Origin: Melioribacteraceae bacterium
GTDB lineage: Bacteria; Bacteroidota; Ignavibacteria; Ignavibacteriales; Melioribacteraceae
Direction: 5' to 3'
DNA: 64,000 nt
Assembly (NCBI GenBank): GCA_030584085.1
Contig: CP129490.1
Location: 3,629,511-3,693,510 of the forward strand
Made by a program: the position numbers and the translations under genes
Shown: in pieces, positions 1 through 64,000 of the stretch
Layout: each line of letters starts with the position of its first letter
Position numbering within the stretch: the first letter of the stretch is position 1
Notes under the pieces: generated by a model
What the model was told of the DNA's origin: nothing
The model's database searches: none
Seen by the model: the letters and a program-made list of their open reading frames with translations, nothing else

Positions 1-254
1 CAAGCTGGTTATTTCTTGCAGTCATATTAATAAGCAGTTTGCTAAATGCCGTTTACTTTTTTAGAATTCTTGAAAAAGTTTATATGAAATCTCCGGAAGG
101 ATCGGAAGTAAAAGAAAAAGTAAAGAAAAATGAAATTAAGTTTTCTATGTTGATACCGATTTTGGTCTTAGCAATCGGTTTGATTGTGTTGGGTATATTG
201 AACTTTATTATAGTTGAACACATTTATAAAATGATGCCGGAAGGTATGTTGTGA
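1..254 (+). CDS. Antiporter membrane subunit, C-terminal end only (MrpD/NuoN-like)
   Basis: The open frame is already running at the left edge (first full codon at base 3) and stops with TGA at 252-254, so only about 83 C-terminal residues are visible. They contain a hydrophobic stretch with Ser-Leu-Leu-Asn-Ala-Val-Tyr-Phe-Phe, a pattern common in the last helices of proton-conducting antiporter subunits, a charged Lys/Glu loop, and a final transmembrane helix. The next two large genes are clear members of the same family on the same strand, so this is probably the first of three MrpD/NuoN-like subunits in one operon. Assignment to the family is inferred from the short tail and context; the exact subunit cannot be told. 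No start is visible. Confidence 0.6.
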   Translation, partial: SWLFLAVILISSLLNAVYFFRILEKVYMKSPEGSEVKEKVKKNEIKFSMLIPILVLAIGLIVLGILNFIIVEHIYKMMPEGML

Positions 255-282
255 TGAATACAAAGAAGGAATAAACAAAAAG

Positions 283-374
283 TGTCATTCTGACCCAGAT
301 AAGTCGGGGGAAGAATCTCATTTAAAGCAAACTGAGATTCCTCGGTCGTCAAAAAACGACTCCTTCGGAATGAC
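283..374. repeat. Palindromic intergenic element with GTCATTC/GAATGAC ends
   Basis: The gap between two antiporter genes is filled by a nested imperfect palindrome. Outer arms are gtcattc (284-290) and gaatgac (368-374). Inner arms are gaatctca (313-320) and tgagattc (333-340), and a small gtcgt/acgac pair lies at 345-349 and 356-360. This looks like a dispersed REP-type element; elements with these ends are common in Bacteroidota-related genomes. Only one copy is seen here. As it lies inside an operon it would be transcribed and could fold as a hairpin between the two reading frames. Confidence 0.7.
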
Positions 375-394
375 GCTGACTTAATAGTTAATAC

Positions 395-1891
395 ATGGAA
401 ATAATTTCTACATATAATTCTGCAATTCCTTTTTATGCCGTAATGGTTTCGCTGCTTGCGGTTCCGCTGATTATTATTAGCCGAAACAATCCCAACTTAC
501 GCGAAGGATGGACAATACTTGCAGCAGTTGTGAAGTTTGTTTTAGTGTTGACATTACTTCCCGCAGCATTGGAAGGTAAAGCCGCAGTATTTAATATTTT
601 AGAAATTGCACCAGGTATTGAACTTGCACTCAAAGCCGATCAATTCGGGATTTTCTTTGCAATTATTGCTTCTGGGCTTTGGATATTCACTTCCTTTTAT
701 TCAATCGGTTATGTGCGTGGAAATGACGAGAAAAAACAAACTCGCTATTTTGCAAGTTTTGCAGTTTGTCTATCAGCTACAATCGGAATTGCTTTTTCGA
801 CAAACTTACTTACGTTTATAATTTTTTATGAAGTGTTGACTATTGCAACTTACCCGCTTGTTATTCATAAAGAAAACAAAGAGGCAATTGCCGCGGGTAG
901 AAAGTATTTGCTCTATACATTAACTGCAGGCGTTATTCTAATTGCCGCAGCCGGATTAACTTATCACTACACAAACACTTTAGATTTTTCCGCAGGCGGA
1001 ATCTTTTCTGATGTAAACTTATCAAAAGATGCTGTGATTGTTTTATTCATGTTATTCTTAGCCGGAGTAGGAGTTAAAGCCGGTATTATGCCTTTACATA
1101 GCTGGCTTCCCGCCGCAATGGCAGCACCGACTCCCGTTAGCGCCCTGCTTCACGCTGTTGCTGTTGTAAAATCCGGTGTATTTGGTGTCGTTAGAGTAGT
1201 TGGATTTGTCTTCGGTCCCGAGGTGATGGAACAATATGGTTTGAACAATATTTTATTTGTGTTTGCCGGGACGACTATAATTCTTGCATCTTTGCTTGCA
1301 TTCAAACAAGATAATTTGAAAAGGCGACTCGCTTATTCAACGGTCGGACATTTATCATACATTGTACTTGGTGTGTCTCTTCTTTCAACATCTGGATTTA
1401 CCGGTGGAATCATGCACATTTCAACACATGCTACAATGAAGATAACGTTATTCTTCTGTGCCGGCGCGATTTATGTGAATCTTCATAGAGAAAACATTAG
1501 TCAGCTTGACGGAATTGCAAAAGTGATGCCCTGGACAATGGCTGCATTCACAATCGGTTCGATTGGCTTAGCAGGCATTCCGCCAATAAATGGTTTTATT
1601 AGCAAATGGTTCTTAGGCATCGGATCTTTAGAAGCCGGGATGGATATAGGATTAACAATATTATTATTAAGTGGGTTGTTAAACGCGGGTTACTTCTTCC
1701 CTATTATTTATCGCGCTTATTTTAAAGAGGGAACCGGTTTGGAAAACTATGGCGAGGCGAACAAACTGATGGTTGTACCAATCGTTATCACGGCAACGCT
1801 TTCGGTTTTATTCGGTTTGTTCCCTGATCTATTTTTTAATTTCTTTGATCTCGCCGTAAGCATTACGACCGATGTTATGAGGGGATTTTAA
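395..1891 (+). CDS. Proton-conducting antiporter subunit (MrpD/NuoN/NuoL family)
   Basis: A 498-residue polytopic membrane protein of the family that moves protons or sodium in Mrp antiporters, complex I and membrane-bound hydrogenases. The central proton-antiporter domain is seen between about residues 120 and 420, with the conserved Glu in Phe-Tyr-Glu-Val-Leu-Thr and the Lys in Gly-Val-Lys-Ala-Gly followed by Pro-Leu-His-Ser-Trp-Leu-Pro, then His-Ala-Val-Ala-Val-Val-Lys-Ser-Gly. These are the residues that form the ion path in the family. It starts at ATG 395 after a palindromic repeat and is followed within one base by a small membrane protein gene and then a second large paralogue. MrpD-type is favoured because no other complex I subunit is visible, but the rest of the operon lies outside the window. 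Confidence 0.85.
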   Translation: MEIISTYNSAIPFYAVMVSLLAVPLIIISRNNPNLREGWTILAAVVKFVLVLTLLPAALEGKAAVFNILEIAPGIELALKADQFGIFFAIIASGLWIFTSFYSIGYVRGNDEKKQTRYFASFAVCLSATIGIAFSTNLLTFIIFYEVLTIATYPLVIHKENKEAIAAGRKYLLYTLTAGVILIAAAGLTYHYTNTLDFSAGGIFSDVNLSKDAVIVLFMLFLAGVGVKAGIMPLHSWLPAAMAAPTPVSALLHAVAVVKSGVFGVVRVVGFVFGPEVMEQYGLNNILFVFAGTTIILASLLAFKQDNLKRRLAYSTVGHLSYIVLGVSLLSTSGFTGGIMHISTHATMKITLFFCAGAIYVNLHRENISQLDGIAKVMPWTMAAFTIGSIGLAGIPPINGFISKWFLGIGSLEAGMDIGLTILLLSGLLNAGYFFPIIYRAYFKEGTGLENYGEANKLMVVPIVITATLSVLFGLFPDLFFNFFDLAVSITTDVMRGF

Positions 1892-1892
1892 G

Positions 1893-2114
1893 ATGAAAAA
1901 ATGGCATTGGATATTATTGGGGGTAATTACTTTGATAACACTGTTTTCTGAATTTGTATTACTAGCAGATTACCCGAAGAAACATTGGTGGAGTTACATT
2001 CCCGCATTCTACATCCTTTGGGGATTTGTCGGTTGTGTTGCCATAATTTATATATCAAAGTGGCTGGGAAAATTATTCATTCAAAGAAAAGAAGATTACT
2101 ACGATGCCGATTAA
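1893..2114 (+). CDS. Small two-helix membrane protein in antiporter operon
   Basis: A 73-residue protein with two predicted transmembrane segments (about residues 5-27 and 38-58) and a basic then acidic tail. It begins one base after the stop of the preceding antiporter subunit and overlaps the next one by 11 bases, so the three are surely co-translated. I do not recognise a named family. Similar short hydrophobic genes are found between antiporter-subunit genes in Mrp-like clusters, so it is probably a small accessory subunit of the same complex. That role is inferred from position only. Confidence 0.75.
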   Translation: MKKWHWILLGVITLITLFSEFVLLADYPKKHWWSYIPAFYILWGFVGCVAIIYISKWLGKLFIQRKEDYYDAD

Positions 2115-3828
2115 CATGATGATCATACCGGCATATTATATGATATTCGGTGCATTGATTTTGCCGTTGCTACCGCAGAAGATTCGCTCGGGAAGTTTTC
2201 TTCTTTTCCCTCTGTTGGCGCTTATAACTATTTGGTCTTTCCCAATAGATCATGTAATAAAAATAAACTTTCTTAATTATGAATTAATCCTCGGTGAGTT
2301 CAACCGGTTAAACAGAATCTTTGGAACCATCTTTTCAATCATAGCAATAATCGGCGGAGTTTATTCGTATCACTTAAAAGAAAAAGGTCAGCAATCGGCA
2401 GCTCTGTTATATGCCGGCGGTGCGCTCGGAGTTACTTTTGCCGGAGATTATTTTACGCTCTTTGTCTTTTGGGAATTGATGGCTGTTGCTTCGACTTATT
2501 TAATCTGGGCAAGAAGAACTAAAGAATCCGCAAATGCAGGTATGCGTTATTTAATTGTGCATCTCTTCGGTGGAAGTTTATTGCTAGCCGGAATTATTTT
2601 AAACATTTATTCAACCGGTTCAATCATTATAACAAGTCTTACTCCCGATGGCTCAATTTCATCTTGGTTAATATTAGTTGGTGTTGCGCTAAACACAGCT
2701 ATTCCGCCGTTACATGCTTGGCTTGCAGATGCTTATCCTAAAGCTACTGTTACGGGTGCTGTTTTCTTGAGTGCCTTTACAACAAAGTCTGCCGTACTAA
2801 TTCTTATTAAGATTTTTGCCGGGTGGGAAGTGTTGATTTTCTTCGGTGTAATGATGGCACTGTACGGTGTTGTATATGCCGTACTTGCTAATGACATCAG
2901 AGAAATACTTGCGTATCATATAATTAGTCAGGTTGGTTACATGGTAGCGGGTGTCGGTATCGGAACCGAGATGGCAATTAACGGAACAACAGCTCACGCA
3001 TTTAGTCACATTTTATATAAAGCATTGCTGTTTATGGGCGCCGGTGTTGTACTTCATACAACCGGGAGAAGTAAACTAACAGAGCTTGGGGGAATAGCAA
3101 AAAAGCAGCCGGTAACTCTATGGCTTTATATGATCGGTGCGTTTTCAATTTCCGGATTCCCGTTGTTCAACGGATTTATAAGTAAATCAATGGTTGTCTC
3201 GGCTGCAGGCGAAGCTCATTTTGATACCGCAATGTTATTATTATTGCTTGCATCAGTCGGTACGTTTTTACACACCGGACTTAAGCTTCCATACTTCACG
3301 TGGTGGAGTAAATCAAAAGAAGAAATCGAACCGACAAAACCACCGGTTAACATGCACGTCGGAATGCTTCTCGCTGCAATTCTCTGCACACTTTTCGGTG
3401 TGTATCCGACTTTGCTTTATGATTACCTGCCGTTCACTGTTAATTATGAACCGTATACAATTTATCACCTTACTGAATCGATACAGATTTTGACTTTTAC
3501 GTTTATTGCGTTTTGGCTGCTTCGTAAAAAACTTGAGGGAGAACCAACACTTGCGCTTGACACTGATTGGTTTTACAGAAGACCGGCAAGGTTAATACAA
3601 AAAGTCTTTGTCGATAGTCTTGAAACGGTATTTAATTATACAGAAAAACTTGCGCTCAGTTTATCCAAAGAGATTATAAGAGTTAGCCGCAATCCATTAA
3701 TACTTTTTGATAAAAGCGAATCGGATAGAGATTATGATCCTGATTTACATCGTGCTACAACTCATCTTTTATTAATGTTGATCATCCTCAGCTTTGCTGT
3801 GTTTTTTCTTTTTAGTATTATTATTTAA
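2104..3828 (+). CDS. Proton-conducting antiporter subunit, long form (MrpD-like)
   Basis: A 574-residue paralogue of the gene at 395-1891. It has the family's Glu in Phe-Trp-Glu-Leu-Met, the Pro-Pro-Leu-His-Ala-Trp-Leu motif and the following Lys-Ser-Ala-Val helix, and His-Ile-Leu-Tyr-Lys-Ala-Leu further on. About 100 extra residues follow the core: a charged, probably lateral amphipathic helix and a last transmembrane segment (about 553-573). The first ATG overlaps the small upstream gene by 11 bases; an ATG four codons later is also possible. It ends the visible operon. The ion moved (sodium or proton) cannot be read from sequence. Confidence in the family is high, in the precise complex only moderate. 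Confidence 0.85.
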   Translation: MPINMMIIPAYYMIFGALILPLLPQKIRSGSFLLFPLLALITIWSFPIDHVIKINFLNYELILGEFNRLNRIFGTIFSIIAIIGGVYSYHLKEKGQQSAALLYAGGALGVTFAGDYFTLFVFWELMAVASTYLIWARRTKESANAGMRYLIVHLFGGSLLLAGIILNIYSTGSIIITSLTPDGSISSWLILVGVALNTAIPPLHAWLADAYPKATVTGAVFLSAFTTKSAVLILIKIFAGWEVLIFFGVMMALYGVVYAVLANDIREILAYHIISQVGYMVAGVGIGTEMAINGTTAHAFSHILYKALLFMGAGVVLHTTGRSKLTELGGIAKKQPVTLWLYMIGAFSISGFPLFNGFISKSMVVSAAGEAHFDTAMLLLLLASVGTFLHTGLKLPYFTWWSKSKEEIEPTKPPVNMHVGMLLAAILCTLFGVYPTLLYDYLPFTVNYEPYTIYHLTESIQILTFTFIAFWLLRKKLEGEPTLALDTDWFYRRPARLIQKVFVDSLETVFNYTEKLALSLSKEIIRVSRNPLILFDKSESDRDYDPDLHRATTHLLLMLIILSFAVFFLFSIII

Positions 3829-3903
3829 TCGAACACAAATATCATTTAGTTTATCTAATGCTTTTTACTGGCATCTTTTTATTATAACATAAAAAGGAAC
3901 CTC

Positions 3904-4947
3904 ATGCGAAATATTTTAATATCCATAATTCTGTTTTCATCACTCTTTGCACAAGAAAAAATTATTGTGGGGACAAAAGTAGCCGAACCTTTTGTAATTA
4001 AGCAAAACGGAGCTTGGGAGGGTTTATCATTCGATCTATGGCAAAAAATTTCTACAGAATTACAATACGAATATGAAGTAAAAGAATATGATCTTGAGGG
4101 ATTAGTAGCAGCGGTTGAAAATGAAGAGGTCGATATAGCTGTTTCGCCTTTAACAATTACAGCAGCTCGCGAAGAAAAAATGGATTTTACTCTTCCCTAT
4201 CTGGTTACCGGATTGAGCATTGCCGTTGCTGTAAAGGAGGAATCCGGTTTTTTAAGCTTGGCAAAAAATTTGCTTTCTGTTGAGTTTATAAGTACGGTTG
4301 GTGTTCTTATTATTATTCTGTTTCTTGTCGGACTGCTAACCTGGTTTTTTGAACGAAAGAAAAATCCGGAACAATTCGGCGATGGAAAGTCGAAGGGATT
4401 GTGGTCAAGTTTTTGGTTTGCTGCTGTTACTATGACAACAGTAGGATACGGTGACAAAGCACCTAAATCCATAGGTGGGAGAGTTATCTCTCTAATTTGG
4501 ATGTTTACGGCAATTATAATTATTTCCAGCATTACGGCGGCTATAGCTTCCGCATTAACTGTAGGTAAGCTTGAAACGAAAATTAAAGGATTGAGCGACC
4601 TTTATAGCACAACCGTTGGGACTATTCCAAGCTCGACTGCAGAAAGTTTTCTTGTTGATAAAAGAATCAATTATTTATCGTATAGTGACGTCTCAAAAGG
4701 TTTAGAAGCTATCGCAACCGGTAATCTTGACGCCTTTGTGTATGATGCCCCGATAATGAAATATCTAATTAAGAAAAATGGACTTCCGGGAAAAGTTAAG
4801 GTGCTGCCAAACGAACTTGAACAAGTATATTATGGTTTTGCGCTTCACGAAGGAAGCAAATTAAGAGAGCCTTTGAATCGAAGAATTATCGACATAATCA
4901 GTAATCCATCCTGGGAAGATTTACAGTACAAGTATTTTGGCGAGTAA
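3904..4947 (+). CDS. GluR0-like ligand-gated potassium channel
   Basis: A 347-residue protein with the architecture of prokaryotic glutamate-receptor channels. Order: signal peptide (1-16, ending Phe-Ala-Gln); first lobe of a periplasmic amino-acid-binding domain (about 18-110) with Pro-Leu-Thr-Ile-Thr-Ala-Ala-Arg ending at Arg89; transmembrane helix (about 128-149); pore loop with selectivity filter Thr-Val-Gly-Tyr-Gly-Asp at 179-184; second helix (about 192-216); second binding lobe (about 228-345) with Tyr-Asp-Ala-Pro at 280-283. In known members the Arg binds the ligand carboxylate and the Asp/Glu its amino group, so an amino acid or similar ligand is likely. The filter predicts potassium selectivity. 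Preceded by aaggaacctc at a plausible ribosome-binding distance. It stands alone between unrelated genes. Confidence 0.85.
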   Translation: MRNILISIILFSSLFAQEKIIVGTKVAEPFVIKQNGAWEGLSFDLWQKISTELQYEYEVKEYDLEGLVAAVENEEVDIAVSPLTITAAREEKMDFTLPYLVTGLSIAVAVKEESGFLSLAKNLLSVEFISTVGVLIIILFLVGLLTWFFERKKNPEQFGDGKSKGLWSSFWFAAVTMTTVGYGDKAPKSIGGRVISLIWMFTAIIIISSITAAIASALTVGKLETKIKGLSDLYSTTVGTIPSSTAESFLVDKRINYLSYSDVSKGLEAIATGNLDAFVYDAPIMKYLIKKNGLPGKVKVLPNELEQVYYGFALHEGSKLREPLNRRIIDIISNPSWEDLQYKYFGE

Positions 4948-4998
4948 TCTTTTGTAGCTAGATAAAACTCTCTCACAAACATTTCATATCTTTGTGAA

Positions 4999-5715
4999 AT
5001 GAAAACTAAAGAACAATTACATCTACCCGGGGGCAACTCTCAACTTAACTATGTATTAGAAAACGTTGATCTTATCGATAAAACTATTCTTGTCATTGGT
5101 ACCGGCAGCGAGCTTGCTGTAAAACTTTTTCTTAATAACGGGGCTTCAAAAATTGAATTGATAGTTGAGGATTATGACTCGCTGTTGAATTCAAGATTAG
5201 CACTTGATCAAATAGAATCTATAAATCCTAAGATGATGGATTTTGAGATTACTGATTTTAACGAGAATACATTCGACCTAGTTTATGCTCAAGCGTCCAT
5301 CTCGGGAAGCAAGCGAAATAGAATTATAAAGGAAATCAAAAGAATTATTAAAAAAGATGGGATATTAATAGTTGGTGAAATTGTAAAGCTTGAGAAGTTA
5401 GTTCCGCAATTTGTGAATGATATGTTCAGCGATTCTGATTTGGATCCACTTTATACCGAAGACATTAAAAACTACTATTTTCAACGTGGATGGGACGTGC
5501 AGGAAACTATCGATCATTCTCCAAAATTGAACGAATACTATTCAACAAATCTCGAGATGTTGAGTAAGTCGCTTAAAGAGTTATCCGATAATGAAAAAAG
5601 TTATTACAAAAAGTTGATTAACCAAATCAGCCATCAATCCAAAGCTTATCTTAAACAAGGTGCCGATAGATTCATTGGTTTTTCCATTTTAAAAGCAATT
5701 ATGAACGATCGTTAG
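4999..5715 (+). CDS. Class I SAM-dependent methyltransferase-like protein
   Basis: A 238-residue soluble protein. Residues about 28-36 (Thr-Ile-Leu-Val-Ile-Gly-Thr-Gly-Ser) match the glycine-rich first strand-loop of a Rossmann-type SAM-binding fold, with an acidic end of the second strand (Ile-Val-Glu-Asp-Tyr) and Phe-Asp-Leu-Val-Tyr-Ala as the fourth strand, then Ile-Ile-Lys-Lys-Asp-Gly-Ile-Leu-Ile. This resembles methyltransferase domains but the substrate is unknown and the motif I is imperfect. The C-terminal third is helical and charged. The stop is one base before the RlmD start, so the two are probably one transcript. A TAnnTTTG-like box (4987-4994) lies just before the start, but no matching -33 element was found. 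Confidence 0.65.
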   Translation: MKTKEQLHLPGGNSQLNYVLENVDLIDKTILVIGTGSELAVKLFLNNGASKIELIVEDYDSLLNSRLALDQIESINPKMMDFEITDFNENTFDLVYAQASISGSKRNRIIKEIKRIIKKDGILIVGEIVKLEKLVPQFVNDMFSDSDLDPLYTEDIKNYYFQRGWDVQETIDHSPKLNEYYSTNLEMLSKSLKELSDNEKSYYKKLINQISHQSKAYLKQGADRFIGFSILKAIMNDR

Positions 5716-5716
5716 C

Positions 5717-7141
5717 ATGAAAAAAGGTGACATTTTAGAATTAGAAATAACCGGGTACGCCTTTGAAGGTAAGGGTATAGCAAAAATCCATCGTGATGAT
5801 TCAGAAAAAAAATATGTGATTTTTGCCGATGGCTCATATCCCGGGGACAAAGTAAAAGTTGAGCTTCGAAGAATTAAAAAATCATACGCCGAATCAAAAG
5901 TAATTGAAGTTATAGAACCTTCCGAAGAAAGAACCAGAGCACGTTGCAATTATTTTGGAATCTGTGGTGGTTGCAAACAGCAAGATTTAAAATATGAGAT
6001 CCAGTTAAAATATAAAGCTGAGCAAGTCAAAGATGTTTTTGAACGAATCGGTGGATTAAAAGATTTCGAAATGTTAACAATCGTTCCTTCCCAGAAAGTA
6101 TTCTATTATCGCAATAAAATGGAATTTTCATTTGCCGATAAACGATGGTTGTTTCCGGAAGAAATCAACAATAGAGATGAAATCAAAGATCAGAATTTTG
6201 CATTAGGATTACACATTCCTCGCATGTTCGACAAAGTATTGGATATTAACGAGTGTTATCTTCAGTCTGAAGACAGCACAAAAATTCTAAATTTCACTAG
6301 GGACTTTTTTAAGTCAACCGGCACATCAATTTACTCAACAAAGACTCACGAAGGCTATTTAAGAAACCTTGTTATCAAGCAATCTCATCACACAAACGAC
6401 TTGATGGTTAATTTGGTGACTTCCAAATTAGATGAACAGTTGTTCACAAAATATGCCGAAGAACTGCTTAAAATTGAACCGAAAATCACAACTATTGTAA
6501 ATAATATTAACGAGAAAAAAGCTCAAATTGCCGTTGGTGATTTTGAGCGAATTTTTCACGGAAACGGTGTAATTTTTGATAAAATCGGTCAATTTTTGTT
6601 CAGAATTAGTCCAAATTCGTTTTTCCAAACAAACTCTATTCAGGCTGAAAATCTTTATGAAACGGCTCTTGCTTTTGCAGAGTTTTCGGGAGATGAAATT
6701 GTATACGATTTGTATTCCGGAGCTGGTACAATTTCAATCTTTGTCTCGCCTCACGTAAAGCAAGTCTATGCTTTTGAAAGTGTTGAGGCTGCTGTTAAAG
6801 ATGCCGCTTCAAACACCGAATTAAATAAAATAACAAATGTTCATTTTGAGTTAGCTGACTTGAACAAGTCTTTTCTGACGATAATAGAGGAAAAATTGCT
6901 GCCGAAACCTGATGTTGTAATTACAGATCCGCCGCGTGCCGGCATGAATCCCAAAACAATTAACGATGTTATTGAACTCTCGCCTAAGAAAATAGTTTAT
7001 GTAAGTTGCAATCCGGCAACTCAAGCTCGTGATATCAAAATGCTTGTTGAATCTGGATACAAATTAATAAAAATCCGACCGGTGGATATGTTTCCACATA
7101 CATTCCATATCGAAAATGTTGCTCTACTTGTAAAAGTTTAA
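5717..7141 (+). CDS. rlmD: 23S rRNA (uracil-C5)-methyltransferase, RlmD/RumA family
   Basis: A 474-residue RNA methyltransferase with all marks of the family. An N-terminal TRAM domain (about 1-66) binds RNA. A 4Fe-4S cluster site has Cys77, Cys83, Cys86 and a fourth Cys at 180 in Asn-Glu-Cys-Tyr. The SAM domain has Leu-Tyr-Ser-Gly-Ala-Gly-Thr-Ile-Ser, Asp-Pro-Pro-Arg-Ala-Gly, and the catalytic Cys431 in Val-Ser-Cys-Asn-Pro-Ala-Thr. The enzyme makes 5-methyluridine in 23S rRNA. Which uridine cannot be told, since RlmC, RlmD and RlmCD are close relatives; RlmD is the best single name. It starts immediately after the previous gene with no good Shine-Dalgarno sequence, so translational coupling is likely. 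Confidence 0.9.
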   Translation: MKKGDILELEITGYAFEGKGIAKIHRDDSEKKYVIFADGSYPGDKVKVELRRIKKSYAESKVIEVIEPSEERTRARCNYFGICGGCKQQDLKYEIQLKYKAEQVKDVFERIGGLKDFEMLTIVPSQKVFYYRNKMEFSFADKRWLFPEEINNRDEIKDQNFALGLHIPRMFDKVLDINECYLQSEDSTKILNFTRDFFKSTGTSIYSTKTHEGYLRNLVIKQSHHTNDLMVNLVTSKLDEQLFTKYAEELLKIEPKITTIVNNINEKKAQIAVGDFERIFHGNGVIFDKIGQFLFRISPNSFFQTNSIQAENLYETALAFAEFSGDEIVYDLYSGAGTISIFVSPHVKQVYAFESVEAAVKDAASNTELNKITNVHFELADLNKSFLTIIEEKLLPKPDVVITDPPRAGMNPKTINDVIELSPKKIVYVSCNPATQARDIKMLVESGYKLIKIRPVDMFPHTFHIENVALLVKV

Positions 7142-7200
7142 ATTGGCTAATTCCGTTCTTATTGGTGTCTTTCAAAAAATAAAATATAGGTGAGGATAAA

Positions 7201-8667
7201 ATGAAAATCATTATTACCCTTTTTATAAGTTTTTTAACGATGATCAACGCTCAAAATTTCGAGATCTTCGAAAAGTATTTCGAGGATTCAACCTTAAGAA
7301 TTGATTACATTCATAAAGGTAATGCCGAAACGGAAAGTATTTCATTGGTTGAGAAATTTAAATACGGAACATGGGCGGGTAGTAGAAAAAATTTAATTGA
7401 CAGTTTCAACAACGGCGCTTACTATCTTAAACTTTATGATCCAAATACCAACGAGGTTATCTATTCAAAAGGATATGATAGTTATTTTAAAGAATATCAA
7501 ACAAGTCAAGATGCAATTGAGGGAAAAGTAAAAAGCTTTGAAGAAGTCGCATTAATTCCGTTTCCTAAAGTGCCGGTCAATTTTTCAATTGAGAAAAGAC
7601 AAGACGATAATAGTTTTAAAAATGTATTCAGTTTAAATATCGATCCCAAGGAAGATTCTTTTAGTGATTTACAAGTTGATTTCTCTAATTATAAAATTAT
7701 TAAATCACATATCGGCGGCGAACCTCATTCAAAAGTTGATGTTGTAATTCTTGGTGACGGCTACACAAAAGAAGAAGTTGATAAATTTGAAAAAGACATC
7801 AACCATTTTACCGAAGTATTCTTTTCGCTTGAACCATACACCTCGATGAACGATTATTTTAATATTTACGGTGTATTAAATCCATCCGAAGATAGCGGCG
7901 TTGACGAACCTCGTGCAGAAATTTATAAAGAGACGACTCTTAACTCTACGTTTAATTCAATGGGTTCTGAAAGATACTTGTTAACCGAATCTGTTCACAC
8001 TGTTTATGATGTTGCCTCGATTGTTCCATTTGATGCAATTTTTATAATGGCAAATCATAAAAGATACGGCGGAGGAGGTATTTATAATTTCTATTGTACG
8101 TTTACTTCCGACACACAATTCCGAGATTATATTTTTCTTCACGAATTCGGTCATTCTTTTACAGGACTTGCGGACGAATACTACACATCTGATGTAGCTT
8201 ACTCAGATTTTTATAAACCGGATAGAGAGCCTGCCGAACCAAACATCACGGCGCTTTTGGATAAAGATAATCTGAAGTGGAAAGATCTTGTTGAAGATGA
8301 TACACCAATACCAACATCATGGAATAAAGAGGAGTTTGATCTGATAGGTTACGAATGGCAAAAAGAAAGAAACAAATTGAACAATGAAATTACGGAATTG
8401 AAAAAGAATAAAGCAGCAAAAGAAGAAATTGAAGCGGCTGAAAAGAATTATGATCTGAAGGATAAAGCGAATACAGAGAAAGTTGTTGCTCACTTACGAG
8501 CTAATGAGTATTACGGAAAAGTTGGTGCATTTGAAGGAGCCGGTTACATGCAATATGGTTTTTATAGACCAATGCTTGATTGTATTATGTTTTCAAAGGG
8601 AGTAAAACCTTTTTGCGATGTTTGTAAAGAAGCAATTAAAAATGTGATTCTGCATTACGCGGAATAA
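7201..8667 (+). CDS. Secreted M64-family metallopeptidase
   Basis: A 488-residue exported protein with a signal peptide (about 1-17, Thr-Met-Ile-Asn-Ala-Gln). The zinc site is His-Glu-Phe-Gly-His at 314-318, followed by Ser-Phe-Thr-Gly-Leu-Ala-Asp-Glu-Tyr-Tyr, the signature of peptidase family M64 (IgA-peptidase-type). The N-terminal part (about 20-170) is a beta-rich domain usual in these proteins, and the C-terminus has the conserved Met-Phe-Ser-Lys-Gly followed by Cys-Asp-Val-Cys. A charged coiled-coil-like insert lies at about 380-430. Substrate is unknown; cleavage of immunoglobulin is not implied in a free-living organism. Preceded by a purine-rich site (ggtgaggata) and followed by a terminator. 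Confidence 0.85.
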   Translation: MKIIITLFISFLTMINAQNFEIFEKYFEDSTLRIDYIHKGNAETESISLVEKFKYGTWAGSRKNLIDSFNNGAYYLKLYDPNTNEVIYSKGYDSYFKEYQTSQDAIEGKVKSFEEVALIPFPKVPVNFSIEKRQDDNSFKNVFSLNIDPKEDSFSDLQVDFSNYKIIKSHIGGEPHSKVDVVILGDGYTKEEVDKFEKDINHFTEVFFSLEPYTSMNDYFNIYGVLNPSEDSGVDEPRAEIYKETTLNSTFNSMGSERYLLTESVHTVYDVASIVPFDAIFIMANHKRYGGGGIYNFYCTFTSDTQFRDYIFLHEFGHSFTGLADEYYTSDVAYSDFYKPDREPAEPNITALLDKDNLKWKDLVEDDTPIPTSWNKEEFDLIGYEWQKERNKLNNEITELKKNKAAKEEIEAAEKNYDLKDKANTEKVVAHLRANEYYGKVGAFEGAGYMQYGFYRPMLDCIMFSKGVKPFCDVCKEAIKNVILHYAE

Positions 8668-8690
8668 TTAAATAGATTGGGAAAGCAGAT

Positions 8691-8726
8691 AAAGCGGCAG
8701 AGAAAAAATTAATCTCTGCCGTTTTC
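8691..8726 (+). terminator. Rho-independent terminator after the M64 gene
   Basis: A hairpin with arms cggcagaga (8695-8703) and tctctgccg (8713-8721), followed by ttttc. It lies in the 61-bp gap between two converging genes and could serve both, since the left side is A-rich. Confidence 0.75.
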
Positions 8727-8728
8727 AT

Positions 8729-8998
8729 TTAATCAAAATCAAAAAGTTCACCCAAGAGTCCTTTGCGCTTTCTTTTGTTGGAATATTTATAATTGTCGAT
8801 ATATCGGTCATCTCTATAATTGTGCTGACCGTATTGTGTTTGAGGAGGAGTAATATCTTCGGCAATACTTTTCTCGATGATTTTATTCAACTCCCCTCGG
8901 TCAAGCCAAACGCCGCGACATTCAGGACAATAATCAATCTCAACACCTTGTCTATCTGCGATAGCCAAATTTACATCTTTGCAAACCGGGCATTTCAT
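8729..8998 (-). CDS. Small zinc-ribbon protein (TFIIB-type zinc finger)
   Basis: An 89-residue protein. It opens with Met-Lys-Cys-Pro-Val-Cys and has a second pair in Tyr-Cys-Pro-Glu-Cys-Arg-Gly-Val-Trp-Leu-Asp-Arg-Gly-Glu-Leu, the standard bacterial zf-TFIIB pattern with four zinc-binding cysteines. The C-terminus is basic and rich in Tyr, Asn and Arg with a run Lys-Arg-Lys-Arg-Lys. The start at 8998 is preferred over an upstream in-frame ATG at 9034 because aaaggaatcaca precedes it and the protein then begins at the conserved motif. The function of the family is not established; nucleic-acid binding is a guess. Confidence 0.8.
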   Translation of the reverse strand: MKCPVCKDVNLAIADRQGVEIDYCPECRGVWLDRGELNKIIEKSIAEDITPPQTQYGQHNYRDDRYIDNYKYSNKRKRKGLLGELFDFD

Positions 8999-9111
8999 TG
9001 TGATTCCTTTCTTGATTGGGTTTAATTTGAGCAATATTAACTATTTCGATAACCAAAAAGTTCCGAATTAAGTACGGCTGGTAAACTCTAAATTACTTTT
9101 GATATTAATAG

Positions 9112-9150
9112 AAATAAAAAAAGGATTAACCGAGTCGGTCAATCCTTTTG
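9112..9150 (-). terminator. Rho-independent terminator of the OsmC gene
   Basis: On the minus strand a hairpin with aaaggatt-type outer arms and an inner ccg/cgg stem is followed by a run of seven or more T. It ends 22 bases past the OsmC stop. Confidence 0.75.
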
Positions 9151-9171
9151 ATAATTACATAATACAATTAT

Positions 9172-9597
9172 TTAAACTAATTGAGCATTCAATTTAATGT
9201 CAACTCCGGCAAGAGCTCTTGAAACCGGGCAACCCTTTTTAGCACCCTCGGCAACTTCTTGAAATTTAGCTTCATCTATATTTGGAATTTCAGCTTTACA
9301 GTTTAGTGTAATTTCAGTAATGCTGAATCCCGCATCACCTTTTACTAAATTAACTTTTGCCTCTGTACTAACCGACTTCGGATCGAAGCCTTCTTTTTCT
9401 AATGACGCCGAAAAAGCCATCGAGAAACAGCCTGCATGTGCTGCGGCTATTAATTCTTCCGGATTTGTTCCTGTTCCTTCTTCGAAGCGGGATGAAAACG
9501 AATACTGTCCTTCGTAAGCTCCGCTTTCCATTTTCATTGTTCCGTTACCATCTCGTAATTTACCGTTCCATACAGCTGCTGCTTTTCTTACAGGCAT
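9172..9597 (-). CDS. OsmC-family peroxide-reducing protein
   Basis: A 141-residue protein of the OsmC/Ohr superfamily, which reduces organic hydroperoxides with two cysteines. Both are visible: Ala-His-Ala-Gly-Cys-Phe-Ser-Met-Ala near the middle and Lys-Lys-Gly-Cys-Pro-Val-Ser-Arg-Ala-Leu near the end. The conserved Glu and Arg region (Arg-Phe-Glu-Glu-Gly-Thr-Gly-Thr-Asn-Pro-Glu-Glu-Leu) precedes the first Cys. Length matches the OsmC subgroup. The start at 9597 is chosen because a very strong site, aaaaaggaggcaat, lies directly before it; a longer in-frame version to 9708 would put an unlike hydrophobic leader on it. It is a single-gene unit with its own terminator. Confidence 0.9.
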   Translation of the reverse strand: MPVRKAAAVWNGKLRDGNGTMKMESGAYEGQYSFSSRFEEGTGTNPEELIAAAHAGCFSMAFSASLEKEGFDPKSVSTEAKVNLVKGDAGFSITEITLNCKAEIPNIDEAKFQEVAEGAKKGCPVSRALAGVDIKLNAQLV

Positions 9598-9766
9598 ATT
9601 GCCTCCTTTTTTATTAAATGATCTTTTGTCCTTTAAAATATTGTACAAATATAAAGAATTGATAACTTTCTTCAGAAGATATTTACTCAATAAACAAATT
9701 AATTTCACTAAAACATTATTTCCTTTATTTTTGCAGACTGATTAACCGATTATAAAAAGGGGTAGA

Positions 9767-10363
9767 ATGAAACATTTATGGGATGAACGATTTGCAAAAG
9801 AGGAATACGCTTATGGCAAAGAACCGAATACATTTTTCAAACAAGAAATAGACAAACTTAATCCGGGGAAGCTGCTTCTACTTGGAGAGGGCGAGGGGCG
9901 TAATGCTGTTTATGCGGCAAAACTTGGTTGGGAAGTCGATGCTGTCGATTGGAGCGAAGAAGGCAGAAAAAAGGCACAAAAATTAGCCGATGACAATAAT
10001 GTCAAAATAAATTACATTCTTTCAGATCTTTCTGAATATGCACCAAACGAAAATTACTATGATGCTGTTGGACTTATATTTCTACACCTTGATCCTGATC
10101 TGAGGGAGAAGATCCACACAAAGGTAAACTCTACGCTTAGGAATGGTGGGGTGGTAATTCTTGAATCATATTCCAAAGAACAACTTTTAAATACTTCAGG
10201 TGGACCAAAAAACCCCGATTTGCTTCACTCATTAGAAGAAATTTTCTCTGATTTTTCGGATTTGGAGATAATTTCATTCTCAAAAGAAAAAATTGAGCTT
10301 TTTGAAAGCCCAATGCATTCCGGAGAAGCTGATGTGATTCGTTTTGTTGGTAAAAAGAGCTAA
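9767..10363 (+). CDS. SAM-dependent methyltransferase (TehB-like)
   Basis: A 198-residue class I methyltransferase. The N-terminus Met-Lys-His-Leu-Trp-Asp-Glu-Arg-Phe with Tyr-Ala-Tyr-Gly-Lys-Glu-Pro-Asn is characteristic of the TehB/thiopurine-like small methyltransferases. The SAM loop is Leu-Leu-Leu-Gly-Glu-Gly-Glu-Gly-Arg-Asn (about 36-45), followed by Val-Asp-Ala-Val-Asp-Trp-Ser. The substrate is unknown; relatives act on tellurite, small thiols or other small molecules. It is preceded by aaaaggggtaga, a good ribosome-binding site. It stands between the divergent OsmC gene and the TetR exporter operon and is probably separate from both. Confidence 0.85.
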   Translation: MKHLWDERFAKEEYAYGKEPNTFFKQEIDKLNPGKLLLLGEGEGRNAVYAAKLGWEVDAVDWSEEGRKKAQKLADDNNVKINYILSDLSEYAPNENYYDAVGLIFLHLDPDLREKIHTKVNSTLRNGGVVILESYSKEQLLNTSGGPKNPDLLHSLEEIFSDFSDLEIISFSKEKIELFESPMHSGEADVIRFVGKKS

Positions 10364-10407
10364 TTTTGCACCACAACCAACACCCAGGAAACTTTAGAAA
10401 CTTTTTC

Positions 10408-10436
10408 TTGACACATTAGTTTTCTTATTGTATATT
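10408..10436 (+). promoter_or_regulatory. Promoter of the TetR-exporter operon
   Basis: A perfect ttgaca (10408-10413) and tatatt (10431-10436) separated by 17 bases, the sigma-70 arrangement. The -10 end overlaps the left arm of the operator described next. The likely transcript start falls about 20 bases before the ATG at 10466. Confidence 0.6.
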
Positions 10437-10467
10437 GGAAACCACTAAAACTAATTTGGTTTCCAAT
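10434..10467. promoter_or_regulatory. Inverted-repeat operator overlapping -10 box and tetR start codon
   Basis: Arms attggaaacca (10434-10444) and tggtttccaat (10457-10467) are perfect 11-base inverted repeats separated by 12 bases. The left arm covers the end of the -10 box and the right arm includes the first two bases of the tetR ATG. This is the position and form expected for an autoregulatory TetR-family operator. No Shine-Dalgarno sequence fits between the arms and the start codon. Confidence 0.7.
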
Positions 10468-11077
10468 GAAAGAATTATCAGAAAATCTAAAGATCCTCGA
10501 GTTTTGCGAAACTCATTTTATGCACTATGGTTTCCACAAAACCACGATGGATGACATCGCCAAAGAATTACGCATCAGCAAAAAGACTATTTACAAGCAT
10601 TTTTCAAGCAAAGATGAGCTTGTGCGTGCTGTATTTATCCGTATTCGTAATGATTTGAGTACTCAAATTGAAGGAGTTGTAAATGGCGGGGGAGATGCGG
10701 TCGTTAAATTATATAAAATCAGCAAAATTTTTTCAAATCGCGCAGCAACAATTAGCAATAAGTGGCTAAATGATTTGCAATATTATGCCCCCGATGTTTG
10801 GCGAGAAATTGAAGAATTTCGCATAAAAATGATGCAGAAAAACATGACAATGCTAGTTGAACAGGGAAAAGAAGAGAATTTGGTTATCGATGTTCCAACC
10901 TCCTTGATAATGGGAATCATTATTTCTTCTGTTCATGGCGTAGTAAATCCGGAATTTATTCTTCATAACAATATTTCCTTAAATTCTGCAGCCGAAATGA
11001 CACTCGAAATAGTCTTTTCCGGAATACTCACAAAAAAAGGCAAAAAATTATTTAAACAATACAAATCGGGCAGTTGA
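10466..11077 (+). CDS. TetR/AcrR-family transcriptional regulator of the export operon
   Basis: A 203-residue regulator with a typical N-terminal helix-turn-helix (about 10-56): Lys-Thr-Thr-Met-Asp-Asp-Ile-Ala-Lys-Glu-Leu then Ser-Lys-Lys-Thr-Ile-Tyr-Lys-His-Phe. The rest is an all-helical ligand-binding and dimer domain of unknown ligand. It is the first gene of an eight-gene same-strand run encoding a membrane fusion protein, ABC ATPases, TolC and permeases, with one base between its stop and the next start. Together with the inverted repeat before it, this supports local repression of the exporter with release by a transported or toxic compound. E. coli YbhGFSR is likewise controlled by a TetR-type protein (CecR). 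Confidence 0.9.
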   Translation: MKELSENLKILEFCETHFMHYGFHKTTMDDIAKELRISKKTIYKHFSSKDELVRAVFIRIRNDLSTQIEGVVNGGGDAVVKLYKISKIFSNRAATISNKWLNDLQYYAPDVWREIEEFRIKMMQKNMTMLVEQGKEENLVIDVPTSLIMGIIISSVHGVVNPEFILHNNISLNSAAEMTLEIVFSGILTKKGKKLFKQYKSGS

Positions 11078-11078
11078 T

Positions 11079-12038
11079 ATGAAAAAATTACTTGTTATAG
11101 CTTCGGTTATCACTCTATTGATTGGTTGCGAGGATAACGGAGATAAAGAAAAAATTGAATTGTCGGGAACTGTAGAAACTACCAACATCACACTTAGTTC
11201 CCAACTTGCTGGAACTGTTGAGAGAATTTATCAAGCTGAAGGAAACCGGGTTCGTGTTGGAGACACTCTTATTATTATTGATCCCGAAACATACATTTTA
11301 CAGCTAAATCAAGCAGAAGCACAGAGAGACTTGGCAAAATCAAAATATGATTTGCTAAACAAAGGAGCGAGAAGCGAGGATAAAAGTCAAGCCGCCGAAG
11401 CCTTAAATCAAGCCGAAGCAAGCTATCAATCCGCTAAAACCGATTTTGAACGGATCGAAAATCTCTTCGAAAATCAATCAGTTACAAAAAAGCATTACGA
11501 AGACGCAAAAACAAGATTAACAATTTCAGAAGCTCAACTAAATTCAGCAAAGCAAAATCTCAGAAAAATTGAAAATCTTGCCAGACCGGAAGAGTTAGAT
11601 CAAGCAAAAGCAGCTTTTAATGCAGCCGAAGCAAATGTTAAACTATTACAAAAACGAGTGAACGATTGTTATGTTTTGTCGCCTATAAACGGACAAATAG
11701 TTAGAAATTTTGTTGAAATGGGCGAAACTGTAAATCCGCAATCTTCATTAGTAAGAGTTTCTAATCAAAGTGAAGTCGAGGTTGTTGTTTACATTCAAGA
11801 AACTGACTTAGGAAAAGTTAAGCTTGGTCAAAAAGCTGAAATATTCTCCGATTCTTATGAAGACAAAGCATACGAAGGGAAAGTAACTTACATTTCACCA
11901 GAAGCAGAGTTTACACCCAAAAATATTCAGACAAAAGAAGAACGAACAAAGCTGGTCTTTGCGGTAAAATTAAAAGCTCCCAATCCAGAATACGAACTAA
12001 AATCCGGTATGCCGGTAGAGGCGGTGATTTATTTTTGA
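11079..12038 (+). CDS. Membrane fusion lipoprotein (HlyD/YbhG family)
   Basis: A 319-residue periplasmic adaptor. A lipoprotein signal ends at Leu-Leu-Ile-Gly-Cys17. It has a biotinyl-lipoyl-like half motif (about 28-70), a long alpha-hairpin rich in Ala, Glu, Gln and Lys (about 75-195) and the second lipoyl half with Val-Leu-Ser-Pro-Ile-Asn-Gly-Gln-Ile-Val, then a beta-barrel with Gly-Met-Pro-Val-Glu-Ala near the end. This is the standard adaptor that joins an inner-membrane ABC permease to TolC. It starts one base after tetR and is separated from the first ATPase by a palindromic repeat. The lipoprotein form anchors it in a membrane without a transmembrane helix. Confidence 0.9.
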   Translation: MKKLLVIASVITLLIGCEDNGDKEKIELSGTVETTNITLSSQLAGTVERIYQAEGNRVRVGDTLIIIDPETYILQLNQAEAQRDLAKSKYDLLNKGARSEDKSQAAEALNQAEASYQSAKTDFERIENLFENQSVTKKHYEDAKTRLTISEAQLNSAKQNLRKIENLARPEELDQAKAAFNAAEANVKLLQKRVNDCYVLSPINGQIVRNFVEMGETVNPQSSLVRVSNQSEVEVVVYIQETDLGKVKLGQKAEIFSDSYEDKAYEGKVTYISPEAEFTPKNIQTKEERTKLVFAVKLKAPNPEYELKSGMPVEAVIYF

Positions 12039-12043
12039 AACAT

Positions 12044-12131
12044 AATGGAACACAAATGACACAGAAAAAGCCGATCAACACAGATAAAAATCTGCGAAAA
12101 TCAGTCGCATCTGTGTCATCAGCGTTCCATT
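12044..12131. repeat. 88-bp imperfect palindrome, copy 1
   Basis: Ends aatggaac (12044-12051) and gttccatt (12124-12131) are perfect inverted repeats, and the centre holds cagataaaaatctg, itself a small hairpin. A second copy of exactly 88 bases occurs at 31004-31091; the two align without gaps at about 66 of 88 positions. This copy lies between the adaptor and first ATPase genes, inside the operon. Confidence 0.85.
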
Positions 12132-12146
12132 GTTCAAGAGATTAAA

Positions 12147-13055
12147 ATGAATTCGATAATCAAAATAAAAAATTTGAAAAAATCTTACGGTGAAATTGAA
12201 GCCGTCAAAGATATCTCCTTCGAAGTAACAAAGGGCGAAATGTTCGGATTAGTTGGGCCGGATGGTGCGGGTAAAACTACAACAATTAGAATTTTGTGCG
12301 GACTATTAAATCCCGATAACGGCACAGCAACTTTAATTGACAAAGACATTGCGAAAGATAAACAAGCGATTCAAAATCAGATTGGCTATTTATCACAGCG
12401 CTTCAGTTTGTACGGTGATTTAACGGTCGACGAAAACATAGAATTCTTCGCGGATATTCATAACGTTAAAAATTATAAATCAAGAAGAGATGGGCTGCTT
12501 GAGTTTACCAGACTTACAAATTTTAGAGATCGGCTAGCTGATAATCTCTCCGGCGGAATGAAACAGAAACTTGCGCTTGCTTGTTCGTTAATTCACAAAC
12601 CGCAAATTTTATTTTTAGATGAACCGACAACCGGAGTTGATCCGGTTTCGCGTCGTGATTTTTGGAAAATCCTTTCCAACTTAATCAAAGAGGGCATTAC
12701 AATTTTTATGACAACTCCATATTTAGATGAAGCCGAGCGCTGCAATCGCGTTGCGATGATGAATAAAGGAAAAATTATTGCAATCGATAAACCGGCTGAA
12801 ATTAAAAAGTCAATTAAAAAACAAGTCGTTGAGATTGTCTGCACACCTTCACGCGAAGCATATGAAATTTTAAAAGATAAATACGAATCGCAGATGTTCG
12901 GCGACAGAATAAACTTAGTTGTTGATGACGAATCAAAAGATTATCCCGAAATCGAAAAAATACTTAATCAAAACGAAATAACCATTAACGATAAACGAGT
13001 TGTTACACCATCGCTCGAAAATGTTTTTATACATTTAATAAAAGAAGCAAGTTAA
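12147..13055 (+). CDS. ABC exporter ATPase A (YbhF N-half-like)
   Basis: A 302-residue ABC ATPase. Walker A is Gly-Pro-Asp-Gly-Ala-Gly-Lys-Thr (37-44), the Q-loop is near 83 (Ser-Gln-Arg-Phe-Ser-Leu-Tyr), the signature is Leu-Ser-Gly-Gly-Met (134-138) and Walker B is Ile-Leu-Phe-Leu-Asp-Glu (154-159). The H-loop His is replaced: residues 189-194 read Thr-Thr-Pro-Tyr-Leu-Asp. About 70 C-terminal residues form a regulatory tail. It pairs with the ATPase at 14815-15750, the two corresponding to the two fused halves of E. coli YbhF. It energises export through the two ABC-2 permeases downstream. Substrate is unknown; drugs or cations are handled by relatives. Confidence 0.9.
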   Translation: MNSIIKIKNLKKSYGEIEAVKDISFEVTKGEMFGLVGPDGAGKTTTIRILCGLLNPDNGTATLIDKDIAKDKQAIQNQIGYLSQRFSLYGDLTVDENIEFFADIHNVKNYKSRRDGLLEFTRLTNFRDRLADNLSGGMKQKLALACSLIHKPQILFLDEPTTGVDPVSRRDFWKILSNLIKEGITIFMTTPYLDEAERCNRVAMMNKGKIIAIDKPAEIKKSIKKQVVEIVCTPSREAYEILKDKYESQMFGDRINLVVDDESKDYPEIEKILNQNEITINDKRVVTPSLENVFIHLIKEAS

Positions 13056-13067
13056 CAGGTAATAAAA

Positions 13068-14381
13068 ATGAAAAAATTACTTACAACGCTTTTGATTGTA
13101 TTCGGAGTTATAAGCGCACAAGAAAGAGTACTTACATTGGAAGAAAGTCTTCAACTCGGTTTGCAGAACAGCAAGCAGATAAAAATATCTCAGGCAGCAT
13201 TAAAAAGCAGCGAAGCGAAAGTATCCGAAGTCGGTTCACAAATGTTACCGCGGTTAAGCTTTGGAGCATCTTATACACGATTAAGTGATGTAAAATCGTT
13301 TGCAGTTACAGTTTCTTTTTCACAAACACCAATTACAATTCAAGAGACAATTTTAGATAACTACCAACTAAAGCTATCATTACAGCAACCGTTGTTTACG
13401 GGATTCAGATTGTCTTCACTAAAAAGTGCCGCTGAATACAATATGAAAGCAGCAGAATTTGAACATACAAAAGAGATAAACGAAGAAGCATTTAGAATTC
13501 ATCAAGCATTTTGGAGTTACTATAAAGCTCAAAAGGTCTCGCAGCTTGTTGAAGAAAATTTGAAATCTTTAGAGAAACATTTGATTGATACAAAAAACTT
13601 TTTAGAAAACGGACTTGTAACAAGAAACGATTTGCTGAAACTGGAAGTTCAGTATTCAAACACAGAGTTAAAAAGAATTGAAGCACAAAATGCGGTTGCT
13701 CTTGCTAAAACTGCGTTTAATAAGTCTGTCAGTTTACCTTTAAACTCGAACACGCAAGTCGAGGCGGAAGATCCGCAGGCAATTTCTGTAACTACAAAAT
13801 TTGATGATTTTTTAAACGAAGCAATGCAATCACGAGAAGAAATAAAATCACTGGAGTTTAAAATTAAAGCCGGTGAAGAAAATATTGATGCGGCTCAAGC
13901 AGGGTGGTTTCCGTCTGTCTTTCTTTTCGGTGATTATTATTACAGCAGACCAAATCAAAGAATTATGCCGCTTGAAGATAGATTTGAAGATACTTGGGCA
14001 GCGGGAGTCGGACTTAACTGGAATATTTTAGATTGGGGTGAAACATCCGCAAAAACAACTCAAGCCAAACAGCAGTTGATTCAAGCGGAAACAGCTTATC
14101 AAATTATTAAAGAGAACATCGAGCTTGAGGTTTATAAAGATTACTTAACAGCGCTCAGTGAATTTGAAAAAGTAAATGTATCGAAGAAATCAGTTGAACA
14201 AGCAGAAGAGAATTACAGAATAACAAAAGACAAATACAACCAGCAGCTTGCAACCAGCACGGATCTAATTGATGCCGAGGTTGCGTTATTAAACGCCCAA
14301 ACAAATCTAACTAATGCGTTGGTTGACTTAGAGTTAGCGAAAACGAAACTTGAAAAATCGGTGGGTCGCAACATTTATTAA
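13068..14381 (+). CDS. TolC-family outer membrane efflux protein
   Basis: A 437-residue protein with a signal peptide (about 1-17, Val-Ile-Ser-Ala-Gln) and two outer-membrane-efflux repeats. Each has a long helical part (about 25-190 and 235-430) and a beta part with alternating aromatic residues (for example Phe-Leu-Phe-Gly-Asp-Tyr-Tyr-Tyr). The ending Leu-Glu-Leu-Ala-Lys-Thr-Lys-Leu-Glu-Lys-Ser-Val-Gly is typical. It would form the trimeric exit duct for the adaptor and ABC permeases encoded around it. It lies 12 bases after the first ATPase. Having a dedicated TolC inside the operon differs from E. coli, where TolC is shared and encoded elsewhere. Confidence 0.9.
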   Translation: MKKLLTTLLIVFGVISAQERVLTLEESLQLGLQNSKQIKISQAALKSSEAKVSEVGSQMLPRLSFGASYTRLSDVKSFAVTVSFSQTPITIQETILDNYQLKLSLQQPLFTGFRLSSLKSAAEYNMKAAEFEHTKEINEEAFRIHQAFWSYYKAQKVSQLVEENLKSLEKHLIDTKNFLENGLVTRNDLLKLEVQYSNTELKRIEAQNAVALAKTAFNKSVSLPLNSNTQVEAEDPQAISVTTKFDDFLNEAMQSREEIKSLEFKIKAGEENIDAAQAGWFPSVFLFGDYYYSRPNQRIMPLEDRFEDTWAAGVGLNWNILDWGETSAKTTQAKQQLIQAETAYQIIKENIELEVYKDYLTALSEFEKVNVSKKSVEQAEENYRITKDKYNQQLATSTDLIDAEVALLNAQTNLTNALVDLELAKTKLEKSVGRNIY

Positions 14382-14383
14382 TT

Positions 14384-14411
14384 GAGGAGTCAGAAGCAAG
14401 AAGTAAGAATA
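14384..14411. repeat. Left heptad array of four-helix-bundle element 1
   Basis: Four successive 7-base units (gaggagt, cagaagc, aagaagt, aagaata) with consensus close to nAGAAGt. It lies just before the ribosome-binding site of the small disrupted gene and is complementary to the array at 14774-14801. Confidence 0.75.
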
Positions 14412-14428
14412 AAAACAAGGAGGACCAA

Positions 14429-14790
14429 ATGGCAAAATCAAAAAGATTTACCGAGCTCATTGTTTGGCAAAAAGCGCATAAATTAGTTTTAGAGATTTAT
14501 AAATCAACAAAACAATTTCCAAAAGAAGAAACATTGGTTTAACATCTCAAATTCGTCGTGCTGCTATTTCCATTCCCGCTAATATTGTCGAGGGATATAG
14601 GAGACGAGGCGAATTGGATAAATCAAAATTCTTAAATGTATCCCATGGTTCACTTGAAGAAGTTAAATACTTTTTGATTCTGGCAAAAGACTTGAATTAC
14701 ATTAATGAAAATAACATTGAACCGTTAACGGAAGAAGTCGGAAAACTATTGGATTCGTATATGAAAAAAATTCTGTCTTCTGTCTCCTAA
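14429..14790 (+). pseudogene. Four-helix-bundle protein (S23/bIVP family), frameshifted copy
   Basis: A near twin of the intact gene at 16907-17281. Translation from ATG 14429, after a perfect aaggagg site, gives Phe-Thr-Glu-Leu-Ile-Val-Trp-Gln-Lys-Ala-His-Lys-Leu and stops after about 37 residues at TAA. One base is missing near 14533-14537 compared with the twin; in the next frame the protein continues with Leu-Thr-Ser-Gln-Ile-Arg-Arg-Ala-Ala-Ile-Ser-Ile-Pro-Ala-Asn-Ile and the rest of the family pattern to the TAA at 14788-14790. The rest of the frame is clean, so the break is recent or a sequencing error. The family (Pfam 23S rRNA-intervening sequence protein) has no settled function. Confidence 0.85.
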
Positions 14791-14801
14791 CTTCTGACTT
14801 C
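14774..14801. repeat. Right heptad array of four-helix-bundle element 1
   Basis: Four 7-base units (tgtcttc, tgtctcc, taacttc, tgacttc), consensus TnactTC, the reverse complement of the left array. The stop codon of the small gene lies inside it, so the array encodes its last residues. Confidence 0.75.
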
Positions 14802-14814
14802 TTAAAAGATCAAA

Positions 14815-15750
14815 ATGAAAAACAGCATACAAGTAAATAATCTGACAAAACGCTTCGGCAACTTCACCGCCGTCGATAATATTTCCTTTAACGTGAAAGA
14901 GGGAGAAGTGTTTGGGTTTTTAGGTGCTAATGGAGCGGGTAAATCTACGGCAATTAGAATGTTATGCGGAATACTTTCTCCAACCTCGGGCGATGCAATT
15001 GTCGGTGGATACAGTGTGATGAGTGAGCCGGACAAAGTAAAACAAGTAATCGGATATATGTCGCAGAAGTTTTCACTTTATAATGATCTGTCCGTTGAAG
15101 AAAACATAAATTTCTTCGGTGGTGTTTATGGTTTGGAAGGTAAGAAATTTAAAGAAAGAAAAGATTGGGTTTTGCAAATAGCTAACTTAAAAGGGAAAGA
15201 AAAACTCTTAACAAGTTCGCTTCCAGGCGGCATAAAACAGCGACTTGCGCTCGGTGCTGCAGTTATTCACGAACCGGAAATTGTCTTTTTGGATGAACCG
15301 ACAAGCGGCGTCGATCCGATTTCAAGAAGAAATTTTTGGGATCTCATCAACGATCTCTCTGCAAACGGGACTACGGTTTTTGTGACGACTCACTATTTGG
15401 AAGAAGCCGAATACTGCAACAACATAACATTAATTAATGCTGGAAAAATTATTGCGGAAGGAAATGCAAGCGAACTAAAAACCAATTACATCAAAAATAA
15501 AATTTATGAAATTGAATGCGAACGTGTTGTTGATGCACTCGATATTCTTCAAAATGAAAATTATGTGGATGAAACATCAATCTTCGGTAATAACATTCAT
15601 ATAATTGTAAATGACGACTTCAATAGTGAAGAACAAATTAAGACAACATTAACAGACAAACATTCAATCGCAATAAAACGAATAGATAAAATCGTACCAA
15701 CGCTTGAAGATGTTTTTATTCATCTATTAGACAAAGAGTACAACAGATGA
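14815..15750 (+). CDS. ABC exporter ATPase B (YbhF C-half-like)
   Basis: A 311-residue ABC ATPase, paralogous to the one at 12147-13055. Walker A is Gly-Ala-Asn-Gly-Ala-Gly-Lys-Ser (37-44), Walker B Ile-Val-Phe-Leu-Asp-Glu (156-161), and the H-loop His is present at 193 (Thr-Thr-His-Tyr-Leu). The signature is altered to Leu-Pro-Gly-Gly-Ile (136-140) instead of Leu-Ser-Gly-Gly. This is complementary to the partner, which has the normal signature and lacks the His. Its stop overlaps the next start by four bases (ATGA), so it is translationally coupled to the first permease. It starts 13 bases after the heptad array of element 1. Confidence 0.9.
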   Translation: MKNSIQVNNLTKRFGNFTAVDNISFNVKEGEVFGFLGANGAGKSTAIRMLCGILSPTSGDAIVGGYSVMSEPDKVKQVIGYMSQKFSLYNDLSVEENINFFGGVYGLEGKKFKERKDWVLQIANLKGKEKLLTSSLPGGIKQRLALGAAVIHEPEIVFLDEPTSGVDPISRRNFWDLINDLSANGTTVFVTTHYLEEAEYCNNITLINAGKIIAEGNASELKTNYIKNKIYEIECERVVDALDILQNENYVDETSIFGNNIHIIVNDDFNSEEQIKTTLTDKHSIAIKRIDKIVPTLEDVFIHLLDKEYNR

Positions 15751-16889
15751 TCAGTCCGGCAAGAATAAAAGCAGTTGCGAAAAAAGAAGTAAAACAAATC
15801 AGTCGCGATACGAGGTTTTTGATTATTCTATTCTCACTTCCGGTTTTTCTGCTTGTTCTTTTTGGTTATGCCGTCAATTTTGACGTAAAAAACATCAACC
15901 TTGCTGTTCAAGATTTAGATAAATCTAAAGAGAGTCGTGAGTTTATTCAATCGTTGACAAGCTCAGAGTACTTTGATCTTGTTGAATATTTTAACGAAGA
16001 AGCAAAAGCGACGTCGGCGCTTGATGAAAAACGTGCTCAAGTTGTGATGGTAATTCCCTCGGACTTTTCAGAAAAGATGTACCGCGCAAAGGAAGAAGCA
16101 AAAGTACAGTTTTTAATCGACGGAGTTGATGGCAATACTGCAACTATTATTAAAAATTATGTTGATGCAGCAACATTAAAATATAACTCAGAATTTCAGA
16201 GGGAGATGTTTGCTAAACTGGGAATCAATCCTTTTACTCCAATCGATTTACAGCCGATATTTTGGTTCAACCCTGAACTAGAGACAACCGTGTTTTTAAT
16301 TCCCGGTTTAATTGCGATGATTTTAATTATTACTTCTGTTGTTAGTGTTGCCCTTTCGCTTGTTCGTGAAAAAGAGAGAGGCACAATTGAACAGATAAAT
16401 GTTTCGTCACTCAACACTTTGGAGGTAATGCTCGGCAAGGTTCTGCCTTATATTATTATCGCATTAATTGATGCTGTCTTCATTTTAATTGCCGGATATA
16501 TTTTGTTCGATGTGATTGTTAAAGGTGATTACTTTTTGATGTTCTTCAGCACACTCATTTTTATAATTGCCAGCACAAGTTTGGGAATATTTATATCAAC
16601 CGTTTCGGATTCTCAGCAAGTAGCATTTACTGCGGCAACGTTTGCTTCTATGCTGCCGTCGTTAATTTTATCCGGATTCATTTTCCCTATTGAAAGTATG
16701 CCCGAAATTATACAATGGTTGACGAACATAACTCCTGCTAAGTTTTACTTAACAACACTTCGTGCAATTATGCTGCGAGGAGTTGGTCTTGAAGCTTTTT
16801 GGCTGCAATGGATTTATCTCGGAATTTTTACCGTGTTCTTTTTAGCGTTAGGAAATATAATTTCAAAGAAAAAAGAAGCTAGGAGCTAG
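15747..16889 (+). CDS. ABC-2 permease 1 (YbhS/YbhR-like)
   Basis: A 380-residue permease: one N-terminal transmembrane helix (about 25-43), a large periplasmic domain (about 45-175) and five C-terminal helices starting near 185. The motif Val-Arg-Glu-Lys-Glu-Arg-Gly-Thr-Ile-Glu-Gln follows the second helix and is the usual ATPase-contact loop of this family. The periplasmic part has Asp-Gly-Val-Asp-Gly-Asn-Thr-Ala, shared with permease 2. It overlaps the ATPase by four bases. Its last codons and stop (16887-16889) are formed by the left heptad array of element 2, so the native end has probably been altered by the insertion. Confidence 0.9.
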   Translation: MISPARIKAVAKKEVKQISRDTRFLIILFSLPVFLLVLFGYAVNFDVKNINLAVQDLDKSKESREFIQSLTSSEYFDLVEYFNEEAKATSALDEKRAQVVMVIPSDFSEKMYRAKEEAKVQFLIDGVDGNTATIIKNYVDAATLKYNSEFQREMFAKLGINPFTPIDLQPIFWFNPELETTVFLIPGLIAMILIITSVVSVALSLVREKERGTIEQINVSSLNTLEVMLGKVLPYIIIALIDAVFILIAGYILFDVIVKGDYFLMFFSTLIFIIASTSLGIFISTVSDSQQVAFTAATFASMLPSLILSGFIFPIESMPEIIQWLTNITPAKFYLTTLRAIMLRGVGLEAFWLQWIYLGIFTVFFLALGNIISKKKEARS

Positions 16890-16901
16890 AAACAAGGAGT
16901 T
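16874..16901. repeat. Left heptad array of four-helix-bundle element 2
   Basis: Four 7-base units (agaagct, aggagct, agaaaca, aggagtt). It overlaps the end of the upstream permease gene and supplies its stop codon, and also contains the aaggag ribosome-binding site for the next gene. Confidence 0.75.
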
Positions 16902-16906
16902 ATAAA

Positions 16907-17281
16907 ATGAACAAATCAAAAAGTTTTACTGAATTAATCGTTTGGCAAAAATCTCATAAATTAGTTCTCAACATATATAAACTAACAAAGTTATTTCCCA
17001 AAGAAGAATTATATTCTTTAACTTCTCAAATGAGGCGTTCAGCAATTTCAATTCCAGCTAACATTGCTGAGGGCTACAAAAAGAAAACACCCAAAGATAA
17101 ACTTAGATTTTTCAATGTGGCTGAAGGTTCCCTTGAAGAATTAAAATATTACTTAATCTTAGCAAGGGATTTAAAGTACTGCAAAATTGATGATTTGATT
17201 GATCCAACAAATGAAATCGGCAAATTAATTAATGGTTATACAAACTCAATAAAAAAGAATAATGAAAATTCTATCTCCTAG
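16907..17281 (+). CDS. Four-helix-bundle protein (S23/bIVP family), intact copy
   Basis: A 124-residue, mainly helical protein of the family called four-helix-bundle or 23S rRNA-intervening-sequence protein. Family marks are Phe-Thr-Glu-Leu-Ile-Val-Trp-Gln-Lys-Ser-His-Lys-Leu at 7-19, Leu-Thr-Ser-Gln-Met-Arg-Arg-Ser-Ala-Ile-Ser-Ile-Pro-Ala-Asn-Ile-Ala-Glu-Gly in the middle and Gly-Ser-Leu-Glu-Glu-Leu-Lys-Tyr-Tyr-Leu. Members are pentameric bundles, some related to the Avd accessory protein of diversity-generating retroelements, and are encoded within intervening sequences of some 23S rRNA genes; no function is proven. It lies between two permease genes, enclosed by inverted heptad arrays. No retroelement or rRNA is nearby. 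Confidence 0.9.
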   Translation: MNKSKSFTELIVWQKSHKLVLNIYKLTKLFPKEELYSLTSQMRRSAISIPANIAEGYKKKTPKDKLRFFNVAEGSLEELKYYLILARDLKYCKIDDLIDPTNEIGKLINGYTNSIKKNNENSIS

Positions 17282-17299
17282 CTCCTTTCTTCTAACTTC
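17272..17299. repeat. Right heptad array of four-helix-bundle element 2
   Basis: Four 7-base units (tatctcc, tagctcc, tttcttc, taacttc), reverse complementary in consensus to the left array. As in element 1, the small gene's stop codon lies in the array. Confidence 0.75.
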
Positions 17300-17337
17300 T
17301 TAGCAAACGAGCTCGGAGATTAAGCATACGCAAAAAA

Positions 17338-18468
17338 ATGAAAACTATAATTTACTTCATACAAAAAGAGTTTTTACAATTCAAACGTGATCCGAAGATG
17401 TTTGCGATGATTTTAGTTGCACCTATTATTCAACTAATCTTCCTCGGTTACGCGGCAAACTTTGATGTAAATGTTGTTCATACTGCAGTGTATGATATGG
17501 ATAAAACCGAAGCAAGCAGAAAGTATGTTGAAAGTTTTGAATCGACCGGGTATTACTCATCTGATTATTATGTTGATAACTATGATCAATTAACTAAACA
17601 CATCGATAACGCAGAAGTAATAATGGGCTTGGTAATACCCCGAGGATTCGAAGAAAAAATCAATCGAATAGAGACCGTGCAAGTTCAAGCAATTTTTGAC
17701 GGATCGGATGGCAACACAGCTTCGATTGCTGCCGGATATTTACAAGGCATAACTCAAAGATATTCCAAAGAAATTGTAACCGACATACGAAATAAACTCG
17801 GACTACAACTTATTCCTGTTGGCTCAGTTCAGTCGGAAACTCGTGTTTGGTACAACCCAGAATTAAAGACTAGAAATTTTATGGTGCCGGGAATAGTTGC
17901 GCTGTTGTTAATGATCATAACATTAATTTTAACATCGTTAGCAATAGTTAAAGAAAAAGAAATCGGGACACTTGAGCAGTTAATTGTAACACCAATTAAG
18001 CCAATACAAATGATAATCGGTAAGCTTATTCCATTTACACTATTGGGATTTGCTGCAGTCATATTAGTAATTACTGCAATGAATATAATATTTGGGATTG
18101 CGGTAAAGGGGAGCGCAATTTTTCTTTTAATTTCTTCTTTTGTTTTTATTTTATCAACACTCGGACTCGGATTGTTCGTATCAACAATCTCAAAGACGCA
18201 ACAGCAGGCGATGATGCTCGCAATCTTTTTGATAATGATGCCGATGGTCTTTCTTTCCGGTTTTGCATTCCCAATTGAAAATATGCCTGAAATTATTCAA
18301 GCAATTACATATATAATTCCGCTTAGATATTTTATGACTATCATCCGCGGAATTATATTAAAAGGAATCGGCTTTGCCGATCTTTGGATACAACTTTTGG
18401 CAATGCTCGGGCTTGGTGTATTGATCTTAAGTTTAAGCGTAATGCGTTTCCAAAAACGGATAGATTAA
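17338..18468 (+). CDS. ABC-2 permease 2 (YbhR/YbhS-like)
   Basis: A 376-residue paralogue of permease 1 with the same plan: N-terminal helix, periplasmic domain (about 45-175) with Asp-Gly-Ser-Asp-Gly-Asn-Thr-Ala, then five helices. The ATPase-contact loop reads Val-Lys-Glu-Lys-Glu-Ile-Gly-Thr-Leu-Glu-Gln, and Pro-Ile-Glu-Asn-Met-Pro-Glu-Ile-Ile-Gln is shared with permease 1. The two would form a heterodimer, matching the two non-identical ATPases. It is the last gene of the operon and converges, 13 bases apart, on the carbonic anhydrase gene; no terminator is seen there. Confidence 0.9.
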   Translation: MKTIIYFIQKEFLQFKRDPKMFAMILVAPIIQLIFLGYAANFDVNVVHTAVYDMDKTEASRKYVESFESTGYYSSDYYVDNYDQLTKHIDNAEVIMGLVIPRGFEEKINRIETVQVQAIFDGSDGNTASIAAGYLQGITQRYSKEIVTDIRNKLGLQLIPVGSVQSETRVWYNPELKTRNFMVPGIVALLLMIITLILTSLAIVKEKEIGTLEQLIVTPIKPIQMIIGKLIPFTLLGFAAVILVITAMNIIFGIAVKGSAIFLLISSFVFILSTLGLGLFVSTISKTQQQAMMLAIFLIMMPMVFLSGFAFPIENMPEIIQAITYIIPLRYFMTIIRGIILKGIGFADLWIQLLAMLGLGVLILSLSVMRFQKRID

Positions 18469-18480
18469 TTTTTAGAAAGT

Positions 18481-19131
18481 CTAATCTTCCAAAAAATGAA
18501 TCTTGCCGGTAGATATGTCATAAACACCGCCGCCAATTTTAACCGTGCCTTCAGCAACACGGGTAGATACTATTTCGCTCAGTGATGAAATGACTTTTAA
18601 TTGCAAATGAACATTTTCTTCTATTGTTTCTTCTAATAAATCTTCTTCGTCAACATTTTTTAATTTAACATTTTCAAATGCTGGTACAATCTTTTTTGCG
18701 AGAGCAGTTATTGATGGAGAATAACTTCCTCCTCCAACTACAGCATGAACAGCGCCGCAATGAGTGTGTCCTAACATTAATATATAACTCGAGTTAAGAT
18801 ATTTAACGGCGTATTCAATACTTCCAAGCGCAGCGCTGTCAACCACATTTCCTGCCAATCGGATTACAAATAGTTTTCCGATTGACTCATCAAAAATTAT
18901 TTCAGCCGGAAGACGAGAATCCGAACAAGTTACAATTACAGCATAGGGGTTTTGCCCGTGGGCTGTCTCCTCTACTTCGGCCATGTAATTTTTAGTTGAA
19001 AATTCTCCGCTTATAAATCTTTTATTACCCGCTTTAAGTTCTTCTAATGATTGATCGGGTGTTAGAGTATTTTGGGCAATGACAAAAGAAGAGAAAAGTA
19101 GAAATATGCAAAAGTATGTAAGTCGATTCAT
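18481..19131 (-). CDS. Exported beta-class carbonic anhydrase
   Basis: A 216-residue beta-carbonic anhydrase (CO2 + water to bicarbonate). Zinc ligands Cys69, His122 and Cys125 lie in Cys-Ser-Asp-Ser-Arg and His-Thr-His-Cys-Gly, and the Asp71/Arg73 pair that controls the site is present. A clear signal peptide (1-19, cleavage after Val-Ile-Ala) precedes the enzyme, so it should act in the periplasm. Length after cleavage is normal for the class. It is a single gene converging on the exporter operon. A role in pH balance or bicarbonate supply outside the cytoplasm is an inference. Confidence 0.9.
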   Translation of the reverse strand: MNRLTYFCIFLLFSSFVIAQNTLTPDQSLEELKAGNKRFISGEFSTKNYMAEVEETAHGQNPYAVIVTCSDSRLPAEIIFDESIGKLFVIRLAGNVVDSAALGSIEYAVKYLNSSYILMLGHTHCGAVHAVVGGGSYSPSITALAKKIVPAFENVKLKNVDEEDLLEETIEENVHLQLKVISSLSEIVSTRVAEGTVKIGGGVYDISTGKIHFLED

Positions 19132-19297
19132 GTAAACTCCTATATAAATTATTATTAGTTGTCAAAGCTTATGGCTGAGAAAGGATACTGAGAATATAAT
19201 CCGTTAATCGACACAAGTCAAAATTTTTTATCAGCATGGTTATTCTCAACAAGAGGTCTTAACTTATGAAAGCAAATTCTTAATTAAAAGGAAACTT

Positions 19298-19807
19298 ATG
19301 TCTCGATCGATTCTGTTTTTGTTTATCATTTTACTCTTTACTTCGTGTTCGACAATAACTGTAAATTCAGATTATGATAGCGCTTTCAATTTTACAGAGT
19401 ATACTTCATATAAAATCATCAAGACACTTCCCCAAAGACCCAACGGCGTCGCCATGCCGTCACTTACGTTTAACTTAGTTAGAGAAGCAATAGAAAGCGA
19501 GTTGACAAAAAGTGGTGTCGGAAAAAACGAACACCGCGCTGATTTTGGCATAACTTGGCATACTGCATTGAACGATAATGTTTATGAAAACGTTGAGAGT
19601 CTCAAGGATTGGAACGATTATTTTGACTCAGCTGAAGAGGGAATGTTGATTATAGATTTTGTAGATATTAATACCAACCAGATTGTTTGGCGCGGTTGGA
19701 GTAAAAACGTTTTAACTTCGGAAAATCTCGAAGAGAAAATTAAAGAAAGCGTTCGTAAAATATTATCGCTTTATCCGCCAAAAGAAATGATGGGAATAAG
19801 AAATTAA
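19298..19807 (+). CDS. DUF4136-like lipoprotein
   Basis: A 169-residue lipoprotein with signal and lipobox Leu-Phe-Thr-Ser-Cys at residues 13-17. The following Asp-Tyr-Asp-Ser-Ala-Phe-Asn-Phe-Thr-Glu-Tyr-Thr-Ser-Tyr-Lys is the typical start of DUF4136 proteins, which also share the late Ile-Val-Trp-Arg-Gly-Trp and a C-terminal Ile-Leu-Ser-Leu-Tyr-Pro-Pro pattern seen here. The family is common in Gram-negative bacteria and has no known function. It is preceded by aaaggaaactt and abuts a converging gene with no gap. Confidence 0.8.
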   Translation: MSRSILFLFIILLFTSCSTITVNSDYDSAFNFTEYTSYKIIKTLPQRPNGVAMPSLTFNLVREAIESELTKSGVGKNEHRADFGITWHTALNDNVYENVESLKDWNDYFDSAEEGMLIIDFVDINTNQIVWRGWSKNVLTSENLEEKIKESVRKILSLYPPKEMMGIRN

Positions 19808-20584
19808 CTAGTTGTATTGTATTCTAAATCCAAAATCATTGTTATTGAAATCCACACATGGTACTTTTAAAATTTTATCATCGTTGGATTTTTTTATAAA
19901 CACAAAACCATTTGAAGGATTAGACACAATCCTTGCTATATTTTCACCGCTAATTTCAACACTGTAATTAAAATTGCTGGCTGTCTCTGTCAAACTCATG
20001 GAGTGCACAAAATTTTCTCTAACATATTTCGGTGTAAGCCATGTTGATTCTTCCCAGACGACATCATTCGGAACTTCATAAACATCGCATTCAAGGGTAA
20101 TATTAGTTTCGGCGTTTGGTCTATAATATCCTAACAATTTACTTACTGCCGTTGTGTTGTTTCCTATTCTTGCTCCTTCAGGTTGAAATTGAATAAAAAA
20201 CAAACTGTCGTTTACAACCAAAACCTTAAGTTCATCAAGCATGTTGTAAGTGATATTAAAATTGTGTTCAACATTATTGCCGGAAAGTGAAATTTCTTCA
20301 GAACGATACGAGTTTATGTCGTATGACAAGCTTGTGAAGCCAATTTCATAATTACCACCAGCAAGATCGTCAAATCTATAATTCCCATTCTGATCGGTAT
20401 TGGTAAATTTATTTTGATTGCTCTCTGTAACAATAAGTCTTATCTGAGCATTTCCCGCAGAACTTCCGTCAAGGAAAGTTACTCTTCCAAAGATAGATGA
20501 CTTGCTGACTTCTGTGCTTGATTCTTCGCTGCATCCAATAAACGCAACAACAAACAAAGTAAGAAAAACTACTCTTGCAAACAT
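19808..20584 (-). CDS. Lipoprotein with carboxypeptidase-regulatory-like domain
   Basis: A 258-residue lipoprotein: signal ending Ala-Phe-Ile-Gly-Cys, then an immunoglobulin-like beta-sandwich of the carboxypeptidase-regulatory type (about 30-110) with Ile-Phe-Gly-Arg-Val-Thr-Phe-Leu-Asp-Gly and the conserved Asp-Gln-Asn-Gly-Asn-Tyr-Arg-Phe-Asp-Asp-Leu. The remainder is beta-rich and unrecognised. Start 20584 is preferred over an in-frame ATG at 20605 because ctaggggttaaa directly precedes it. Probably a surface or outer-membrane protein; function unknown. Confidence 0.75.
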   Translation of the reverse strand: MFARVVFLTLFVVAFIGCSEESSTEVSKSSIFGRVTFLDGSSAGNAQIRLIVTESNQNKFTNTDQNGNYRFDDLAGGNYEIGFTSLSYDINSYRSEEISLSGNNVEHNFNITYNMLDELKVLVVNDSLFFIQFQPEGARIGNNTTAVSKLLGYYRPNAETNITLECDVYEVPNDVVWEESTWLTPKYVRENFVHSMSLTETASNFNYSVEISGENIARIVSNPSNGFVFIKKSNDDKILKVPCVDFNNNDFGFRIQYN

Positions 20585-20728
20585 TTTAACCCCTAGGATT
20601 TTCAAACAAAAAATTCATGAGTTATTAAAATACCTTCTTCTTTTTACAGAACAAAGAAAAGAGTGTTAATTTATTTTTTTTATAAATATCTTTTAACAAA
20701 AATTATTTATGTCTGCTTGGAGGGAATT

Positions 20729-21175
20729 ATGAAATCAAAACTTTGGTTTAAAATATTAATTGTACTGCTCGCACTTATTGTGCTTATACAATTTTATCCA
20801 TATGGAAGAGATCACGATAATCCGCCAGTTACATATATTGTTGAGTGGGACAGTCCACAAACAAAAGAAACCTTTTATAATGCATGTGCCGATTGCCACA
20901 GCAACGAAACAAAATGGCCTTGGTACAGCAACATTGCACCGGCTTCTTGGTTAATTCAAAGTGATGTTGAAAAAGGAAGAAGACACTTTAACGTTTCAAT
21001 AGCCGAGGGTATGAAAAATGCAGTCGAAGCATACGAAGAAGTTGAAAGAGATAAAATGCCATTACCGATTTATCTTCCGCTTCATCCTGAAGCAAAGTTA
21101 GATAATGATCAAAAACAGAAATTTATTGCAGGATTGAAAGCTACTTTCAACAGAGAAGATAATTTGAAAGAATAA
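20729..21175 (+). CDS. Haem-binding domain protein (cytochrome-like)
   Basis: A 148-residue protein with an N-terminal membrane anchor or signal (about 6-24) followed by a haem-binding domain. The haem site is Cys-Ala-Asp-Cys-His, then [10 protein letters not shown], the pattern of the small haem_bd family. It is probably a periplasmic, membrane-held c-type cytochrome. The start at 20729 follows a strong site (tggaggga); upstream in-frame codons would give an unlike leader. No cytochrome maturation or oxidase gene is near, so its redox partner is unknown. Confidence 0.85.
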
Positions 21176-21185
21176 CAATTTTATT

Positions 21186-21545
21186 TTACTCTATCGGTAA
21201 ATTATGCATCTTTAAAAAAGAAAGTTTATCCCAGTAACCTCTTTGAAAAATTATTTTTCCGTTAACGATATGAAAGAATCCGCAGCCTTTTAAACCGAGC
21301 GGATCTTTCCATTCCAATATTGCCCACTCACCATCTTCAAATATATTCTCAACAATGCAAGTCATCTTTGCTTGAGCAAATTCGTTTTCGAACATTTCCT
21401 TAATTGCCGCCTTACCTTTTACTGGTTCATTTGCCACTTGATGATTTACGGCATCATCGGCATATAAACTTATAAGTAATTCAACATCAGCATTGTTGAA
21501 GTGCTTAACCCACTGTTTTAATATTTCTTTTGGTGAATCGTTCAT
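21186..21545 (-). CDS. SnoaL/NTF2-like fold protein
   Basis: A 119-residue protein of the nuclear-transport-factor-2-like superfamily. It begins with the usual helix (Leu-Lys-Gln-Trp-Val-Lys-His-Phe-Asn-Asn-Ala-Asp) followed by Leu-Tyr-Ala-Asp-Asp-Ala-Val-Asn-His and Gly-Lys-Ala-Ala-Ile-Lys-Glu-Met-Phe, and ends in a Gly-Phe-Phe-His-Ile-Val-Asn-Gly-Lys-Ile strand. Such proteins bind or transform small molecules; the substrate cannot be inferred. Purines (tagaggttaataa) before the start may serve as ribosome-binding site. Confidence 0.75.
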   Translation of the reverse strand: MNDSPKEILKQWVKHFNNADVELLISLYADDAVNHQVANEPVKGKAAIKEMFENEFAQAKMTCIVENIFEDGEWAILEWKDPLGLKGCGFFHIVNGKIIFQRGYWDKLSFLKMHNLPIE

Positions 21546-21710
21546 TTATTAACCTCTATTTAAGTAATAGGTTCTTTAAAATTAATGATACAAAAAAATC
21601 TGCAATCCTTAAAAACTTTATTAATATGTCGCATTTTTTCAATCAATCCTTTCTTTTCGATTATAATTTTGTCCTATGATTTTTCATTCAAAAAAATAGG
21701 AGTTACATAA

Positions 21711-22184
21711 ATGGAAACAATCACTAAATCACTCGATATAAATTCTGCGGTAAAACATCTATTTGACGAAGAAATAAGTCTTACAGAAATAACCGAATTT
21801 GGTGTAAGCTGGGAAGATTTAATTTCAGGCAACGTTGTTTTGCCTCCGCAAGGAACTAGATTTAATATTGCCTTTGAAGGAAAGGTCTTTGGCGAAAAAA
21901 TTAACGGAGACATCAAAGGCGTTGATTACCTTTATGTTAGAAGCGACGGCAAGTTTGAATTGAATATTCAAGCGTCGATTTTAACAGATGATGGTGTGAT
22001 GATTCACATTCAAGAGTCCGGAGTTTCAAATCCAAATCCCGACGGAACCGCTAAGTTAAATCTGAATTTAAGTTTTTTAACAAATTCACAGGAATATAAT
22101 TGGCTCAATCAAAAACAAATTTGGGCGGTGGGTATTGTTGATATGGTTCAAGGAAATGTTTCAATGAAGTGTTACACGAATTAA
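21711..22184 (+). CDS. DUF3237-like protein
   Basis: A 157-residue beta-rich protein. Residues about 60-115, with Gly-Asp-Ile-Lys-Gly-Val-Asp-Tyr-Leu-Tyr-Val-Arg-Ser-Asp-Gly-Lys-Phe-Glu-Leu and Leu-Thr-Asp-Asp-Gly-Val-Met-Ile, resemble the DUF3237 pattern of alternating strands. No catalytic residues are evident. It is preceded by aataggagttac and lies 30 bases before the cupin gene, probably in one transcript. Function unknown. Confidence 0.65.
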   Translation: METITKSLDINSAVKHLFDEEISLTEITEFGVSWEDLISGNVVLPPQGTRFNIAFEGKVFGEKINGDIKGVDYLYVRSDGKFELNIQASILTDDGVMIHIQESGVSNPNPDGTAKLNLNLSFLTNSQEYNWLNQKQIWAVGIVDMVQGNVSMKCYTN

Positions 22185-22214
22185 TTATTACCATAATAAC
22201 TAAGGAGCAAAACA

Positions 22215-22637
22215 ATGTTAAAAATAGATCTTAACAACTTATCACTAAATGAATTTACTTCTGTCAATAACCCAAGACAAAGATGTAAAGCTACATTCCC
22301 GCTGCTCGGTGTTCACGGTGCCAAGCAAAGTGCCGCGGTTTATTTCGAACTTAATCCGGGCGAAGAGCTCGGGAGCCACACTGACAGCGCCGAGGAGACC
22401 TTATTAATCTTGGAGGGAACTGCAGAAGTTACGGTTGGAAATGAATGTAATATCGTTTCAAAGCACAGTATGGCATTAGTTCCTGAAATGCTCTCGCATA
22501 ACTTAAAAAATGTCGGCGAAGACAAAGTCAAAGTTCTTGGATTTTTTGGAGGGGCAAGTAATATCGTTGCTACATTCGATAATACTTGGCTTCCGACTGA
22601 ATCAAACATAGTAGATACTGCTCAAATGACTGCTTAA
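22215..22637 (+). CDS. Cupin-domain protein
   Basis: A 140-residue single-domain cupin. The first motif, Glu-Leu-Gly-Ser-His-Thr-Asp-Ser-Ala-Glu-Glu-Thr-Leu, has one His and a Glu in place for metal binding, followed by Leu-Glu-Gly-Thr-Ala-Glu-Val-Thr-Val-Gly. The second motif is Val-Pro-Glu-Met-Leu-Ser-His-Asn-Leu. A strong aaggagcaaaac precedes the start. Probably co-transcribed with the DUF3237-like gene. Enzyme or sensor role is not decidable. Confidence 0.8.
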   Translation: MLKIDLNNLSLNEFTSVNNPRQRCKATFPLLGVHGAKQSAAVYFELNPGEELGSHTDSAEETLLILEGTAEVTVGNECNIVSKHSMALVPEMLSHNLKNVGEDKVKVLGFFGGASNIVATFDNTWLPTESNIVDTAQMTA

Positions 22638-22783
22638 ACTGTCAGAAGAAGCCGGGGGATTGTTTGAAAAACATATTAAGACAAAAGAACTTTTTTCATC
22701 AATCCCCGTCTATTATACATAGAAATAATTTTAATTGAGAACCGATTGGTCAATCTAAGAAATCTGCTTAATTCTATAACTGC

Positions 22784-23617
22784 GTGAGTGTTACCATTCA
22801 AGAATATCGCCCTTCACCTGATCTTTCCCCATATATTGAATATTTTTGGGGTGGATCCTTTAATACAAAATCTGTCAAACTTTTTTCGCAAAGAGTTGTG
22901 CCTAACGGATATGTAGAGTTAATTATTCATCTTTCGGATTTACATTGTGAATTATTGGATTCATCAACGTTTACCTCCTCGCCGGATTTTTTATTAATTG
23001 GGTTATACTCTCTTCCTTATGAAGTGAATTTTAAGGGAGCCGTTAATGTGTTTGGAGTGCGGTTCAAACCGGAAGGATTTTATCAGCTATTCGGAATTCC
23101 GGTATCGGAATTCAGCGAAAACTATACCGATTTAGAAAGCTTGTCAATGCACAAGTTTCGCGATCACTGTAAAGTGTTAAGAGAAATCAATGATATCAAA
23201 AAACTAATTTTTTTAACCGAACAGTTTTTTAGAAAAAATTTTAGCAGAAGTAAAATTAATTTGTATTACCTAAACAAGGCTGCAGACTTAATTCGAAAAT
23301 CCGATGGTTTAATAACAGTTGACGAGTTGGCAAGTAAAGTATTCATTAGCAAACGTCAATTAGAGCGGGAGTTCAAACAGAAAGTCGGAATGTCCCCCAA
23401 AAGTTATATGCGATTAGCAAGACTTAACAAAGTAAATCGAATAATAAAAGAAGGTAAAGAGGTTGAGCTCAGTTATCTTGCATACATTTGCGGTTATTCT
23501 GATCAAGCTCATTTCATTCGAGATTTCAAAAAATTCACCGGTGAAGCTCCGAAAGTATTCATAAATGAACTCGATGAGTTTATTATAAACCCCAACTCTT
23601 CTGAAATATCCAAATAA
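22784..23617 (+). CDS. AraC-family transcriptional regulator
   Basis: A 277-residue regulator. The N-terminal part (about 1-150), starting Tyr-Arg-Pro-Ser-Pro-Asp-Leu-Ser-Pro-Tyr-Ile-Glu-Tyr-Phe-Trp, is the sensing domain common in Bacteroidota AraC proteins. The C-terminal part has two helix-turn-helix motifs: Val-Asp-Glu-Leu-Ala-Ser-Lys-Val-Phe-Ile-Ser-Lys-Arg-Gln-Leu-Glu-Arg and Leu-Ala-Tyr-Ile-Cys-Gly-Tyr-Ser-Asp-Gln-Ala-His-Phe-Ile-Arg. The start is GTG 22784; no strong ribosome-binding site precedes it. It may control the neighbouring cupin/DUF3237 genes, which is inferred only from proximity. Confidence 0.85.
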   Translation: MSVTIQEYRPSPDLSPYIEYFWGGSFNTKSVKLFSQRVVPNGYVELIIHLSDLHCELLDSSTFTSSPDFLLIGLYSLPYEVNFKGAVNVFGVRFKPEGFYQLFGIPVSEFSENYTDLESLSMHKFRDHCKVLREINDIKKLIFLTEQFFRKNFSRSKINLYYLNKAADLIRKSDGLITVDELASKVFISKRQLEREFKQKVGMSPKSYMRLARLNKVNRIIKEGKEVELSYLAYICGYSDQAHFIRDFKKFTGEAPKVFINELDEFIINPNSSEISK

Positions 23618-23770
23618 TAATTATTTCACATCGCCAATAACCAACCGACACAAAAGTAAAAATCGTTTTTAATCAGACCCCAAGCCTTGTTTGTTGACTA
23701 ATAAATTATTGAACTAATAACTAAATTACACGTCTCAACTTTTCCTTCTACTACAAATAAGGAATCGAAA

Positions 23771-24943
23771 ATGAAATCGAACAAACTTTCCAGACGAAGC
23801 TTTTTCAAAATTTCGTCTTTAACAGGTGCCGGATTTGCGTTATCTCCAATACTCACGAATGAAAAAATTGCAAAGACTTTACAAGAAGAAGACAAGCCCA
23901 AAACAAATATTGAAGATGCATTAAAACATCCCCGCAATGAAAACTCAATGCCGGGCAAGTATCCCGGAAAAGTTGTACAAGTAAATCACTCCAATCCCGT
24001 TGTTGAAAACAAGATTGTATATGATGCTATTTACAAAATGATTGCGGAAGGAATGTTAACTCTTACGGGAGCAGTATCTATTAAAGAAGCTTGGCTGCAA
24101 TTTGTAAACAAAAATGACAAAATTGGATTGAAAGTCAATCCCGTTGCAGGACCAACATTATCAACTTCGGTCGAAGTTACACTCGCAATAGTTAACCAAC
24201 TTGAAGAGGCGGGTATTCCGAGAAGCAATTTAATTATATGGGATAGGCGTGAAGAACAAATTTTTGAGTCGGGAATAACCGAAGAGATTTTTCCGGGAAT
24301 TAAAATTATTGGAACCGAACGCAAAGGTGAAAACGGAACAATGTATGATGAAAACGAAGAGCTGTATTCACTAAGAATGATTGACAAAGATTGGTATTAC
24401 TGGGCAGATGTTGAAGCGGAATACCGTCCGGAAACTTTACCTTATATGGTAAACACCGGCAAGTATTCTTACTTCACAAAAATTGTTACAGAGATGTGTG
24501 ATAAAATTATAAACATACCAATACTCAAAAATGCCGGAACCTCGGTTACGCTTTGTATGAAGAACTTATCTTATGGTGCAATTACAAACACCGGACGACT
24601 TCACGAAAAACTTTGGTCGGAAACAGTTGCGGAAGTTTGTGCTTTTCCTCCGTTGCGAGATAAAGTTGTTTTAAATATTGTCGACGGAATTAAGGGTTGT
24701 TTTAACGGAGGACCCTCTGCCGTTCCGCAATTCTTTACAAATTATAATACCATACTAATCGGAACAGATCCCGTTGCTGTTGATAGAGTTGGATTAAACA
24801 TAGTTACTAAAAAACGAATCGAAGAAGGATTGCAGGAAGAAGAATCACCCCGCGGTTCTGCTTTTTTGAAGATGGCTGAAAACTTAAACCTTGGCGTGGC
24901 TGATAACAATAAAATTGACTTCAACAAAATAGATCTGACTTAA
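23771..24943 (+). CDS. DUF362-like protein exported by Tat
   Basis: A 390-residue protein with a twin-arginine signal: Ser-Arg-Arg-Ser-Phe-Phe-Lys at 7-13 followed by a short hydrophobic stretch. The body resembles DUF362 proteins, with Lys-Ile-Gly-Leu-Lys-Val-Asn-Pro, Leu-Ile-Ile-Trp-Asp-Arg-Arg, Lys-Ile-Ile-Asn-Ile-Pro-Ile-Leu-Lys-Asn and Asp-Pro-Val-Ala-Val-Asp-Arg. No Cys-rich ferredoxin motif is present, unlike some relatives. Tat export suggests a folded, perhaps cofactor-bearing periplasmic protein. Two bases separate it from the DUF6599-like gene, so they form an operon. Confidence 0.8.
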   Translation: MKSNKLSRRSFFKISSLTGAGFALSPILTNEKIAKTLQEEDKPKTNIEDALKHPRNENSMPGKYPGKVVQVNHSNPVVENKIVYDAIYKMIAEGMLTLTGAVSIKEAWLQFVNKNDKIGLKVNPVAGPTLSTSVEVTLAIVNQLEEAGIPRSNLIIWDRREEQIFESGITEEIFPGIKIIGTERKGENGTMYDENEELYSLRMIDKDWYYWADVEAEYRPETLPYMVNTGKYSYFTKIVTEMCDKIINIPILKNAGTSVTLCMKNLSYGAITNTGRLHEKLWSETVAEVCAFPPLRDKVVLNIVDGIKGCFNGGPSAVPQFFTNYNTILIGTDPVAVDRVGLNIVTKKRIEEGLQEEESPRGSAFLKMAENLNLGVADNNKIDFNKIDLT

Positions 24944-24945
24944 TT

Positions 24946-25764
24946 ATGAATAACAAAAAAAAATATACTCTCATATTCCTTGTATTTATTCTTGGCTTGT
25001 CATTAGGTGCACAACAAAATGAGTTTCCTCGGCTTTATCAAGAAGATGTAGATGGTGGAGAGATCACAAGGACTGAATTTTATATTGGAGAAGAACTTTG
25101 GGGATTAATAAACGGCGGTGCAGATCTTTATCTCGAATACGGGCTTGATAGAACTTTACTTCAAGAGATAAATTATGACGATAACATATATCGGGTTGAA
25201 GTTTATGGTATGACAGGATTAGAAGAAGCATTCGGAATTTTTTCCATCAATAAATTTAATTGTGCAAGAACCGATACTCTCGTTAAACATATTTGTATTA
25301 CTTCGCACCAAATACAAGCTACGGTTGGGAGATTTTATTTCTCCATTTCAAATCAATCCGGTGATACCGAAGCGCAAAACTATTCTCTAAGTTTATTAGA
25401 AAACTTTCTGACTAAAATCGGTTTACAAAACTTTATTGTCCCGGAATATTTTCAACAACCTAGGTTTGAGTCTTTTCAGAATCAGATTAAGTTGATAAAA
25501 GGTAAGCTTGGTTTACAAAACGGTTTTCCAAGATGGGAAAAATATTTCGCTGATACAAATAATTATAAAATTGTTTTGCTTCCTATTAAATCTGATGACG
25601 GTTTTATAAATACTGCTTTAATTGACTTTGGTTCGGAGGAAGCTGCAGGCAGATTTATATCAACATATAAGCACTTCAAAATTATTGAAACAATTTCACA
25701 GACAGAGTATGTTTTACTCGAAACAAACTTGGATCAACCCGCAATAGACAAAATATTAAAATAG
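24946..25764 (+). CDS. Secreted DUF6599-like protein
   Basis: A 272-residue exported protein with a signal peptide (about 1-22, ending Leu-Gly-Ala-Gln). The body has Leu-Trp-Gly-Leu-Ile-Asn-Gly-Gly-Ala-Asp-Leu-Tyr-Leu-Glu-Tyr-Gly and Val-Glu-Val-Tyr-Gly-Met, a pattern of the DUF6599 family often encoded next to DUF362 proteins. It lies between the Tat-exported DUF362-like gene and an acyl-CoA ligase, with 2 and 14 bases between them. Function unknown. Confidence 0.7.
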   Translation: MNNKKKYTLIFLVFILGLSLGAQQNEFPRLYQEDVDGGEITRTEFYIGEELWGLINGGADLYLEYGLDRTLLQEINYDDNIYRVEVYGMTGLEEAFGIFSINKFNCARTDTLVKHICITSHQIQATVGRFYFSISNQSGDTEAQNYSLSLLENFLTKIGLQNFIVPEYFQQPRFESFQNQIKLIKGKLGLQNGFPRWEKYFADTNNYKIVLLPIKSDDGFINTALIDFGSEEAAGRFISTYKHFKIIETISQTEYVLLETNLDQPAIDKILK

Positions 25765-25778
25765 CTTAAGAGGCTGAC

Positions 25779-27692
25779 GTGATTGAACGAACTCTCCCAA
25801 ACTTATTCGAAGAAAGTGTAAAAAAATATTCAAACAATCCATTGATGTGGGAAAAGAAAACCGACAAGTATGACCCTCTGACATATGGTGAGATGAAATC
25901 ACTTGTTTATAAGTTTGCTGCCGGACTTATGAAGCTCGGTTTGCAGAAAGGAGACCGCGCAACTTTAATTTCGGAAGGAAGAAATGATTGGGTAATGAGT
26001 GAACTTGCAATTTTGTATTGTGGTGGAGTTAATGTTCCTATCTCTGTTAAAATTGATGAGCCGAATGATCTTAAATTTCGTATCGCTCATTCGGAATCCA
26101 AGTTTGTTGTTGTATCAAAAAACCACTTGCAAAAAATTCGTCGCATCAAAAATGATTTGCCGATTTTAGAAAAGATTATTGTGTTAGATAATGTTTCGGA
26201 TTTGCACGATGATGAAATCACAAAAGATGAAGTATTCAAAATTGGGGAAGACTATTTACAAAATAACGAGGAGTTCTTCAATCAAACTTGGCAATCAATA
26301 AAAGAAAATGACAGCGCAAATATTTGTTATACCTCCGGCACAACTGCCGATCCGAAAGGAATTATTTTGACTCATCGCAACTATACAGCAAATATTGAAC
26401 AAGCGACCGCTCTTTTACCAATTCCCGAATCTTATATTTCGCTCTTAATTCTTCCTTGGGATCATTCGTTTGCGCATACCGCCGGAATATACACTCTTAT
26501 GAAAAATGGTGCTTCGATGGCCTCAATACAAGTCGGCAGCACACCTATTGAAACTTTACGCAACATTCCTCAAAACATAAAAGAAATTAAACCAACGTTT
26601 CTGTTAAGCGTTCCGGCTCTTGCCAAAAACTTTAAGAAAAATATTGAGGCGGGAATTAGAGCAAAAGGAGAAAAAGTTGAAAAGCTTTTTAACAAAGCCC
26701 TCGAAACCGCTTATGATTATAACGGACTCGGCTGCGACAAGGGAAGAGGATTCAAAAAATTAAAGAAACCTTTGATTTCACTTTACGATAAAATTCTCTT
26801 TAGTAAAATTAGACAAGGGTTCGGTGGAAGATTAGAATTTTTTATCGGCGGCGGTGCTTTGCTTGATATTGAATTACAAAAATTCTTTTATGCGATCGGA
26901 ATGCCGATGTTTCAAGGATATGGATTGACAGAAGCCGCGCCTATTATTTCAGCAAACGTTCCCGCTCAACACAAACTCGGTTCTTCCGGTAAGATTGTCG
27001 TGAATCTCGAAGTAAAAATTTGCAACGAAGACGGAATAGAAGTTCCCGCCGGACAAAAAGGCGAGATCGTCTGCAAAGGTGAAAATGTAATGAAGGGATA
27101 TTGGAAAAACGAGAAAGCAACCAACGAAACAATAAAAGATGGTTGGCTTTACACCGGCGATATGGGATATCTTGATGCTGACGGATATTTATATGTACTA
27201 GGTCGATTTAAAAGTTTATTGATTGCAAGCGACGGCGAAAAATATTCTCCAGAAGGAATTGAAGAAGCGCTTGTGGAAAAATCAAATTTTATTGAACAAG
27301 TAATGTTGCACAACAATCAAAATCCATACACCATCGCTTTGATTGTCCCGAATAAAGAAGCAATAAAAAATGAATTGAAAAAATACTCATTATCTATTCA
27401 AACGAAAGAAGGACAAACAAAAGCGATAGAAATAGTTCAAAAAGATATTGACAAGTTTAAGTCCGGCGGTGAGTACGAAAATGAATTCCCAGAACGATGG
27501 TTGCCAACAACTTTTGCTTTACTCGGCGAAGGTTTCACTGAACAAAATCAATTTATGAACAGCACATTAAAAATGGTGCGGGGAAAGATTACAGAGTTCT
27601 ATCAAAACAGAATTGAATATTTATATACACCTGAAGGAAAAGATGTTTACAACCATCAAAACATGAAAATTGTTGAACGGTTTGATGAATAA
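25779..27692 (+). CDS. Long-chain acyl-CoA ligase (AMP-forming)
   Basis: A 637-residue adenylate-forming enzyme that activates a fatty acid with ATP and CoA. The ATP motif is Tyr-Thr-Ser-Gly-Thr-Thr-Ala-Asp-Pro-Lys-Gly (about 186-196), followed by Gly-Tyr-Gly-Leu-Thr-Glu-Ala-Ala-Pro and Leu-Tyr-Thr-Gly-Asp-Met-Gly-Tyr with the later Gly-Arg-Phe-Lys hinge. The C-terminal domain is longer than in short-chain ligases, as usual for the FACL/bubblegum group. Start is GTG 25779 after aagaggctgac. The chain length used cannot be told. It ends the run that starts at 23771. Confidence 0.9.
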   Translation: MIERTLPNLFEESVKKYSNNPLMWEKKTDKYDPLTYGEMKSLVYKFAAGLMKLGLQKGDRATLISEGRNDWVMSELAILYCGGVNVPISVKIDEPNDLKFRIAHSESKFVVVSKNHLQKIRRIKNDLPILEKIIVLDNVSDLHDDEITKDEVFKIGEDYLQNNEEFFNQTWQSIKENDSANICYTSGTTADPKGIILTHRNYTANIEQATALLPIPESYISLLILPWDHSFAHTAGIYTLMKNGASMASIQVGSTPIETLRNIPQNIKEIKPTFLLSVPALAKNFKKNIEAGIRAKGEKVEKLFNKALETAYDYNGLGCDKGRGFKKLKKPLISLYDKILFSKIRQGFGGRLEFFIGGGALLDIELQKFFYAIGMPMFQGYGLTEAAPIISANVPAQHKLGSSGKIVVNLEVKICNEDGIEVPAGQKGEIVCKGENVMKGYWKNEKATNETIKDGWLYTGDMGYLDADGYLYVLGRFKSLLIASDGEKYSPEGIEEALVEKSNFIEQVMLHNNQNPYTIALIVPNKEAIKNELKKYSLSIQTKEGQTKAIEIVQKDIDKFKSGGEYENEFPERWLPTTFALLGEGFTEQNQFMNSTLKMVRGKITEFYQNRIEYLYTPEGKDVYNHQNMKIVERFDE

Positions 27693-27717
27693 GGATTTAG
27701 ATTACGTAAAATTATTT

Positions 27718-27885
27718 TCAGAGTATAGTAAACAAGGATTTAATAACTATCGTAAATAAGTTTTTGCCGTGAACTTCTGTTAAGTATAAAAACAGCAATG
27801 GTACTAAACTTAAGGCAACGCTTAATATGCAGTAGACTAAAGCCTTATTTTCAGAATTTGTTTTCATTTCATTTAATTTCATCAT
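27718..27885 (-). CDS. Possible 55-residue single-helix membrane peptide
   Basis: The 269-bp gap after the acyl-CoA ligase holds a minus-strand frame from ATG 27885 to TGA 27718 (second ATG at 27882, third at 27867). It would encode 55 residues with one hydrophobic helix (about 16-36) and a basic end. No good ribosome-binding site is seen and no homologue is recognised, so this is only a candidate. Confidence 0.25.
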   Translation of the reverse strand: MMKLNEMKTNSENKALVYCILSVALSLVPLLFLYLTEVHGKNLFTIVIKSLFTIL

Positions 27886-27961
27886 CGTTTTATATTAACA
27901 TCCCGCCTCATATTCTATCCGGAACTTATTCCTGCCAATAGTAGAGACGGGAGTTGTGATA

Positions 27962-29044
27962 TTATTTTCTAATTATGTAATAATCATTTTGAAAATCGTG
28001 CTCGAAGTTCTTTATCTCGATATTTGTGAATCCAACTTCCTTGAGCATTTCCATAGCTTTTTCTCTTCCCCACATTGTACCGAGACCAAGTCCGCCTTGT
28101 GCAAGTGAAACGGTCATGCAGTGCATTGTCGAAACAGTGTATAGCAGTGTTCCCATCGGATGATCAATATTTTTATGCGGTTCGCTTGAAGCTGAAATAT
28201 CCTGCATTAAATAAATACCGTCTTCTTTAAGTGATTTATAAATTCCTGCCAAAAGATTATCCGGTCTTGCTTGATCGTGAACAGCATCGAACGTTGTTAC
28301 AAAATCAAATTTATTATTCTGAGCCGTAATGTTGTAATCGGTTAGATCTCTTACTTCAAAAGTAACGTTTGTTAATGCCTGTTTTTCAGCTTGTCTTTTT
28401 GCATAGTCAATTGCTTCTTCACTTAAGTCATAACCGAGAAATTTACTTTTTGGGAAAGTCTTTGCCATCAAATTAATCGCGTTGCCTCTTCCGCAGCCTA
28501 AGTCGATTACTTCTATTCCTTCTTCAAGTCTATCGACGATTCCGGGTATTGCCGGAAGAATAACATCAAGCAAAGATGAGACAACCGATTGATTGCTGTC
28601 TTCCGACATAACATCTTGAAACCGATCATATTCCGAATAAGGAACACCTCCACCGTTTTTGAAACAGTTGATTACTTTATCTTCTATTGTTCCAAGCAGC
28701 GGAATATACTGCGCAAAGACACCAATATTATCAGCAGCAGCTTTTCTTGTTAAGAAAGAGGCGTGCTCTTGCGGGAGACGATATCTTTGTGTATCGGAAT
28801 CATATTCCACGACAAATCCGGTTAAGATTGCGCCGAGCCATTCTCGGACATATCTTTCGCTTAATCCAGCGGCTCTTGCTATCTCTTCGGATGTTGACGG
28901 CGGAAGTTCGCTCATTACATCAAAAAGTCCAGTACGGTGTCCGATTGAAATCATTACACTCAACGCACCTTGATTCAAAGTACCGAGTAATTTTTCCGCA
29001 AAGTTTTCTTTTTTTTGTGTATCTATTTGATGAACTAAACACAT
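27962..29044 (-). CDS. SAM-dependent methyltransferase with winged-helix N-terminus
   Basis: A 360-residue protein. Residues about 15-100 form a winged-helix/dimer domain with Leu-Pro-Pro-Ser-Thr-Ser-Glu-Glu-Ile-Ala-Arg-Ala-Ala-Gly-Leu-Ser-Glu, as in O-methyltransferase-like and Rv2258c-type proteins. The SAM site is Val-Ile-Asp-Leu-Gly-Cys-Gly-Arg-Gly (about 179-187), with Phe-Asp-Phe-Val-Thr-Thr-Phe-Asp-Ala-Val-His-Asp later. The start follows taaaggagaattt. It is the last gene of a minus-strand run with the hydrolase and acetyltransferase. Substrate unknown; the winged helix may serve dimerisation rather than DNA binding. Confidence 0.85.
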   Translation of the reverse strand: MCLVHQIDTQKKENFAEKLLGTLNQGALSVMISIGHRTGLFDVMSELPPSTSEEIARAAGLSERYVREWLGAILTGFVVEYDSDTQRYRLPQEHASFLTRKAAADNIGVFAQYIPLLGTIEDKVINCFKNGGGVPYSEYDRFQDVMSEDSNQSVVSSLLDVILPAIPGIVDRLEEGIEVIDLGCGRGNAINLMAKTFPKSKFLGYDLSEEAIDYAKRQAEKQALTNVTFEVRDLTDYNITAQNNKFDFVTTFDAVHDQARPDNLLAGIYKSLKEDGIYLMQDISASSEPHKNIDHPMGTLLYTVSTMHCMTVSLAQGGLGLGTMWGREKAMEMLKEVGFTNIEIKNFEHDFQNDYYIIRK

Positions 29045-29078
29045 TGTAAATTCTCCTTTAATTTATAATACTTGTTTT

Positions 29079-29972
29079 TTAATTCAATCCAAGATTGACT
29101 GATGGTTTGTTACTGTTAATAATTTTTTCTATTTCATCAACAAAAATTCTTTCTACTGCTTCGGAGCCACCCCAGTCTTCTCTAAAAGGAAGATGCCCTT
29201 GATTTGGAACTATCCACAGTTGTGAATTTGGAAGAGCGTTGAACATTTCAACAGCGTATTCGGGTTTGAAGTAATAATCTTTATCTCCCATTATGATTAA
29301 AGATCTGGTTTCTGATTCTTCTAATTCCTTTGAGTAGATATCGAAATTATTATATGCCAATAGTAGTGGAAACATTTGGTCAAATAATTTTTTGGTTTGT
29401 GTATCTCCGTTTGGATGAATTTCTCTATAAAAAACTTTCAATTCCTCGCTTAAATTTTCAAAAGTGTCATGCTTTGTAAATTCTATTCCTTCTTTCGTGA
29501 ATTTATGAGCGCAGCCAATCAAGGTCATTGTTTTAACGAGTCCCGGTTTTTGTTTAACCATATTCAATATCGTCATTCCTCCACCGCTGTGTCCTACCAC
29601 ATTAACTTCGCTAACATCAAGTTGATCTAATAAACCGATCATCACTTCGGCAAACTTTTCAAAAGTATATTTGCCTTTTACTTCGTCGGATTTTCCGTGG
29701 CCAGGTAAATCCGGGATTATTACAGTAAAGTTTTGCGAAAGTTTTTCTATGAACGGATCCCACAGCTTTCCGCTTAGCGTATACCCGTGAAGAAACAACA
29801 AGGCGAGACCATTTCCGGCAATCCTGTAGTTAACTTTAAGTCCGTTAACTATTTCGATTTTCTCTTCGAATATATCTGTTTTAATTTCTGCCGATTCTAC
29901 TTTCATAAAGAATAGGCTTCCAAGAATTATTAATTTGAAAAAGTATTTCGCTATTTGTTGAATCGTGTTCAT
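29079..29972 (-). CDS. Alpha/beta hydrolase, membrane-anchored or secreted
   Basis: A 297-residue alpha/beta hydrolase. The nucleophile elbow is Gly-His-Ser-Gly-Gly-Gly (about 134-139), the oxyanion strand Leu-Leu-Phe-Leu-His-Gly-Tyr-Thr-Leu-Ser-Gly-Lys-Leu-Trp, the acid lies near Ile-Met-Gly-Asp-Lys-Asp and the catalytic His in Gln-Gly-His-Leu-Pro-Phe. An N-terminal hydrophobic stretch (about 8-26) looks like a signal or anchor, placing it outside the cytoplasm. Twelve bases separate it from the GNAT gene upstream, so they share a transcript. The ester or other substrate is unknown. Confidence 0.85.
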   Translation of the reverse strand: MNTIQQIAKYFFKLIILGSLFFMKVESAEIKTDIFEEKIEIVNGLKVNYRIAGNGLALLFLHGYTLSGKLWDPFIEKLSQNFTVIIPDLPGHGKSDEVKGKYTFEKFAEVMIGLLDQLDVSEVNVVGHSGGGMTILNMVKQKPGLVKTMTLIGCAHKFTKEGIEFTKHDTFENLSEELKVFYREIHPNGDTQTKKLFDQMFPLLLAYNNFDIYSKELEESETRSLIIMGDKDYYFKPEYAVEMFNALPNSQLWIVPNQGHLPFREDWGGSEAVERIFVDEIEKIINSNKPSVNLGLN

Positions 29973-29983
29973 CGTTCCTCCAA

Positions 29984-30811
29984 TTAAAAATTATAAACAT
30001 AGTTTGGTCTCAAATAAGCCGTTTCGAATCCGGCTTTAATTATGTTTCTGTAAGACTGTGAAGGTTTATCCGGCAAATCTTCCGAAGTCTCAACGACTAC
30101 ATATTCACAACCGGTTCTGTAAGCATCGTTTAGCCGTTGTGCAATCAATAAACTTTGAGCCCCTTTGCCACGGGCTTCGGGAATGGTTCCGCCTATTGCA
30201 AGCGATGCAACTTTACCGCAGAAAAACATAGAAGCAGCCGCAATCGCTTTACCATTTTCTCTTGCAAGGTAATGTTTCCATCCCGGCTTCTTGTAAGTTC
30301 TGCTTATCAATAAATGAGAATCATATTCGAACTCAAACGCGAGCTTTATAACGTTTTCAAATTCTTCTATGTTTGAAAGTTCTAAATTTTCTAGGTTTAG
30401 CTTGGCTTTGGGAATCTCAATTTCGTTTACCAATTTTTTATATGATTTTGCCCATTGATTATACCGAATGAACCCATTGCGCAGCAATAGCTCTTCATTA
30501 TTTTCGGGAAAAGCGGCAGGACTGACTTGAATCATAAATCTGTTTGTCCCGACTTGTTTATAAAAATTTATAATTTCTTTTAATTGCTGGTCGGTTATTT
30601 CGTACTCAAGTCCAATACCCAACACGCGATTAAATGCAAGCCGGTCGGTTTTGGCAATAGCAAAACAAAATGCTCCGTTGATTATATTCATTGAGACACC
30701 AAGTTTTTCCTGTATTGGAGATTTGCAACATATATAGTAATCGCTCCAATATTGCGCTTCTTGATTTTCAAGTTGTTTTATAAATTCTCTTTCTAATGAA
30801 ACCGCTTCCAT
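29984..30811 (-). CDS. GNAT-family N-acetyltransferase
   Basis: A 275-residue GNAT enzyme. The acetyl-CoA loop is Ala-Arg-Gly-Lys-Gly-Ala-Gln-Ser-Leu-Leu (about 213-222) after the strand Ala-Ser-Leu-Ala-Ile-Gly-Gly-Thr. The N-terminal half (about 1-120) is a separate helical part, longer than in single-domain GNATs. The start follows gaggaagag. It begins a minus-strand run with the hydrolase and methyltransferase. The acceptor is unknown. Confidence 0.8.
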   Translation of the reverse strand: MEAVSLEREFIKQLENQEAQYWSDYYICCKSPIQEKLGVSMNIINGAFCFAIAKTDRLAFNRVLGIGLEYEITDQQLKEIINFYKQVGTNRFMIQVSPAAFPENNEELLLRNGFIRYNQWAKSYKKLVNEIEIPKAKLNLENLELSNIEEFENVIKLAFEFEYDSHLLISRTYKKPGWKHYLARENGKAIAAASMFFCGKVASLAIGGTIPEARGKGAQSLLIAQRLNDAYRTGCEYVVVETSEDLPDKPSQSYRNIIKAGFETAYLRPNYVYNF

Positions 30812-31003
30812 CTCTTCCTCAATATTTTTGTTTCTACCTATAAGGCGTAAGATGTCGGCTTACATTGTAAAGCGGGGTGTAAGGAAATATTTTGGGTGGA
30901 TTAATATACAGTCAGATTAAGGGAGCATTGCATATCCCTCTAATTTGCAAGAACTCATCCAGCGGTCTCTTCTCTGAAAAAGCAATGCTTCAACTAAAGT
31001 GTT

Positions 31004-31091
31004 AATGGAACACTGATCACACTGAAACTATGGATTCACACAGATAAAAATCTGTGTTTATCTGTTTTTTCTGTGTTATCTGCGTTCCATT
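31004..31091. repeat. 88-bp imperfect palindrome, copy 2
   Basis: Ends aatggaac (31004-31011) and gttccatt (31084-31091), centre cagataaaaatctg. Same length as, and about three-quarters identical to, the copy at 12044-12131. It lies in the 349-bp gap (30812-31160) between two minus-strand genes; the rest of that gap shows no gene or other structure. Confidence 0.85.
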
Positions 31092-31160
31092 TTTACCCTT
31101 TATTCTTCTGTTCTGAATAGATCCCTAAACTGATGGTTTGTTCACAACAAACTATTAATT

Positions 31161-32978
31161 TTACAACTCCCACTGAACGGAATTCTCCGGTGAGTAGACA
31201 CAAAACGTTCCAGTTTTAATATTATTTTGGAAATGTTTTGCAAGCGAAGGGTGTACGTTTTCAATTTTTTGAATTGCGCTTTTTATTCTAAGCGTAACTG
31301 CAGCTCTTGCCCTATCCGAAGGATCGGCTAGTTTGCGTGCTCTTCCTTTCAGGCCTGTTGACTGGGAAAGATGATCTAATATTTGATTCAACTCGTTGGT
31401 GATCAAGTCGGCTCTTCCGATATCGTTCATTTCTTCAGCTTCACGTAGCTCATCCTGAAGTTCGTTTATTTTTGCGTAATACTTTCTTTTTGCTTTTTCA
31501 TCGATTGCTTCAACTCCACGATCAGTGCTTGTAATACTTCCCATTAAATCAGAACAGTGAATTTCCTTTTCTGGATTATCTATAAGTTTTACAATATCGA
31601 GGAACCCTTTCATCTCTGGTAATTGTACCGTAAGATTATTAAACGAGATAACCCAAAAGCTTTCCGATCTCTTAAATACGTTTTGCCTGCTTTCATTGTT
31701 AATTCTTTTTTCAATCAACGAATAATTAGTTCCTTTCTCGTTTTGAGCGAGTCCGGCTTTTTCTAATCCATTCATTAATCGTTGAATGTCTTTTTCATAT
31801 TTGTAAGGATTAACCGCCACCACCCAATCAAAAGCTTCTCCGGGCAAAGGTTCTCTTCCATATGTGATTTTTTCAACAAAGTTTTTTAAGTATAGCTTTA
31901 TATAGTATGACGCTTTTTCAGAATTGCCTTCGTAAGTATTTGCTGCGGAAAGATATGCAGGCAAATCAACCCACATAATCGGTGGAATTTGTTCGGCTAA
32001 CTTTATTGACGTGCCATAATCTTCGGCAGCAAAATGACAAATTGCTCCGTACAAATTATACCATTGAGGATGAAACGGATTTAATCTAACCGCTTTATTA
32101 AACAGTTCAACTGCGGTTTTTGTCTCACCTAAAAGGGCTTTGCTGTTAGCTAATTGAACTAAAGCATCGGCATCGTTAGGATTAAGATCGAGTGCTTTAT
32201 TGATGAATTTTTCTGCTGCATCAAAATCTCTTCTGTAAAGTAATACTCTTCCCAAAATCATCTGCACCAAATGATCGTTTGAACCATATTGATTCGCTTT
32301 CTCTGCATAGTTATAAGCCGAAGTCAAAGTATCTTGCCAGCGATCCCAAAATTGACAAGTCCACTCATTAAAATACGAAAGCGAAAGTCCGGCATACGCT
32401 CTTGCATAGTGCGGGTCTATTTCAAGCGCTCGATTAAAAAACTCCCGAGCTTTCTCATCATCCTTGAGAGAGCCTCTTCTCAAATATTCATAACCGCGAA
32501 GCCAACAATCATATGCTTCAAGTTGTGTTATTTCTTTCTTGCGAATCTCTGCTAATCTTTTTTCATCAATTAAAATTGAAAGTGCGCTTACAACTTTTTC
32601 TATTATACTGTCGTGTATTTCAAAAACATTTTCGACCGGAGCATCATATCTTTCCGCCCATAACACGGCTTGATTGACCGGATCGAAGAGTTGAGTGTTG
32701 ATGCGAATCGTCCCGGAGATTTGTCTTAAATTTCCCTTTAAAAAATAATTGACATTATATTTTTCGGCAGAAGTTTTATCAGGAATAAGTTTTTCCGAGA
32801 GCGATGTGTGTGATGAAATAATTTGCAGTGATGGAAACCGGGATAGGTCTGTGATTAGATCTTCTACAAAACCGCGCGAAAAATAATCCTTCTCAATGTC
32901 ACCAGTCAAATTATCGAACGGCAACACGGCTAAGCATAGAGTGTTTTTTATTTGAATTGCATCACTCATTGCACTCAC
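31161..32978 (-). CDS. FlgO/TolB-like N-domain and TPR protein
   Basis: A 605-residue protein in three parts. Residues about 8-145 resemble the FlgO/TolB-N-type domain found in adenylate-cyclase-like and CadC-like proteins: Leu-Ala-Val-Leu-Pro-Phe-Asp-Asn-Leu-Thr-Gly-Asp and Tyr-Phe-Ser-Arg-Gly-Phe-Val-Glu-Asp-Leu. Residues about 155-330 hold several TPR repeats (for example Ala-Arg-Ala-Tyr-Ala-Gly-Leu-Ser-Leu). The last 110 residues have a coiled coil and a basic segment Gly-Arg-Ala-Arg-Lys-Leu-Ala-Asp-Pro-Ser-Asp-Arg-Ala-Arg, then Lys-Thr-Gly-Thr-Phe-Cys-Val-Tyr. No signal, kinase or cyclase domain is seen, and no obvious DNA-binding domain. Role unknown; a signalling scaffold is likely. 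Confidence 0.75.
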   Translation of the reverse strand: MSAMSDAIQIKNTLCLAVLPFDNLTGDIEKDYFSRGFVEDLITDLSRFPSLQIISSHTSLSEKLIPDKTSAEKYNVNYFLKGNLRQISGTIRINTQLFDPVNQAVLWAERYDAPVENVFEIHDSIIEKVVSALSILIDEKRLAEIRKKEITQLEAYDCWLRGYEYLRRGSLKDDEKAREFFNRALEIDPHYARAYAGLSLSYFNEWTCQFWDRWQDTLTSAYNYAEKANQYGSNDHLVQMILGRVLLYRRDFDAAEKFINKALDLNPNDADALVQLANSKALLGETKTAVELFNKAVRLNPFHPQWYNLYGAICHFAAEDYGTSIKLAEQIPPIMWVDLPAYLSAANTYEGNSEKASYYIKLYLKNFVEKITYGREPLPGEAFDWVVAVNPYKYEKDIQRLMNGLEKAGLAQNEKGTNYSLIEKRINNESRQNVFKRSESFWVISFNNLTVQLPEMKGFLDIVKLIDNPEKEIHCSDLMGSITSTDRGVEAIDEKAKRKYYAKINELQDELREAEEMNDIGRADLITNELNQILDHLSQSTGLKGRARKLADPSDRARAAVTLRIKSAIQKIENVHPSLAKHFQNNIKTGTFCVYSPENSVQWEL

Positions 32979-33095
32979 AGTAATTATTCCTTTTAATTTA
33001 CAAATTTTTCAGTATTTATTGAGACGTTTTGTCTTTTGATTTGTTCGTTTATGGGAATTAAGCTTTTTGTTCTGCTAAGATTGAGTAAAAAAAGC

Positions 33096-33824
33096 TTATG
33101 GTATAATTTGATCTTGTTCTTCTTTCGGTTCTTTCACATTCGGTGGATCCCAACCAACTACAGAACCGGATTTAATCTTTGAAAGATATGGTGAGAGAGT
33201 TGCCCCGGGAAGTGTGCGTGAGTTGTCCTCAATATCTATTGGACCCATTCCGGTTCCGGCGCCAATCATACAATTTTTACCGATTGTAATTAATCCATAT
33301 CTAAATTTTCCGGCGCCCTCGTAAGCATGAACGGTTAATCTTGTAAATGCTCCGAGAACTGTATTTTCACCAATGTAAATTAATTCGGGTCTAAAATGAT
33401 CGAGCCAAACAAGCTGCATAATTTCAGCGCCTTTACCGATATGTGCACCCATCCATCGGTAAAATTTATTTTTGAACGGAATTCCTTTCATAAAAAATGT
33501 TGCCGCGACTTGAAACTGCAAAAGTAATCTTCTTCTAAACGGTAGATTAAGCACGCGCCAATTGATTGCGTTTTTTTCTTCAGGGGAACCGAGACCGCTA
33601 AACGTATAATGTCTCCTAACCGGAGTTAAAAATTTCTCTAGATTTTCTTTTCCTTCTTTTGTTTTAGGATTTAATTCGAAAACACTTGTTCCTTTTCCGC
33701 CGGATGTTTTACTAATGAAAATTTCACGGTTCTGTTTCTTACCGAGCTTAATTGCACGTTCGATAATTTCTATTGTTACAGCTTTGATTGATTCTTCAGG
33801 AGACATGCCGCGGTACTTATTCAT
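33096..33824 (-). CDS. Hexapeptide-repeat acyltransferase
   Basis: A 242-residue protein of the left-handed beta-helix acyltransferase type. Hexapeptide-like strands run from about 130 to 215 (Ile-Gly-Glu-Asn-Thr-Val-Leu-Gly-Ala-Phe, Ile-Thr-Ile-Gly-Lys-Asn-Cys-Met-Ile-Gly-Ala-Gly). The N-terminal 125 residues are helical and basic. The family transfers acetyl or other acyl groups to sugars or small molecules as trimers; the substrate is not clear. Its start lies 151 bases before the divergent retropepsin-like gene start. Confidence 0.75.
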   Translation of the reverse strand: MNKYRGMSPEESIKAVTIEIIERAIKLGKKQNREIFISKTSGGKGTSVFELNPKTKEGKENLEKFLTPVRRHYTFSGLGSPEEKNAINWRVLNLPFRRRLLLQFQVAATFFMKGIPFKNKFYRWMGAHIGKGAEIMQLVWLDHFRPELIYIGENTVLGAFTRLTVHAYEGAGKFRYGLITIGKNCMIGAGTGMGPIDIEDNSRTLPGATLSPYLSKIKSGSVVGWDPPNVKEPKEEQDQIIP

Positions 33825-33975
33825 TTTCTATTCTCTCATTTCATTATTCATTTTAAAAATAACCAAAAAGATTTCACTTATGTATAAAGAATTTGGGAAT
33901 CTTCAAAAACAAACACGTTGTCCTTTTCGTCAAAAGACTAATCTTGCTTTAATAATAATCCGGGGGGATTTGAAA

Positions 33976-35424
33976 ATGTATTTAAGAATCATTGCTGCTT
34001 TATTTTTGCTCTCTTTTAATTTACTTGCAACTTCTTGTTATGAAAAATCGAATACTGAAGAACTTCAGCTAGATGCAGAAACCGAATCTGCATTAAACAT
34101 GGGTGATATTCGTTTTGCAATTACCAAGATTGATTCGTTGATGAAGGTATATCCGAAAAACAATTATTTAAAATATTTTTATGGTACTATACTCGTCAAT
34201 TACGGCAACATTAAAGTTTATGATGTAATTGACAAGTTAAAAAACAATAACGGTGAGTTTTATGCTGATTTATTGAAATTACATGTCGACGTTATGATCG
34301 GTGAATATAGTGCAAGAAAACGATTAAACACAAAATTGGAAGAGTTTCCTACTATTAGTGAATTAAAATTATTAGACTGGATCGTTAAATTAGATAACGG
34401 TGATTTTGAAAATGCTGAAAAAACTCTAAGCGAAATTAGAGAAATAACACCTCTTAAATATCTTCCTCTACTAGCAATTTATTATCATTCTTATGATCGA
34501 GATTATAAAACAGCATTGAAATACTTAACAATGCTGCGGAATGAATCGATCTACAAAATGGAAAAGGATTTCAATCGGCTTTCCTTCTTGCAAGACAGAA
34601 ACATTCATTACAGTTTAGATTCATCATTCGCAGTTAAGTACGAGCAGTGCGGGGCCCAGCCCGGAATGCAATTTGTTACTGAAAACGGTATAACTCTAAA
34701 AATGGGTTTTGATACCGGTACAAACGGATACGGTTTCAGCATACATAATAAATCGCTGGGTGATAGTTTGGAAGGGAATCAAATTTATGACATCGAAAAG
34801 GGAATTCAATATAATTATATGAGTGAGCCGGCTGATGTAATTGGAAAACTGATTAATTTAAAAATTCCTCGTGTTGATGATTTCCTTGTAGAGTATTTTG
34901 AGGGCGGCTTGACTTTAGCAGATGGCGTCTTTTCTCCTTTATTATTTAATTCCGCTATCACCATTAATTCAAAAGAAGAGGTTGTCTTAATTCATAACAG
35001 AGAATCTTTAGAAGATTATATAAGCAATTTGCCCGAAGAGAATCACACCAAAGTACCATATAAAGTAAGAAAAGGATGGATGTTCATTCCTTGCGAAGTG
35101 AACGGAAAGAAAATAGAGATGATGTTAGAAACCGGTTCGCGTGATGTAAACTTTAACTCTCTTGCTACAAGAAGATTGGGAATTTCTACTTATGAGGGTT
35201 TTGTAAAATGGAAAGGCGAAGATTACCCCGTTACAAAACTTGATGCGGAAATTAAAGTCGGTGACTTTACTTACACAGTTTCCGGCGGACTTGAATCCAA
35301 TTTTGTTTTGGGTAATTTAGCCTGCGGTTTAGCTGCGGCTGGTGATATTGGTCCCGATTTTATAAACAGTTTTGTTTTTACGATTGATCCTTATAACAAA
35401 CAAATAATTTTAGAGAAGAATTAA
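33976..35424 (+). CDS. Lipoprotein with two retropepsin-like aspartyl protease domains
   Basis: A 482-residue protein with a lipoprotein-type signal (Leu-Leu-Ala-Thr-Ser-Cys near residues 14-19). Residues about 30-210 look helical and TPR-like. Two retropepsin-type repeats follow: Met-Gly-Phe-Asp-Thr-Gly-Thr-Asn at about 243-250 (Asp246) and Met-Leu-Glu-Thr-Gly-Ser-Arg-Asp at about 383-390 (Glu385), each preceded by a Gly-rich or Lys-Lys strand. Single-chain pepsins use two Asp-Thr-Gly motifs; here the second has Glu. Start 33976 is chosen because gggggatttgaaa precedes it and it gives a clean signal; a longer frame to 33715 overlaps the divergent gene. Proteolysis is inferred, not certain. 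Confidence 0.65.
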   Translation: MYLRIIAALFLLSFNLLATSCYEKSNTEELQLDAETESALNMGDIRFAITKIDSLMKVYPKNNYLKYFYGTILVNYGNIKVYDVIDKLKNNNGEFYADLLKLHVDVMIGEYSARKRLNTKLEEFPTISELKLLDWIVKLDNGDFENAEKTLSEIREITPLKYLPLLAIYYHSYDRDYKTALKYLTMLRNESIYKMEKDFNRLSFLQDRNIHYSLDSSFAVKYEQCGAQPGMQFVTENGITLKMGFDTGTNGYGFSIHNKSLGDSLEGNQIYDIEKGIQYNYMSEPADVIGKLINLKIPRVDDFLVEYFEGGLTLADGVFSPLLFNSAITINSKEEVVLIHNRESLEDYISNLPEENHTKVPYKVRKGWMFIPCEVNGKKIEMMLETGSRDVNFNSLATRRLGISTYEGFVKWKGEDYPVTKLDAEIKVGDFTYTVSGGLESNFVLGNLACGLAAAGDIGPDFINSFVFTIDPYNKQIILEKN

Positions 35425-35431
35425 GTTTACC

Positions 35432-35460
35432 GTAGAGACACAGCCTTGCTGTGTCTCTAC
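35432..35460. terminator. Bidirectional hairpin terminator
   Basis: A perfect 13-base-pair stem (35432-35444 with 35448-35460) and a 3-base loop lie between two converging genes, with an A-rich right side. It should stop transcription from both. Confidence 0.75.
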
Positions 35461-35469
35461 AAATAAAAT

Positions 35470-35835
35470 TTATTTCATTGAGTGAAGTCCTACTCTATTA
35501 CCTGCAATATCTTCAAAATGTCCGACGAATCCATATTCGCCGATACTCATTTTTTCGGTTATAACTTTTCCGCCTTTCTCTTTTACTTTTTCGAGAGTGG
35601 TTTCAATATCCTCAACCGAAAAGTAAACCATCGTTCCTTCGTGAGACGGTGTATATCCTTCGTTTTGAACCAACGCCCCGGAACAACCGGGTTTTTCGTG
35701 ATCAAACGGAAACCAACCCATTATAAGTCCATCGAAATCATTAATTTGAATCTCGATATCAAAAATAAAATCGTAAAATGATTTCGATTCATTTATCTCT
35801 GATGCAGGTATTTCAAACCAACCGACCGGATTCAT
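35470..35835 (-). CDS. VOC-family (glyoxalase-like) protein
   Basis: A 121-residue single-domain member of the vicinal-oxygen-chelate superfamily. It opens with Val-Gly-Trp-Phe-Glu-Ile-Pro-Ala, has Tyr-Phe-Ser-Val-Glu-Asp-Ile-Glu-Thr-Thr-Leu-Glu-Lys-Val in the middle and ends Asp-Ile-Ala-Gly-Asn-Arg-Val-Gly-Leu-His-Ser. The family holds metal-dependent lyases, dioxygenases and antibiotic-binding proteins. Which applies is unknown; a metal site is not complete. Confidence 0.8.
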   Translation of the reverse strand: MNPVGWFEIPASEINESKSFYDFIFDIEIQINDFDGLIMGWFPFDHEKPGCSGALVQNEGYTPSHEGTMVYFSVEDIETTLEKVKEKGGKVITEKMSIGEYGFVGHFEDIAGNRVGLHSMK

Positions 35836-35919
35836 AATTCCCCCTATTTGTTGATGTGTTCTTATTAGCAGACTAGCGATCTAAGTTTAGGAATTTCTCT
35901 TTTGATTTGCCACAGTTTT

Positions 35920-36432
35920 TTAGAGATTTAACTCAATATTTGCTTCTTTGTATTCCTTTATTAATAGCGGAATCAATAAGGCTAAAATGAAAAAAACAAT
36001 TCCCAGAAAATAAAATCCTATCGCTATATGATTATCGTATTCTAATAGACCTACTCTTCCCAAAAGAAAATACCAATCATGATAAACTTTGTTTCCTCCG
36101 AGAAGAGGAAGGTTTCTTTCTTGTGCGTCGGCAACATAAACGCTGATGTTCATTAAATTTTGTCCCAGCCAAACAAATGAAATTTGTGTACCAAAATTTT
36201 TTCGGTGAGACATAAAAAAATAAACAAAAAGCAGCGGTAGTATAATTTGCATTAGTGTTCCGCCAAGAGTATAAACGAAGCTTCCAAATAAACTGAATAT
36301 TCCGTGTCCACCTTCGTGAATAAGCAGATTAAAGTGATCTAAAATAAATATAAAATCGCCGGCATTTATTGTAAGCCAAATAGATATTGGCAACAGAGCA
36401 ATTGAGCCTATCCATGGTTTTATGTTTTCCAA
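35920..36432 (-). CDS. Membrane protein with HExxH motif (M50-like)
   Basis: A 170-residue protein with four or five hydrophobic segments. His-Glu-Gly-Gly-His at 39-43 sits at the start of a membrane segment (Leu-Leu-Ile-His-Glu-Gly-Gly-His-Gly-Ile-Phe), as in site-2-type intramembrane metalloproteases of family M50. A second zinc-ligand motif (Asn-Pro-x-x-Asp-Gly type) is not clearly present, so catalytic activity is uncertain. The stop of the asparaginase gene is one base away on the same strand, so the two are co-transcribed. Confidence 0.65.
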   Translation of the reverse strand: MENIKPWIGSIALLPISIWLTINAGDFIFILDHFNLLIHEGGHGIFSLFGSFVYTLGGTLMQIILPLLFVYFFMSHRKNFGTQISFVWLGQNLMNISVYVADAQERNLPLLGGNKVYHDWYFLLGRVGLLEYDNHIAIGFYFLGIVFFILALLIPLLIKEYKEANIELNL

Positions 36433-36433
36433 T

Positions 36434-37408
36434 TTACTCTTCTATTAATTCTCGAAGTTTATTTATGTCTTTAGTTAAACCAAGACAAAGCATCAATTTT
36501 ATTCTTGCTTTCTGTCCGTTCAAATAATCGGTGAAAATTACTCCTAATTTTTTTAACCATTTTCCTGCGCCTGGATAACTATAAATATCGAGCGTTTCAC
36601 CGGAGGGACATCGTGAGGTTAAAACCACCGGGATTCCTTTTTCAACTGCGTATTTAATTCCCTCAAATGTTGTTGGCGGAACATTACCCACTCCCATTGC
36701 CTCGATGACTATTCCGTCAACACCTGAATCTGCTGAAAACTTAAAAAACTTTTCCCCCATGCCGGCATGAACTTTTATAAGATCAACGTTTGAGTTTATT
36801 TTTTCTGTTTCTATTGTTTCCAATTTTCTTGGTGTTCTGTTAAAAATTACTCTTCCTCTATCTATAAATCCAAGTGCCCCAAAATCCAAACTATGAAAAG
36901 TTTCAATATCTTCTGTGTGTGTTTTTGTTACTTCGCTTGCAGCATTTATTTCACCATTAAGACATACAAGCACTCCCATTCCATAACTGTTTGGTGAATT
37001 AATTATCCTCATTGCATCAAGTAAATTTTTTGGTCCGTCCCAATCAGCTTCGGAAGAGGTCTTCATTGCGCCAATTACAACAATCGGTTTGTCCGTTTTT
37101 ATTGTTAAATCAAGAAGATATGCCGTCTCTTCTAACGTGTCTGTTCCGTGAGTTATAATAACACCGTCTATATTTTCTTGAATAATTCTTTCTCGCACTT
37201 CTTTGGAAAGCTCTAACATCAATTCCGGCGTCATATGGGGGCCGGGATACATCCCAAAATCATATATAGAAATTTGCGCAAGCTCTTTTGCCTCCGGAAT
37301 CATTTCGAGCAATTGATCGCCATGAAAAAACGGAATGGCTCCTCCGGTTTCTTCATCTATCTTCATTGAGAACGTTCCACCAACAAATACGATTAAAATA
37401 TTTTTCAT
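36434..37408 (-). CDS. L-asparaginase-type amidohydrolase
   Basis: A 324-residue type I/II asparaginase. The first catalytic Thr is Thr12 in Val-Gly-Gly-Thr-Phe-Ser; the second set is Thr86-His-Gly-Thr-Asp-Thr91, with Gly-Pro-His-Met-Thr-Pro at 56-61. The C-terminal domain has Val-Leu-Thr-Ser-Arg-Cys-Pro-Ser-Gly. No signal peptide is seen, so it is cytoplasmic and probably hydrolyses asparagine to aspartate and ammonia; glutaminase or D-amidase activity is possible. It precedes the small M50-like membrane gene by one base and is divergent from dnaA across the origin region. Confidence 0.85.
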   Translation of the reverse strand: MKNILIVFVGGTFSMKIDEETGGAIPFFHGDQLLEMIPEAKELAQISIYDFGMYPGPHMTPELMLELSKEVRERIIQENIDGVIITHGTDTLEETAYLLDLTIKTDKPIVVIGAMKTSSEADWDGPKNLLDAMRIINSPNSYGMGVLVCLNGEINAASEVTKTHTEDIETFHSLDFGALGFIDRGRVIFNRTPRKLETIETEKINSNVDLIKVHAGMGEKFFKFSADSGVDGIVIEAMGVGNVPPTTFEGIKYAVEKGIPVVLTSRCPSGETLDIYSYPGAGKWLKKLGVIFTDYLNGQKARIKLMLCLGLTKDINKLRELIEE

Positions 37409-37834
37409 TCTATTTTTATTCCTCGTTCAAAAAGTTATTTTGTGTTATGCAAATTTATGATAAGCTAAAGAATTTTCTTCATATAAAAATTTTATTTTAT
37501 TTACAATTAACAACTTATCAAAACATCTAAGAATTAATTTGCGCATAAGCTATCAAAGTCATATTATTGACTCGCGAAAGATGCGCTGCGGGCTTGTTGA
37601 TAACTTGTTGACAACTTGTTTCTGTGAAACGTTTCACGCATAAACTTTATTAACCTTTGTTCTCTGTTAAATTTTGGTTTTGTGGGTAATTCTAAAAACC
37701 CGCTTTACAAGTCGTTAAAATCTAATGACTTACCTGATTTAATTAATGTTAACATCTTGTTGATAAACGTATGTTTGTTATAAATATTTAAATAATTGTT
37801 CTAATTTTTCAATTTCTTTTTCGATTTAATAATT
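37409..37834. other. Origin-type region upstream of dnaA
   Basis: The 426-bp gap before dnaA is AT-rich with several DnaA-box-like nonamers: tgttgataa at 37595-37603 and 37758-37766, tgttgacaa at 37606-37614, and tgtggataa at 37834-37842. A 14-base perfect palindrome lies at 37624-37637. Asparaginase is divergent from here. With the boxes after dnaA this supports oriC at or around dnaA; the exact unwinding site cannot be fixed by eye. Confidence 0.7.
37624..37637. promoter_or_regulatory. Perfect 14-base palindrome near the origin
   Basis: gtgaaac and gtttcac abut as a perfect inverted repeat. The half-sites match those of the parS consensus but in opposite order, so it is not a canonical ParB site. 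A protein-binding site is likely; identity unknown. Confidence 0.4.
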
Positions 37835-37842
37835 GTGGATAA
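37834..37842 (+). promoter_or_regulatory. DnaA box containing the dnaA start codon
   Basis: tgtggataa matches the consensus DnaA box exactly (reverse complement of ttatccaca). The GTG start of dnaA is bases 2-4 of the box. Confidence 0.6.
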
Positions 37843-39262
37843 ACTTAATTTTAAACCCAGCCTAAAAAACATCAACATCTATACCGATTGCACCGTTGCA
37901 TGGAAAGAGTGCTTATCTATAATTAAAGAAAACGTTCCTCATATTACTTACAACACATGGTTTCTTCCTATAAAACCCATTGACCTATCGGAAAACACTC
38001 TTCGCGTTCAAGTACCAAACGGTTTTTTTATTGAGTGGATAGACGAGCATTACAATACATTAATCTCGAAAACAATAGTTGAGGTTTTAGGTTCAAATGG
38101 GAAATTAATTTATTCTGTTTTAGACGATAAAAAGAACGAAGATGAGTATAATACCATAATTAATAGTGAAAAAAAAGAAAAGGTTCTTGTTGAGAAGGCC
38201 GTCTCTAACGAAGAAGCGAATGACGAACACATTGAAACATATCTAAATCCAAGATATCGCTTTGAAAATTTTATAAAAGGCGAGGGCAATCAACTTGCGA
38301 GAGCTGCTGCCTACGCGGTAGGCGAAAACCCCGGCGAGACTTCTTTTAATCCTCTTTTTATTTATGGAGGTGTCGGTTTAGGTAAAACTCACTTGATTCA
38401 GGCCATTGGAAATAAAATTTTAGAATATTATCCCAATAAAAAAGTTATATATCTTTCTTCAGATTTATTTACTGTTGAGTTTGTTGAAGCAATTCAATCA
38501 AATAGCGTTAATGAATTTTCCAACCGTTATAAATCTATGGATTGCTTAATAATTGATGATATTCAGTTTCTAATAGGAAAAGAAAAAACTCAAGATTTAT
38601 TCTTTCATATTTTTAATACGCTTCATCAGTCAGGCAAACAAATAATTCTATCCAGCGACAAACCACCAAAAGAACTAAAAGGATTAAACGAAAGACTAAT
38701 CTCTCGTTTTTCTTGGGGATTAACTACCGACGTTCAACCTCCGGATTTTGAAACTCGTATTGCTATTCTTAAAAACAAAAGCAACAGTTTTGGAATTAAC
38801 TTACCGAATGAAATATTAGAATACATTGCTCACAACATCACCTCAAATATTAGAGAACTAGAGGGTTGTTTAATAAAACTGCTTGCAAATTCCTCTTTAA
38901 ATGGAAAAGAAATAGATTTCGAACTGACCAAAAAAACAGTAAAAGAAATTTCTACCAAACGTCAAGTAAACATTTCAATTGAGTTTATCACCAATAACGT
39001 ATGTAAACATTTTGGTGTTGATGAAAATAGAGTCCGTGAGAAAAATAGAAAAAAAGAAGTCGTTATCGCCAGACAAGTTGCAATGTATCTCTCAAAAATT
39101 CTCACAAAATCTTCTCTTAAAACAATAGGTTTGCATTTCGGCGGAAGAGACCACTCTACAGTAATTCACGCTCATAATACAATAGAGCAATTGCTTTTAG
39201 TTGACAAACAATTAAAACAATCTATTGATGAATTAAAAAACAAAATTGAGATGAGCATTTAA
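37835..39262 (+). CDS. dnaA: Chromosomal replication initiator DnaA
   Basis: A 475-residue DnaA. Domain I (about 20-90) has Ala-Trp-Lys-Glu-Cys-Leu and Asn-Thr-Trp-Phe-Leu-Pro-Ile. A variable linker follows. Domain III has Walker A Gly-Gly-Val-Gly-Leu-Gly-Lys-Thr-His (about 178-186) and Walker B Leu-Ile-Ile-Asp-Asp-Ile-Gln-Phe-Leu. Domain IV has the DNA-binding signature Gly-Gly-Arg-Asp-His-Ser-Thr-Val-Ile-His-Ala. The start is GTG 37835; no ATG, GTG or TTG occurs in frame just downstream of it that keeps domain I, and no clear ribosome-binding site is seen. The start lies in a consensus DnaA box. Genes dnaN, recF, dciA, gyrB and gyrA follow. Confidence 0.95.
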   Translation: MDKLNFKPSLKNINIYTDCTVAWKECLSIIKENVPHITYNTWFLPIKPIDLSENTLRVQVPNGFFIEWIDEHYNTLISKTIVEVLGSNGKLIYSVLDDKKNEDEYNTIINSEKKEKVLVEKAVSNEEANDEHIETYLNPRYRFENFIKGEGNQLARAAAYAVGENPGETSFNPLFIYGGVGLGKTHLIQAIGNKILEYYPNKKVIYLSSDLFTVEFVEAIQSNSVNEFSNRYKSMDCLIIDDIQFLIGKEKTQDLFFHIFNTLHQSGKQIILSSDKPPKELKGLNERLISRFSWGLTTDVQPPDFETRIAILKNKSNSFGINLPNEILEYIAHNITSNIRELEGCLIKLLANSSLNGKEIDFELTKKTVKEISTKRQVNISIEFITNNVCKHFGVDENRVREKNRKKEVVIARQVAMYLSKILTKSSLKTIGLHFGGRDHSTVIHAHNTIEQLLLVDKQLKQSIDELKNKIEMSI

Positions 39263-39606
39263 ACTCAACCTGTATTTTTCAAAAAATTTTTCTCGTTTTT
39301 TATGTTGATAAGTTGTTAGTGTATTGGTATTAACTTGTTAATAAATATGACTTATTTTTGGGTTGTGAATTACCTTTTTGATATAAATATTTTATCCACA
39401 TTATTTAGAATTTACTTAGCCACTATTCAGCTTAAAAACAAAGCATTCACCAGTTATTAACAAATTCACATCCTTGTATTTATTATTACTTTATATATCT
39501 ATAAAACATTAATAAATATAGTGTCTGGGTAATTGTTGATAAGCATTCTTAAATTGAATTATAGCGTCTATTTTGATATATTTGGGTTTTAATTTGGAGC
39601 GGAAAA
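39263..39606. other. DnaA-box-rich gap between dnaA and dnaN (candidate oriC)
   Basis: This 344-bp gap holds a perfect ttatccaca at 39392-39400, near-boxes tgttgataa at 39303-39311 and 39534-39542, tgttaataa at 39336-39344 and ttattaaca at 39454-39462. A very AT-rich stretch (about 39475-39520) could be an unwinding element. No gene is present. It is at least as good an oriC candidate as the gap before dnaA. Confidence 0.7.
39554..39584 (+). promoter_or_regulatory. Bacteroidota-type promoter for dnaN
   Basis: ttg at 39554-39556 and tatatttg at 39577-39584, 20 bases apart, fit the TTTG/TAnnTTTG form of Bacteroidota promoters. It is 22 bases before the dnaN ATG, with tttggagcgg between. Confidence 0.5.
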
Positions 39607-40734
39607 ATGGAATTTAAGGTCAACAGCAAAGAGCTAGAAAAACTACTTACCAAGATTATCCCTGCAGTTCCGACAAGAACTCCGATGCCTATCTTAGAGA
39701 ATTTTTTGTTAGAAATAAAAGAAGGTAAATTAACAATTCACGCAACAGATTTAGAGATATCATTAAAGTCCTCTCTAAATGTTGTTGCTGAAGAAAATTT
39801 TGAAGCTGTTGTGCCTGCTAAACTTCTTTATGATGTTGTTAGATCATTAAAAGAAACAACAATTGTATTTACTACAGGAGATAAAGGGAAAATTAATTTA
39901 AAGACAGATAACGGAAAATACACTCTAAGTTATATTGATCCAAAAGAGTTTCCGGATATTCCTGTTTTCCCGGCAAACGGCGGAGAGGATGTTTCACAAA
40001 TAACATTGAAAGGCGATGATTTACGGTACGCTTTTGAAAAAACATCTTTTGCAATGAGCAAAGAAGAAATGCGTCCGGCTATGATGGGAACTCTTTTTGA
40101 TTTTGAAGAAAATGGATTAAAAGTAGTTGCAACCGATGGTCATAGACTCTCAAACCTTCTCAATAAGAAAATTAAATATGATAAAGTGGAACAGTACATT
40201 GTTCCGGAAAGAGCTGTTTCAGTTCTCTTGAAAGTACTTGATTCTAAGGATGTGAAAATTTTTATGAGTAAAACTCATATGTCGTTTACTTTAAATGATA
40301 TGGAATTAATTACAAGATTAATCGGGCAAAAATACCCTGATTATCAAAGTGTGATTCCATTAGAAAACGAGTTTGAACTTAAACTCAAAACAAAAGAATT
40401 ACACAATGCAATCAAAAGAATGATGTTATTCTCAACATCCAACACAAGAAGAGTTAAGTTTTCTATTTCAAATAATAACTTAGAAATATCCGCAGAAGAT
40501 TTGGATTTAGGGGCATCCGGTAACGAAAATATTGAATGCAAATATTCAGGCGACTCGATAGAAATAGGTTTTAATTCCGCGTATGTAAACGATATTCTAA
40601 ATCATTTGGATGATGAAGAAGAAATTATTTTCAAACTTCATTCGCCAACTAAAGCGGTTATAGTTGTACCGGATAAGAAAAAAGAGAACGAAGAATTAAT
40701 GATGTTATTAATGCCGGTTAGGTTAAATAATTAA
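39607..40734 (+). CDS. dnaN: DNA polymerase III sliding clamp (beta)
   Basis: A 375-residue beta clamp, normal length for the family, with three similar domains of about 120 residues. Marks include Pro-Ala-Val-Pro-Thr-Arg-Thr-Pro-Met-Pro-Ile-Leu-Glu-Asn-Phe at about 18-32, Ala-Thr-Asp-Leu-Glu-Ile-Ser, Ala-Thr-Asp-Gly-His-Arg-Leu in domain 2, and a C-terminal Leu-Leu-Met-Pro-Val-Arg-Leu, the peptide-binding cleft end. It encircles DNA and holds polymerase III and other partners. A Bacteroidota-type promoter lies just upstream. Two bases separate it from recF, indicating coupled translation. Confidence 0.95.
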   Translation: MEFKVNSKELEKLLTKIIPAVPTRTPMPILENFLLEIKEGKLTIHATDLEISLKSSLNVVAEENFEAVVPAKLLYDVVRSLKETTIVFTTGDKGKINLKTDNGKYTLSYIDPKEFPDIPVFPANGGEDVSQITLKGDDLRYAFEKTSFAMSKEEMRPAMMGTLFDFEENGLKVVATDGHRLSNLLNKKIKYDKVEQYIVPERAVSVLLKVLDSKDVKIFMSKTHMSFTLNDMELITRLIGQKYPDYQSVIPLENEFELKLKTKELHNAIKRMMLFSTSNTRRVKFSISNNNLEISAEDLDLGASGNENIECKYSGDSIEIGFNSAYVNDILNHLDDEEEIIFKLHSPTKAVIVVPDKKKENEELMMLLMPVRLNN

Positions 40735-40736
40735 TA

Positions 40737-41858
40737 ATGGTTTTGAAACATCTTGAGCTGGTAAACTTTAGGTTACATACGAACACAGTTCTTAAATTTT
40801 CTGACAGATTGAATTATATAGTAGGCGGCAACGGACAAGGAAAAACAACAATTTTGGAATCTATTTATTATTTATGCACAACCAAAAACCTAAACCAAGC
40901 CTTAGATAAAGAAGTAGTTTCTTTTAATAAAGATAATTTCGAGATTAAAGGGCGGTTCAAAGAAAAGGTTGAAAACAAAGTTCAACTTCTCTTCTCAAAA
41001 GAAACTAACCGGAAAAACACACTTCTAGATGAAAAATCTGTTACTAGAGCATCTGACTTAATAGGTAAGTTTCCAGTGGTTACGTTGGTTCAATTGGATC
41101 ATGCAATTACAATGGGGAGTCCGGGCGAAAGAAGAAAATTTATTGACTCAGTTATCTCTCAATCGAGCGAAACGTATCTAAGAATTCTTTTAGATTATAA
41201 TAAAACACTTAAACAGCGTTCTCAACTTTTATCTGAAATTAGAGAGCGTTACGATCACTCTTTATTAATGCAGCTGGAAGCTTGGTCGGAATCTCTTGTT
41301 AAAAACGGAAGTGAATTAATTAAACATAGAATAAACTTCTGCAATGAATATGAATATTTCTTAAAAGAGTCATATTCTAAAATAATGGGCAGTAAAGAAA
41401 CACCTGGCATTGAATATCTGTTTTTTGATAACAATATAAGTTTGGAAAATATTTCCGAAAGATTCAGCGAACTATTAAAACAAGAACAAGAAAACGAAAT
41501 ACGAAGAGCTGCAAATCTAATAGGTCCGCACAGAGATGATTTTCTTTTTACTATAAACGGAATGGAATTAAGGAAATACGGATCGCAGGGACAGCATAAA
41601 ACATTTCAAATAGCGTTAAGATTCGGTGAGTTTTTTTATATAAAAGAAAAACAAGGCATTACACCCATCTTTCTGATGGATGATGTCTTTGGCGAATTAG
41701 ACACTTATCGCGCGCAAAAAATTAGTGATTACTTAAATGAAATAGGTCAAGCATTTATCACTATGACTGACTTCGGACGATTGGAAAAATTATATAACGG
41801 TAATGGCGATTTAGTTATAAAAGTTGATAACGGCACAATAAGTTATGAACAACTATAA
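40737..41858 (+). CDS. recF: DNA replication and repair protein RecF
   Basis: A 373-residue SMC-like ATPase that loads RecA at gaps with RecO and RecR. Walker A is Gly-Gly-Asn-Gly-Gln-Gly-Lys-Thr-Thr (about 33-41). The signature is Tyr-Gly-Ser-Gln-Gly-Gln-His-Lys-Thr and Walker B Pro-Ile-Phe-Leu-Met-Asp-Asp-Val-Phe-Gly-Glu-Leu-Asp. Length is typical. It starts two bases after dnaN and its end overlaps the next gene by 14 bases, so dnaN, recF and dciA are translated together. Confidence 0.95.
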   Translation: MVLKHLELVNFRLHTNTVLKFSDRLNYIVGGNGQGKTTILESIYYLCTTKNLNQALDKEVVSFNKDNFEIKGRFKEKVENKVQLLFSKETNRKNTLLDEKSVTRASDLIGKFPVVTLVQLDHAITMGSPGERRKFIDSVISQSSETYLRILLDYNKTLKQRSQLLSEIRERYDHSLLMQLEAWSESLVKNGSELIKHRINFCNEYEYFLKESYSKIMGSKETPGIEYLFFDNNISLENISERFSELLKQEQENEIRRAANLIGPHRDDFLFTINGMELRKYGSQGQHKTFQIALRFGEFFYIKEKQGITPIFLMDDVFGELDTYRAQKISDYLNEIGQAFITMTDFGRLEKLYNGNGDLVIKVDNGTISYEQL

Positions 41859-42126
41859 AAGCTTCTCAGATATATTAAATAAAGAAAAAACTTTTGAAAA
41901 ATTTAGAACCGCGGTTGAGGGTTATACAATTGTTGATGAATTTCATAAAGTATTTCCCGAATTAAAAAATGTGGCGGTAGCAAAAAAGTTTGAAGGAAAT
42001 ATTCTTTTTATTCATGCTGAAAATTCTGTTTGGAGAAGCGAATTAAATCTTCACAAAGAAGCAATGATAGCTAAGATCAATAAGTTTTTAGGTGATAAAG
42101 TAATTAAAAACATAAAATTTATTTAG
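41845..42126 (+). CDS. dciA: DUF721/DciA-family protein (helicase-loading factor)
   Basis: A 93-residue protein with a DUF721 core: Glu-Lys-Thr-Phe-Glu-Lys-Phe-Arg at the start, Val-Ala-Val-Ala-Lys-Lys-Phe-Glu-Gly-Asn-Ile-Leu-Phe-Ile and then Ser-Val-Trp-Arg-Ser-Glu-Leu-Asn-Leu. The family is now known as DciA, which loads the replicative helicase in most bacteria that lack DnaC or DnaI. Its place between recF and gyrB fits. The start overlaps recF by 14 bases. Confidence 0.8.
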   Translation: MNNYKSFSDILNKEKTFEKFRTAVEGYTIVDEFHKVFPELKNVAVAKKFEGNILFIHAENSVWRSELNLHKEAMIAKINKFLGDKVIKNIKFI

Positions 42127-42137
42127 GCAATTAATGA

Positions 42138-44117
<1,980 letters not shown>

Positions 44118-44147
44118 TTTAAATGTTAATTAAGAGAGAATTTATAA

Positions 44148-46595
44148 ATGGCTACAATGTTTGAAAAAATTACACCGGTTGCACTAGAAGAAGAAATGAA
44201 ATCATCTTACATCGATTATGCGATGTCGGTTATTGTTGCACGCGCTTTGCCAGATGTTCGGGATGGTTTGAAGCCGGTTCATAGAAGAGTTTTGTTCGGA
44301 ATGCAAGAACTTGGAGTAGCATTCAATAAACCATATAAAAAATCTGCTAGAATAGTTGGTGAAGTTCTCGGTAAATATCACCCACATGGTGATAGCGCAG
44401 TTTATGATACAATGGTTAGAATGGTGCAGGATTTTTCACTTCGTTATCCATTGGTAGACGGACAAGGCAACTTTGGATCCGTAGACGGTGACTCTGCGGC
44501 GGCAATGCGTTATACGGAAGCGCGCATGGCTAAAATTGCAGAAACAATGCTTCGCGATCTTGATAAAAACACAGTCGATTTTGTACCGAACTTCGATGAA
44601 TCCCTTCAAGAACCTACGGTACTTCCTTCCTATCTTCCTAATTTGTTAGTAAACGGTTCAAGCGGAATTGCTGTTGGAATGGCAACAAATATCCCTCCTC
44701 ATAATCTAGCGGAAGTTGTGGATGGGTTGATTTATTTAATTGATAAACCGAATTGCAAAACCGAAGACTTAGTAAAATTTGTTAAAGCACCAGACTTTCC
44801 AACCGGTGGGATTATTTATGGTTACGAAGGAGTTCGTGAAGCTTATTTAACAGGAAGAGGGCGTATAATTGTTCGCGCAAAAGCCAACATAGAAATTCAA
44901 AAAAATGACCGCGAAAATATTATTATAACAGAAATACCGTATCAGGTTAACAAAGCAAATTTAATCGAAAAAATTGCGGATTTGGTTAGAGAAGGAAAAA
45001 TAAACGATATCTCAACAATTCGAGATGAATCAGATAGAGACGGACTAAGGATAGTAATAGAACTAAAAAGAACGGGTCAACCCGCTGTTATTCTTAACCA
45101 ATTATTTAAGCACACACAAATGCAGGTAACATTCGGTGTAATTATGCTTGCATTGGTTAACGGACAACCAAAAGTTCTCACCCTTCAAGAAATGATGCAG
45201 CACTTTCTTGACCACAGAATGGACGTTCTTATAAAGAGAACAAAATTCGATTTAGAAGCTGCAGAAAAACGCGCACACATTCTGGAAGGATATATAATTG
45301 CTTTAGATAACATTGATGAAGTTATCGAAACAATTAAAAAATCGCGTGATGTTAACACCGCACAAGCAAACTTGATGAAGAAGTTTAAGCTTTCTGCTAT
45401 TCAAGCAAAAGCTATTCTTGATATGAGATTGCAACGGTTAACAGGCCTTGAAAGAAAGAAAATAGAAGATGAATATAAAGAAACAATAAAACTCATAGAA
45501 AGATTAAAAGCTATTTTAACTGACGAAAAGAAACGGAAAAATATTATTAAAGAAGAACTTCTTGAGGTAAAAGAAAAATTCGGCGACGAAAGAAGAACAG
45601 AGATAGTTCACGATTTCAAAGAATTTGATATTGAAGATATTATCGCCGAAGAAGATGTAGTCGTAACTATATCCCACGGAGGATTCATTAAAAGATTCCC
45701 GGTAAGCGGTTATAGAAAACAGTCCCGCGGTGGAAAAGGTGTAACAGGTGCCGGGACAAAAGATGAAGACTTTATCGAACATATGTTTATTGCCTCAACT
45801 CATCATTACATTATGTTCTTTACCGACAAAGGTAAATGTTATTGGCTAAAGGTACACGAAATACCTGAAGGCGGTAGAGCCGCAAGAGGCAGATCGTTGT
45901 TAAATGTTATAGAAAAAGACAAGGATGATTTAATAACGGCATTCATTTCGGTAAAAGAATTTACTGACGATAAATTCTTAATGATGTACACAGAAAAAGG
46001 AACAGTTAAGAAAACCGCTCTCAGTGCATATTCAAATGTTAGAAGAGGCGGTATTCAAGCAATTAACCTCACAAAGGGAGATAGATTAATTGAGGTTCGT
46101 GTAACAGATGGTTCACAAGATATAATTATTGGTACACACAACGGAATGGCAATTCGTTTTAACGAAAATGATGTTCGAGATATGGGAAGAACTGCAACCG
46201 GTGTAAGAGGTATCAGGTTGGGAAAAGATGATAAGGTAATCGGAGGAGTTGCTGTAAAACACGCAACCACATTGCTTGTCGCCACAGACAAGGGATATGG
46301 CAAGCGATCGGATCTCAACGATTATAGAATAACTAAACGCGGCGGTAAAGGAATTATTACCGTAAAAACCGGCGATAAAACAGGCCAGATGATTTCCTTA
46401 ATGCAAGTCAACGATAACGACGAGCTTATGATAATGACTGTGAAAGGAATGGTAATTAGACAAGGGGTAAGCAGCATTAGAGTAATGGGAAGAAACACAC
46501 AGGGAGTTCGACTCATTAAACTTAACGAAGGAGATCATATTGCCGATATCGCTAGAGTTGTAAGCGAGGAAGAAGAGCAGGAACAACTAAAATAA
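44148..46595 (+). CDS. gyrA: DNA gyrase subunit A
   Basis: An 815-residue GyrA. The catalytic Tyr122 lies in Ala-Ala-Met-Arg-Tyr-Thr-Glu-Ala-Arg. Ser83 and Asp87 in Gly-Asp-Ser-Ala-Val-Tyr-Asp are the quinolone-sensitive residues. The C-terminal beta-pinwheel has the GyrA-box-like Gln-Ser-Arg-Gly-Gly-Lys-Gly (consensus Gln-Arg-Arg-Gly-Gly-Lys-Gly), which separates gyrase from topoisomerase IV. With gyrB it makes the negative-supercoiling enzyme. It ends with an acidic Glu-rich tail and is followed by a strong terminator. Confidence 0.95.
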
Positions 46596-46604
46596 AATAT
46601 AGAT

Positions 46605-46633
46605 AAGGCTGGTTATATTAATCAGCCTTTTTC
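46605..46633 (+). terminator. Terminator after gyrA
   Basis: Arms aaggctg (46605-46611) and cagcctt (46623-46629) extend inward to a near-complete 12-base stem with a 3-base loop, followed by ttttt. It ends the dnaN-gyrA run. Confidence 0.85.
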
Positions 46634-46660
46634 GTTTTAAAACAATCTTACAGGTAAAAA

Positions 46661-47869
46661 ATGTCACACAAAAAATCCCACTTTGAATCTAAATGTGTCC
46701 ACTCAGGAATTAAAGAATATGAATACGGACCGGTAGTTCCTCCAATTTATCAAACATCAACATTCAAGTTTGAGACAACTTCACACGGAGCCTCTTTGTT
46801 TAAGGGAGAAGAAAAGGGGTATATCTACACACGAATGTCAAATCCCACAATAGAAGCAATGGAAGACGCAATTGCCGATCTTGAAGAGGGACACAAAGCG
46901 CTTGGCTGCGCAAGCGGCATGGCGGCAATTCATACAACGTTAGCGGCTTTGTTAAGAGCTGGCGATCACGTGGTATGTTCAAAATCTGTTTACGGCCCAA
47001 CCGTTACTTTATTAAGCACTGTTTTAAGTCGATTTGATATAACAACAACGTATGTTTCAGGCGCTGATCTTGAACAAATTAAAAACTCGATTAAGCCAAA
47101 TACAAAAGTTGTTTACCTTGAAACCCCCGGCAACCCAACTTTGGAAATTTCTGACATTGAAGAAGTATCAAAAATTGCACATGCAAATGGCGCAAAAGTC
47201 GTAGTTGATAATACGTTCATGAGTCCGGCATTACAGAAACCATTAACTCTTGGAGCGGATGTTGTGGTTCATAGTTTAACAAAATTTTTAAACGGACACG
47301 CAGACGTTGTTGGGGGTATTATTATAGTTAAAGACGAAGAAACATATCTTCACTTTAGAAAAATATTGAATCAACTTGGCGGCGTAATAGATCCGTTTAA
47401 TTCTTTTCTAGTTCATCGTGGTCTAAAAACTCTTTCCATTAGAATGGAGCGTCATACAGAAAACGCAATGAAGATTGCTGAGTTTCTAGAAGCTCACCCA
47501 AAAGTTAAGTGGGTTAGATATCCCGGACTTAAATCGCATCCACAATATGAAATAGGTTTAAAACAACATAAACTTCCGGGAGGAATGATAACCTTTGAAT
47601 TAAAAGGTGGTCTGGAAGCAGGCGAAACAGCAATGAATAATGTTAAATTTTGTCAGCTTGCGGTAAGTCTTGGTGGTGTAGAATCCTTAATTCAACATCC
47701 GGCAAGTATGACACACTTTTCAATGGGAAAAGAAGCGCGTGAAGCAGCCGGAATAACCGATGGATTAGTAAGACTATCGGTCGGTATTGAAAACGTGAAC
47801 GATATTATTGAAGACTTAGAGCAAGCTTTTGAAAAAATAAAAATCAAAACAGCCGAACCGGCTTTATAA
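46661..47869 (+). CDS. PLP-dependent trans-sulfuration enzyme (methionine gamma-lyase/cystathionine lyase or synthase family)
   Basis: A 402-residue Cys/Met-metabolism PLP enzyme. The PLP lysine is Lys208 in Ser-Leu-Thr-Lys-Phe-Leu-Asn-Gly-His-Ala-Asp-Val-Val-Gly-Gly. Also present are Tyr-Ile-Tyr-Thr-Arg-Met-Ser-Asn-Pro-Thr and Gly-Met-Ala-Ala-Ile. The position of the active-site Cys of classical methionine gamma-lyases reads Val-Tyr-Gly-Pro-Thr here, so it is Pro. Overall it looks closest to the methionine gamma-lyase/cystathionine gamma-lyase branch, but cystathionine gamma-synthase cannot be ruled out. It is a single gene flanked by terminators. Confidence 0.85.
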   Translation: MSHKKSHFESKCVHSGIKEYEYGPVVPPIYQTSTFKFETTSHGASLFKGEEKGYIYTRMSNPTIEAMEDAIADLEEGHKALGCASGMAAIHTTLAALLRAGDHVVCSKSVYGPTVTLLSTVLSRFDITTTYVSGADLEQIKNSIKPNTKVVYLETPGNPTLEISDIEEVSKIAHANGAKVVVDNTFMSPALQKPLTLGADVVVHSLTKFLNGHADVVGGIIIVKDEETYLHFRKILNQLGGVIDPFNSFLVHRGLKTLSIRMERHTENAMKIAEFLEAHPKVKWVRYPGLKSHPQYEIGLKQHKLPGGMITFELKGGLEAGETAMNNVKFCQLAVSLGGVESLIQHPASMTHFSMGKEAREAAGITDGLVRLSVGIENVNDIIEDLEQAFEKIKIKTAEPAL

Positions 47870-47880
47870 AAATAACGACA

Positions 47881-47922
47881 CCCCAAAACGATTTTCTTTA
47901 TATTTTCGCTTTGGGGTTTCCT
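47881..47922 (+). terminator. Terminator after the trans-sulfuration gene
   Basis: Arms ccccaaaacg (47881-47890) and cgctttgggg (47907-47916) with one bulge, followed by tttccttt. Confidence 0.75.
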
Positions 47923-47951
47923 TTATTTAAAAACAAAATTAAACGGGAATT

Positions 47952-49814
47952 ATGAAAAAAATATTTCTCTTTTTCCTTATATCCTCTCTGCTTTTCGCCC
48001 AATCTGAAAAGCTCTATATGTCACAGCCGATTCAAAAAGCGTATGAAAAAAACACAAGATCATTTGACGGGTCGCCAGGAGAAAATTATTGGGTCAATTA
48101 TTCTAAGTATAAAATAAAAACAACGGTTGATCCTGAAACAAAACTTTTGAATGGAGAACTAGCTGTTAAATATGTTAACAATAGCCCGGATACATTAAAA
48201 GAAATTGTAATGCATTTATATCCGGATATTTTTAAAGAGGGAACTATAAGAGATTGGCCGCTTAATAAAGAAGCTGTTAATGACGGAGTAACAATAAAAT
48301 CTTTATCCGTTAATGAAAAAGACTTGGACGTTTCGGATACAAGCGCAAGCATTAATAGATCAACAACAAACATGAAAATTAAATTAGAAGAACCGCTCAA
48401 TCCCAGAGATGAGTTGTTAATTCAAACTAATTGGAGTTTCACCATTCCCACAATAAGACCAATTAGAACAGGCGCTTATTCGGACACTTCAATGTTTATT
48501 GCGTATTGGTATCCTAAAATAGCCGTATATGATGATATTCATGGATGGGATGAAATAACATATTCCGGAACAGCAGAAATGTACAGCGGTGTTGCAAGTT
48601 TTGATGTTGAAATTACAGCGCCTAAAAATTATCTCGTTTGGGCGACCGGAATACTCGAAAATCCCGAAGACGTTTTGAATGAAAAATATTTAGAAAGATA
48701 TAACAAAGCGAAAAATACTGAAGAGATAGTAAATATAGTTAGTGAAGAAGATTTGCATAAAGATGTAACAAAAGAAGATTTCTCCACTTGGAAGTATAAA
48801 GCAGAATCGTCACCGGATTTTGCATTTGCGCTTGGTAAAAATTATTTGTGGGATGCATCGACAGTTAAAATAAAAGACAGACAGATATTTGTTGATGCTG
48901 GATATAAAAAGGAATCAAAAAATTTTCGGGAGGTTACAAACATTTTAAGAGAGGGAGTAAAATTCCACTCTCTCGAAATGCCCGGAATTATGTTTCCATA
49001 TCCCGCCGTATCAGTTTTTAATGGAAGCGGCGGAATGGAGTTTCCAATGATGATAAACGACGGAGAAGCCGGAACACATGCCGCAACTGTAGGTTTAACG
49101 CTTCACGAACTTGCTCACACATATTTGCCGTTTTATATGGGAATTAATGAAAGAAGATACGCCTTTATGGATGAAGGATGGGCGGTGTTTTCACCTATAG
49201 AACTACAAAAAAGACTTGGTGATGAAGAACCGGCAAGAAGAAGATATGCCACACAACAGCGGCAGCTTGAACAAATTGTAGAAGTTCCTCCAATGACACC
49301 ATCGTTCTTATTAAAAGGCTCACATTATAGGGTTGCTTCATACACTAGATCAGGAGCTTCATTAACTGCTTTGCAAGATTTGTTGGGAGAAGAGTTGTTT
49401 TTAAACGCTATGCAAACCTTCATGAACGAATGGAAAGAAAAACATCCAACGCCGTATGATTTCTTTTTTACATTTAATAGAGTAACCGGTGAAGATTTAA
49501 CTTGGTTTTGGAAAGCATGGTATTTTGAGTTTCTTACTCCGGATTTAGATTTAGTAGAATTGGTAAATGAAAAAGACAATAAATATGTTAAAGTAAAAAA
49601 CAGCGGAGGACTTCCGCTCTCAATAGTTTTAAAAGTTTATTATGAGGATAATTCCGATGAAACAATAAAAGTTTCTCCCCGTGTTTGGCAAAACGGTGAT
49701 GAAATAGCTACAGTCGAAATTAATTCCGAAAAAGAAATAGTTGAAGTTGAGTTGGGAGACGAATTGATTCCCGACATAGAATATAATACAAGAGAAATTT
49801 TCAGAAGTGAATAG
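47952..49814 (+). CDS. Secreted M1-family metallopeptidase
   Basis: A 620-residue exported protein with a signal peptide (1-16, ending Leu-Phe-Ala-Gln). Zinc ligands are His385 and His389 in His-Glu-Leu-Ala-His and Glu408 eighteen residues further on in Met-Asp-Glu-Gly-Trp; the substrate loop Gly-Ser-Gly-Gly-Met-Glu-Phe precedes it. This is the aminopeptidase family M1 (leukotriene-A4-hydrolase-like). The N-terminal beta domain (about 35-280) is usual. No type IX sorting domain is present, so it is probably periplasmic, cleaving peptides. It is preceded by aaacgggaatt and lies 65 bases before the S8 protease. Confidence 0.9.
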   Translation: MKKIFLFFLISSLLFAQSEKLYMSQPIQKAYEKNTRSFDGSPGENYWVNYSKYKIKTTVDPETKLLNGELAVKYVNNSPDTLKEIVMHLYPDIFKEGTIRDWPLNKEAVNDGVTIKSLSVNEKDLDVSDTSASINRSTTNMKIKLEEPLNPRDELLIQTNWSFTIPTIRPIRTGAYSDTSMFIAYWYPKIAVYDDIHGWDEITYSGTAEMYSGVASFDVEITAPKNYLVWATGILENPEDVLNEKYLERYNKAKNTEEIVNIVSEEDLHKDVTKEDFSTWKYKAESSPDFAFALGKNYLWDASTVKIKDRQIFVDAGYKKESKNFREVTNILREGVKFHSLEMPGIMFPYPAVSVFNGSGGMEFPMMINDGEAGTHAATVGLTLHELAHTYLPFYMGINERRYAFMDEGWAVFSPIELQKRLGDEEPARRRYATQQRQLEQIVEVPPMTPSFLLKGSHYRVASYTRSGASLTALQDLLGEELFLNAMQTFMNEWKEKHPTPYDFFFTFNRVTGEDLTWFWKAWYFEFLTPDLDLVELVNEKDNKYVKVKNSGGLPLSIVLKVYYEDNSDETIKVSPRVWQNGDEIATVEINSEKEIVEVELGDELIPDIEYNTREIFRSE

Positions 49815-49879
49815 TTTTTACTCTTGCATAATTAGAGCATTTTTGTGATATCACATTATAAATTTAAGCGGATGAATTC

Positions 49880-52747
49880 ATGAAAAAATATATTGCAATT
49901 CTTCTTTTTGTAATAGGATGTATCTTCGCACAAGATCAAGTTATTCAAAAGGGTGATGTTCTTTATCTCGCTAATAAAATAATCGTTAAATATAAAGAAA
50001 GCAGTGAGAGTACGTTTTTTAAAAACTCTATGCTTCCCGCTAAGAGCATCAAACACCTTGAAAATATTAGCGCCGTGGAAGTGAAGAAAATTTCTGCTAA
50101 CCTTAAAGAAGAAGCCGTAAATTACTCTGATTTAAACAGAACTTTTATAATCGAGTATTCTTCGCCATACGATCCTTTAGCTCTCGCAAAAAAATTGTCA
50201 AATTCTTCAGAAGTTGAGTGGGCCGAACCGTGGTATGTTTATGAAATCAGTTTTGAACCAAACGATCCAAAATTTTTAGACGGAACACAATGGTATTTAA
50301 ATAAAATTTCCGCACCACAAGCTTGGGATATAAGCACAGGCAGTCAAGAGATTGTAATTGCAATTAATGACACAGGAGTAGATTGGGATCATCCTGATCT
50401 CGCTGCACGTATTTGGACTAATGCAGGTGAAATTCCCGATAATGAAATAGATGATGATAATAACGGTTATATTGATGATGTGCGAGGTTGGGACTTCGGC
50501 GGAAATAACGGAACGCCGGATAACAACCCGATGGAAGATGCACCAACACATGGAACCTTTGTCGCAGGCTTTGCAAGCGCAGTAACAAACAATGGAGTTG
50601 GAATTGCGGCTATCGGTTATAATTGCAAAATTATGCCGGTAAAGACATCGCAAGAAAGTATAGGGAACGGAATAATTGCTTATGGACGAGAAGGGATTAT
50701 TTACGCGGCAAACAACGGTGCGCATGTAATAAATTGTAGCTGGGGCGGAAGTCCATATTCACAAGCATTACAGGATGCAATTACATATGCTACGTCACTT
50801 GGCTCCCTTATTGTTTCTTCTTCAGACAATGATAATAAAATAGAACCGTCCTATCCTTCCGCATACGATGGCGTTCTTTCTGTTGGCGGTACGGATCCAA
50901 ACGACATTAGATATTCGGCTTCGAATTATGGCTCAACAGTGGATGTTGTTGCCCCGGCAACCGGAGGATCATCCGGACTTGGAATGTATTCAACTTGGCA
51001 GAATGATACTTATACTGCAAATGCCAGCGGGACTTCTCTTGCGTCGCCGATAGCAGCTGGATTGGCCGGATTATTAATTCATAGGTTTCCAAATTATACT
51101 CCTCTTCAAATAGCGGAACAAATAAGAGTAAACACAGACAATATAGATGATCTAAATCCGGCATATCAATATTATCTTGGAACAGGAAGAATAAATGCTT
51201 TCAAAGCACTTAGCAACACAAACTCAATTTCGATAAGAGCCGAAGAATTTGTTTATACCGATCTTTCAAACGGAAATGGAATAACTGAACCGGGTGAAGC
51301 TTTTTCTCTTGGATTAAAATTTAAGAATTATCTTAATGCCGCTATTAATATTCAAGTTACACTTGAAAGCAGAAGCGATTTTGTTTTAGTTAATCATGGC
51401 ACCTATACCATAACAGGACTTGAAATGCTGGGTGAAACTAATAACTTCACCGCGCCATTTACTTTTCTTGTCTCAGAAAATATTCCGGTCAACCAAGATG
51501 TCGAACTTATTATAAAATACAGCAATGGTAGCGATTATAATGATTTCCAATTAATCAGAACAAAATTTAACACAACGTATCTAACCCAAGCAGGCAATGA
51601 TATTTCATTAACAATTGCGAGTGAAGGAAATATTGGATTTAATGATTACGGTCAACAGCCGACGGAAGGTGACGGACTAATATTTAACAACGGTTCAAAT
51701 CTATTGTTTGAAGGAGCCTTAATTTACGGAAGTTCACCCGAAATGGTAATGGACGCAGCTCATACAACTTATCTTCAAAACAAGAGTCGGGATTTTAATT
51801 CTGTAATTCCATTCAGTATTACAATTCCGGGTGAACATGCGGATTATGAAGGATTCACAACCTTTAACGATGACAACGCAGCTCCTGATAATTTAGGAAT
51901 ACAAACAGAACTTTTTACTTACAGCTTTTCACAGGAAGAATATAGTAAGTTTATAATTCTGCGATACAGGTTTACAAACAATTCAGATACTACAATTAGA
52001 ACATTTCACGCAGGATTATTTCTCGATCTGGATTTACACGACTTCGACGATGATTATACAGCATGGGATTTCGAAGATCACTTTGGTTATGCATTAGATC
52101 AAGACCCGACTAGCGGAAAAGTTAACGATCACATTGGTGTCGCCTTAATTTCAGATGGAAAATACGGCTATAGAGCTATGTCAAACGAAGGAAATTTCGG
52201 TGGTATAAATATTATTAACGGCTTTGACAAAGATGAGAAGTGGCTGGCAATTGCAAGCGCAACAACTATAATTGAGTTTGGACCGGGCGATATTGCTTTC
52301 TCGGTTTCTGGTGGACCTTATACATTGCAATCAGGAGAAAGAGTTAACGTTGCCTTTGCAATAGCAGGCGGCTATTCACTGGAGGAAATAAGAACAGCGA
52401 TTAAAAATAGTCGTATTGCTTACGGTTTAATCCCAACATCGGTTGAAAAGCTGGAAGAGGAATTGCCTTTAGAATTTTCGCTATCGCAAAATTATCCGAA
52501 TCCATTCAACCCCACGACAAAAATCAAATTTTCATTACCGTCAAACGTGAAACGTGAAACGTCAAACACAACATTAATAGTTTATGATATACTTGGTAGA
52601 CAGATAACAACTCTTTTAAACGAAGAGCTTTCAAGCGGAGCTTACGAAATAGATTTTAATGCTAACGAATTAAGCAGCGGTGTTTACTTTTATAAATTGA
52701 CTTCGGGCAATTTTGTAGAAACAAAAAAAATGATGATTCTCCGATAA
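49880..52747 (+). CDS. Subtilisin-like S8 protease with type IX sorting domain
   Basis: A 955-residue secreted protease. Signal peptide (1-17), an inhibitor-like propeptide (about 25-110), and the S8 domain (about 125-430) with Asp164 in Asn-Asp-Thr-Gly-Val-Asp, His224 in Thr-His-Gly-Thr-Phe-Val-Ala-Gly and Ser386 in Ser-Gly-Thr-Ser-Leu-Ala-Ser-Pro. A long beta-rich part follows. The C-terminal about 85 residues are a type IX secretion sorting domain opening with Gln-Asn-Tyr-Pro-Asn-Pro-Phe-Asn-Pro (about 869-877) and ending Lys-Lys-Met-Met-Ile-Leu-Arg. It should be secreted across the outer membrane and cell-surface bound. A heptad repeat interrupts the sorting domain. Confidence 0.9.
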   Translation: MKKYIAILLFVIGCIFAQDQVIQKGDVLYLANKIIVKYKESSESTFFKNSMLPAKSIKHLENISAVEVKKISANLKEEAVNYSDLNRTFIIEYSSPYDPLALAKKLSNSSEVEWAEPWYVYEISFEPNDPKFLDGTQWYLNKISAPQAWDISTGSQEIVIAINDTGVDWDHPDLAARIWTNAGEIPDNEIDDDNNGYIDDVRGWDFGGNNGTPDNNPMEDAPTHGTFVAGFASAVTNNGVGIAAIGYNCKIMPVKTSQESIGNGIIAYGREGIIYAANNGAHVINCSWGGSPYSQALQDAITYATSLGSLIVSSSDNDNKIEPSYPSAYDGVLSVGGTDPNDIRYSASNYGSTVDVVAPATGGSSGLGMYSTWQNDTYTANASGTSLASPIAAGLAGLLIHRFPNYTPLQIAEQIRVNTDNIDDLNPAYQYYLGTGRINAFKALSNTNSISIRAEEFVYTDLSNGNGITEPGEAFSLGLKFKNYLNAAINIQVTLESRSDFVLVNHGTYTITGLEMLGETNNFTAPFTFLVSENIPVNQDVELIIKYSNGSDYNDFQLIRTKFNTTYLTQAGNDISLTIASEGNIGFNDYGQQPTEGDGLIFNNGSNLLFEGALIYGSSPEMVMDAAHTTYLQNKSRDFNSVIPFSITIPGEHADYEGFTTFNDDNAAPDNLGIQTELFTYSFSQEEYSKFIILRYRFTNNSDTTIRTFHAGLFLDLDLHDFDDDYTAWDFEDHFGYALDQDPTSGKVNDHIGVALISDGKYGYRAMSNEGNFGGINIINGFDKDEKWLAIASATTIIEFGPGDIAFSVSGGPYTLQSGERVNVAFAIAGGYSLEEIRTAIKNSRIAYGLIPTSVEKLEEELPLEFSLSQNYPNPFNPTTKIKFSLPSNVKRETSNTTLIVYDILGRQITTLLNEELSSGAYEIDFNANELSSGVYFYKLTSGNFVETKKMMILR
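52543..52566. repeat. Heptad microsatellite inside the S8 protease sorting domain
   Basis: Three 7-base units (aaacgtg, aaacgtg, aaacgtc) and a partial fourth encode a Val-Lys-Arg-Glu-Thr-Ser stretch that the other four sorting domains in the window lack. Confidence 0.75.
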
Positions 52748-52753
52748 TTTATT

Positions 52754-52788
52754 AACCTTCGGGATTGTTAAAATCCCGAAGGTTTTTA
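52754..52788. terminator. Bidirectional terminator
   Basis: A 13-base stem (52754-52766 with 52772-52784) with a 5-base loop, T-rich to the right and A/T-rich to the left, lies between the converging S8 protease and metallophosphoesterase genes. Confidence 0.85.
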
Positions 52789-52789
52789 T

Positions 52790-53947
52790 CTATTCAAAGC
52801 GCACTAAAATATTTACTAGTTCAGTGTTGCTTCCCGTTCTAACCGGCGGACCCCATCCGGCAAAACCACTCGAGACATAATAATGAGTATTGCCAATCTT
52901 TTTATATCCCCAACTTATCTCATAAATCATTGATGTGATATAGTTTAACGGCCAAAGCTGCCCGTGATGGGTGTGTCCCGAAAGCTGTAAGTCAATTCCG
53001 TTTTCTTGTGATTCGATAAGCTCTCGGGGTTGATGCTCTAAAAGGATTGTCGGATAATTTTTATCGAGCCCGTTTGTAATTTCAAGCAAATCTTTTCTGT
53101 TTTTTTCGGCAAACCTAGTTATGTCTCTGTCCTCCCTACCAACTATATAGAAGCTGTTGTCTATAAAAACAGCGGTATCTCTGATAACATCTATGCCATG
53201 ATCTTGCATGTATTTAACCGCAACTTCAACACCACCGATATATTCGTGGTTTCCGGTTGCCGCATAAACTCCGTACTTAGCTTTTAATCTTTTGAGATCA
53301 TCGCCTAAATTGTTTTTAATAATTGGTCCAATATCTTCATCAAAAATATCGCCGGGTAATAGAATTATATCAGGGTTTAGTGAATTTGCCATTTCAACAA
53401 ACTTATCAAGTTGTTTTTTCCCAACGATTGTCCCGAGATGAATATCGGAAGCCATTACGATATTCAATGAATTTATTTTCGCATCTTTTTTCGGAAGAGT
53501 TATTTCAAATTTTCTAATGCCGGGGTTAAGAAAGTTTATATGCCCATACACAATTGTGATTGAAGCAATTATTATTACTCCAAGCAAACTAAACAGTTTT
53601 ACTTTTTCATAATTTTGAACAATAACGGAAGGGAAAATTCCGATAAAATGATTTAGTAAACGCAATAGGTCAAATAGAGCTGCAAACAGAAAATAGTAAA
53701 GTATAAATGCAAGCCAGAAAGAGCCGATCCAAACCAAAGTCTCGGTAAACCAGTTTAGCATAAAGTTTTCAAGTATTCTTCCTGCCCAAAAAGTAAGTGC
53801 AGTAAGGATAAACAGAATTATATAGTATGTTCTTAACTGAGAATCTTTTGGAATAGCTTGCAAACCGCGCGAAAAAATATAGTAGTTAACAGAAACATAA
53901 ACCAAGAGAACAATCGAAATAAAAATTAGAAAATTCAGCAATTTCAT
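52790..53947 (-). CDS. Membrane-bound metallophosphoesterase (YkuE-like)
   Basis: A 385-residue protein with four hydrophobic segments in the first 140 residues and a cytoplasmic or periplasmic calcineurin-like domain after. Metal motifs are Ala-Ser-Asp-Ile-His-Leu-Gly, Leu-Pro-Gly-Asp-Ile-Phe-Asp, Gly-Asn-His-Glu and Ser-Gly-His-Thr-His-His-Gly-Gln, in the right order. This group (YkuE/LpxG-like) hydrolyses phosphodiesters such as UDP-diacylglucosamine in some members; the substrate here is unknown. The gene ends at the bidirectional terminator. Confidence 0.85.
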   Translation of the reverse strand: MKLLNFLIFISIVLLVYVSVNYYIFSRGLQAIPKDSQLRTYYIILFILTALTFWAGRILENFMLNWFTETLVWIGSFWLAFILYYFLFAALFDLLRLLNHFIGIFPSVIVQNYEKVKLFSLLGVIIIASITIVYGHINFLNPGIRKFEITLPKKDAKINSLNIVMASDIHLGTIVGKKQLDKFVEMANSLNPDIILLPGDIFDEDIGPIIKNNLGDDLKRLKAKYGVYAATGNHEYIGGVEVAVKYMQDHGIDVIRDTAVFIDNSFYIVGREDRDITRFAEKNRKDLLEITNGLDKNYPTILLEHQPRELIESQENGIDLQLSGHTHHGQLWPLNYITSMIYEISWGYKKIGNTHYYVSSGFAGWGPPVRTGSNTELVNILVRFE

Positions 53948-53996
53948 AACCTTCCTTTTTGTGTCATTATTGTAACATAATATGCCGACAATAAAT

Positions 53997-54695
53997 TCAA
54001 TTTCTTTTTTCTATAATTGTCGCAACAAACCAGCACAGCAATGCCCAAAACAAACCGATCATCCATCCGGCAAGCACATCTGTTGGATAATGAACTCCGA
54101 GATAGATTCTGCTTAGCCCGACAATAAAAGAAATTGTAAGCGCGGTTGTAATGATAAAAACACGGGTCTTGTATGACGACTCAATTCGTGAAATTAATAC
54201 AGCAATAGAAAGATAAACAACAGCAGACATTGCGGAATGTCCGCTTGGAAAACTCATCGTGATCTCAGTAACAAGTTGCCCCACTATTTCCGGGCGTGGA
54301 CGAGCGAAAAGAACTTTCAAAATTTGCACAAGTATTCCGCCGCCAATTGCCGCAGAAAGCACATAGATGATAGAGCGTATTTCTCTCTTTAATCCAAGAT
54401 AAATAACAACGATCAATGTAATAATTGTTAGTAGAGTTGAACTTCCGAGAGCTGTAATATCACGAACAACATATTGAACCCTTTCGTGGCCAATTGGTTT
54501 GGCAATATCATCCGAATCTCGGAACATTAATAAAATTTTATTATCGATCGAAAGTGTTTCTTTATCATGAACAGCATCAGCAATTTGAATAAATAAAAAA
54601 AGAGAGAGAAGCATTCCGAAAAGAATAAATAAAAAAGAAATTTCACCCGGATAGTATTTTTTTATAAGAGTTTTTGTTTTGTTCAGAAGGTTCAT
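53997..54695 (-). CDS. PAP2-family membrane phosphatase
   Basis: A 232-residue integral membrane protein with six or so helices. The phosphatase motifs are Lys-Val-Leu-Phe-Ala-Arg-Pro-Arg-Pro, Pro-Ser-Gly-His-Ser and Ser-Arg-Ile-Tyr-Leu-Gly-Val-His-Tyr-Pro-Thr-Asp, the three PAP2 signatures in order. Likely roles are dephosphorylation of undecaprenyl-pyrophosphate or phosphatidate at the membrane surface. It lies 49 bases upstream of the metallophosphoesterase on the same strand; the pair may be one transcript. Confidence 0.85.
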   Translation of the reverse strand: MNLLNKTKTLIKKYYPGEISFLFILFGMLLSLFLFIQIADAVHDKETLSIDNKILLMFRDSDDIAKPIGHERVQYVVRDITALGSSTLLTIITLIVVIYLGLKREIRSIIYVLSAAIGGGILVQILKVLFARPRPEIVGQLVTEITMSFPSGHSAMSAVVYLSIAVLISRIESSYKTRVFIITTALTISFIVGLSRIYLGVHYPTDVLAGWMIGLFWALLCWFVATIIEKRN

Positions 54696-54754
54696 ATTTT
54701 GTTCAAATTATTCGGATAAAAATAAGAAAGGTTTTTGAGAGATGTATCGAATTA

Positions 54755-54787
54755 AGAGAATCCATCTTTAAGAAAGATGGATTCTCT
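54755..54787. terminator. Hairpin after the first sorting-domain gene
   Basis: A perfect 14-base stem (54755-54768 with 54774-54787) and 5-base loop. On the minus strand it follows the gene at 54803 but the poly-U tail is weak, so termination there is uncertain. Confidence 0.5.
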
Positions 54788-54802
54788 AAAAAATTCAGAA
54801 GA

Positions 54803-55894
54803 CTATTTAACCAGCATTAATTTTTTCGTTGCGGTAAAATTATCCGCCTTTAAGGTATAGAAATAAATTCCGCTTGATAGAGTTGATGCATCGAACTTGC
54901 TATTATAAACACCCGATGAAAGATCTTCGTTTACTAAAGTTGCAACCTCGTTGCCCAAAACATCATATACCTTTAACGAAACATGAGAACCTTTTGGAAT
55001 AGAGTATTGAATGTTTGTTGTTGGATTGAATGGATTCGGATAATTTTGTGCTAATGAAAAATCATTTGCAAGCTCTTCTAGCTGTTCAACACTTGTTGCG
55101 CCACTACCGTAATTCCATGCTACTTGATTAACAGATATAACACCGTTATCAGCTTGATTTGCATCAACAGCGTTTACGTGCAGCGAGCTTCCGTCAGGAG
55201 AAATAAATGTAAAAGACAGGTCAGTTGAAGAAGACGGAACGCCACCTGCGTTCGACGTTAGCTCGGTTACTATTTTAATTCTGAGAACATTAACCGATCT
55301 GCCATCGGGCATAATTAATGTACCCCATGCGTCAACGGTTCTGGTAACTGAAACATCAACTGTATAAGACTGAGGGAAAGGAATCCCGACAATCTCAACA
55401 TCAACATCTCTTGTCCCGGTGTGTGACCAACTTGCTCCAAAAGTTAATGGCAACTGCATTATTACTTCCGCAGGATTCATTTGAATGGTCGTTTTAGTTG
55501 TAAATCCAGCCGCAGCCGCCTCTGTGTAGGTTCCCAAATCTGAGTATGCGTTTCCACTTAGACCAAGGTGTACCCAGGTGTTTGATGTAACTCCCGCAAA
55601 TGTCGGCTGAGAATAAGTTACATAATTTGCTGAGCCAAATGTTCCTGAGACCGGAGATGAGCCCGGATTAACGCTTTCGGCATCAAATTCTAATTGGTGC
55701 GGATGCCCGCTGAAATCCCAGCTGCTTTGACCGGTTGCACCGATATTTACATTGGTATTTAATGTATCGGCATATGTCTTAACGGTTTTGCCAAGAGTAA
55801 GAGTTGAGGCTACATCAGCTTGAGTAATTGTGACTTGTGCTTGAGTTGAAAGAAATAGAACTATAAGAAACATTAGAAATGTAAATTTCTTCAC
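54803..55894 (-). CDS. Secreted type IX sorting-domain protein, paralogue A
   Basis: A 363-residue secreted protein: signal peptide ending Ser-Thr-Gln-Ala-Gln, a beta-rich body without recognised enzyme motif, and a type IX sorting domain starting Gln-Asn-Tyr-Pro-Asn-Pro-Phe-Asn-Pro-Thr-Thr and ending Lys-Lys-Leu-Met-Leu-Val-Lys. It is a paralogue of the next gene: both have Thr-Gln-Thr/Ala-Asp near the mature start, Trp-Asp-Phe and Leu-Glu-Phe-Asp, and Pro-Asp-Gly-Ser or Pro-Asp-Gly-Thr. GTG 55894 is preferred because ggagggcaacc precedes it; an ATG at 55951 is further and lacks a signal-like leader. Function unknown. Confidence 0.8.
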   Translation of the reverse strand: MKKFTFLMFLIVLFLSTQAQVTITQADVASTLTLGKTVKTYADTLNTNVNIGATGQSSWDFSGHPHQLEFDAESVNPGSSPVSGTFGSANYVTYSQPTFAGVTSNTWVHLGLSGNAYSDLGTYTEAAAAGFTTKTTIQMNPAEVIMQLPLTFGASWSHTGTRDVDVEIVGIPFPQSYTVDVSVTRTVDAWGTLIMPDGRSVNVLRIKIVTELTSNAGGVPSSSTDLSFTFISPDGSSLHVNAVDANQADNGVISVNQVAWNYGSGATSVEQLEELANDFSLAQNYPNPFNPTTNIQYSIPKGSHVSLKVYDVLGNEVATLVNEDLSSGVYNSKFDASTLSSGIYFYTLKADNFTATKKLMLVK

Positions 55895-56063
55895 GGTTGC
55901 CCTCCGTTTTTGATTAATTATTAGTGAATGAGCAATTTTAAGTAATCTCAATCAAAATGTAAAGGATATTTTATCTAATTATCTCTTTTGAGAATACCTC
56001 AATGATATTGGGCACAAATTCCGACATTAAGTACTGCTCTAAACAGAACTGATAAATCAAGCT

Positions 56064-56116
56064 GTGCGAAGTGACACTGTGTTTAAATGTCAGTGCCGTT
56101 AATGTTCACTTCGCAC
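56064..56116. terminator. Nested hairpin between the two paralogues
   Basis: Outer arms gtgcgaagtga (56064-56074) and tcacttcgcac (56106-56116), inner arms cactg/cagtg (56075-56079 and 56091-56095). It lies just after the stop of paralogue B on the minus strand and may end its transcript or be a repeat element; a poly-U tract is missing. Confidence 0.4.
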
Positions 56117-56128
56117 GAATGGGGTGAT

Positions 56129-57208
56129 TTACTTAATTAAAGAGAGCTTTTTTGTGGTAACAAAGTTTCCGGCTTCCAAAGTATAAAAATAAATTCCGCT
56201 TGATAGAGTTGATGCATCAAACTTACTGTTATAAACACCCGAAGAAAGTTTTTCATTTACTAATGTGGCAACCTCGTTGCCCAAAACATCATATACTTTT
56301 AGCGAAACATGAGAAGCTTTTGGAATAGAGTATTGAATATTTGTTGTTGGATTGAATGGATTCGGATAGTTTTGTGATAATACAAAATCATTTGCAAGCT
56401 CTTCAATTTTATCAACAGAAGAAGGTGAACCGTTACCATAATTCCAATTTACTTGTTCTGTTTGAATTACACCGTTATCCGATCCGTTTGGATCGTCGGC
56501 AACCGCTGTTAAACTTGCGCCTGAGCGTGTAATAAACATAAACGAAAGGATTTCCTCGGTATCACCATTAACGGTTCTTTCTCCCTCAATCTTTATTCTC
56601 AGGGTTTCTTCGGTGGTTCCGTCCGGCAGCACGATTGTGCCATAACCATCCACCAATTTTGACGAGGTTTCTTCTGCCTCTGTATTTGAAATCGGAACAC
56701 CGTTTAGTTCTGTGGTGGTGATTTTTGTGTGGGAGGTCGTCCAAGAATCTTGATAATTAACCGGAAACTGTAAAATATTACCAGGAGGATCATTTTCAAT
56801 TGTAACTTCTGACGTAGAACTGGACACCCCGGCTATGAAATAAAGACCATCTTCACCATAGTTACCATCTTCGATGATCAGGTAGGTATATGATGTAGCC
56901 TCATTTTGTCCAACATCATAATTGGTAATTAACGCATGTGTTGCAGACGAAAATAAATCAGCCTTCGGAGTAGACCCCGGATCAACAACATCTACATCAA
57001 ACTCTAGATGGAAAGGGTGATTTTCAAAATCCCAAGAATTTTCACCGGGTGTTCCAATATCAACGTCTATTCCGATCGTATCAGAATAATTTAAAATTCC
57101 GTTACCGATTTGTAAGTGGTTTTCTATATCGGTTTGCGTAACTACGATTTGAGACTGAATAGTTAAAGAAAAAAGCAAAAAAGTGAACGAAATTACTACC
57201 TTCTTCAT
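56129..57208 (-). CDS. Secreted type IX sorting-domain protein, paralogue B
   Basis: A 359-residue protein parallel to paralogue A in order and length: signal peptide (about 1-19), a beta-rich body with Trp-Asp-Phe-Glu-Asn-His-Pro-Phe-His-Leu-Glu-Phe-Asp, and a sorting domain with Gln-Asn-Tyr-Pro-Asn-Pro-Phe-Asn-Pro-Thr-Thr. The sorting domains of A and B are nearly identical, the bodies only moderately so, suggesting tandem duplication with later divergence or gene conversion of the ends. An aggagattc site precedes the ATG. Surface protein; function unknown. Confidence 0.8.
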   Translation of the reverse strand: MKKVVISFTFLLFSLTIQSQIVVTQTDIENHLQIGNGILNYSDTIGIDVDIGTPGENSWDFENHPFHLEFDVDVVDPGSTPKADLFSSATHALITNYDVGQNEATSYTYLIIEDGNYGEDGLYFIAGVSSSTSEVTIENDPPGNILQFPVNYQDSWTTSHTKITTTELNGVPISNTEAEETSSKLVDGYGTIVLPDGTTEETLRIKIEGERTVNGDTEEILSFMFITRSGASLTAVADDPNGSDNGVIQTEQVNWNYGNGSPSSVDKIEELANDFVLSQNYPNPFNPTTNIQYSIPKASHVSLKVYDVLGNEVATLVNEKLSSGVYNSKFDASTLSSGIYFYTLEAGNFVTTKKLSLIK

Positions 57209-57334
57209 GAATCTCCTCTATTTGTTAATAATGTCTCTTTTATTAATGATAGTAATTTTATGAAGGAATGTAAAGGATACTACGCCCGAATATCTTTTTT
57301 GATTGGTCCAAAGAGGTTGTTAATCGCGAAATAG

Positions 57335-58798
57335 TTAACGTTTTGAACGCGCCTTCTTATAGAGTTCTTCGTATTGGATTGCGGAATGTCTCCATGAATA
57401 ATCTTTGTTCATTCCGTTTTGCTGGATTTTTTTCCAGATGGGTTTGTTGTGATAATCTCCCAAGGCTCTTTGGATGGCGTGTACCATCGCTGCTGGTTTA
57501 TAATCGTCGAATGAAAATCCATTTCCGGTATCAAGTCCGTAAGTATTATACTCATTCCAATCTTGAACTGTATCGGCAAGTCCGCCGGTTTTTCTGACGA
57601 CGGGGACGGTTCCGTATTTAAGAGAATAAATTTGATTGAGTCCACAAGGTTCATAATGCGAAGGCATTAAAAATATATCGGCGCCGGCTTCAATTAAATG
57701 AGCAAGGTCATTATTATAACCGACGTAAACTCCGACTTTATTCGGCATTTGTTGATGAAGAGCTTGAAACATATTTTCATATTTTTGTTCGCCGCTTCCC
57801 AGTATTATCCATTGTGCATTGAAGCTCATTAATTCAGCAAGAGATTTTTCTATTAAATCAAATCCTTTTTGAATCGCCAAACGAGAAACGATTCCGATAA
57901 GCGGAATCCCTTCCTGGTAAGGCATATTAAATTTTTTTAATAAAGCCTCCTTGTTTTTCTCTTTACCTGAAAGATCATCTTTTGAATAATGGAAGGGAAT
58001 CAGCGTATCAGTTTCGGGATTCCAGACTGAGTAGTCAATTCCATTAATAATTCCGTAAAAATCTTTTTCTCTGTATTGGAGTAAATGATGCATTCCCGCG
58101 GAATACTCGGGCGTCATTAGTTCTTTTGCATAGGTTTCACTTACTGTGTTTATAACATCGGCAAAGGATAAACCGGTTTTTAGAAAATTAACGAGACCGT
58201 CGTGTTCAATTCTTCCGCCATGATAAAATAAATCTTCTTTTATTTCTGCATTGAACAAAGTCTTTTGAGGAAACTTACCTTGATAACCAATGTTATGAAC
58301 GGTAAACACAGTTGCCGTGTTTGCAAACATTTTATCCCAACTGTAATTGTCTTTTATATAAAGCGGAATCAATCCGGTTTGCCAATCATTGCAGTGAACT
58401 ATATCCGGTGACCAATGCAATCTTTGTAATGCCTCAATTACACTTTTCGAAAAACAAATAAAACGTTGATCCTCATCATGATCGTTTGTGTAAAGATTAT
58501 GCCGATGAAAAAAATACGGACAATCAATAAAATATATTTCGACTTTTGAATCGGGTAAATAGCTTTTATGGAGATGGACCTCGTGAACAATTCCCGCAAC
58601 ACGTATGGGCATAGGACTTGCCCAGGATTGATATTCCAAATGAAACTTGTGTTCGTCAACCGAATAATACTTCGGCATAAAAACCTTCACATCATGACCA
58701 AGTTTTTCAAGCTCGACCGGCAGAGCACCTGAGACATCGGCTAATCCACCGGTTTTTGCAAAAGGAACCACTTCACTTGCCGCGAAAGCTATTTTCAT
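57335..58798 (-). CDS. glgA: Glycogen/starch synthase
   Basis: A 487-residue GT5 glycosyltransferase that adds glucose from ADP-glucose to alpha-1,4-glucan. N-terminal Ala-Ser-Glu-Val-Val-Pro-Phe-Ala-Lys-Thr-Gly-Gly-Leu-Ala-Asp-Val is the donor-binding motif. Val-His-Asn-Ile-Gly-Tyr-Gln-Gly and Asn-Gly-Ile-Asp follow. The second domain has Ser-Arg-Leu-Ala-Ile-Gln-Lys-Gly-Phe-Asp and Glu-Pro-Cys-Gly-Leu-Asn-Gln near the end, then a second Lys-Thr-Gly-Gly-Leu-Ala-Asp. Start 58798 is preferred over GTG 58804 as it begins the conserved strand after gggtgatt. It stands alone; no other glycogen gene is near. Confidence 0.9.
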   Translation of the reverse strand: MKIAFAASEVVPFAKTGGLADVSGALPVELEKLGHDVKVFMPKYYSVDEHKFHLEYQSWASPMPIRVAGIVHEVHLHKSYLPDSKVEIYFIDCPYFFHRHNLYTNDHDEDQRFICFSKSVIEALQRLHWSPDIVHCNDWQTGLIPLYIKDNYSWDKMFANTATVFTVHNIGYQGKFPQKTLFNAEIKEDLFYHGGRIEHDGLVNFLKTGLSFADVINTVSETYAKELMTPEYSAGMHHLLQYREKDFYGIINGIDYSVWNPETDTLIPFHYSKDDLSGKEKNKEALLKKFNMPYQEGIPLIGIVSRLAIQKGFDLIEKSLAELMSFNAQWIILGSGEQKYENMFQALHQQMPNKVGVYVGYNNDLAHLIEAGADIFLMPSHYEPCGLNQIYSLKYGTVPVVRKTGGLADTVQDWNEYNTYGLDTGNGFSFDDYKPAAMVHAIQRALGDYHNKPIWKKIQQNGMNKDYSWRHSAIQYEELYKKARSKR

Positions 58799-59074
58799 AA
58801 TCACCCATTTACTTTTGATTCATTTCAAACAAATATACAAAATTTGTTACTTCACTTAACCTCAGTAATAATTTCCGGGCTTGACTTATATAACGAGCAT
58901 TCCAAATAAATAGATTGACTTTAATAAATATTTTGTCATATTAATACTTTTAGAGAGGTACAATTTCTATCTATCATGAAAAGATTATACACCATATAAC
59001 AGTTTCCTTCCAATTCTCCTATTTATTCTAACGTAAATTTATATTCTTGTTATCGCATAGAGGTATAAATATAA

Positions 59075-60022
59075 ATGAAAATCATCAGTATAATTTTCGT
59101 AATGAGTCTAGCTATATTTTCTCAGACTCTGATTAAAATTGACGGGGTACCGGAGAAATTCATGGAAAATTATCTTCAAACCGATCCTGACTGGAACCCG
59201 CTTTGGGTGGGAAATCTTTGGCAGTATACTTTGGATGGAAATAGTGACGAAGTAGATGTTCGTTATGTAGAAAAAGATACTGTTGTTAACGGAAAGACCT
59301 ATTACAAGAAAGTGGATTATGTCGGGTTTGAAAACGAAAAATTTTTTCTTTGGGAAAGAATTGATTGGGGAAGTTACGCAAGTTATATGCTTGACTTGGA
59401 TGACATGAACGAAAATTCAATAGTGCATGAAGAGCTGTTGTTGGACAGCTTGGAGGTGCCCGATGAGTTTTATGAATATACTTCTTTTCGATTTGCATAT
59501 AAAGGTTGGAAAAATATTGTGTGGTTTGGTCCGACAACCGTCAAAGTTAGAAAACCTGAGTGGTATTCTGTATTCGGAGATACTGTGCTTGTTCGAGAAG
59601 TAGAATATTTAGATCTCTCTATTACCGAGTATGTTTCTGATAAATATGGGGTGGTCAAAATAACCGGAGATTTTTATATACAAACATTAACGGGGGCAAG
59701 AATTTATGGAGAAGAATACGGAGTCGTTACATCAATTAATGATGAGGGTGAACTTCTTAACGAGTTTGTGCTATTTCAAAATTACCCAAACCCGTTTAAC
59801 CCAACAACAACTATTTCTTTTTCAATTGACGAGAGTACTTATATAAATCTTAAGATTTACAATTTCTTGGGTGAATATGTAACAACCCTAGTTGAGCAAT
59901 ATAAACACCCGGGAGTTTATAGGGTTGAGTTCAATGCAGAAAATTTATCAAGCGGAGTATATTTCTATGTTCTTGAAACAGATAAACATAGAGATATTAA
60001 AAAGATGATTCTACTTAAATAA
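59075..60022 (+). CDS. Secreted type IX sorting-domain protein of unknown function
   Basis: A 315-residue secreted protein: signal peptide (about 1-17), an aromatic-rich beta body (about 25-220; for example Trp-Val-Gly-Asn-Leu-Trp-Gln-Tyr) and a sorting domain starting Gln-Asn-Tyr-Pro-Asn-Pro-Phe-Asn-Pro-Thr-Thr at about 233 and ending Lys-Lys-Met-Ile-Leu-Leu-Lys. No enzyme motif was seen. A 270-bp AT-rich gap (58805-59074) precedes it and shows no gene. It is 13 bases before the metalloprotease pseudogene, so the two may be one transcript. Confidence 0.75.
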   Translation: MKIISIIFVMSLAIFSQTLIKIDGVPEKFMENYLQTDPDWNPLWVGNLWQYTLDGNSDEVDVRYVEKDTVVNGKTYYKKVDYVGFENEKFFLWERIDWGSYASYMLDLDDMNENSIVHEELLLDSLEVPDEFYEYTSFRFAYKGWKNIVWFGPTTVKVRKPEWYSVFGDTVLVREVEYLDLSITEYVSDKYGVVKITGDFYIQTLTGARIYGEEYGVVTSINDEGELLNEFVLFQNYPNPFNPTTTISFSIDESTYINLKIYNFLGEYVTTLVEQYKHPGVYRVEFNAENLSSGVYFYVLETDKHRDIKKMILLK

Positions 60023-60035
60023 CCGGAGGTGAACA

Positions 60036-62394
60036 ATGAAAAAGCATAACATTATCCGTAGCTTCATTGTTTTATTAATAATAGCACAATCCTCTTTTTC
60101 ACAAAGAATTGATTTTATTTGTGAAGATGAGGGGCCGATACTCTATAGAAGTGTTGATGATAGAGGCGGTGTTTACGCACCCTCGGAAGGCACTATTAAT
60201 ACCTTGGTTATTTTTGTGCAATTAAGAGATGATTGGAATTCCACGGAGGGCTGGCCAACCAATATAGATGATAAAATAATGTCATTGCCCCAGTGGGCGC
60301 ATGATTTTGCCGGACCGGGGAAAGGGCTAACACAATATTTTGAAGAAATGTCGGGAGGGCGTTTAGTGCTAGACGCCACCATTTATCCTGAGTTGGTGAA
60401 TTACAAACAACAAGACAGCCGACTATACATATTTACATGAAATTAACTATGAGGTTTTGGAAAAACTAGATTTAAATCCGAACTTTAGTTTTACTCCATT
60501 TGACACCTGGACTCGAACCTCCCCCGGATCAGACGACATTGTTGATTTAGTGATTATTGTTTATAGAGATTTTCCCAATTCATTAATTTTTGGATCGAAG
60601 TGGACGGGGTATAGCTCTATTTGGTTGCCGGCCGGCGGATATTATTCTGTAGTTGATCAAAAGAAAATAATCGGGGGCTTTGGATACGGTTCCGGTGTTC
60701 AAATGCGGGGCGCACATAATGGCCTTGATTATTCGGTATTTCAAGCGGCTCATGAATTTGGACATAAATTATTCGGAACCACCGGCCATATAAAATTCGG
60801 ACTCGCAAATTTGAGTTTAATGGGTGACAGCCCTGTCTGGAACAGTTCAAGAGGAATGTGTGCGTGGGAAAGAGAAAAACTTGGATGGATCGATTATATA
60901 GTTAAGGAAGACGATGAGATTTTTGAACTTCAAGATTATTTTAATGAAGATGAGGCTGTTAAAATAAAACTTCCAAATACAGATATAGAATATTTCATTC
61001 TAGAAAACAGACAAAAAATAGTTAAAGATTACGATTTAGCCGGTGCTCAAGGAATTTATAGCTATCACGTAAAAGGTGGTGATCAAATGTTACCAGAATA
61101 TATGGACGTTGAATGTGCCGATGGTAATTTTAAATGGCACTTTGACGAAACCACTTTAAAAGTGACAAAGCTTCATCCTGATCCGTTTTTTGGGAATGAT
61201 GAAATGGACTATCAAATCAAGTTTGATAGCGATGGTGATGGTGAACAAGAAATATACGGCTGTTTTATTGAGGGAGGATATATTAAAGATGCCGCTTGGG
61301 GTGATTACAATGATGCATTTGACGAAAAATATAACAATGTTTTTTCACCAACCAGCAATCCGCCTTCAACAAACGGCGTTAACCACCCGTTTACTGTTGA
61401 AATATTAGAGAATAAAAATGGTTTGGGCGTTTACAAAATTCAGCTGCATTATAATAACGCTTACGCAGGCAAACCCTCTAAACCATTTGGTGTAGTTGGG
61501 CATACGCACACTTATGGTTCAAACGGCAGTACTTCTGCGAGAGCCTTTTTGGATTGGTCGGATTATTGGGATGATGACCATGATGAATGGGAAGTTTATC
61601 GAGCCGTTGCTTCGGTTAACGGACCGAAGCCGGATTTAAGTGATTACGAATTTGTTACTAATGCTATTCAACCAAGCATGACTCCTAGAATTAATGTCTT
61701 TGATTATGGTGACGATAAAAAAATATACTATAGAATTAAAGCCAGAGATAAAGAAGGAAAGCGCTCAACTTTTTCTGATCCGATTAGTGATTGGGCTCCG
61801 CCGGAAACGCCAATTATTAATATAACAAGAAGTTTTTCCGGTCATCCGGTTGTTAGTTGGGATGAACCCAAGTCAGACGATTTAGAAGTTTTTCTAAGAA
61901 AAAAAGTCGGTGACGAATGGGAAGACCCAATTAAAATGACAGGAACACACTATGAAGATCTTTCTGTAGATTGGCCAGTTGGGCATTTAGTTAACGAAGC
62001 AGACTTCTACTATTATACATATAAACAAAGAAGATCCAATTTACAATCACCACAGTCTGAGGTGATTAATGCCTGGGGAGAAGGAGAAGATTGGTTGTAT
62101 AAAAATGGTTCTGAATATGACGCAATCCCTAAAATTTATGATCTATCACAGAACTATCCGAATCCCTTTAATCCGAGTTCGATAATAAAATATCAACTGC
62201 CGAGCGATTCACATGTGTCATTAATTGTATATGATATTCTTGGAAAGGAAGTAGTAGAACTTATTAATGAACATCAGAGCGCTGGTTATTATTTTATCAA
62301 CTTCGATGGCTCATTTCTTTCAAGCGGAATGTATATTTATCGAATAATTGCCGGAAATTATATAGACAGTAAGAAGATGTTATTGTTAAAGTAG
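60036..62394 (+). pseudogene. M6-like secreted metalloprotease with sorting domain, frameshifted
   Basis: Two frames encode one protein. The first (60036-60440) has a signal peptide and Asn-Thr-Leu-Val-Ile-Phe-Val-Gln-Leu, ending in a stop. The second frame runs to 62394 and contains His-Glu-Phe-Gly-His (60751-60765) followed by Gly-Thr-Thr-Gly-His, the zinc site of M6-like proteases, then fibronectin-like and a sorting domain with Gln-Asn-Tyr-Pro-Asn-Pro-Phe-Asn-Pro. Dropping one T from the ttt at 60432-60434 joins them as Leu-Tyr-Ile-Leu-His-Glu-Ile-Asn-Tyr-Glu-Val-Leu. Without it the catalytic part would have no signal. The break may be real or a sequencing error. A ccggaggtgaac site precedes the first start. 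Confidence 0.8.
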
Positions 62395-62416
62395 CTAACT
62401 TGAATGGATTATAATA

Positions 62417-62445
62417 AAGGGCACCATTTGAGTGCCCTTCGTTTT
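62417..62445 (+). terminator. Terminator after the metalloprotease
   Basis: Arms aagggcac (62417-62424) and gtgccctt (62432-62439) with a 7-base loop, followed by cgtttt, 23 bases past the stop. Confidence 0.8.
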
Positions 62446-62501
62446 GTAAGACATTAAATTTTATCAATAAACATGCGAAATGCATTTCACATGAAATCTT
62501 T

Positions 62502-64000
62502 TTATCCAATCTTTATTCTAACATCTACCGCGTGAATTGAATTATCATTTGAGATAATCAATGGATTTAAATCAAACTCAAGAATGTTTTCGTTTTCTAT
62601 CATCATTCTTGACGAAGCGCGGATAACTCGTTTAAGTTCGTCAATGTCAATTCCTTTTTCACCGCGAACACCTTTTAATATTTTCCCGATAACAGTTTCT
62701 TCAATTATTTCATTTAAATCATTATCGGACATGTACGCTGAGCGTATTGCTGTATCGCAAATTACTTCAACATATTTTCCGCCGGTACCGAACATTATTA
62801 TCGGTCCGAATGAAGGATCACGAAAACCGCCGAGTAAAACTTCGTGTTTAATTTCAATAAAAGGCTGAATTAAAAATTGCTCTACATCAAATTTATACTT
62901 GTTAAAATTATTAATTATCTCTTGAGCTTTTTCTTTTAGTTCAGCGATTGTTTTAATATTCAGCTTAACTGCATCAAGTTCTGATTTATGAATAACTTCG
63001 TGGTTAATTCCTTTCAATACCAGAGGAAAAGAGTCATCTTTTATGTTATCTATTTCACTTGGTTTGATCAAAATATTTTTAATAATCGGAAGTTCGTAGT
63101 AACTGGTTATATCAATCACTTCTTCTTGTGAGATAAATCCTTTTTTAAAATTAAACTTTCCTTTACCACGCAAAGCGAATTGATCAGCATATTCTTTACG
63201 ATGATCTTTTAGACCGGCTTGAGCCAAAGAATAATAAAGCATATTATAAATAACCGGAGCGGGATCTTCGGGATTGCGATAAAGAGGCATTTTCCTTTTT
63301 GAAAATTTTCTGTAATCATCCCAAAATTCCGGAAGAGGCATATCAATTTGAAAAATCGGTTTGTCGGATTTAATTTCGTTAACCGATTCAACAACCGCCA
63401 TAGGCTCTACCATAACAGGCTGAACAAAAATAGAAATCACCGCATCAACATTTTCATCTTCAACAACGATTTCATTTACTCGTCTATAAACTTCATCGGT
63501 CGCGCCGGGCAATAAATCAACGGGGTTATCGACACTTCCTTCCGGATTAACAACTTCTCTCAATTTATCTTTTGTTGATTTAGAAAATTCCGAGAGTACT
63601 AAGTTTTCTTTTTCAAGTGAATCGACCGTTAAAATCGCAGGCCCGCCCGCATTGGTAATTACCGCAATTTTATTCCCTTTAGGAAACGGAAAATTTTCAA
63701 ATCCTTTTGCGGTATTAAAAAGCTCATTAATGTTGTCGACTCTTAAAATTCCAAATTGACGAAGTAACGACTCTACAACTTGATCTCGGCTGCTCAATGC
63801 CCCGGTATGTGAAGATGCGGCTTTCATTCCGCTTGATGTTTTACCGGCTTTTAAAACAATAACCGGCTTGGTAACCTCGCCGGTTATTAATGGTTTTATA
63901 AAATTTTCGCCATCAACAAAGCTTTCTAAATAAGTTGTAATTGTTTTTATGTTTTCGTCAGATTGCCAGAAAAAAAGCAAATCATTTTCATTTATATCGG
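62502..64000 (-). CDS. ADP-forming acyl-CoA synthetase (acetate-CoA ligase type), 5' end outside window
   Basis: At least 499 C-terminal residues of a large fused enzyme; the frame is still open at base 64000, so the N-terminal CoA-binding part is missing. The visible part has Ser-Ser-His-Thr-Gly-Ala-Leu, a motif of the ligase domain and probably the phosphohistidine site, Gly-Gly-Pro-Ala-Ile-Leu, then the ATP-grasp domain (Pro-Leu-Val-Leu-Lys-Gly-Ile; Phe-Gly-Thr-Gly-Gly-Lys-Tyr-Val-Glu; Phe-Asp-Leu-Asn-Pro-Leu-Ile). The enzyme makes ATP from ADP and acyl-CoA and is common in fermenting bacteria and archaea. Chain preference cannot be judged. Confidence 0.85.
   Translation of the reverse strand, partial: DINENDLLFFWQSDENIKTITTYLESFVDGENFIKPLITGEVTKPVIVLKAGKTSSGMKAASSHTGALSSRDQVVESLLRQFGILRVDNINELFNTAKGFENFPFPKGNKIAVITNAGGPAILTVDSLEKENLVLSEFSKSTKDKLREVVNPEGSVDNPVDLLPGATDEVYRRVNEIVVEDENVDAVISIFVQPVMVEPMAVVESVNEIKSDKPIFQIDMPLPEFWDDYRKFSKRKMPLYRNPEDPAPVIYNMLYYSLAQAGLKDHRKEYADQFALRGKGKFNFKKGFISQEEVIDITSYYELPIIKNILIKPSEIDNIKDDSFPLVLKGINHEVIHKSELDAVKLNIKTIAELKEKAQEIINNFNKYKFDVEQFLIQPFIEIKHEVLLGGFRDPSFGPIIMFGTGGKYVEVICDTAIRSAYMSDNDLNEIIEETVIGKILKGVRGEKGIDIDELKRVIRASSRMMIENENILEFDLNPLIISNDNSIHAVDVRIKIG

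Follow-up and report, generated by a model that had tools for sequence, protein, structure and literature searches.

Inverted arrays of seven-base words enclose S23-family genes in intergenic gaps and phages, in units resembling the 23S rRNA intervening sequence

Two small genes of the S23 family (bIVP, PF05635) lie within one exporter operon in the window, that is, the whole stretch of 64,000 nucleotides from a Melioribacteraceae bacterium that was analysed (Table 1). The first occupies slot 1, where the left arm of its unit (element 1) adjoins the stop of the upstream neighbour, a TolC-like gene; the second (element 2) occupies slot 2, between two permease genes. A homologue of the ABC ATPase gene that separates slot 1 from permease 1 was found in 20 of the 20 operon loci compared. 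The first-pass annotation, whose ends give lengths of 418 bp (element 1) and 426 bp (element 2), described both as four-heptad arrays around a small S23 gene. The arrays are present in both and gene 2 is intact, but gene 1 is frameshifted.

Table 1. Exporter operon genes and the two array-flanked units, in window coordinates.
Feature	Position	Strand	Basis
Outer-membrane efflux (TolC-like) gene	13068..14381	+	ORF list; PF02321 E=3.7e-65
Element 1 left arm, about four AGAAGT-type heptads	14382..14409	+	inverted pair, 28 nt, 75% complementary
bIVP/S23 gene 1, frameshifted	14429..14790	+	three-frame translation; split PF05635 matches
Element 1 right arm, complementary heptads	14778..14805	+	inverted pair with 14382..14409
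ABC transporter ATPase gene, slot 1 to permease 1	14815..15750	+	ORF list; PF00005 E=1.7e-27
ABC-2 type permease 1	15747..16889	+	ORF list; PF12698 E=3.4e-55
Element 2 left arm	16867..16891 (25-nt core; longer, weaker pairing to 16905)	+	inverted pairs
bIVP/S23 gene 2, 124 aa, intact, four-helix-bundle family	16907..17281	+	PF05635
Element 2 right arm	17269..17301 (25-nt core 17269-17293)	+	inverted pairs; holds gene 2 stop
ABC-2 type permease 2, downstream of slot 2	17338..18468	+	ORF list; PF12698 E=5.5e-53

Translation of gene 1 from its start at 14429 reads MAKSKRFTELIVWQKAHKLVLEIYKSTKQFPKEETLV and then meets a stop, with the remainder in another frame. The gene is missing from the ORF list and appears in the genome profile search as two pieces, the C-terminal one scoring 89.1 bits against PF05635 and the N-terminal one 28.5 bits (cut-off 33.8); it is either a pseudogene by mutation or the product of a sequencing error. 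Gene 2 belongs to PF05635 (130.1 bits, cut-off 33.8, E=4.6e-38), also matches TIGR02436 (E=2.9e-37), and is related to PDB entries 2gsc and 2rld, both of which contain five chains. At E<=0.001 its profile search returned PF05635 and PF22296 alone, and no nuclease, Y1 (HUH) transposase or recombinase family. The protein is related to the four-helix-bundle protein Avd of diversity-generating retroelements, with matches below cut-off in both cases (PF22296, 39.8 bits against 40; the Avd equivalog NF033474, 34.8 bits against 80).

In both elements the stop of the S23 gene falls within the right arm (14788-14790 in the C-terminal frame of gene 1, 17279-17281 in gene 2), and the left arm of element 2 also supplies the stop of permease 1 (16887-16889), all as the first-pass annotation had it. 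Its proposal that the arrays can pair, so that the unit folds as an RNA hairpin, agrees with prediction: elements 1 and 2 fold better than dinucleotide-shuffled versions of themselves (z of -3.4 and -2.9, none of 100 shuffles matching the real fold), and in the predicted minimum-energy structures the arms are partly paired to each other. The arms alone have duplex energies of -29.4 kcal/mol (element 1) and -26.2 kcal/mol (element 2), the latter being complementary over 25 nt at 88% or over 33 nt at 73%.

The array-gene-array unit is real and general across S23 loci. PF05635 matches occur in 54 of 58 relatives, with up to 31 in a single genome, and arms were scored at 98 loci from the source genome and its relatives, 80 from many phyla and 22 on viral contigs. 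The flanks carry inverted words of seven, sometimes eight, bases, often in four to six units. Matched arms had a median score of 19 in the relatives' set, against 11 when the left arm of one locus was scored against the right arm of another, and 60 of the 98 loci exceeded the 95th percentile of swapped arms while 38 did not. Across the other phyla the medians were 20 and 10, with 64/80 above the 95th percentile, as were 18/22 viral loci, repeated units being counted among these. When upstream and inverted downstream flanks of 618 control genes of the source genome were scored, the median was 11.5, 9.1% reaching at least 15 and 1.3% at least 19. Recurrence of inverted heptads at the S23 genes of relatives had been set beforehand as a test, and most loci show it: 80 of the 98 score at least 15 (51 at least 19; 18 below 15). 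Seven was the best lag in 49/98 upstream and 51/98 downstream bIVP flanks, and upstream of 4.2% of control genes. Chance or low complexity was rejected on the combined evidence of the swapped-arm, shuffle, control-gene and control-lag comparisons.

The match between arms has limits. In 12 of 59 loci from 16 syntenic clusters the matched score was no better than the mean swapped score, and in slot 1 (5 loci) and one further group (c3, 3 loci) matched arms had no advantage over swapped arms. The order of the heptads in one arm is only weakly reflected in the other (score 16.8; 15.7 after shuffling of the right-arm units; 56/86 loci exceed the shuffled mean, 5/86 singly at p<=0.05), so the arms share a vocabulary more than they form an exact palindrome. 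Copying of such a palindrome as a whole was set aside, the heptad-order test giving it little support. Among the 166 period-7 arrays past the score cut, 54 round to five units, 48 to four and 25 to six; these counts are suggestive, and array length was rejected as proof of a match to a pentamer. A G-rich 5' arm was likewise discarded as an indicator of which way the gene runs: G exceeds C in 67/72 and 52/62 left arms, but inverted arms give G>C on both strands, and the bias therefore carries no direction information.

Altogether 68 different words were found among 81 loci, and these track the relatedness of the S23 proteins even where no neighbouring gene is shared. For 149 pairs with at least 55% protein identity and no detected common neighbour, array similarity was 9.17, compared with 6.37 (sd 0.24) when arrays were permuted among loci (0 of 2000 permutations reached 9.17) and with an opposite-strand similarity of 5.5; the element 1 protein was entered in the frame of its C-terminal piece. 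The idea that protein clade fixes a period of 7 or 8 was not upheld, with 8 changes on the protein tree against 9.5 when shuffled (69/98 loci labelled; 33 and 36 of 500 shuffles as low).

Periodic segments also occur away from S23 genes. A scan of 857 kb gave 61, of which nine have an inverted partner scoring at least 14.5, a cut picked after the list was seen; all nine lie at bIVP genes, and they cover six of the eight bIVP loci there. The same 857 kb holds 22 solo arrays, which are closer to the genome's own bIVP arms (0.404) than to the arms of other genomes (0.344, sd 0.023; 0 of 500 draws). Solo arrays of period 7 or 8 would be expected if the arrays were ordinary slippage repeats, independent of the gene, into which bIVP genes fall by chance. 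We find this hardly credible: insertion into an array predicts the same orientation on both sides, whereas the arms are inverted; the inverted partners (9/9, by the post hoc cut) are at bIVP genes; the words follow protein relatedness; and the swapped-arm and control-gene tests contradict it.

At cellular loci the units are co-oriented with their neighbours. The upstream neighbour has the same direction in 86/87 and 65/69 scored cases; the 86/87 comes from the stricter of two rules, which gave 37/41 downstream, and the looser one gave 89/89 upstream and 81/85 downstream. On viral contigs the S23 gene is mostly antisense: of the neighbours scored, it shares the direction of 6/21 upstream and 2/20 downstream. 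Insertion in the direction of transcription, as first proposed, thus holds for cellular loci but not for viral contigs, and insertion into sense RNA is not the sole route. Insertion at the RNA level in the sense direction only, which cellular co-orientation favours and the antisense viral units weaken, was set aside.

Conserved gaps allow the arms to be compared at one site. In the nuoC-nuoD gap (10 loci, bIVP of one clade) matched arms scored 20.5 and swapped arms 14.6, with 1 of 20000 permutations as high. Two adjacent leu gaps gave 21.0 against 12.8 (gap A, 6 loci; 2 of all 720 permutations as high) and 18.2 against 10.9 (gap B, 5 loci; of all 120, the true pairing alone scored as high), and the protein tree mixes both sets inside one leu clade. 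The same permutation test on RNA duplex energies gave 4/20000, 15/720 and 1/120 respectively. In all these gaps the words have turned over, yet each unit has kept a matching pair of arms, a sign that the stem is maintained; hairpin-templated repair, with no RNA function, could also explain the coupled change. Changed arms around a bIVP gene of one clade indicate that many units are old residents. The first-pass annotation had regarded the unit as mobile, and as arguing against mobility it had named genes kept at the same place with diverged flanks. That is in part what the nuoC-nuoD and leu gaps present, while presence and absence in phages (below) stands. The S23 protein is under selection, with dN/dS of 0.053-0.095 in 7 of 10 pairs tested.

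Such long residence across families and orders, together with purifying selection, suits a resident autoregulatory gene, in which an S23 ring would switch the translation or stability of the polycistron by binding the 5' heptads of the mRNA that encodes it, with mobility rare and incidental. The co-orientation of cellular loci is in keeping with this, as are the published homopentamer (described in part of PMC4990558) and arrays that often have five, four or six units beside PDB entries of five chains. We think this reading rather improbable, since the host operons (exporter, nuo, leu and others) have no function in common, the unit comes and goes in phages, and a plain binding site needs no mirror-image arms.

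Among related phages some carry the whole unit and others lack it, by gain or loss. On one contig (L264) an AAAGGAG motif and the start that follows it are 431 bp apart, compared with 8-10 bp in six relatives; the left 300 bases are identical at 280-289 positions in five of these and at 256 in the sixth, and the right 1000 bases have about 87-91% identity. At a second site contig L369 has 463 bp against 20 in L368, with 186/200 (left) and 577/600 (right) flanking bases identical. By eye, these phage junctions have no clear target-site duplication. On empty sites in orthologous exporter operons, which the first-pass annotation had looked to, a genome of the same genus (G002) lacks bIVP at both slots but has a different hairpin there. 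Slot 1 of another relative (G004, locus L104) holds a heptad hairpin without a gene, and a second gene-less hairpin, with words like those of locus L005, lies about 2 kb from it (near 1446356).

A RAYT gene sits between REP inverted repeats, and gene-less REP relatives are scattered in the genome. The present units are similar in having a single small gene between inverted repeats and scattered gene-less relatives, and they could be DNA elements of this kind, whose arrays would serve the S23 protein as terminal DNA recognition sites while a transposase of the host or of foreign origin moved them in trans, the gene-less hairpins and solo arrays being non-autonomous offspring. Both gene-less hairpins, the likeness of the 22 solo arrays to the genome's own arms, the mostly antisense viral units, and the Y1 transposase and GIY-YIG genes that occupy other gaps of the exporter operon in relatives, each bordered to the eye by repeated or inverted sequence, are all consistent with this. 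A REP, however, is a single palindrome and not a heptad array, and RAYT belongs to the Y1 nucleases, whereas gene 2 has no nuclease-family match; to our knowledge PF05635 contains no nuclease. With phage junctions that lack a clear duplication, and arms in conserved gaps that stay matched during word turnover, which immobile DNA ends would not need, we hold this explanation to be possible but on the unlikely side.

Taken together with the published 23S rRNA intervening sequence (IVS), the units are, in our judgement, probably IVS-like RNA stem-loop elements living mostly between protein genes, a reading with which the rivals above overlap. Each unit has a left array, the S23 gene and a right reverse-complement array, in that order. 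In RNA transcribed across it the arrays would pair imperfectly over some 25-30 bp, leaving the gene as the loop. On the precedent of the 23S rRNA IVS, RNase III would probably cut this stem and detach the element from the message on either side; a unit in an intergenic gap would thereby be tolerated. We propose that the S23 protein, whose solved relatives are pentameric, binds the heptad array of its own unit. We infer an element that acts as RNA and propagates itself.

The IVS of Coxiella burnetii, as far as the relevant parts of PMC4990558 describe it, contains an S23 gene and 28-bp terminal inverted repeats, is cut by RNase III, has tandem heptamers before the start codon, reported for the 5' side, and is 428 or 444 nt long (PMC4990558). 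The present elements share the family gene in the loop, the 28-bp inverted ends, the heptamers and a similar length (418 and 426 bp). Complementary ends that form a long stem around the S23 gene are found here as predicted pairing, and heptamers lie at the 5' end of the unit, a Coxiella trait for which we found no general criterion in print. The present units differ in having heptads on both sides, in residing in protein-gene gaps and phages, and in their 68 words in 81 loci; RNase III cutting, demonstrated for Coxiella, is here presumed by analogy. The earlier suggestion that these are the same kind of unit is therefore borne out in anatomy but not in site, both units lying between exporter genes and not inside an rRNA gene. 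A crude check of the loci for two 23S motifs found scattered one-mismatch matches to the shorter and none to the longer.

In TRAP, RNA repeats wrap around the protein ring. An S23 ring of five members might, likewise, act as a sequence reader that takes one 7-base single-stranded RNA word per subunit, about five heptads running around it in competition with the stem, with array and ring co-evolving. Scattered heptad arrays of many bacterial genomes would then be footprints and non-autonomous offspring of S23 units, and the rRNA IVS a special case of a mobile RNA stem-loop found mostly in messages and phages. We offer this as a conjecture that we consider rather unlikely. TAACTGA heptamer repeats, reported from Beggiatoaceae, cyanobacteria and Bacteroidetes, are similarly tandem and intergenic, often just upstream of starts, and patchy in their spread; unlike the present arrays they are one fixed word and nearly always direct, and the sections of PMC4679880 that deal with them mention neither S23 genes nor the helix bundle (PMC4679880).

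The S23 family is still termed functionally uncharacterised in the relevant part of PMC11270868. A common gene family known mainly from 23S rRNA thus gains an architecture recognisable from sequence, and the tie between seven-base repeats and S23 makes the protein's binding target directly testable. It also offers a starting point for heptamer arrays whose origin is unexplained, as described in part of PMC4679880, and it shows a presence/absence unit, with no recognised nuclease, that takes its place after one gene's stop and before the following gene's start.

Genes of the bIVP/S23 family (PF05635) were found in 54 of 58 relatives, and the inverted heptad arrays that the first-pass annotation described around two of them recur there. 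The 98 loci compared (8 from the source genome, 29 new matches and 61 from 60 further stretches) were the best of a ranked match list, and so represent stronger matches rather than a random sample. When the 200 bases upstream were locally aligned with the reverse-complemented 200 bases downstream, the median arm score was 19 for flanks from one locus (matched) versus 11 for flanks exchanged between loci (swapped), with 60/98 loci above the swapped 95th percentile and 34/98 above the 99th. The commonest best lag, or repeat spacing, was 7 on both sides (49/98 upstream, 51/98 downstream), with lag 8 best at 17 and 9 loci. Control genes from the same genome (n=618) had a median score of 11.5, and lag 7 was best upstream in 4.2%.

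A wider set was drawn from 589 confirmed candidates in named genomes, of which the best 80 were used; going by record titles, it includes many Bacteroidota as well as Proteobacteria, CPR, Acidobacteria, Omnitrophota, Clostridia and two Methanophagales archaea. Here the matched median was 20 versus 10 for swapped flanks, 64/80 loci exceeded the 95th percentile and 34/80 the 99th, and the best lag on the two sides was 7 in 35 and 31 loci and 8 in 18 and 17; the archaeal loci scored 18 (L166) and 7.5 (L169). In viral contigs 18/22 loci lay above the 95th percentile (one of 23 was dropped as a 45-residue match), although these are not independent, as one unit recurs in several contigs.

This anatomy resembles that of the intervening sequence (IVS) of Coxiella 23S rRNA, which is reported to have an S23 gene, terminal inverted repeats of 28 bp, GACAGAT heptamers in tandem ahead of the start codon and a stem within which RNase III cuts; the same paper describes a homopentamer structure for a Xanthomonas relative and questions whether Coxiella makes the protein (PMC4990558). 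Other papers mention rRNA insertions with 23S_rRNA_IVP genes in CPR bacteria (PMC11270868), TAACTGA heptamer repeats (PMC4679880), predicted phage regions of a Flavobacterium that contain four helix bundle genes (PMC5524665) and such genes among strain-specific genes of Arthrospira (PMC8700078). No description of inverted heptad arrays at S23 genes outside rRNA appeared among the open-licence papers listed, which does not prove that there is none. Since the anatomy is IVS-like but the defining rRNA location is missing, the unit is classed as a variant of the S23 intervening-sequence kind, and is best filed as an IVS-like stem-loop element with predicted pairing.

In the window (C1:3629511-3693510 of the 3.74-Mb, single-contig source genome, G000), two gaps of the exporter operon are occupied by such units. 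Their arms, stop codons and predicted pairing were as first described; the integrity of gene 1 was not, owing to a frameshift. Gene 2 is a full PF05635 member by profile match. The source genome has eight PF05635 rows above cut-off and two further rows, one for the N-terminal half of gene 1, the other a weak match. Among relatives and the source genome, slot 1 was readable in 16/20 loci. Four of these have a bIVP gene (L100, the broken copy of the source genome, L102, L112 and L116), L104 has a heptad hairpin without a gene, L101 and L113 have hairpins of other kinds, and in several of the remainder stop and start are within tens of bases of each other. At slot 2, readable in 20/20, L100 and L104 carry a bIVP gene and L102 a truncated copy, L108 has a GIY-YIG gene, and L101 has another hairpin. 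This last locus belongs to a genome of the same genus (G002; permease 94% identical), which lacks bIVP at both slots and has a different hairpin at each.

The gene-less hairpins at both slots of L101 and at slot 1 of L113 are ~80-100 nt long with degenerate GGAACACAGA-type repeats, and look like another inverted-repeat element family, which may be linked to GxxExxY-type repeats. The GIY-YIG gene is flanked on both sides by repeated CCGGAATCTC-type sequence. In an orthologous exporter operon (L117), a Y1 transposase gene lies in the sense direction with short hairpins flanking both ends.

Features of the exporter operon and of other loci compared
Feature	Locus	Position	Strand	Context
Exporter operon	source genome			outer-membrane efflux gene, unit 1, ABC ATPase, permease 1, unit 2, permease 2
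Y1 transposase gene (PF01797)	L117	2678-3235	minus	ABC ATPase-permease 1 gap
GIY-YIG gene (PF01541)	L108	887-1168	minus	slot 2, between two permeases
Right heptad array	L369	974-1012		phage terminase gene
Paired leu-operon units	L054 (two units), L089, L090
Gene-less hairpin	G000 C1 (source genome)	~1446356-1446458		~2 kb from L005
Octad/heptad array cluster	G000 C1	1422986-1426750
Octad/heptad array cluster	G000 C1	1578920-1593700

The contrast between presence and absence is sharper in phages than at the exporter slots: at two sites a unit is present in one phage and absent from close relatives, whether by gain or by loss. In L264, 431 bp separate an AAAGGAG motif from the next start (426 stop to start); the same interval is 8-10 bp in L265, L266, L268, L271, L309 and L295. 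On the left, identical positions over 300 bases number 280-289 for the first five of these and 256 for L295; on the right, over 1000 bases, they number 873-911 (889/1028 with a gap in L271). In L369, the stop and a shared GAAGTTT are 463 bp apart, compared with 20 in L368 and 61 in L366, with flank identities of 186/200 and 191/200 on the left and 577/600 and 576/600 on the right, respectively. The right array of L369 extends over the opening codons of the terminase gene that follows, whose N-terminus reads MSQISALE versus MSTPSAIE in L368, with length unchanged. By tblastn, bIVP was detected at 3/80 capsid and 2/80 terminase loci, many of these stretches being cut by contig ends.

Placement in the direction of transcription, as initially proposed, holds for cellular loci but not for viral contigs. 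In cellular loci the upstream neighbour runs in the same direction as the unit in 86/87 scored cases (of 98) and 65/69 (of 80), above the baseline of 472/592 in the source genome, and the downstream neighbour does so in 37/41 and 57/65. Viral units are mostly antisense (sense to the upstream neighbour in 6/21, to the downstream in 2/20).

Arm words, the 7- or 8-base repeat units, are diverse: exact comparison after rotation, with one artefact discarded, gave 68 distinct words among 81 loci with both arms clearly periodic. Across 200 loci, the score cut was passed by 166 arms at period 7 and by 41 at period 8; no shuffled flanks passed the period-7 cut. Period-7 arrays most often had a rounded count of five units (54), then four (48), six (25) and other numbers (39); the solved relatives 2gsc and 2rld have five chains apiece. 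G outnumbers C in the arm on the 5' side of the loop (67/72 and 52/62), a bias that, because the arms are inverted, is true on either strand. Word similarity increases with protein identity (86/98 loci with periodic arms). In the 149 pairs whose proteins are 55% or more identical and for which no shared neighbour was detected, it was 9.17, the mean after permutation being 6.37 (sd 0.24; 0/2000 as high), and 5.5 for opposite-strand words.

Nine groups of loci sharing a neighbour were mapped on a protein tree (98 rows, 105 columns) whose bootstrap was not settled and in which the protein of element 1 (L004) is misread. Three groups, leu (11 loci), nuoC|nuoD (10) and c3 (3), each required one change, and the other six, including exporter slots 1 and 2, two or three; the names leu and nuoC|nuoD are our assumption from the sequence. 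All ten nuoC|nuoD loci share a single gap; those of leu occupy two adjacent gaps (A, 6 loci; B, 5), intermixed on the tree. In G048 and in G019, a single leu operon carries a bIVP unit in each of two neighbouring gaps, ~1 kb from one another.

Within each of these gaps, matched arms scored 20.5 versus 14.6 for swapped arms at nuoC|nuoD (1/20000 permutations as high), 21.0 versus 12.8 at leu A (2 of all 720) and 18.2 versus 10.9 at leu B (1 of all 120, namely the true pairing). With RNA duplex energies the corresponding counts were 4/20000, 15/720 and 1/120. Matched arms exceeded the mean swapped score in 47/59 loci of 16 syntenic clusters; no difference was seen at the five loci of slot 1 or the three of c3. 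As matched arms outscore those swapped between orthologues, the arms of one unit tend to change together. We favour selection for pairing as the cause; hairpin-templated repair is a possible mutational alternative.

The protein itself had dN/dS of 0.053-0.095 in 7/10 bIVP pairs, with dS >1.6 in three of those seven; dS was saturated in 2/10, and a distant pair (40% identity) gave 0.75. An in-match stop occurs at 9/98 bIVP loci.

Arrays also stand alone in the source genome. A loose cut gave 61 period-7/8 segments in 856.6 kb, nine of which have an inverted partner scoring at least 14.5, a cut chosen after the list was seen; all nine lie at bIVP genes (6/8 bIVP loci there). L003 and L005 fall below this cut, and the best non-bIVP segment scored 14.0. 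At a stricter cut 22/28 segments were solo. There were 18 segments at lag 7 and 11 at lag 8, compared with 0-9 at each of six control lags and three for lags 7 and 8 combined in block shuffles. Solo words resemble the bIVP arms of their own genome (0.404) more than those of other genomes (0.344, sd 0.023; 0/500). One gene-less hairpin carries words like those of L005, and clusters of TTCCATT- and TTCTGAC-type arrays lie mostly away from bIVP genes.
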